Shown piece after piece: positions 1 to 23,710 of a stretch of DNA of 23,710 bases. This DNA is from a virus. Under the pieces are notes generated by a model that was not told the origin of the DNA, made no database searches, and saw only the letters and a program-made list of their open reading frames with translations. The translations under genes were made by a program, and so were the position numbers. The number at the start of each line of letters is the position of its first letter. The stretch's first letter is position 1. The stretch spans positions 1 to 23,710 of IMG/VR virus record IMGVR_UViG_3300037635_004132. One strand, given 5' to 3'.

Positions 1-79
1 CATGATGGTTGATGCAACGCCCAAGTTTCAGGCATCGCCTTTCACTGTTGCAGCTTTCGCAAATGTCTTCGGTGTTCAT
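1..79 (-). CDS. Partial small Cys-rich phage protein (N-terminus only)
   Basis: The first 26 codons of a minus-strand gene run off the left edge. The visible N-terminus begins MNTEDICESCNSERRCLKLG and has cysteines at residues 7, 10, 16 and 22. This C-x2-C-x5-C-x5-C spacing suggests a small metal-binding knuckle, though no family is recognised. The ATG at 79 is preceded by AAAGGA about 8 nt upstream, one of the few good Shine-Dalgarno sequences in this region, which supports the start. It lies 18 nt downstream of the stop of the preceding gene, so the two are probably cotranscribed. Function unknown. Confidence 0.6.
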   Translation of the reverse strand, partial: MNTEDICESCNSERRCLKLGRCINHH

Positions 80-97
80 GGTCGGTGTCCTTTATCG

Positions 98-313
98 TTA
101 GCAATAATTAGAAATGAACCTTTGCAGTTCTTCGGGCGTATCTCCCGCCAGCGATGCGGCAGATTCCCATCGGCGAACCCGTCCTTCCATGCGTTGAATC
201 CTCACAATCAGCTCATCAATCAAGTCAGCGTTCTCGCTGCTTGGATTGTCTGACGGATGAGCCTTTTCATAGGCCACAACAATCAGGTCTGCGTTTGTCA
301 TTTCGTCATACAT
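98..313 (-). CDS. Small hypothetical phage protein, 71 aa
   Basis: This gene encodes a 71-residue, mostly helical, charged protein. The middle (IDELIVRIQRMEGRVRRWES, about residues 32-51) could form an amphipathic helix or short coiled coil. No signal peptide or membrane segment is visible. Two starts are possible: ATG at 313 or the in-frame ATG four codons on at 301. Neither has a Shine-Dalgarno sequence. The first sits directly behind a leader almost identical to the one before the gene that starts at 625. The gene follows its upstream neighbour by about 40 nt and precedes the Cys-rich gene by 18 nt. I do not recognise a family, and function is unknown. Confidence 0.55.
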   Translation of the reverse strand: MYDEMTNADLIVVAYEKAHPSDNPSSENADLIDELIVRIQRMEGRVRRWESAASLAGDTPEELQRFISNYC

Positions 314-337
314 AATAAAAATTTGCTAACAAATCGT
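314..337 (-). repeat. Leader repeat copy 1 (TTGTTA...TTTTTATT before ATG)
   Basis: Read on the minus strand, the 24 nt before the ATG at 313 contain TTGTTA, then GCAAA, then TTTTTATT directly against ATG. The leader of the gene starting at 625 has the same order and nearly the same bases. The two genes encode unrelated proteins, so the conservation is in the DNA or RNA rather than the protein. It could be a regulatory leader or a recombination joint. It has no Shine-Dalgarno sequence, and TTGTTA and TATTAT are only about 9 nt apart, too close for a normal sigma-70 promoter. Confidence 0.4.
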
Positions 338-352
338 TCCTGTCCTGTTGGG

Positions 353-625
353 TTATGCTAAAATCAGGTCTCCAAGTTTCTCTTCTAGATCTTGGATCTT
401 CTCTCCTCTCTCAACGCACGTTTCCCTCAGTTCTCCAGAAATGTCTCGGCATCGGTCAACTGATTCAAGAAGGAAGCGAACCTGCCAGCGAATTTCCTCG
501 GCGTTTGGAAAACTGATTTCTTCGTCGTGTTCCCACTGATCGACGATTTCAATCATCCTGTCGGACACTTCTTTCGCCTCGTTGTAGATCGGGCAGGTTT
601 CTGGTATGTTTCTAAGTCTACTCAT
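353..625 (-). CDS. Small coiled-coil phage protein, 90 aa
   Basis: This 90-residue protein begins MSRLRNIPETCPIYNEAKE. The CPxxxxxxE start followed by long charged helices is a common look for small phage accessory proteins. The C-terminal half (about residues 40-90) is heptad-like (ELRETCVERGEKIQDLEEKL) and probably forms a coiled coil. I chose the ATG at 625. A TTG six codons upstream at 643 is in frame but lies in the conserved leader, so it is less likely. The next gene upstream stops at 661, leaving a 35-nt gap with a small hairpin. Function unknown. Confidence 0.6.
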   Translation of the reverse strand: MSRLRNIPETCPIYNEAKEVSDRMIEIVDQWEHDEEISFPNAEEIRWQVRFLLESVDRCRDISGELRETCVERGEKIQDLEEKLGDLILA

Positions 626-648
626 AATAAAACTGCATAACAAGACGG
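626..648 (-). repeat. Leader repeat copy 2 (TTGTTA...TTTTATT before ATG)
   Basis: On the minus strand this leader reads TTGTTA, TGCAG, TTTTATT, ATG, matching the leader at 314-337 except for a few substitutions and one missing T. It overlaps the base of the small hairpin at 645-657. Confidence 0.4.
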
Positions 649-657
649 CGAAGCCGT
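645..657 (-). other. Short GC hairpin in the 626-660 intergenic gap
   Basis: ACGGC and GCCGT form a 5-bp stem around a 3-nt loop. On the minus strand it is followed by CTTGTT, too weak a U-tract for a confident intrinsic terminator. It lies immediately after the stop of the 661-852 gene and could attenuate read-through or protect a 3' end. Confidence 0.3.
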
Positions 658-660
658 TGC

Positions 661-852
661 CTAGCCTTGGTCGTTCTCGGTTGGCGGTTCGGGCTGATTC
701 TCAGTTTCTTCCATCAGCGATTCTGCAAGCATAACGCATTCAAGCGTAATGTCGGCATCGCACTTCGGGCAGTGGTATCTGAGGCGTCCTTTGCGCACAA
801 AATTAACGTAGTCATGCTCGCAAGTCAAAGCGTCTAATTTCGGCTCACTCAT
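661..852 (-). CDS. Small zinc-ribbon-like protein, 63 aa
   Basis: This 63-residue protein has the pattern CEHDYVNF...YHCPKCDADI (Cys11, His13, then CPKC at about 28-31), which suggests a small zinc-binding ribbon with one strong CxxC knuckle. The C-terminus is acidic and ends PEPPTENDQG. The PPTEN part is encoded by a repeated nucleotide element shared with other genes here, so it may not be a protein motif at all. The ATG at 852 has a clear AAGGA six nt upstream. It follows the 861-1190 gene by 8 nt. No named family; possibly a small nucleic-acid-binding accessory protein, which is inference only. Confidence 0.6.
   Translation of the reverse strand: MSEPKLDALTCEHDYVNFVRKGRLRYHCPKCDADITLECVMLAESLMEETENQPEPPTENDQG
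671..690 (-). repeat. Repeated 3'-end/leader element, copy A
   Basis: On the plus strand this reads TCGTTCTCGGTTGGCGGTTC. It forms the last codons of the 661-852 gene (PPTEN) and precedes the gene that starts at 625. The four copies in the window match at about 16-19 of 20 positions. Confidence 0.5.
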
Positions 853-860
853 AATTGTCC

Positions 861-1190
861 TTACTCGTCCTCGGTTGGTGGTTTATGTCCTGTTTGGTTC
901 TGCTCAAATTCTTTGGCGGCTCTCCACCCCGCTTTGTCTACTGAGTCTATCGTTTCTTGAACCTTTCGAGCTAACATAGTCAAGGTGGTTTCCGTGTTGT
1001 GTTCACACATGGCCCGTTTACTGGCCCACGCCTGAATTGTGCCAAGGCACTCCCGCAACTTCTCCCGCCTTGCCTTGGCGATTGCCGCAGAATAAGTCGA
1101 AGCAGTCAAACCATCACACCATTCATCATCCGTGTCATGAAATAGTCCGCACTCAGGGCATTGTTGTTGCGTGTCGTAATGTTCGCTCAT
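861..1190 (-). CDS. Zinc-ribbon hypothetical phage protein, 109 aa
   Basis: This 109-residue protein has an N-terminal CPECGLFHDTDDEWC cluster (residues 11-25) that looks like a zinc knuckle or ribbon. A long charged helical segment follows (about residues 35-95). The C-terminus KPPTEDE is encoded by the repeated 3'-end element. Its ATG at 1190 overlaps the stop of the 1187-1423 gene in an ATGA, so translation is probably coupled. The next gene starts 8 nt after its stop. Short proteins with one CPxCG knuckle followed by helices are common in phage early regions, but I cannot name a family. Confidence 0.65.
   Translation of the reverse strand: MSEHYDTQQQCPECGLFHDTDDEWCDGLTASTYSAAIAKARREKLRECLGTIQAWASKRAMCEHNTETTLTMLARKVQETIDSVDKAGWRAAKEFEQNQTGHKPPTEDE
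865..884 (-). repeat. Repeated 3'-end/leader element, copy B
   Basis: On the plus strand this reads TCGTCCTCGGTTGGTGGTTT. It encodes PPTED at the end of the 861-1190 gene and lies 13-32 nt upstream of the ATG at 852, whose AAGGA Shine-Dalgarno directly follows the element. Confidence 0.5.
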
Positions 1191-1423
1191 GTGTCTGGTT
1201 GGAGCCTGTTTAGAAACTCCAAGAGTTCATTTTCTCGTTTTATAAATTGTCCTTTGTGACTGTAATACACACCATCTCTTTTGCAGACCTCCAAATAAAA
1301 CCTTAACTGGTCAATGTGTGCCTGACGAAATGGTGTGTTTTCGTGATATTGGGTAATCCTTATTGGATTGGGATGTTTCATTTGTAATACAAATTGTCGG
1401 TTATTTTCTGATTTATCCGACAT
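1187..1423 (-). CDS. Hypothetical phage protein, 78 aa
   Basis: This 78-residue, basic, mixed alpha/beta protein begins MSDKSENNRQ. The C-terminal half (FYLEVCKRDGVYYSHKGQFI) suggests a strand-turn-strand followed by a helix. There is no membrane segment, Cys cluster or known motif. The ATG at 1423 is the only good start. The stop overlaps the next start by 4 nt (ATGA), which firmly places it in the minus-strand operon. The 35-nt gap upstream contains no clear Shine-Dalgarno. Not recognised; function unknown. Confidence 0.6.
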   Translation of the reverse strand: MSDKSENNRQFVLQMKHPNPIRITQYHENTPFRQAHIDQLRFYLEVCKRDGVYYSHKGQFIKRENELLEFLNRLQPDT

Positions 1424-1458
1424 AAAGTGACAGGATTCTGTACAGTATTGATTCGTTG

Positions 1459-2109
1459 TTATTGTTCGTTCTCGGTTGGTGGAAGTGGTTTATCCGTGAA
1501 CTCTGTCATGTAAGAGTAATCGGTGAACTGGGTTCGCTTATTCTCCACGCTGTAAACAGTCATGTCGATTTTGTAGTTAGGGTTCTTCTCTATCGGGACA
1601 TCAACCCAAGCGTCATCGTGCCATATGATCCGATTGTTTGGATAGGCGTAAAAGTTGCCGTTGTCCATCTTGAACAGGTGAGCGCACTTGTGTTCAGGAG
1701 TTTCCGAAAAGTTCGTGTCAACCAAAGCCTTGTTTTCAAAGCCCCAATCGAGCGTAAACATATACTCTCCCCATTCTTTACTTCCGTTCGGCGTAATGAG
1801 TTTAGCTCTGAGTCCCTTAAGTCTAGCCCTAATCTGCACGTCGATGTAAGAACTGAAGCAGTCCCAATACATAGCGTGTTCGAGAGGCACAGGCTCACAG
1901 GGCTTCCAGCAAAAAGCAGTAATAGGTCGGCGTGTCCAGTTGACTCCGTTAGTAAGGAATGCCTCGAACAGTGGCACTCGCTTTTCCATAGACGCTACGC
2001 TGTGAACGTCTGCATCGGTATACTCGCCATGCCCCTTCTCGTGATTGAAGAGGTATTCGTTCCGCATCAGGCAAGTGATGGTCGGCAGGTTATGATTTAG
2101 ATAAGGCAC
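1459..2109 (-). CDS. Conserved phage hypothetical protein, 216 aa
   Basis: This 216-residue, aromatic-rich protein begins MPYLNHNLPTITCLMRNEYL. From memory, the opening pattern RNEYLxxxxxGHGE, an internal WDCFS and TFSETPEHK, and the IxWxDxxW-like stretch match a family of roughly 200-aa phage proteins of unknown function. I cannot confirm this without a search. The start codon lies inside the end of the previous gene (20-nt overlap with 2090-2305), consistent with translational coupling. The C-terminus ends LPPTENEQ through the repeated 3'-end element. A nearly equally long open frame exists antisense to it but has no plausible protein character. No membrane segment. Confidence 0.7.
   Translation of the reverse strand: MPYLNHNLPTITCLMRNEYLFNHEKGHGEYTDADVHSVASMEKRVPLFEAFLTNGVNWTRRPITAFCWKPCEPVPLEHAMYWDCFSSYIDVQIRARLKGLRAKLITPNGSKEWGEYMFTLDWGFENKALVDTNFSETPEHKCAHLFKMDNGNFYAYPNNRIIWHDDAWVDVPIEKNPNYKIDMTVYSVENKRTQFTDYSYMTEFTDKPLPPTENEQ
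1466..1485 (-). repeat. Repeated 3'-end/leader element, copy C
   Basis: On the plus strand this reads TCGTTCTCGGTTGGTGGAAG. It encodes PPTENE at the end of the 216-aa protein gene and is followed on the minus strand by an A/C-rich run (AACAATAACAACG) toward the gene that starts at 1423. Confidence 0.5.
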
Positions 2110-2305
2110 TGTTCTTTTTTATTTCGATCTCCCAAACAAATTGATGCTCCTTTTTGAGGGATTCGTATTCCGAACCACTGCGGGACACCATTTTGCAATA
2201 CTTATCGCGATACTTACACGCTTGCTTTTTGGTAACCTCAAGCTGGTCCGCCAGTGACGGATACAACTTGAGGAAGGCTTCCAGCTCTTTATGTGGGTCT
2301 GGCAT
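2090..2305 (-). CDS. Small hypothetical phage protein, 71 aa
   Basis: This 71-residue, Lys/Glu-rich helical protein begins MPDPHKELEAFLKLYPSLAD. The second half (KKQACKYRDKYCKM, then charged residues to the end) is helical and basic. I chose the ATG at 2305 because it falls just after the stop of the upstream gene (stop at 2310-2312) and has GAGG about 10 nt upstream. A longer frame to 2356 would overlap the upstream gene heavily. Its 3' end overlaps the next gene's start by 20 nt. Function unknown. Confidence 0.6.
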   Translation of the reverse strand: MPDPHKELEAFLKLYPSLADQLEVTKKQACKYRDKYCKMVSRSGSEYESLKKEHQFVWEIEIKKNSALSKS

Positions 2306-2309
2306 ACGA

Positions 2310-2849
2310 CTAAGCCTCGTTGACAGTGGCCCACGCGCTCCCTTTCCGCACAGCAAAGTCTGCGTACGTCGGACAGTCCGTTGTGAAACTCACCCAATCT
2401 TTGGCGCGGGTCCGAACTAGAATGTCATCCGTGCTTTCGGACGGGCGATGATAGAGGGGTGCGCTATCCGTTACTTGAACGTAATCGGCAGGTAGGCTAG
2501 TGAGGTCTTCGTCTTTTTCCGTTGTCCCCAACTTAGCCGCCTCCTCTTTCAATAGGGCAGCAGCAAGAATGAAGTAGTTGACGCAATCGTCGCAAGCGTC
2601 CTGCACAGGTTCACCCTGAACACGTAGCTCGCCGTCGGCAACGAAGCTCTCAATCCGTTTCATCTTATCCTGCACTCGCAGCAGGAGCCCCATCACAGGA
2701 TGGATGCCTAATGTTTTTGATCCTTTGAAATTGGACAGCGCATCCGTAGCGGTTTTACCACCAGTGTAATCGGAGTTTTTGCGTTCCATGATGCCCTTAC
2801 ATCGGGCAGTGATTTCGTCGTGTAGCTGTAGAAGTTCTTGTGAGTCCAT
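2310..2849 (-). CDS. Nucleotide modification-associated domain (Nmad1/DUF1599-like) protein
   Basis: This is a 179-residue protein. Residues about 10-105 match the pattern I know for the all-alpha Nmad1/DUF1599 domain: a KNSDY motif near residue 24, an NFxxxxxLG stretch near 40-48, a basic RVQDKMKRIESF helix near 58-69, and a C-terminal DDCVNYFILAAALLKEE helix near 87-103. The family is all-alpha and related in fold to MazG-type NTP pyrophosphohydrolases, and it occurs in phages with nucleotide or DNA modification. The role in handling modified nucleotides is inference. Residues about 110-179 form an extension not typical of the minimal domain. The gene follows the small terminase by 32 nt, with no clear Shine-Dalgarno. 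Confidence 0.7.
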   Translation of the reverse strand: MDSQELLQLHDEITARCKGIMERKNSDYTGGKTATDALSNFKGSKTLGIHPVMGLLLRVQDKMKRIESFVADGELRVQGEPVQDACDDCVNYFILAAALLKEEAAKLGTTEKDEDLTSLPADYVQVTDSAPLYHRPSESTDDILVRTRAKDWVSFTTDCPTYADFAVRKGSAWATVNEA

Positions 2850-2881
2850 TACGTTGATTCGAGGTTGAGATGGGGCGCACC

Positions 2882-3508
2882 CTACTCGTCCACAATATCA
2901 GCGTCAATGATTTTCTTTTCTACAGCTTGAACAGAGCCTTTCCCCTTATCCGCTTTTTCATTGTTCAAGATAGAGACATCGATCGAGATCTTACCAGACC
3001 CGCCCCCGCCTTTCGCGCCCAACCCTAAGTTGCGGCGAATCATCTCATCCAACTGACTGAGTTCCCGAATTGATCGCGGACCACGGATCTGCCGCATGCT
3101 GTCGCGCAGCATCTTGATACCCGCCGCAGCGATGTAAGATTGGTATTTATCGGAGGGAGTGTTTTGAGCTTCCGCAACCTTTGCCAGCCTCTGGTCTTCT
3201 TCCAGTGACTCCTCGTAAGCCTTCATGCTGTGACTGGTGATCGCGCTGTCTAAAGCCCCGTCAAGATTCCCCTCCAGTTGTTGCTGCAACTCGTCGAAGT
3301 CTCCTGTATCAGGTTCCGTCGTTGGTTTTGGTGGTGGAGGGTTACCTGCCCTCTTGGGTGGTACACCCGCTGCCCGCAACCATTTGCGAACAGTCGCTGG
3401 GTGAATTCCGATGTCCCGCCCGATCGCCGCGTTGGAGAGACCTAGATTGTGAAGTTGCAGGGCTCTGGCCTTGCGGGGATCTGTCTTGCCTTTCTTCTTT
3501 GCTGCCAT
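2882..3508 (-). CDS. terS: Terminase small subunit
   Basis: This 208-residue protein has a basic start (MAAKKKGKTDPRKARALQLH) and a helix-turn-helix at about residues 12-45 (LGLSNAAIGRDIGIHPATVR), as in small terminases that bind the packaging site. A Pro-rich linker follows (about 50-65), then a helical oligomerisation region (about 70-165), a Gly-rich linker (GLGAKGGGGSG) and a C-terminal tail ending IDADIVDE, typical of the large-subunit-binding end. I chose the ATG at 3508. An upstream extension in the same frame would overlap the divergent large terminase gene and looks non-protein-like. The gene is divergent from terL with only 30 bp between starts and heads the leftward operon. The usual arrangement is terS-terL in tandem, so the opposed orientation is unusual. 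Confidence 0.8.
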   Translation of the reverse strand: MAAKKKGKTDPRKARALQLHNLGLSNAAIGRDIGIHPATVRKWLRAAGVPPKRAGNPPPPKPTTEPDTGDFDELQQQLEGNLDGALDSAITSHSMKAYEESLEEDQRLAKVAEAQNTPSDKYQSYIAAAGIKMLRDSMRQIRGPRSIRELSQLDEMIRRNLGLGAKGGGGSGKISIDVSILNNEKADKGKGSVQAVEKKIIDADIVDE

Positions 3509-3538
3509 TAGGTTTAGCGGAGAAAATTCCTGACCACT

Positions 3539-5329
3539 ATGGCAAAGAAGGCTACTAAGCGCAAGCGCATACTGGAGCCACGTATCGACCCCACCACTCA
3601 ACAAATGGATGTTGGCGGTTTGATCATCCCTCCAACCAGCACAGTTACTGCACTCCTGTATGGGTTTGCACACCACCCCAATGAGATGGCCAAAGAGTTC
3701 TACTTCTGGCGAGTATGCGACGAACTGTGGAACAAGAATCCCGACCTGCCTGAGCCATTGATGGAGCCTCACCCTTGGGCGAAACGCATGATTCGCGAGG
3801 CAATTCGAAACCAATACCTTGCGATTGGTGGGTCGAAGTCGTCGGGCAAATCCCACACAATGGCTGCGTGGGGCATCGTCAACTGGTTGTCTCAGCCTGC
3901 CGACACCCTGATCCTGATGACCTCCACTACTCTGCGGGAGGCGCGTAAACGGATTTGGGGTTCGGCCATCGACTTGCTTGCCCCTATCGAAGACTCTGTC
4001 CCCATTAAGATTCGTGATTCGATCGGCAACGCTGCGTACGTAAACGAAAACGGAACGCTGTTCGAACGAGCAGGACTGTCGCTGATTGCGGCTGAGAAGT
4101 CGAAAACCCGCGAGGCTATCGGCAAGTTTATCGGTATCAAGCAGAAACGGGTCATCGTAATTGGCGACGAGCTTTCGGAACTTTCCGAATCAATCTTGCA
4201 GGCTGGTCTCCAGAACTTGTCGGCCAACCCTTACTTTCAACTGATTGGTATGTCCAACCCCGCCTCTCGCTTCGATGCGTTTGGGGTCTGGTCGGAGCCG
4301 AAGAAAGGCTGGGACAGCATCGACCCGATGATTGCCGACGAGTGGGAGACGAAATACGACGGCAAGTATATACGTCTCGACGGCGAGCGAAGTCCGAACG
4401 TGCTAGCGGGCGAGGACAAATACCCATTTCTGATCCGCATCAACACCATTGAGAAAGACAAAATCCATCTCGGCCCTGAGTCGCGAGGATATATGCGAAT
4501 GGTGAGGGCGGTATTCTTCGATTCAGACGAGGAATCAGGGATCTTTAGTGAACCCGACCTCGCCAAGAGCGGTGCAATGGGAACCGTTGAATGGGCGTCC
4601 GCACCGACGCGCGTGGCGGGGCTTGACCCCTCGTTCACGAATGGTGGCGACCGTACTATAGTCTATACCGCTGACGTCGGCTACGCCAAGAACGGGCACT
4701 ACGTCTGCCAGTTCATCGACTACAAGCACCTAATGGATGACGCCAACGATGCGGTTCCCCGCACCTACCAAATCGTTAAGCAGGTTATTGACTATTGTCG
4801 TAAGCACAAGGTTGAGCCGTCTAATCTGGCTGTCGATAGCACTGGAGCAGGTGCGCCGTTTTGTGACGTACTGGCAGGTGAGTGGTCGACTGACATTCTG
4901 CGAGTATCGTTCGGCAGTAAGGCTTCAGAGAAGCGGGTCAGCTCGACTAGCCACATGACGGGCGTAGACCTGTACGCTAATCGTGTATCTGAACTCTGGT
5001 TCGTGGGTAAGGAACTGATGAGAACAAAACAGGTGTTCGGGATATGCGCGGAACTAGCGCAGGAGATATGCGCCCGCAGTTACGACATGGTGAAAAGTGG
5101 TTCCTTAAAAGTGCGCGTTGAACCAAAACCCGACTACAAAGCACGAATGGGTAAGTCTCCCGACTTGGCGGACGCCGCATTTCTGGCCCTCGATGCAGCG
5201 CGCCAACGTATGGGACTCGTGTCTGTCGAACCACCAAAAGAGGATCAGGGTACAGGGTTCAAGCGTCGTACCTCGATTCGATCAATGCGTCGATCGTTGC
5301 AAAACCCTGACGCTGAGTTACTTGGCTAA
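3539..5329 (+). CDS. terL: Terminase large subunit (packaging ATPase and nuclease)
   Basis: This 596-residue protein is the motor that translocates and cuts phage DNA at the portal. The ATPase domain has a Walker A-like GGSKSSGKS at residues 97-105, a Walker B VIVIGDE at 205-211 with the catalytic Glu211, and a coupling motif LIGMSNP at 235-241. The RNase H-like nuclease domain starts near 358 with AGLDPSFTNGGDRT (Asp363), has AVDSTGAG at 431-438 (Asp433) and SPDLADA at 540-546 (Asp542). All three expected acidic residues are therefore present. The length is normal for the family. The N-terminus is basic (MAKKATKRKRILEPRID), and no strong Shine-Dalgarno precedes the ATG. No portal gene follows immediately, so the structural block is arranged differently from many tailed phages. 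Confidence 0.95.
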   Translation: MAKKATKRKRILEPRIDPTTQQMDVGGLIIPPTSTVTALLYGFAHHPNEMAKEFYFWRVCDELWNKNPDLPEPLMEPHPWAKRMIREAIRNQYLAIGGSKSSGKSHTMAAWGIVNWLSQPADTLILMTSTTLREARKRIWGSAIDLLAPIEDSVPIKIRDSIGNAAYVNENGTLFERAGLSLIAAEKSKTREAIGKFIGIKQKRVIVIGDELSELSESILQAGLQNLSANPYFQLIGMSNPASRFDAFGVWSEPKKGWDSIDPMIADEWETKYDGKYIRLDGERSPNVLAGEDKYPFLIRINTIEKDKIHLGPESRGYMRMVRAVFFDSDEESGIFSEPDLAKSGAMGTVEWASAPTRVAGLDPSFTNGGDRTIVYTADVGYAKNGHYVCQFIDYKHLMDDANDAVPRTYQIVKQVIDYCRKHKVEPSNLAVDSTGAGAPFCDVLAGEWSTDILRVSFGSKASEKRVSSTSHMTGVDLYANRVSELWFVGKELMRTKQVFGICAELAQEICARSYDMVKSGSLKVRVEPKPDYKARMGKSPDLADAAFLALDAARQRMGLVSVEPPKEDQGTGFKRRTSIRSMRRSLQNPDAELLG

Positions 5330-5369
5330 TTCGAGAAATCGCGAGGCTACAATAAAAAGTTTCCTTAAG

Positions 5370-5410
5370 ACTATATAGTGCTGCATTACTGTAATGCGGC
5401 ACTACATAGT
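5370..5410. other. 41-nt near-perfect palindrome downstream of terL
   Basis: Positions 5370-5410 fold back on themselves with about 19 of 20 positions paired (one T-G wobble, one A-C mismatch) around a single central T at 5390. The arms start ACTATATAGTGC and end GCACTACATAGT. A T-run (GTTTTTTCT) begins about 12 nt downstream on the plus strand, and another T-run lies about 9 nt beyond the palindrome on the minus strand. That spacing is too long for a textbook intrinsic terminator, but a bidirectional terminator or RNA-processing hairpin is possible. A protein-binding or packaging site next to the terminase gene is the alternative. Confidence 0.75.
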
Positions 5411-5503
5411 GTCACATAAGAGTTTTTTCTAACCATTCCTACCCATTGAACGAGATGTAAATTTTTGACGTAGTCCTTAGAAAAATTCGGAATCTTAGAG
5501 TGC

Positions 5504-5530
5504 TTGCAATTTTTTCAGATAAGGGATAAT
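5504..5530 (+). promoter_or_regulatory. Possible sigma-70-type promoter before the virion genes
   Basis: TTGCAA (5504-5509) and GATAAT (5525-5530) are separated by 15 nt, a little short of the 17-nt optimum. The -10-like hexamer ends 8 nt before the ATG at 5539, so a transcript would be nearly leaderless unless initiation is elsewhere. The AAGGGA overlapping it could instead be a ribosome binding site about 12 nt upstream. The 5330-5538 region is the longest non-coding stretch in the window, which makes a promoter here plausible. Confidence 0.3.
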
Positions 5531-5538
5531 CTACCAGC

Positions 5539-6429
5539 ATGGCTGTAGCAAACAACTTAATGAATATGCGCGACCAGATGGTGGGTCGCTATCAGAATCT
5601 GCCCACAGTGCAAAAGAAAGCCCTACAGGGAGGGGCCAATAAGTACTTTGGGGGAGGCCAGAACGAGGGAGATGATGAGGAGTTCAACCCAATTAACGCC
5701 ATAGGGGATGCTGTCAAAAAATTAAACTCTGTGAATGATGAGGCTAACTCGTGGCAATACGCCAATGAGAAAGAAAAAGCCGAAACGAGAGAGGATCTCC
5801 GTAAGATGGCTTCTGAAGCATACGAGGCCGCTACTCCTGAACAGAGAACCCAAAACAAAGACTTTATTACCGCTGCGGCACTTTCTCTTAACCCGCCCGC
5901 TACACCTTCTTCTATTGCAGCCTCCGACCCTACTAGCCAACTTGACTCTCAGCCTACTAGCCAACCTACCCCTCAGACCAGTAGTATTGATTCCCAGCAA
6001 GCTGCCCGTAACGTGATGCTCGCCCGTCAATCTGGTAGCGGGTTGGCTGCGTATGACGCCATGCAAGACCCTAATTACGTGTTGGGTAGCGGTAGCTCAC
6101 TTAGACAGAGGCGTCGCATTGGCACTCAATCTGGTGACATGCGTCGCGAAGCCCGCCGCCTCCGTAAGCAAGGTTACACAAAAGCCGCAGAGCGGATGGC
6201 TTTGGGTGCAGCGGAACAGAAACTAGGTGAGGGTTCCGCCATCCGCACACAGGGCGATATTACTTCTCAGATGCAGGACCAATCACGAATGAGAAACCAG
6301 CTCGGTCAAATCGAAGGGTTGAATCAGCGGATGATCGAATATCAAAACCGATTACTAGATCGCCGCATGAGACAACTCGACGAAGATGACGAGGATGATG
6401 GACCATCTTACACATTATTGAATGAATGA
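5539..6429 (+). CDS. Putative virion-associated low-complexity/coiled-coil protein, 296 aa
   Basis: This 296-residue soluble protein has an N-terminal region (about 1-50) with NLMNMRDQMVGRYQNL and a Gly-rich stretch. A charged helical segment follows (about 55-115). A Ser/Thr/Pro/Gln linker (about 118-155) contains repeated PTSQ units, and the C-terminal region is Arg/Gln-rich and helical (about 185-275). It ends in an acidic tail (DEDDEDDGPSYTLLNE). There is no enzyme motif, signal peptide or membrane segment. Its place after terL and before the giant gene, and its 4-nt ATGA overlap with the next gene, suggest an internal virion or ejection-type protein (compare T7 gp14 by position only). 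No clear homologue recognised. Confidence 0.65.
   Translation: MAVANNLMNMRDQMVGRYQNLPTVQKKALQGGANKYFGGGQNEGDDEEFNPINAIGDAVKKLNSVNDEANSWQYANEKEKAETREDLRKMASEAYEAATPEQRTQNKDFITAAALSLNPPATPSSIAASDPTSQLDSQPTSQPTPQTSSIDSQQAARNVMLARQSGSGLAAYDAMQDPNYVLGSGSSLRQRRRIGTQSGDMRREARRLRKQGYTKAAERMALGAAEQKLGEGSAIRTQGDITSQMQDQSRMRNQLGQIEGLNQRMIEYQNRLLDRRMRQLDEDDEDDGPSYTLLNE
5929..5966 (+). repeat. Short direct repeat encoding PTSQ units
   Basis: CCTACTAGCCAAC occurs at 5929-5941 and again at 5953-5965, a 24-nt period, and encodes PTSQ-type peptides in the linker of the 296-aa protein. It probably arose by slippage. Confidence 0.5.
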
Positions 6430-7391
6430 TTGATTACGCTGACATCTCTTCTCTGAAGGGGCAGTACTTTGGCCTTAACGCTCCGACGTCGGCCATTGCT
6501 CCTTTACAACAGCAAATGATTAAGCAGCAATCGATGATGCTGCAATCTCAGTCGCAGGAACTTGCGTTTCAGCGGCAGAAGCAGGATTACGACAATGCTA
6601 AGCGGCGCGCTCGACTAGAGGCTGACAGCCTTGCGATGATCCCTGAGCTGAATAAACGTCTGGAAGTTTTCGACGACCCGAATATGTCCACTGAAGATCT
6701 CGCCGCTCAGATCGGAGAGATTACAATGGAGATGGCTCCGTTGGCCGTTTACAGCCCACAAATGGAATCCGTCCTGAAATCCGCTCAATCTCGCGTCGAT
6801 TCCCAAATGCAGCAAGATTACCGTCAGTCTCAGCGAGAGTCCCGCGAAGAGCAACGTCGACTCGGCTTGATGTCGTCGGCAGCGCAGATAGGCGACGTAG
6901 AAACAATCCAAAAACTTGCTGAGGCAGGCGGGATAGACGAAACGGAGCAGGCATATATGGATGTCGCAGGCACTTATCGCCAGCGCGCACAAGACAAAGC
7001 GCAGAAGGAGTCCGCAAAAGAGCAGGACGCACAAAAAGAGTCCGCCCGTAAAGAAATGTACGGCGTCTACAGCAATATCGAGAAGAACCTACTTGGCCTT
7101 AAAACTGTTGATGACGAAGAGATTGGTGAAATAACTATCTCAGGCAGTGATAAAGCACCTAAAGTGGGTACTGCTGGTAAGCCTTTGGAGTTCGACAAAC
7201 AGTCCAAACAAGAGCTTTTCGAAACTCTCTACAGACTCGCACCTAAATTAAAGGGGGAGATCGAAGACAAAGAAGATTCAGACTTGTACTCACTAGCTCT
7301 TCGCCTTACTAATGAGGGCTTGACAGCCCTTAAACCAAAAGCTGCACAAGATATTTCCGTTTCCTCTGTTGTTAATGCATGGGGAGAATAA
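6426..7391 (+). CDS. Putative internal virion protein, coiled-coil, 321 aa
   Basis: This 321-residue, very helical, Gln/Glu/Arg-rich protein begins MIDYADISSLKGQYFGLNAP. Residues about 25-75 (PLQQQMIKQQSMMLQSQSQE and onward) and about 120-215 (SQRESREEQRRLG, then DKAQKESAKEQDAQKESARK) look like long coiled coils. The C-terminal part (about 235-321) is more globular. There is no membrane segment. It is translationally coupled to the preceding gene through an ATGA overlap and sits 26 nt before the giant gene. By position and composition it may be an ejection or internal-core protein working with the giant protein, as T7 gp15 does with gp16. This is inference; I do not recognise the family. Confidence 0.65.
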   Translation: MIDYADISSLKGQYFGLNAPTSAIAPLQQQMIKQQSMMLQSQSQELAFQRQKQDYDNAKRRARLEADSLAMIPELNKRLEVFDDPNMSTEDLAAQIGEITMEMAPLAVYSPQMESVLKSAQSRVDSQMQQDYRQSQRESREEQRRLGLMSSAAQIGDVETIQKLAEAGGIDETEQAYMDVAGTYRQRAQDKAQKESAKEQDAQKESARKEMYGVYSNIEKNLLGLKTVDDEEIGEITISGSDKAPKVGTAGKPLEFDKQSKQELFETLYRLAPKLKGEIEDKEDSDLYSLALRLTNEGLTALKPKAAQDISVSSVVNAWGE

Positions 7392-7417
7392 CCTAAACCA
7401 TACACATATTATCAGCT

Positions 7418-10400
7418 ATGTCTGAAGTCGACCGCTTGATGGACCTTGCAACGGGTCCCGCCAAACCCGCAGTTCAATTCGATTCCTATTCCGTCTGGGC
7501 CGACAGCCAATCAGATGACGCTGACGTCTCTGCTTTTCACACGGGGTATGCAGACTATCTCCGTGAGGAACACATTAAGGCAAAAGCCTACGACTCTGCC
7601 GTCGAGCAAGACATTCTGAAAGGGATGTATGGGTCTCTCGTGAAAGACGGGCGTTTGCAAGAAGGCGACTTAGAAGGTTTTGAAAAGCTGAACGCTGCAC
7701 CAGAAATGGGCTTTGATAGGCGCGCTGACTTTTTCCTTTCGTCGGTGGAATTCGACAAGGACGAGAACAGCGACTACCGCAAAGTTCAAAGGTACGCTAA
7801 TCATCGCGACCAAATTGCTAGGGGCGAGTTAAAAATAATGGGGGAGGTTTCGGAAGATCAAACCAATCTTCTGGAACAGCGTCGCCTTGAAGCTGAAGAC
7901 GTCATGTCGCGTCACGGGGACGACGATCTAAGACGCCTCGCAGTGAAGAATGGCGAGTTGGCTTTTGCATCTGTCCTGAATGACAAGGGGCAACGTGTCG
8001 TCATCGCAGGTGACCGCGCATTAGAGACAGACCTACTGACGGGACTCAAGCAGTCAAAAACAGGGGGCGTTACTTTGTCCGATGCGCTTGGCGCACAAGC
8101 TGAGCTGGAAACTCCTGAAGGTTTCTCTCTTCCCCGATTCCAACTTCGGCGAGTTCACGAGGCTGCTACTGGGCTTGAAGAACTGGTTAAACAAGACGCT
8201 TTCTTACAAACACAGGTCGCGGGCCATGCTCAGAAAATGGCTAAAATGGAGTATGACGATGGAGACAAATTGTCTTGGGGGATGGATCAGTTCGGACAAA
8301 CTGCGACCGATATCTTTGGTCGGTTGTTGGGTATTGCTGGAACTGAGGAGAATAAAATTGAGCGAGAAGCTCAGCAGCGCGCGGAGCAAACTGATGTTCG
8401 TCAGGTCGTTCGATCCCTCGTTAAACGATTGAACGCCTCTGGCGAAAGCGACTTCACGCAGGAGGAAGTCATGAAAGCCTACACGCAGGTCGTTCTAAAT
8501 GACGCCACTGCCAGCGGGCGGTTTGAGTTCCACGACGGAGATGACGAAGTTGGTAAGAACATTCGCACCTTCGGTTACGGCGCGCCTTCAGTTCACCCTG
8601 CCGCTATGGCGAATGAGGACACCTTCAATAAGATGCTCGCAGCTCGCGACGACATTAGCGATTCTGTTAAAGACAATCTTCGCGCTAACCGAAAAGCCTA
8701 CCTTACTGACTCCTTTGACGACACGAGCAACCTGTTGGGACGTTCTGGCGTAGCTGACGACTGGCACGAGGCCCTGATCGAAGGACGCCGACAAGGTAAA
8801 AAGAACTATGAAATTCTTGATGGTTTCTTAGCTGATGAGAAAAATTTCAGTGCCTTTAGTGAACGGGCGAAAGGGGTTGCTTGGTCTCTTTGGGACGCAG
8901 GCGCGCAGCTAGTAGCAGCCGTACCCGCAGCAATGGGAGCCGACTGGGCCCAAGATACGCTGGTAGCCAGCGCACAAAGAAATTCTGACCGCCGTCAGGT
9001 CGCTCAGCTTTTCGGCGAAGACTTTGGGTTCGGGCAGGATATCGCTGAAACTATTGCTCCGATGCTGACAGACGTGGCAGCTACTGCCGCCCTAGCAGCG
9101 GTGACCGCTAAAGCGGGTGGTGTCGGTGCTGTGGCGTATCAAGCAGGAAAACAAGGCGCGCGCATCACCGCCAAAGGTATTGTGAAAGGGTTGACTACTT
9201 CCGCCTTCCGTAATGTAGGCGAGAAGGGAGCAAAAGACGCTGCTGAAAGCCTTGTTGTGCAGGGGCTTATTAAAGAGTCTATTAAAGATACTTCGGGTAA
9301 AGGATCGATGGCCGCTATTAAAGCGTACAACGGACTACTGGCCCAAAAAATTGCGAAGCATTCCACGTTACCTGCTATTTTCGTTCCTGCTGCGACTCGT
9401 TCTGGTGGCGCAACTTATGGGTCGGTCTATAACACCCTGAGCCAAGACCCTTCGTTATCGGAGGAAGAAATCCATGACCGCGCGTTAGGTGCTGCATTAG
9501 GTGCGGGCGCGTTGACTGGTTTGATTACTGCAACCTTTAGTGCCTTTGGTCGCGGCGGTGTTGAAGACGCTCTTCTCAAAGGTCTAAACTACAAACAGGC
9601 CAAAGCACTTATCGGGTCTCTTTCCAACACTTCAGGCATCAGTAACGCTACCTTCAAAGAGGTGGTTACCGCTCAGGCGAAAGCAACTCTGAAAAATTTC
9701 AAGTTGGCCACTGCTTACGGAATAATAGACGACGCAAAAGACGAAGCCCTCGAAGAGGGCCTTGATCAACTGTTCAACGGCTTTATCGAAGATGCCGCAC
9801 TGCATCAGAACACCCCGATGGTGGAGCGTTTCCAACAGTCGATGTATGCCGCTGCCCTTGGCGGAACGATGGGTGCTGGAGCTACTGGCATCCGCAAGAT
9901 CGCAGGTAGCATTGCGCCTGACACATACGAGAAAGCCGCCCAAGCCCGCCAACTGCAAGACCAATTTGTTACTGACGTCACTGCGCGACTCGCAACTACA
10001 GATAGCCCTATGACCGCACAGGCGGTTGCAGCTCTGTTGACATCAAAAGCGCGGAAACGTGGTAAGGCAGCAGCCACTCCTCAAAAACCCGATGCCGCAC
10101 CTGATCAGGATGAAGAGCAGCTTGAGTTGGGGCTCGACGTAGAGCCAACTGCTGACGGGGCCCCAGCAACTCCTACTGGACAACCAAGACCTACTCTCGC
10201 GGCGGTCGATGCTCGTCTTGTCGCTATTGAACGAGAGCTTGGCCCCCGCACCCGACTGGTCGGTGATTCCAGTAATCCCGACACTATGGTTTCGCAAGAT
10301 ATCCGTATCCCGACCAGCGAAGAATCACAACTGCTTGAGCTGAGGAAAGAGATAGCAGATAGAGAAGCACCTTCCCTACCCACCAAAGAAGTCGAGGACG

Positions 10401-13400
10401 CCGTCGCTGAGCGTATGTTGCAGGTTGCGACTTTGATGATCGAACCAGCTAGTGGTCGGAAGAACAAGAAGCGTAGCCGCAGACAACAACGACAGATCCA
10501 ACGACTGGAAGATGAAATTGCTTTCATGCAGGAAAACAACACGACGGACATACCCGCCGAAATTCCTAAACGCGCCCCCGTTGAGCAGCCTGCTCCTCCT
10601 GCCCCAACACAAGAACAGCTTGAGCTTGATCTAAACACTGAAGAAACTGCAACTCCTAAGCAGATTATCGAACGTCTCGAAGCCCTGCCTGCCGAAGACG
10701 CGCGCGCACGGGTTTTGCTGGCTATCGACGACATGGAGGGTCCTAGATTGTTCGATCGTCGAATTGCGATGTCTATCCTTTCGACATCGAAAACAGGTCG
10801 CACGGCTCCCTTTAACAGTCTTTTCCCGCCCAATGTCACTGGCGCGGCGGAAGCTGCTGGTGCTGACCCGCAGCAAGCTGCACTTAACAACGCCAAGCAT
10901 GTGGATTTCTTCTTGCCTGATCAAGAGGAGGATCTCGATCCTGCTCCTAAACGAATCGGATATGTGTTTCCGAAAGATTCAGAACGCCGCAAATCTTTTG
11001 CTGTGGGTAAGAAAGTTGAGCTTGACCTGAAACCTTTCAAAGAAGGCGACACGGCTCAAGAAGAAGAGTTGGCTGAAGCACTGAGCGCAGTTCAACTCGC
11101 TCAACAGGGTTACCCCGTTCGATTCGGCTCTGGTATCAAGTACGGCACGATCGTGGATAACAAGCGCATGAAGAGTAAGTCGGACTTCGTGGCTAATGCG
11201 GTTTACACGTATTACCCCACTATCGAAGCTGATGCTTCTCAGATCTCAGAAACCCGCGCTTCTACCAGACAACGCACTTACTTTGATCCAGCTCAAAACA
11301 AGACCGTCACTGGCCGCATCAAAATGCCACTAGACGCAGACGGTCGCGGGATCTTCACGAACGATCCTGTGGTCGTAGCCGAAATGCTGGCACACAACAT
11401 TCCAGTGCGGGCTCCGAACGGCACGAAAAACATCAACCCCGCCATCAAACCCTATATTAAGCGGGGGTATGTGACTGACGTTCGCATGCCGTCCAAAGAT
11501 GGTTCGATGCTAGAGTCTGCCATCACTCGTGTCGATGCACCTACCGACCTGAGACCGAACAACAACCAGTTTGAAAACATCGCAAAAGTTCAGTTCAGGG
11601 GCCTCCCCCCTGTTGAAAACGAACTGAATGAGTTGTTGATGGCACATTCAGAGCTTGGTGCAGAACGCAATATGTCCGATAAAATCGGGCAACTGTTTAG
11701 CAGCAAGAACTTCAAAATGGATTCAGAGTTCGCTGACTATACTGTGCAGTCGACGGCAACTGAATTTGCTCTGACGTCTCACTTGTACGAGCTGCACAAG
11801 TATTTCATGGACTCTCGTCGCCGACGCACGTTGGTTGATTCTCCTAAAGGCAAGACGATCAACCCGTCTAGCCGAAAGAGAGCGATCGCCGAATTGCGTA
11901 GCCGCCTAAGTGGTGACCCTGAGTTGAGCGAAATGGCCGAAATACTGTCGCCTATGCTCCGTCTCAAGGAATCAGCGAAGCCAACTCATACCGAAGTCGT
12001 CGTCCAGTTCATCGAAGACTTCGTCCTCAACAATCCCGACTTTGACGGCGGCGTGATGCCGACCTTCGACTCGATCTTTGAGCGGACCTTCAATCGCTAC
12101 GCTCAGCAGCAGCGCGAGCGCGGCGTCAACGAGCGAAACAAAGCACTCGTTTCGATCGACACCGAAGAGGTGGGTACTAATGTCATCGACACCCAGCAAC
12201 TTCGTGATGGTACTCTCGACGTTGGCGGCATCGACCCCGCTGAACAGATTGACGAGGGGGCATTCCTTAACACGGTGACCAATGTTATAGATACCGCTAT
12301 CGACAGTGTCGATACCGACCCGATGCTGCGTGACGCGCTCAACGACCTTGCACTCCAGTCCATCTACACGAACCCTGATTCAGGAACCGTGAGCCATGTA
12401 CAGCGCATGAATACCCGTGACCTCATGGCCCGCATCGGTACATGGATGTCCGCAGGTGACCATGCTACTCGACCCGCTGCGTTGGAGTTCACTGCGCTGC
12501 TCGAAAGTGGCGGCTTCCGCTCTGGAATCGAACTACGCAACGCGCTCCGCCTGACTTCGATGTTCGGTCGCATTGACGGCGACGCCTCTGCTAACCCCGA
12601 CGTTATCTCTGAAGTCCGCCACCAACTTAGTGAATCACTGGGCCAACCCGTTACCGAAGCGCGCGCCCGCAATTTCGTTCGATCAATGGATGGTGCGATG
12701 CGCCGTCGCCTATCTCGTGCGGTGATTGGTAAGATTTCCGACGCAGACGCGCTGGAACAAAACACTATCGAAGCTGAGCGACTGGGACTTAAGTCTGGCG
12801 ATCCTAGTTCCGTGATCGCCGCGCTTGAACAGATCAGTAAGCGCAGCAAGAACAAGTCTCATCGACTGGTCGCCGAACTCCTACTTGAGGATAAGATCTT
12901 CATCCAGAAGGTCGGTTTCTCGATGGGACAGAGTAACGCCGACATTGCTGGTGAATACGTCCGCCACACCGACGGCAAGCACAGCGTGTTCCTGAACATG
13001 CAGAAGTCCAACGGCATCGATTTGGAAAACGTGCTGTTGGAGGAATACGTTCACGCTTTCATGTCCGACACGCTCGCCAAGCCTGATGAGCTTCTAAACT
13101 CACGTCAGCAGACTGCTCGTCGTCGATTGGAAGGATTGTATCAGATCGCTCAGCGTGAGTATCGACGTGTAGCTGACAGCAATTCCGCCGACACCAATGC
13201 CGTGCTAGAAGCAGGTCTCGAAAACATGGACGAGTTCGTCGCTAACTTCTTGCTCGACCCTGACTTCCAGAAGTTCATCAAGACTCTTGACACTCCTGTA
13301 GGCCAGCGCGGCTTCTTCGCCCGTATTCTGGATGCGATGGTTGCGATGTTCCGTAAGATCAGCCCGAAAGAGAATGCTCTGTACGCCTCAGCCCTGAAGG

Positions 13401-16400
13401 ATGTTGTCGACCTCAGCAAGTCGACCATGCGCTCTTCGGCTGTTCCTTTCAAGCAGCAGGCTGCGTCAGCGGTTCATGAAGCATCGAACAGGATTCAGGA
13501 AGCAGGGCGCGTGATGACCCTCCGCACTTCGGTGATGTCCGCTCCTGAGACTAATGCTGAAGCCAGCCTTAGAGAAACTTATGAACCACAAACAGATGAA
13601 GAGGTTAATGCCGCAGAACGTGCTAACCAAAATAACCGCAGCCCTATTTTATCTGTCGCGGCAGTGCGATTAGCAAATGGACAAATTACCATAGAAGACT
13701 ATGCGAGAGCAGTAGACGCTATCGATCCATTTGTGGTTAAAGGCGTAGAAAAAACACCTTCGGAAAGCAGCATTCGCAAATACATATCAACGGCTAAAGT
13801 CGACAAAGTGGGTGTCAAGGTAGATCCAGAGACACTTGTAGAGGTTCGTATAGATATCCCAACTTATACTAAATCTGTGAAAGACGGCAATGCAGTCTAT
13901 GCAGTAACGCTACACGAGCCAGTTTCATCCACGGCCACTAGAGTAGGTACACCATTGTCTTACGTGCCTATGGCCCACCTCACTAACGTGGATATGAGGA
14001 CAAGAGCCATTAGTGGAAAAGGTGGAGCTATTCGCATCGCAGCAGGTCAAGGTAAGACACCATTGGCAACTGTGGCTGGGAAGTTGGTAAGCACGTCGAC
14101 GATACCTAAAGACATTTCTGAATACACTGAAGTGTCCTACAACCCGATTAGGTCTAGTGAGTTCAGAGACGTATCCAATAGACGTGTTGTTATCGGCGGC
14201 GACGAAGCCGTCTCTATAGGCTCACGGGTATACGTTAAAAATCCAAGATATGGGAGTGAACCTTCAGGTTACATTGACTCACTAACTCCAGAAGCTGACA
14301 TCCGCTACACCAGCATACCTGAAGCAGGCAGCACACAACTCATCTCTGATTCTCAGAAAGACCTGACCACTGAACAGCAGCAAGCTGAGTTCGAAGAGGT
14401 GGTCGGCTTCTTGCGCGAACGGCTGCCGTACGGCGTCCAGTTCAAGCATGATCCAAACATGCCAGCCGCGATGGGCGCAGACGGTGACTTTATCCTCATA
14501 AACCCGAAGATCCTTATGAGAGGTCTGGAGTCATTCGACCGACTAGGTAAGCGGAAAATGGTGGATATCATGCTCCACGAAGAGATCGGCCACGAGGCTT
14601 CCTTCGGCGCACTGACTCAAGCAGAAATTGACGGTCTAGTCGATTCCCTGTCAGATGAGCAGTACGCGGAGATCGCGAGTGAGTACTACAGATTTAATCC
14701 AGATCAGCAGCAACAAGCATTAGCTAACTTGCAGTCAGAAGATCCCGCCGTTGTTGCGGAAGAGAAGTTCAGACTGGCTGAGGAAAAACTCCGCATGCGA
14801 TTGCAGGAGATTACTCGCGGCTATACGACTGAAGAGGACGCTGAGTTCTGGAGATCCAAGCCATCTTTGCTGGCGATCCTTAAGCGTTACATCGGTGGCG
14901 TGATTAACAAGTGGGCGGCCAACCGCCGCTTGAACGGTGCATCTGGAACGATGGACGCTGCACTGACTAAAGTGATCGGTGAGATGCAAGCCATCGAGCT
15001 TGGATTCTCTCGCCAGAAGTTGTCGCAGACGTTTAACCCTAATCTGCCCGCAGAGTCTGTGGAAGCATACATGCGCGCGCTGAACGCAGATCCTTTGGGT
15101 GACATTGAGGATTACACTAATGCCGCGAATCAAGTCGCGCTGTTCGCTGCTACCGCCATCGACTCCAAAGCGTTTAACCGCATCATGAACTATGCGGGAC
15201 TCAACATGGAACTTGCTCGCCGAACCAAGAAACGTGATATCGATGTAGAAAGCATGACTGACGAGGAGCGTGATGCGTTCATGGAGGAAGAACAAATGGC
15301 ACTAGAAATGGAATTGGCAGGTGCGCCTATTGATCTCGATGACCTCGACCCTGAACTTAATCAGTTTATGGCTACTGACGATGAGATTTTCGGCGTAGAT
15401 TCTGACTTAGATTCTGACGTTGTCTTCGGCGAAAAAATCAAAGAAGTATTCGAAGCTGTTAATGTAGGTGCAGACTACGCTCTCGAAGTTAAGACTGACC
15501 AAGGTGAAGTAGACATTATTTTGAAGGGCGACGAGGGCCAAGAAATCAACTCCGTCGACTTGTATTTGCAAGGCAATGGGGTGATCAAGATCGGAGAAAT
15601 GAAATCTGCCGAAGAAATTGGTAGAGCGCGTATAGGGTCGTCTTTCGCGGAAACTCTGCTTACGACCTTGATCGTCAACAACCAAGAATTAGGTATAAGG
15701 CGTATCACTACAACCGCAGGAGGTTCGAGTAGTGATGTCCGCACTTCCAGAGCGTACAAGGAGATCATAAATCGATTTGTCGCCCCCAATGTAAATCAGG
15801 AAGACTCTCCTTCGGTGAAAATGAGCGGCATGGAGTCATTAGCACCCCGCAACCTTTCTATGAACGGTTACTATAGTTGGCCTGCTTACGGTTTTGACAT
15901 GGTGAAGTCACCCACCTCAAACCCTGACACAGCTATTTTTGACCCAATGTATTTCAAGACCGTAGAGAGTTCGATACGAAACGCAGTTTCAGATGTGGGC
16001 GATAATCTAGACTTATATGGGTCGACAGTAAAAGATGGTGAACCTGCTGATGACGCCAAAGGCTTAACTCTGAAATATGTGTCAGGATTGACAAACGAAG
16101 AGATCGTTCAGACCTTGTTGAAAGAGGCTAAAGCTGAGTTGAAGGAACTTCGCAGTCTGGTAACTAGGCCAGACGGTCAGATTGACTTCTTTTATGGTCT
16201 GCACGACGAAAACATACCTCGCGCAACTCGAAATCGTGTGGCCTATCTGTGGCAAATGTATGGCGTTCAGACCGAAGTTGAAATGAGCCTCTCTCGGTAT
16301 AGCGCGAATCTCGCAGCATTTCTTCAGCGTAAATTTAGTTCACTCATCGCCGTAAAACAGATCCCTGAATTGACTGCGATCGTCGATGAGTTTGAAACTA

Positions 16401-19400
16401 ATCGCCGCAAGCTGAAGAAGGAAACCGACAGTGAGTCGTTGCCAGAGGCATATCAAGATTTGCAAGACGAATACAATGCGCGAGTCATCAATGAAGGTCT
16501 TCTCGATTTCCCTGTGTTCACCAGCATTGGTCAGAACGCAGGCAACTCAAGCAGCCTCGACGGTGTGGACTTCGGCAATGTTGTTCAGCTTCTTGAGATG
16601 CCCATGTACGAATATCAAGCGTACAAAGCACCGAAGGGTTGGCTCAGCCGCCTGTTCATGGGTGACGTCGGTCGCCCAGTCAAGCAGCTCATCGATCAAC
16701 GTGAAGCGTTTAAGCGGGCTTCTACCCGACTGGTTAAGCAGTATAAGGAGAAGATGGATAAGCTGATCGTCGAAGCCTACGGCGACCCGTCCAACACTGA
16801 CTGGGACTTGATCGCTCAGGCTCAAGGTTATGTCGACGGCGGTCTACTGAACGAAGACACGATCCAGCAGTTCGACGATGAACACATGGCTCGCCTTGAT
16901 AGGATCAATCAGAATGATCAACTTACTCCACGAGAGAAGCAGATCATGCGGGACTCCAGTCGCGCTAAGCGAGACAAGTCTATCGAGAACGCTGAGGAAC
17001 TTGCACTTAAGCAAGCTCAACGCGCATCTGATGCTGCCTTGACTAAACTGGGGCAGCGTTCTTCTGAACTCGCCGCGCACATTAAATCGATGCGCCGCGA
17101 CCTGATCCAGCCGATCCAACAGAAGATGAAAGACGCTGGTCTGACCGACGAGATCTCCGCTAAGATCGACCGCACTGGTGGGATCTACATTACTCGCGCC
17201 TACCGCATGTTTAACGATCCTACGTTTGCTGAACGTGTGAGAACCGATCCGCAGTATGCTGATCTGCGCGACCGCGCTATGAAGTTCTTCGAGGACGAAC
17301 TGTACAAGAACATGTACAATTCGACTTACTCTCAGACTTACGACAAGTTGGTCGACCAAGGCATGGACGCGGGGTTAGCCAAAGCTAAGGCCGAAGATAA
17401 GGCTACGAAGAAGGCGAAGAAGGCTGTGAAAAAGGCATACGACAAAGCAGGCTACGGCCACACTGCGGGGTCGGCTGCGTTGGAAGCATTCCTCGACAAG
17501 TATAGTGAACGGACTGGAGTATCTCCGCAGTCAGCGAACGGCTTGAAAGTGTTGGAGGATAACCTCAAGAAACGCAAAGATGTACCGAAAGTCATTCGTG
17601 AGCTGCTGGGCGAGTACGGGCCACAGGAGGGAACAGACTTGATTGTCCGTACGTTCTCGACGGTAGCTAACGTCGCCGCGCAGCAGACGTTCCTCAACAA
17701 CGTCGCTGAGGTCGGTAAGCAGCAAGGCTTCCTAGTGGATCAAGCCACGTACGAAGCTGCGCGAGACCAATATGAGGACTACGTGCCTCTTCGCAGGGGC
17801 AACAGCACCAACCCGAACGACCCGCTGAACAACTTGTACGGGCCTAGGGATATGGTCGAGGCGATGCAAGATACGCTTAACCCATCTTTCACTGTTGACC
17901 ATAACTCTACTTCGGAAAAAGCGGTGCGCGGTCTTTCAGTCGTCGCCCAAAAACTCACTGGCCAAGCGATGGCCATGAAGACTTTAGGTTCTGTTGGTTT
18001 CTTCCTGCGGAATGCATTAGGTAACTTCCTGTTCTTCGGGCCTGCTCAAGGATTCTTCAGAGTAGACAAGATGATGGGCCGCTCGTTGATGTTCAACCGC
18101 ACTAGCTTGGACGAGAAAGGTCAGCGATTGACTGACGCTCAGGTGCAAGAGTACCTGACGGAGTTGACAGGATTGAACATCGTCGGCGACGAGTTGCATG
18201 CAGGATTGTTGCGCCAGTTGCTGAATGGGGAAATCGATCCCGATAGCGCACTAGCCAAGATCAACAAAGCAATCGATGAGATTCCAGTAATCGGCAAGAC
18301 CAAGAAAGGAGCAGCCACTTTGCAGAAAAAGCTGGCCGACTTGTCCGCAGCAATCGACGGACGCTACAAGATTGCCTACTACGAAAACGAGTTGTCGATG
18401 CTCTTGGAAGCTAAACGCCGCTATCCTAAGTCAGACATCGGTCGAATGAGCGAATACGATCTTAAGCGTATGGCTGCTGAGAAGGTTTTGATGACCGCTC
18501 AGTCTCTGTCGCAGGCTCCCCCGCTCGCGCAATCGCTGACCAAATCTGGATTCGGTATGGTGTTCGCGCCGTTCATCAGGTTCAAAATGGAGGTTCCCCG
18601 TATCGTCATCAACACCTACAAACTTGCCGCGCGAGAGCGTAAAAGCAATAACCCGATGGTACGCGCTCGCGGCACACGGCGGTTCTTTGCGATGACTGGA
18701 GTTCTAGGTGGATTCTCTGCCGCCGTTCCTGCGACGCTGGCTGCGCTCAGTGGAGTTGGTGGAGAAGAGGACGAAGCACTCCGCAAGTCTATGCCTGAGT
18801 ACTTGCGAGGCCATACCTTCTTCTACCTGCGGGACGACAAAGGTAATCTCAGGTCGGTCAACATGACTTACCTGAACCCCTTCAGCTTGCTCGTCGATCC
18901 GTTTCTTCGGTCTCTGCCGAAACTGGCGAAGGGAGATATCTCCGATGCTGTAGGACAGTTTACGAAAGGAATGGTTTTCGACACCTACCTCGATGATCAG
19001 ATCTTGGCGGGGTCGATGATGGACGTCCTCAAAAACCGCAACAGCACGACCGATGATCCGATATGGGTCGAAGGCGTAGATGGTTTGGGGGCGAGCCTCC
19101 TGAAGTCGGCGACTTACCTGTATGAGAACTCGTATCAGCCTCGCCTCTTGAAGGACATGATCGACGCGAAGAATGCTACGGGCGGAGACTACGAAGGGTT
19201 CTCCAACTCGCCTCTTGGTCAGTTGTTGGACGGAGCGTATCCCGTCAAGGTACACGAAGTCGACCTACAGAAGCAGTATCGCCGATTCATCTACAGTCAC
19301 CTCGATCGGATGAGCGCAGTGAACAAGCAGAAGTACGAGCTGTATTCGAAGGAGTCCTTCGATCCTGATAAGATCGACTCTATCTACCAGCGAGAACTAG

Positions 19401-19675
19401 ATGGCAAGCGCGCTCTGAACCAAGAGATGCTGCGAATAGCTCGCGGCTTCGAAGGCTTGGGCTTGTTGGCGAAGGATCAGTTCAGAATGCTAAAGAGTCG
19501 AGGCGTTGGAGGTAACCGCGCTCGACTTATGTTCCACGGCATCATGGATCGCCCCGAAATCAACAAGCAGTACGCCAAAGGCTTGGTCGAACGAGGCTAT
19601 GCGGCCCGCTTGAATGAGATGGTGAAAGCACGAAACAAGCGAGCCCGTTATCTCCATATCGAAGATCCCGATTAA
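7418..19675 (+). CDS. Giant 4085-aa multidomain polyvalent virion protein
   Basis: This single uninterrupted 12,258-nt frame is over half the window. Residues 1-530: charged helical region. About 546-575, 690-712 and 808-831: Ala/Gly-rich hydrophobic segments, with an EALEEGLDQ motif near 776-784, a look common in ejected phage proteins. About 860-1090: charged linkers with QLELGL (901-906) and QLELDL (1067-1072) and a basic patch near 1015-1024. About 1830-1990: zincin-like domain with LLEEYVHAF (E1875, H1879) in place of HExxH and DEFVANFL at 1938-1945. About 2047-2305: lower-GC inserted module. About 2315-2560: second zincin-like domain, HEEIGHE at 2387-2393. About 2650-2920: GNAT-like module (GRARIGSSFAETLL at 2735-2748, GYYSWPAYGFD at 2817-2827). 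About 2930-4085: helical C-terminus with hydrophobic segments near 3522-3542 and 3755-3783 and motifs PFIRFKMEVP (3718) and YLNPFSLLVDPFLR (3818). It probably enters the host with DNA and combines ejection with host takeover. No Shine-Dalgarno precedes the ATG. Confidence 0.9.
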   Translation: MSEVDRLMDLATGPAKPAVQFDSYSVWADSQSDDADVSAFHTGYADYLREEHIKAKAYDSAVEQDILKGMYGSLVKDGRLQEGDLEGFEKLNAAPEMGFDRRADFFLSSVEFDKDENSDYRKVQRYANHRDQIARGELKIMGEVSEDQTNLLEQRRLEAEDVMSRHGDDDLRRLAVKNGELAFASVLNDKGQRVVIAGDRALETDLLTGLKQSKTGGVTLSDALGAQAELETPEGFSLPRFQLRRVHEAATGLEELVKQDAFLQTQVAGHAQKMAKMEYDDGDKLSWGMDQFGQTATDIFGRLLGIAGTEENKIEREAQQRAEQTDVRQVVRSLVKRLNASGESDFTQEEVMKAYTQVVLNDATASGRFEFHDGDDEVGKNIRTFGYGAPSVHPAAMANEDTFNKMLAARDDISDSVKDNLRANRKAYLTDSFDDTSNLLGRSGVADDWHEALIEGRRQGKKNYEILDGFLADEKNFSAFSERAKGVAWSLWDAGAQLVAAVPAAMGADWAQDTLVASAQRNSDRRQVAQLFGEDFGFGQDIAETIAPMLTDVAATAALAAVTAKAGGVGAVAYQAGKQGARITAKGIVKGLTTSAFRNVGEKGAKDAAESLVVQGLIKESIKDTSGKGSMAAIKAYNGLLAQKIAKHSTLPAIFVPAATRSGGATYGSVYNTLSQDPSLSEEEIHDRALGAALGAGALTGLITATFSAFGRGGVEDALLKGLNYKQAKALIGSLSNTSGISNATFKEVVTAQAKATLKNFKLATAYGIIDDAKDEALEEGLDQLFNGFIEDAALHQNTPMVERFQQSMYAAALGGTMGAGATGIRKIAGSIAPDTYEKAAQARQLQDQFVTDVTARLATTDSPMTAQAVAALLTSKARKRGKAAATPQKPDAAPDQDEEQLELGLDVEPTADGAPATPTGQPRPTLAAVDARLVAIERELGPRTRLVGDSSNPDTMVSQDIRIPTSEESQLLELRKEIADREAPSLPTKEVEDAVAERMLQVATLMIEPASGRKNKKRSRRQQRQIQRLEDEIAFMQENNTTDIPAEIPKRAPVEQPAPPAPTQEQLELDLNTEETATPKQIIERLEALPAEDARARVLLAIDDMEGPRLFDRRIAMSILSTSKTGRTAPFNSLFPPNVTGAAEAAGADPQQAALNNAKHVDFFLPDQEEDLDPAPKRIGYVFPKDSERRKSFAVGKKVELDLKPFKEGDTAQEEELAEALSAVQLAQQGYPVRFGSGIKYGTIVDNKRMKSKSDFVANAVYTYYPTIEADASQISETRASTRQRTYFDPAQNKTVTGRIKMPLDADGRGIFTNDPVVVAEMLAHNIPVRAPNGTKNINPAIKPYIKRGYVTDVRMPSKDGSMLESAITRVDAPTDLRPNNNQFENIAKVQFRGLPPVENELNELLMAHSELGAERNMSDKIGQLFSSKNFKMDSEFADYTVQSTATEFALTSHLYELHKYFMDSRRRRTLVDSPKGKTINPSSRKRAIAELRSRLSGDPELSEMAEILSPMLRLKESAKPTHTEVVVQFIEDFVLNNPDFDGGVMPTFDSIFERTFNRYAQQQRERGVNERNKALVSIDTEEVGTNVIDTQQLRDGTLDVGGIDPAEQIDEGAFLNTVTNVIDTAIDSVDTDPMLRDALNDLALQSIYTNPDSGTVSHVQRMNTRDLMARIGTWMSAGDHATRPAALEFTALLESGGFRSGIELRNALRLTSMFGRIDGDASANPDVISEVRHQLSESLGQPVTEARARNFVRSMDGAMRRRLSRAVIGKISDADALEQNTIEAERLGLKSGDPSSVIAALEQISKRSKNKSHRLVAELLLEDKIFIQKVGFSMGQSNADIAGEYVRHTDGKHSVFLNMQKSNGIDLENVLLEEYVHAFMSDTLAKPDELLNSRQQTARRRLEGLYQIAQREYRRVADSNSADTNAVLEAGLENMDEFVANFLLDPDFQKFIKTLDTPVGQRGFFARILDAMVAMFRKISPKENALYASALKDVVDLSKSTMRSSAVPFKQQAASAVHEASNRIQEAGRVMTLRTSVMSAPETNAEASLRETYEPQTDEEVNAAERANQNNRSPILSVAAVRLANGQITIEDYARAVDAIDPFVVKGVEKTPSESSIRKYISTAKVDKVGVKVDPETLVEVRIDIPTYTKSVKDGNAVYAVTLHEPVSSTATRVGTPLSYVPMAHLTNVDMRTRAISGKGGAIRIAAGQGKTPLATVAGKLVSTSTIPKDISEYTEVSYNPIRSSEFRDVSNRRVVIGGDEAVSIGSRVYVKNPRYGSEPSGYIDSLTPEADIRYTSIPEAGSTQLISDSQKDLTTEQQQAEFEEVVGFLRERLPYGVQFKHDPNMPAAMGADGDFILINPKILMRGLESFDRLGKRKMVDIMLHEEIGHEASFGALTQAEIDGLVDSLSDEQYAEIASEYYRFNPDQQQQALANLQSEDPAVVAEEKFRLAEEKLRMRLQEITRGYTTEEDAEFWRSKPSLLAILKRYIGGVINKWAANRRLNGASGTMDAALTKVIGEMQAIELGFSRQKLSQTFNPNLPAESVEAYMRALNADPLGDIEDYTNAANQVALFAATAIDSKAFNRIMNYAGLNMELARRTKKRDIDVESMTDEERDAFMEEEQMALEMELAGAPIDLDDLDPELNQFMATDDEIFGVDSDLDSDVVFGEKIKEVFEAVNVGADYALEVKTDQGEVDIILKGDEGQEINSVDLYLQGNGVIKIGEMKSAEEIGRARIGSSFAETLLTTLIVNNQELGIRRITTTAGGSSSDVRTSRAYKEIINRFVAPNVNQEDSPSVKMSGMESLAPRNLSMNGYYSWPAYGFDMVKSPTSNPDTAIFDPMYFKTVESSIRNAVSDVGDNLDLYGSTVKDGEPADDAKGLTLKYVSGLTNEEIVQTLLKEAKAELKELRSLVTRPDGQIDFFYGLHDENIPRATRNRVAYLWQMYGVQTEVEMSLSRYSANLAAFLQRKFSSLIAVKQIPELTAIVDEFETNRRKLKKETDSESLPEAYQDLQDEYNARVINEGLLDFPVFTSIGQNAGNSSSLDGVDFGNVVQLLEMPMYEYQAYKAPKGWLSRLFMGDVGRPVKQLIDQREAFKRASTRLVKQYKEKMDKLIVEAYGDPSNTDWDLIAQAQGYVDGGLLNEDTIQQFDDEHMARLDRINQNDQLTPREKQIMRDSSRAKRDKSIENAEELALKQAQRASDAALTKLGQRSSELAAHIKSMRRDLIQPIQQKMKDAGLTDEISAKIDRTGGIYITRAYRMFNDPTFAERVRTDPQYADLRDRAMKFFEDELYKNMYNSTYSQTYDKLVDQGMDAGLAKAKAEDKATKKAKKAVKKAYDKAGYGHTAGSAALEAFLDKYSERTGVSPQSANGLKVLEDNLKKRKDVPKVIRELLGEYGPQEGTDLIVRTFSTVANVAAQQTFLNNVAEVGKQQGFLVDQATYEAARDQYEDYVPLRRGNSTNPNDPLNNLYGPRDMVEAMQDTLNPSFTVDHNSTSEKAVRGLSVVAQKLTGQAMAMKTLGSVGFFLRNALGNFLFFGPAQGFFRVDKMMGRSLMFNRTSLDEKGQRLTDAQVQEYLTELTGLNIVGDELHAGLLRQLLNGEIDPDSALAKINKAIDEIPVIGKTKKGAATLQKKLADLSAAIDGRYKIAYYENELSMLLEAKRRYPKSDIGRMSEYDLKRMAAEKVLMTAQSLSQAPPLAQSLTKSGFGMVFAPFIRFKMEVPRIVINTYKLAARERKSNNPMVRARGTRRFFAMTGVLGGFSAAVPATLAALSGVGGEEDEALRKSMPEYLRGHTFFYLRDDKGNLRSVNMTYLNPFSLLVDPFLRSLPKLAKGDISDAVGQFTKGMVFDTYLDDQILAGSMMDVLKNRNSTTDDPIWVEGVDGLGASLLKSATYLYENSYQPRLLKDMIDAKNATGGDYEGFSNSPLGQLLDGAYPVKVHEVDLQKQYRRFIYSHLDRMSAVNKQKYELYSKESFDPDKIDSIYQRELDGKRALNQEMLRIARGFEGLGLLAKDQFRMLKSRGVGGNRARLMFHGIMDRPEINKQYAKGLVERGYAARLNEMVKARNKRARYLHIEDPD

Positions 19676-20010
19676 GCGTCGGCCCATTCTCCAATGGTCT
19701 TGAGGAACGCTTCAGCGCGTTGGGCGGCGGTAAGCGTTAGAGTGTGTACACCGCTGTTAGAGCAGCCCGACATTGCACAAAGTCTGTCATAATAGCGAAC
19801 TTGCCATTCCCAACCTCGTGCAAATAAAACTTCCTCTGCCTCATGCATAGCGTTGAGGTCGTAGAGGTAGTCGGGCGTTTCTTTTAGAATAGGTGATTCA
19901 TTAGGAGCAACTCCATAAGGAACTTGCTCCCCATCGTAGCTTTTTATTAGTCGGCACTCAGTCCACCCGCACGCCTCTGCGATTGCGATTCGTTGTTGTT
20001 CAGGATTCAT
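19672..20010 (-). CDS. Phage ABA-sandwich-like protein, 112 aa
   Basis: This 112-residue protein begins MNPEQQRIAIAEACGWTECR. The pattern IAEACGW, then PDYLYDLNAMHEAEEVL in the middle and AAQRAEAFLKTIGEW at the end matches what I recall as the phage 'ABA sandwich' family of small proteins of unknown function. The Trp and DLN signatures are well preserved. Its stop codon and that of the giant gene share the palindrome TTAA at 19672-19675, so the two genes converge with no terminator space. The ATG at 20010 lies inside a 20-bp direct repeat that also occurs at 20398-20417. The leader is A/C-rich (GAGAAAACAACC) without a Shine-Dalgarno. Confidence 0.75.
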   Translation of the reverse strand: MNPEQQRIAIAEACGWTECRLIKSYDGEQVPYGVAPNESPILKETPDYLYDLNAMHEAEEVLFARGWEWQVRYYDRLCAMSGCSNSGVHTLTLTAAQRAEAFLKTIGEWADA

Positions 20011-20017
20011 GGTTGTT
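19998..20017. repeat. 20-bp direct repeat, copy 1, over the start of the 112-aa gene
   Basis: GTTCAGGATTCATGGTTGTT is identical to 20398-20417. On the minus strand it contains the leader AACAACC and the first codons ATGAATCCTGAAC of the 112-aa protein gene. Confidence 0.85.
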
Positions 20018-20022
20018 TTCTC

Positions 20023-20042
20023 TCGTTTTCGGTTGGTGGTTC
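20023..20042 (-). repeat. Repeated 3'-end/leader element, copy D
   Basis: On the plus strand this reads TCGTTTTCGGTTGGTGGTTC. Unlike copies A-C, it lies at and beyond the stop codon of the gene (20041-20376), not in the frame that would read PPTEN. Its conservation is therefore at the nucleotide level. It sits 13-32 nt upstream of the ATG at 20010. Confidence 0.5.
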
Positions 20043-20376
20043 ACTTGTCTTGCACGGGTTTAAGTTCCGCAATTCGCTCGCGCACCTGCTCGGCTGAGTA
20101 TTGCACCCCGTCAATCTCGATGGTTTGCTTTTGTCCTTCAATGTGTCCATCGCTGTCCTCATAGTATGTCTCATTGCCATTGGAATCGTATTCACACTTC
20201 GTCCAATAGCCATTGCTGCCCTCAAAGTATGTCTGGTTGCCGTTGGAGTCGTATTCCCACTTCCACCAAAAGCCATCGCTGTCCTCAGAGTATGTCTCGT
20301 TGCCGTTGGCATCGTGTATACTAAAAGGATACGATACTTTCCCGAATTGTTCTTTGTATGCTTGTGCTAGTGTCAT
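20041..20376 (-). CDS. YD-type repeat protein, 111 aa
   Basis: This 111-residue protein has an N-terminal helix (MTLAQAYKEQFGKVSYPFSI), then three tandem 21-residue repeats around the motif [YH]D[SA]NGNxTYxEDSDGxWxK at about residues 20-80. A C-terminal segment (IEIDGVQYSAEQVRERIAEL) follows. The repeats resemble the YD/RHS-like or MORN-like beta-hairpin repeats found in small phage proteins, where they may bind ligands or other proteins. The alternative overlapping frame on the same strand is a shadow with repetitive Arg/Thr/Ala content. The gene is bounded by two identical 20-bp direct repeats, suggesting that it was inserted as a cassette. No Shine-Dalgarno; the leader is A/C-rich. Confidence 0.75.
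   Translation of the reverse strand: MTLAQAYKEQFGKVSYPFSIHDANGNETYSEDSDGFWWKWEYDSNGNQTYFEGSNGYWTKCEYDSNGNETYYEDSDGHIEGQKQTIEIDGVQYSAEQVRERIAELKPVQDK
20165..20331. repeat. Tandem 63-bp repeats inside the YD-repeat gene
   Basis: TATGTCT recurs at 20165, 20228 and 20291, a 63-nt period equal to 21 codons. Copies differ by scattered substitutions. The third copy is partial. These are coding repeats, not CRISPR, because there are no spacers. Confidence 0.8.
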
Positions 20377-20397
20377 GTTTTTTGTGGTTTGTTTGGG

Positions 20398-20417
20398 GTT
20401 CAGGATTCATGGTTGTT
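20398..20417. repeat. 20-bp direct repeat, copy 2, over the end of the 86-aa gene
   Basis: This is identical to 19998-20017. On the minus strand it forms the last codons and stop of the upstream gene (NNHES, TGA) and contains an ATGAATCCTGAAC that looks like a fossil start codon of the 112-aa gene. Confidence 0.85.
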
Positions 20418-20660
20418 CTTTTGTTCAAGCATTGCGTCTGCGATGTTGTAGCACAGGATGGCGATGGTGTTGAGCGTTTCGTCCTTCGGTGGTTGGCGTC
20501 GGGATTTAGCGGCTTCACGTATCGTCATCTCTGCTACGTTGGGTATCGCTTGAGCGGCGAAGTAATCTCGTAGGGTCATGCCTTGAAGATGTGGGTCATC
20601 TCCTCGACGACCTTGTAGGTCTTGCGGGAATGCTGGTTGGTTGTGTTGTTTGTCGGGCAT
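20400..20660 (-). CDS. Small phage protein with GMTLRDYFAAQA motif, 86 aa
   Basis: This 86-residue protein begins MPDKQHNQPAFP. The order QPAFP, GMTLRDYFAAQA, then a C-terminal helix NTIAILCYNIADAMLEQK matches a very widespread family of small phage and prophage proteins of unknown function. I preferred the ATG at 20660 because family members usually begin shortly before the QPAFP segment. A GTG at 20717 in the same frame would add 19 residues (MIKGLGYKVYPNVTVTDKL) and leave only an 18-nt gap to the upstream gene, so it remains possible. The last codons and stop lie in the 20-bp direct repeat. Confidence 0.75.
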   Translation of the reverse strand: MPDKQHNQPAFPQDLQGRRGDDPHLQGMTLRDYFAAQAIPNVAEMTIREAAKSRRQPPKDETLNTIAILCYNIADAMLEQKNNHES

Positions 20661-20718
20661 AAGTTTGTCGGTGACAGTTACGTTAGGGTAGACCTTGTAC
20701 CCTAAACCTTTGATCACT

Positions 20719-20746
20719 GGTTCAGGATTCAGGGTTCAGGGTTCAG
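20719..20746. repeat. Heptanucleotide tandem repeat (G[GA]TTCAG)x4
   Basis: Four 7-nt units, GGTTCAG, GATTCAG, GGTTCAG, GGTTCAG, run from 20719 to 20746. They overlap the final codons and stop of the 20736-21062 gene. The unit shares GGTTCAGGATTCA with the 20-bp direct repeats and with the leader at about 22717-22731. Confidence 0.7.
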
Positions 20747-21062
20747 GTACGGGGTTGAGTTCTTTCTGGCATCTGATCTCGCCCCATTCGGTGACACCGA
20801 ACGCGACAGACTTGCCATTAGCAAACAGGATCACGACTTCGCCAGCCGTAGGCATGACGATCTCGTGGAGAGTATTGGGTTGGTCGCTCGCTACCTGTTG
20901 GGAAAGGTGGGCGATGTCCATGCCCTTATGGATGTCGGAGCGGTCTGACTTTGCTTCGTAAGAGAAGAAAGCGGACTCGACAAACTCTCCGAAGATGAAC
21001 CTCGCCCTTCGGGTCAGGTCGTCACTGAACACATGGATCGTTTCGCTGGTTGCAGTTTTCAT
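20736..21062 (-). CDS. Hypothetical phage protein, 108 aa
   Basis: This 108-residue protein begins MKTATSETIHVFSDDLTRRA. It has a mixed alpha/beta look, ending in strands (EVVILFANGKSVAFGVTEWG) and then NPVPEP, whose codons come from the heptanucleotide repeat. There is no Cys cluster, signal or membrane segment. I chose the ATG at 21062 because it follows the upstream gene's stop by 20 nt. An earlier in-frame start at 21110 would overlap that gene. The leader (CCAACACGAAAC) is A/C-rich and lacks a Shine-Dalgarno. I do not recognise the family. Confidence 0.6.
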   Translation of the reverse strand: MKTATSETIHVFSDDLTRRARFIFGEFVESAFFSYEAKSDRSDIHKGMDIAHLSQQVASDQPNTLHEIVMPTAGEVVILFANGKSVAFGVTEWGEIRCQKELNPVPEP

Positions 21063-21082
21063 GTTTCGTGTTGGGGTTGGAA

Positions 21083-21418
21083 TTACACATGCGCCATGAA
21101 CCCTGTACAACCTATCGGGTATCCGTCAGCGTCACGAACGAGCCGTGCAGGAGACAGTACATCAGCGCGCTTAGCTGCCTGAGCCACGACGAGCGGCACG
21201 ATGTAGAAGGTGTCGGGTTCAGGTTCAGGCAGGTTGTCGATGACGGGGTTGGTGTGTCGGGTGACTTCGATCTCTGCGTCTTCGTACTCCAGCGCACCTG
21301 CTGATTCGGTCTCGTAGCTGAGGCGAGCGATGCGGCCAGATGGAAAGATATCCAGCTTATGGCCTTTCGGGATAAGGATATTGATGGTGTGAGGGGTGAG
21401 GTTTATAATGCGGTTCAT
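21083..21418 (-). CDS. Conserved phage protein (NLTPHxxNI family), 111 aa
   Basis: This 111-residue protein begins MNRIINLTPHTINILIPKGH. The order NLTPHxxNI, PSGRIARL, NLPEPEPDTFYIVPLVVAQA, RADVLSP and VRDADGYPIGCTGF is a familiar pattern in many phages and some bacterial genomes, always of unknown function. All the recognisable blocks are present at normal length. The fold is probably mostly beta. The start overlaps the stop of the preceding gene by one base (TAATG), so translation is likely coupled. Confidence 0.75.
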   Translation of the reverse strand: MNRIINLTPHTINILIPKGHKLDIFPSGRIARLSYETESAGALEYEDAEIEVTRHTNPVIDNLPEPEPDTFYIVPLVVAQAAKRADVLSPARLVRDADGYPIGCTGFMAHV

Positions 21419-21714
21419 TAGAGTTGGGAGTTAATGTTGTTGATTCGTTCGATACGGGTGGTGAGTTGGTTGCACCGCAACAGGTAGTAGAGATACATGA
21501 CTAACTCTACAAGATACAGGGTGCAGAAGATCCCCGCCAGAACGGCGAAGATCTTAGCTGAGGTGTTGAAAGCACCAGCGATCAGGCTGATGCCGACGGC
21601 GAGACTGCCGAAGAACACGAACGGCGTGGCGTAGACCAGCATAACGAAGCGGGCTGCTGCCATCTTGTCGCGGTATTCGTCGACCAGTTCGTGTAAGTAG
21701 TGGTAGATGAACAT
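21418..21714 (-). CDS. Small two-helix membrane protein, 98 aa
   Basis: This 98-residue protein begins MFIYHYLHELVDEYRDKMAA. Two hydrophobic segments, about residues 21-46 (FVMLVYATPFVFFGSLAVGI and onward) and about 53-77 (AKIFAVLAGIFCTLYLVELV and onward), are separated by a short polar turn. This gives a probable helical hairpin with charged N- and C-terminal tails. Size and topology would allow a holin or a superinfection or membrane-remodelling protein, but no lysis gene is adjacent and the C-terminus is not strongly basic, so I leave it unassigned. The ATG at 21714 is 4 nt after the upstream stop. Its own stop overlaps the next start by 1 nt. Confidence 0.65.
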   Translation of the reverse strand: MFIYHYLHELVDEYRDKMAAARFVMLVYATPFVFFGSLAVGISLIAGAFNTSAKIFAVLAGIFCTLYLVELVMYLYYLLRCNQLTTRIERINNINSQL

Positions 21715-21718
21715 GGTA

Positions 21719-22165
21719 TCAGTCGGTGTAGATTTCGATGTCGTCAATGTGGATGATGCCATCCCACACATCACGGTAGCTTTTGGTCTGCGGGCAGCCA
21801 GCGACTTGGAAGTCTTTGTCGAAGTCGACGACCACGCCTAGATCACAATGCTCATCCTTGAGCGGGCCTAAGTCCGCCTCTTCCATACGGATGACGCCGA
21901 TGCAGCCAGCGTCCACGCCGAAGCGGAAGGGCTCTTCGTTGTCTTCGCCTTCGACGTAGTGGTCGGACTCATACGAGCCGTCACCCCACATCGTAGAGGA
22001 CACAGCGAACGGGCGGCCATTGAAGACGCCTTCGGTGAAGGTGAAGTCATCGAGTTCCATAAGCTCGACCATACCCATCCAGTCGTCATCAGAGATAACG
22101 TAGCAGAGGTCGCCGATGAAGTATCGGCCAGCGGGTAGTGTAGTGATTGATTGTTCAGCGTTCAT
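21719..22165 (-). CDS. Conserved phage protein (GxYxIGDLCYVI family), 148 aa
   Basis: This 148-residue acidic protein begins MNAEQSITTLPAGRYFIGDL. The pattern LPAGRYFIGDLCYVISDDDW, then an internal WGDGSYES and FGVDAGCIGVI is widespread in phage and bacterial small proteins of unknown function. Such proteins are predicted to be largely beta. The C-terminus (GIIHIDDIEIYTD) is acidic. The ATG at 22165 is preceded by a long C/A-rich leader (CAACAACAACCAACAACCC) without a Shine-Dalgarno. Its first codons, ATGAACGCTGAACAA, closely resemble those of the 112-aa gene. It is followed after 4 nt by the membrane protein gene. Confidence 0.75.
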   Translation of the reverse strand: MNAEQSITTLPAGRYFIGDLCYVISDDDWMGMVELMELDDFTFTEGVFNGRPFAVSSTMWGDGSYESDHYVEGEDNEEPFRFGVDAGCIGVIRMEEADLGPLKDEHCDLGVVVDFDKDFQVAGCPQTKSYRDVWDGIIHIDDIEIYTD

Positions 22166-22200
22166 GCTTCAGGTGGTGGGTTGTTGGTTGTTGTTGGGGG

Positions 22201-22731
22201 TTACAGGAATTGTTCTTCGTGGTCGTCGAACATGGTAGGCTCGTTGTCCTCGTGGGACGGATGCCAGCGGACTTCTTCGAGTTCGTCGGGCGACAGCTTG
22301 TCGGCACGAGCAAAAAGCACCTTCGGCGGACAGGAGAAGTACAGCAGGAGGGCGGGGCAGAGCCAGCCTTCAGCGTCTGTCTCGCTGCACTTGTAGACGT
22401 TGCCGCTGTTCGCAGCGTACTGCCACTCAAGTGAGCGGACAGCGTTCGGGAACTCGAAGGGCGAGAACGTCAGGCGGAAGCCATCCTTCACGTCTTTCGG
22501 ATTGATGCCGCTGCGGATGAGGATGTCGTCGATGATCTCGCTCATGCCGCAGACAAATGCTTCGGCCACGAGTTCGTTATCGGCGTCGTCGTAAACCCAC
22601 ATACCGTGCTTGCGGTAGGGCAGGAGGGATTGGACAGCGGCGATGGGTTTGATGTTGTCCCATACTTGGGAAGGATGGGTCAGGTTAGTAGGTGGGTTGC
22701 TCATGTTATGGGGTAGGGGTTCAGGTTTCAT
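22201..22731 (-). CDS. DUF6717-like conserved phage protein, 176 aa
   Basis: This protein has 176 residues from the ATG at 22731. The family core starts near residue 24: LLPYRKHGMWVYDDADNELV, then VAEAFVCGM, GFRLTFSPFEFP and EGWLCPALLLYFSCPPKVLF. From memory these blocks (PYKxxGxWVFDD, EPFVxG, GWLCPALxxYF) define the DUF6717 family of unknown function. An alternative ATG at 22704 (MSNPPTNL) would remove nine residues outside the core and is about as likely. The first codons ATGAAACCTGAACCCC resemble the repeated start-region motif seen at 20010 and 20410. The leader is A/C-rich without a Shine-Dalgarno. Confidence 0.7.
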   Translation of the reverse strand: MKPEPLPHNMSNPPTNLTHPSQVWDNIKPIAAVQSLLPYRKHGMWVYDDADNELVAEAFVCGMSEIIDDILIRSGINPKDVKDGFRLTFSPFEFPNAVRSLEWQYAANSGNVYKCSETDAEGWLCPALLLYFSCPPKVLFARADKLSPDELEEVRWHPSHEDNEPTMFDDHEEQFL

Positions 22732-22762
22732 ATTGGTGTTAAGTTGAATTGTGGGTTGAGGG

Positions 22763-22843
22763 TTATCCTGCGATCATCCAAAGAATGATCAGGAAGACGG
22801 AAGCAGGGATCGCTGCACAGAGGAATGATAGGATAGCATTCAT
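22763..22843 (-). CDS. 26-aa single-pass membrane peptide coupled to the VWA gene
   Basis: An ATG at 22843 opens a 26-codon frame starting MNAILSFLCAAIPASVFLII and ending LWMIAG before a TAA. Nearly the whole peptide is one hydrophobic helix. Its ATG overlaps the TGA of the upstream VWA-domain gene in an ATGA, the strongest evidence that it is translated. It also fills what would otherwise be a 108-nt gap in a region where genes are packed end to end. The function is unknown. A small membrane modulator or a spurious hydrophobic frame are the alternatives. It lacks an independent ribosome binding site. Confidence 0.5.
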   Translation of the reverse strand: MNAILSFLCAAIPASVFLIILWMIAG

Positions 22844-23710
22844 GCACAGCTTACCTTGATGCGCTCCCCGAAGGGAACTGAGTGGTCACGGTACGGACAC
22901 CAGTCGAGCCAGAGTACTGGAACGTGTGGCTCGACAACGTCATTCCAGTCGTGGACATCGAGGTCAGACAGGTAGATGATGCCGTCGATATCAGGACAGT
23001 TCTCCTCGATGTGTCGGAACACAGGAGCGAAGAGCGTACCGCCGCCTCCAGCCAGTTTACGAGGGACTTCGTCACCCGCCTTCAACTCGAAGACATCGCG
23101 GACAGCGTGGTCGTGACTGATCAGGTGGACAGCTTTGGGGCGGAGTGTGTCGATCGAATCTTGAGTCGCGTCGAGCATCTCCTGTACGACAGAGGACGGG
23201 ACGCTGATGGACGTGTCGACCACGATGGCAAGCTCGCCGATGCTGTTCGACTCGCGGTCATCTTCGACAAGGCCAGTGGCAGCGAAGGTGCTGATGCGGA
23301 TGGGCTTGTTCCAGCCCTCATCCAGCCTGTCAGTCATCCACTGCTTGACGTAGTCCGACCACTCAAGGCCAGCCCACTGGCGGCGTTGCTCGACGATCTC
23401 ACGAGATCCAGACGGGCCAGACGTGCCAGCCTGCTCAGCCAGTTGGTCTTGCAGGATGACTCGCTCGTTCTCTTCGTCGACAGCTTCAGCGAAGGACTCT
23501 TCGGTCTCGCCCTCATCGAGGATGGGATCGGCGAGGTCAGTGCCAGCCGCCGTACCGACCCAGTCATTCAGGATGTCTTCGTCGGTCTTGGGCTCGTCGT
23601 TAGCAGGTACGCCATTGGCGGAGTCGGAGTCGGAGTCGGAGTCGGAGTCGGAGTCGGAGTCGGAGTCGGAGTCGGAGTCGGAGTCGGAGTCGGAGTCGGA
23701 GTCGGAGTCG
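22840..23710 (-). CDS. VWA-like (DUF2201-type) protein, C-terminal part, 5' end off window
   Basis: The frame is open from the right edge to a TGA at 22840, about 290 codons. The part nearest the edge is a Ser-Asp dipeptide run encoded by (GAGTCG)n. An acidic linker follows, and then a C-terminal VWA-like domain: ELAIVVDTSISVPSS carries the MIDAS DxSxS (codons at 23203-23217), followed by HLISHDHAV, the GGGGTLFAPVF loop and IIYLSDLDVHDW. This matches the C-terminal domain of the DUF2201 family, whose N-terminal half is a predicted zinc peptidase and whose genes often sit beside a MoxR-type AAA ATPase. Both would lie beyond the window. The internal ATG at 23337 is not the true start, because the frame continues upstream with sensible protein (SDYVKQW). 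Confidence 0.8.
   Translation of the reverse strand, partial: DSDSDSDSDSDSDSDSDSDSDSDSDSDSDSANGVPANDEPKTDEDILNDWVGTAAGTDLADPILDEGETEESFAEAVDEENERVILQDQLAEQAGTSGPSGSREIVEQRRQWAGLEWSDYVKQWMTDRLDEGWNKPIRISTFAATGLVEDDRESNSIGELAIVVDTSISVPSSVVQEMLDATQDSIDTLRPKAVHLISHDHAVRDVFELKAGDEVPRKLAGGGGTLFAPVFRHIEENCPDIDGIIYLSDLDVHDWNDVVEPHVPVLWLDWCPYRDHSVPFGERIKVSCA
23621..23710. repeat. Perfect hexanucleotide microsatellite (GAGTCG)x15+
   Basis: Fifteen identical GAGTCG units run from 23621 to the window edge with no variation. On the minus strand they encode alternating Ser-Asp. The unit length is a multiple of three, so changes in copy number keep the frame. Confidence 0.95.

Follow-up and report, generated by a model that had tools for sequence, protein, structure and literature searches.

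The tetrameric ejection protein (TEP) gp48 of phage phiM1 is part of a structurally solved ejectosome (PMC11440229). TEPs of the phiM1/phiKMV type (phiM1 gp48, PDB 8vb2; 9sfn, 1337 aa) are large, cysteine-free proteins of 1,030 to 1,340 aa that carry a zincin module; neither a second zincin-like module nor cargo slots have been described for them. The N4 virion RNA polymerase (vRNAP; gp50, 3500 aa) is likewise a single cysteine-free chain, in which a C1 domain bearing an HExxH motif (PMC12633501) is followed by a long helical C-terminus. Encapsidation of N4 vRNAP depends on the region surrounding its zincin, and the chain enters the particle uncut (PMC5512222). The lack of cysteine in N4-like vRNAPs has been attributed to their route through the tail and an oxidising periplasm (PMC3715699, PMC3915230). 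Polyvalent proteins (Iyer et al. 2017, PMC5512222) join disparate domains, zincin and GNAT among them, and are encoded next to the terminase. Their typical, although not obligatory, hub domain is a zincin-like MPTase with an HExxH (or HExxxH) motif, for which a core of a helix, strands, a motif helix and a Glu-bearing helix has been described, and auto-processing of polyvalent proteins by their zincins has been proposed in general (PMC5512222).

Here we analysed a 23.7-kb record from a virus collection, referred to as the window, in which a single gene on the + strand begins with an ATG at 7418 and runs to a stop ending at 19675. Its 4085 codons contain no internal stop and have a coding-gene-like GC content at the three codon positions (60/40/55%). 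Since relatives at 20-60% amino-acid identity retain a single intact open frame, the frame is real and a chance opening is excluded, which bears out the uninterrupted 4085-residue frame noted in an earlier sequence-only reading of the window. The giant is the third ORF after the terminase large subunit (3539..5329, +; phrog_2), which we used as the family anchor. Between the two lie a 296-aa ORF (5539..6429, +) and a 321-aa ORF rich in Gln, Glu, Lys and Arg (6426..7391, +), both free of cysteine, which are a probable small ejection protein and a probable second ejection protein, respectively. Relatives of the first small ORF stand behind the terminase at 28 of 80 loci and those of the second at 26 of 80, many of these loci being truncated. 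The giant gene thus shares the late/packaging gene neighbourhood that is characteristic of polyvalent proteins.

A second contig, IMGVR_UViG_3300037631_003745, encodes an identical giant protein (100%), has 19.15 kb of DNA in common with the record at 99.98% identity and adds 16.6 kb of genome. It also has MoxR- and VWA-like genes, and at its far end three ORFs (757, 382 and 445 aa) would by size and order suit a portal, a scaffold and a major capsid protein; PHROGs gave no confirmation of these three labels. Within the window, the VWA-like gene (22840-23709, −; also in G001) has a long Ser-Asp repeat, and its neighbours are a gene for a MoxR-like AAA ATPase and a minus-strand gene of 306 aa. 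Labels for its VWA part disagree, with PHROG giving "HNH endonuclease" and Pfam a DUF2201 VWA-like domain. Another minus-strand ORF (2882-3856) has an HTH_23 DNA-binding domain (4.5e-6); the start listed for it implies a 318-base overlap with the terminase gene on the opposite strand, and the true start is probably internal.

The terminase large subunit matched 419 viral contigs in the virus collection, with identities of 70-100% among the 80 matches listed. Neither the terminase (tblastn) nor the family's capsid matched any of 50,697 isolate phage records, so the giant protein is undescribed in isolates. A profile of the giant's C-terminus matched 18 of 21 linked contigs, in open frames of up to 4828 codons with no stops inside, and the giants that are complete or almost so span 3,088-4,828 stop-free codons. 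At least 89 giants match each of the profiles for zincin 1, zincin 2 and the C-terminus, and the N-termini of relatives can be aligned from residue 1. Host assignment from metagenome-assembled genomes was dropped, as the terminase occurs in bins of three unrelated groups.

Searching the whole chain against Pfam and PHROG gave weak matches only, and the chain had to be sliced. An alignment of 24 giants established a conserved order, given here in positions of the 4085-aa protein: an N-terminal module (1-930), a linker, a middle conserved block (1231-1769; 11108..12724, +), zincin-like module 1 (1770-2030), a variable slot A, zincin-like module 2 (2310-2610), a variable slot B and a helical C-terminal module (3050-4085). 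The N-terminal module (7418..10207, +) is conserved family-wide and contains the Gly/Ala hydrophobic segments that the earlier reading had mentioned, which we located at aa 545-564 (9050-9109, +) and aa 689-710 (9482-9547, +). It had no match in the PDB, nor did it match the N4 N-terminal domain or TEP by hhalign.

Zincin-like module 1 (12725..13507, +) links the giant to ejection proteins. Its profile matched PDB entries 9sfn_G, annotated "Internal virion protein" (E 9.6e-9), and 8vb2_A, the phiM1 gp48 structure (E 2.2e-8). With hhalign, the module aligned to the ejection-protein family (98%, E 3e-14) and to N4-like virion RNA polymerases (97%, E 2e-11) at about N4 residue 2226, which falls inside C1 (PMC12633501), while controls with reversed columns stayed below 1%. 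By these profile comparisons, module 1 is a true homologue of the ejection-protein zincins. AlphaFold2 predicted, with pLDDT mostly 85-98, a helix, three strands, a motif helix and a Glu-bearing helix, the arrangement known from polyvalent zincins. A Foldseek search with the zincin model returned nothing below E 0.1; several of the sub-threshold matches were zincins, and we did not count them as evidence.

The canonical HExxH is absent from module 1, which reads E1875-E-Y-V-H1879 (13040-13054, +), with a third Glu at E1939 (13232-13234, +). Across 17 diverse members, the second Glu and the His of the motif, along with the downstream Glu, never vary. The first motif residue is His in 50 of 101 members (HEYxH) and Glu in the other 51, and on a tree of 50 members the switch amounts to two changes. 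As His occupies this position in the ejection proteins and in N4 vRNAP, Glu is probably the derived state. That it has persisted points to a retained structural or altered-metal role rather than decay, and module 1 of the EEYxH sub-family has probably lost classical zinc-peptidase chemistry, its value now being structural or lying in a changed metal site. The requirement for the corresponding N4 region in encapsidation, together with uncut packaging of that protein, suggests that module 1 has a packaging role independent of peptidase activity, which would account for loss of the first His. We make no claim from the correlation between Glu state and cargo (19 of 24 Glu members vs 8 of 26 His members), for which the tree gives only one or two independent contrasts.

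Zincin-like module 2 (14345..15247, +) contains H2387-E-E-I-G-H2392 (14576-14593, +). We rejected this string as a full HExxH, since the family alignment sets the extra His one step upstream and the motif is EExxH. The form xEExxH holds almost throughout the family: among 91 members with a readable motif, the first His is present in 10 and missing in 81. Neither zincin-like module therefore has the motif typical of polyvalent zincins in this protein, although relatives do have HEYxH. In a few giants (L174, L175 and their relatives) the arrangement is the opposite of that in other members, with a canonical HExxH in module 2 (HELAH, HETIH) and EEYVH in module 1. The predicted structural elements of module 2 follow one another in the same order as those of module 1. 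However, hhalign between the two modules was not significant (0.7-0.8%), and only the predicted topology suggests that module 2 is homologous to zincins. The sequence-only reading had noted two zincin-like regions and had spoken of a duplication. The predicted folds agree with two such regions and their shared topology with a duplication, but profile comparison of the two modules did not back the duplication and the canonical motif is found in neither (EEYVH, HEEIGH). Likewise, the profile-profile check it had called for tied module 1 to zincins but did not connect module 2 to module 1.

The helical C-terminal module (16565..19672, +) is common to many giant and virion proteins of phages. It matched phrog_22602, "virion structural protein" (E 1.5e-5), as well as Cellulophaga phi19:3 gp129 and the polyvalent protein of Pseudoalteromonas phage Y3, and it aligned to the wider family with hhalign at 100% (E 1e-79). 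We found it in 97 viral contigs, mostly in giants that are otherwise unlike this one. In Foldseek, the C-terminal model matched phi19:3 (E 2.8e-13) as well as a number of "large polyvalent protein" entries, at E-values reaching 1e-3. A search of the PDB with the C-terminal profile gave mainly influenza hemagglutinin HA2 chains (E ≥0.003), which we rejected as chance coiled-coil similarity. The hydrophobic part of the helical C-terminus, anticipated in the earlier reading, is one stretch at aa 3756-3780 (18683-18757, +). By hhalign, the module had no detectable relation to the TEP C-terminus (<1%) or to the C2/C-terminus of N4 vRNAP. In the Y3 record (OR779980.1, our L005, Pseudoalteromonas phage vB_Pun_Y3) we noticed that about 1000 bases are repeated perfectly in direct orientation (13826-14826 and 14826-15826, spaced by exactly 1000), which cuts the giant polyvalent gene into two. 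Because this repeat divides the gene, the split is probably an assembly artefact, and the auxiliary gene published as an "ADP-ribosyltransferase" (ORF31) probably encodes the giant's C-terminal part.

The slots vary widely among the 89 giants, from 12 to 319 aa for slot A and from 17 to 1478 aa for slot B, and a tree built from the C-terminal module calls for at least 7 gains or losses of slot B. In the window, slot A carries a domain like L5 gp82 and phrog_586 (aa 2073-2300; 13634..14317, +) that is found in few relatives. Its match to Pfam Phage_L5_gp82/phrog_586 (E 4.5e-5) is below the curated cut-off of that family, structure prediction gave low pLDDT and we claim no fold for it. Residues 2076-2275 are 29% identical to an ORF adjoining the portal gene in an uncultured podovirus. 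The same domain recurs in slot A of the relative L206 (E 1e-49), while the relative L239 has it in slot B (E 1e-32), which is direct evidence that cargo can occupy different positions.

Slot B carries a predicted GNAT-fold domain (about aa 2666-2829; 15413..15904, +). When its AlphaFold2 model was searched against the PDB, nearly all of the 50 matches listed were GNATs or acetyltransferases by name, with probabilities of 0.96-1.00. Their E-values were no better than 0.015-0.08, so the assignment is supported at the level of fold. The GNAT-like region expected from sequence was thus recovered, and prediction region by region, which the earlier reading had recommended, yielded this fold as well as the zincin-like modules. 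The acetyl-CoA loop reads GRARIGSS here and is poorly conserved in relatives, which leaves the activity of the cargo enzyme uncertain; the domain may be inactive. Other members carry an ART-PolyVal domain (8e-15), a match to a tRNA-ligase phosphodiesterase model, or DUF7178 (PF23802). The last is the commonest named cargo, with 9 of 39 inserts (best E 1e-30), and sits in slot B of L016, L178 and others.

Given this plan, the giant can be set against each described system. With the TEPs it shares the zincin module and the lack of cysteine, however, at 4,085 aa it is far longer and the two C-termini show no detectable relation. N4 vRNAP resembles it in being a single cysteine-free chain with a C1 homologue ahead of a long helical C-terminus, but when the giant's four conserved modules were compared with N4 vRNAP by hhalign, C1 was the only match, and the giant had no Pfam match to a T7-like single-subunit RNA polymerase domain. 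T7 gp16 has a lytic transglycosylase domain, to which the giant had no Pfam match as a whole chain or in slices. Like polyvalent proteins, it combines what are predicted to be disparate domains, a zincin-like module with an altered active site and a GNAT fold included, and its gene lies by the terminase. Unlike them, it holds its cargo in fixed slots of one conserved chassis, and no curated LPD/polyvalent Pfam domain was found in the whole chain or in slices. The phrog_22602 proteins (phi19:3 gp129 and the vB_PunP_Y3 giant) share its C-terminal module and also lack cysteine, whereas their N-terminal and middle parts differ, with ddrB-ParB, LPD1, LPD5, ART and methyltransferase domains in Y3.

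The giant has no cysteine in 4085 residues, where codon-position base composition predicts about 50 and the rate in the terminase (6/596, 1.0%) predicts 41. Across 66 non-redundant family members we counted 3 cysteines in 245,867 residues. The minus-strand genes tested contain 0.3-3.6% cysteine, and both small ORFs before the giant contain none. Of the known ejected proteins that we counted, N4 gp50, gp51 and gp52, T7 gp15 and gp16 and all three from a phiM1-like phage are free of cysteine, and T7 gp14 has one; the polymerases and terminase counted in those phages have 8-37. The scaffold-like 382-aa ORF and a 280-aa ORF, both short, are cysteine-free as well. Absence of cysteine looks necessary, yet is not exclusive to ejected proteins. 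By analogy with N4-like vRNAPs, passage through the tail and an oxidising periplasm may explain it in the giant family too.

Together, homology to ejection proteins and to a virion protein, the absence of cysteine and the position behind the terminase argue that the giant is an ejection protein of polyvalent type carried in the virion, the largest of a set with the two small cysteine-free ORFs. We hold this with good confidence, and it agrees with the ejected polyvalent protein surmised from sequence; packaging, ejection, a conduit and cargo delivery are inferences, as would be any enzymatic or anti-host activity. We propose that the giant would be produced late and then packaged in the head, with module 1 and/or the helical C-terminal module probably serving packaging and assembly. 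It would pass the portal, tail and periplasm unfolded, ejected along with the small proteins, and would contribute to the DNA conduit across the periplasm. The extra domains, L5gp82-like in slot A and GNAT-fold in slot B, would ride into the cell as swappable cargo. An alternative is a non-virion late protein, such as a head-assembly or host-takeover factor, that merely borrows polyvalent domains. This group of giants is known from sequence only, which leaves room for such a protein, but cysteine is missing along the whole chain and the homologies are to ejection and virion structural proteins, and we regard it as very improbable.

Other alternatives accept packaging and ejection and differ in what the domains do. 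The giant may be a purely mechanical ejectosome or pilot, its GNAT-fold and L5gp82-like inserts being non-catalytic decoration. An acetyl-CoA loop of the R/Q-x-x-G-x-G/A type is not conserved among members, the catalytic zincin His is gone in the EEYxH sub-family and from most copies of module 2 (81 of 91), and members with a slot B of 17-54 aa are common, which indicates that cargo is dispensable. However, the inserts are diverse (GNAT fold, ART-PolyVal, DUF7178, the tRNA-ligase phosphodiesterase-model match and L5gp82-like) and overlap the effector repertoire of polyvalent proteins (PMC5512222), and decoration would not need enzyme folds; we consider this account a serious competitor, though an unlikely one. 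Modules 1 and 2 could instead be active metallopeptidases that free the cargo by cleaving the chain after injection, given that zincins flank slot A and lie upstream of slot B, that the second Glu and second His, like the downstream Glu, do not vary and that HEYxH is intact in 50 of 101 members. Against cleavage, module 1 here has Glu in place of the first His, and this Glu is kept in all 51 such relatives, and N4 vRNAP is packaged unprocessed despite its HExxH (PMC5512222), making active peptidases distinctly improbable.

Beyond the favoured reading of an ejected, polyvalent-type protein, we speculate, more tentatively, that the two-slot cysteine-free chassis is a general effector importer, in which a deep sub-family has changed HExxH to EExxH as a new metal site or as a packaging or unfolding element. 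One homologous zincin module connects the N4 virion RNA polymerase, the phiM1/phiKMV-type ejection protein and polyvalent proteins, and the lack of cysteine suggests a usable sequence signature for proteins that cross the periplasm. The family as a whole would offer many natural cases of a delivery chassis with swapped cargo.
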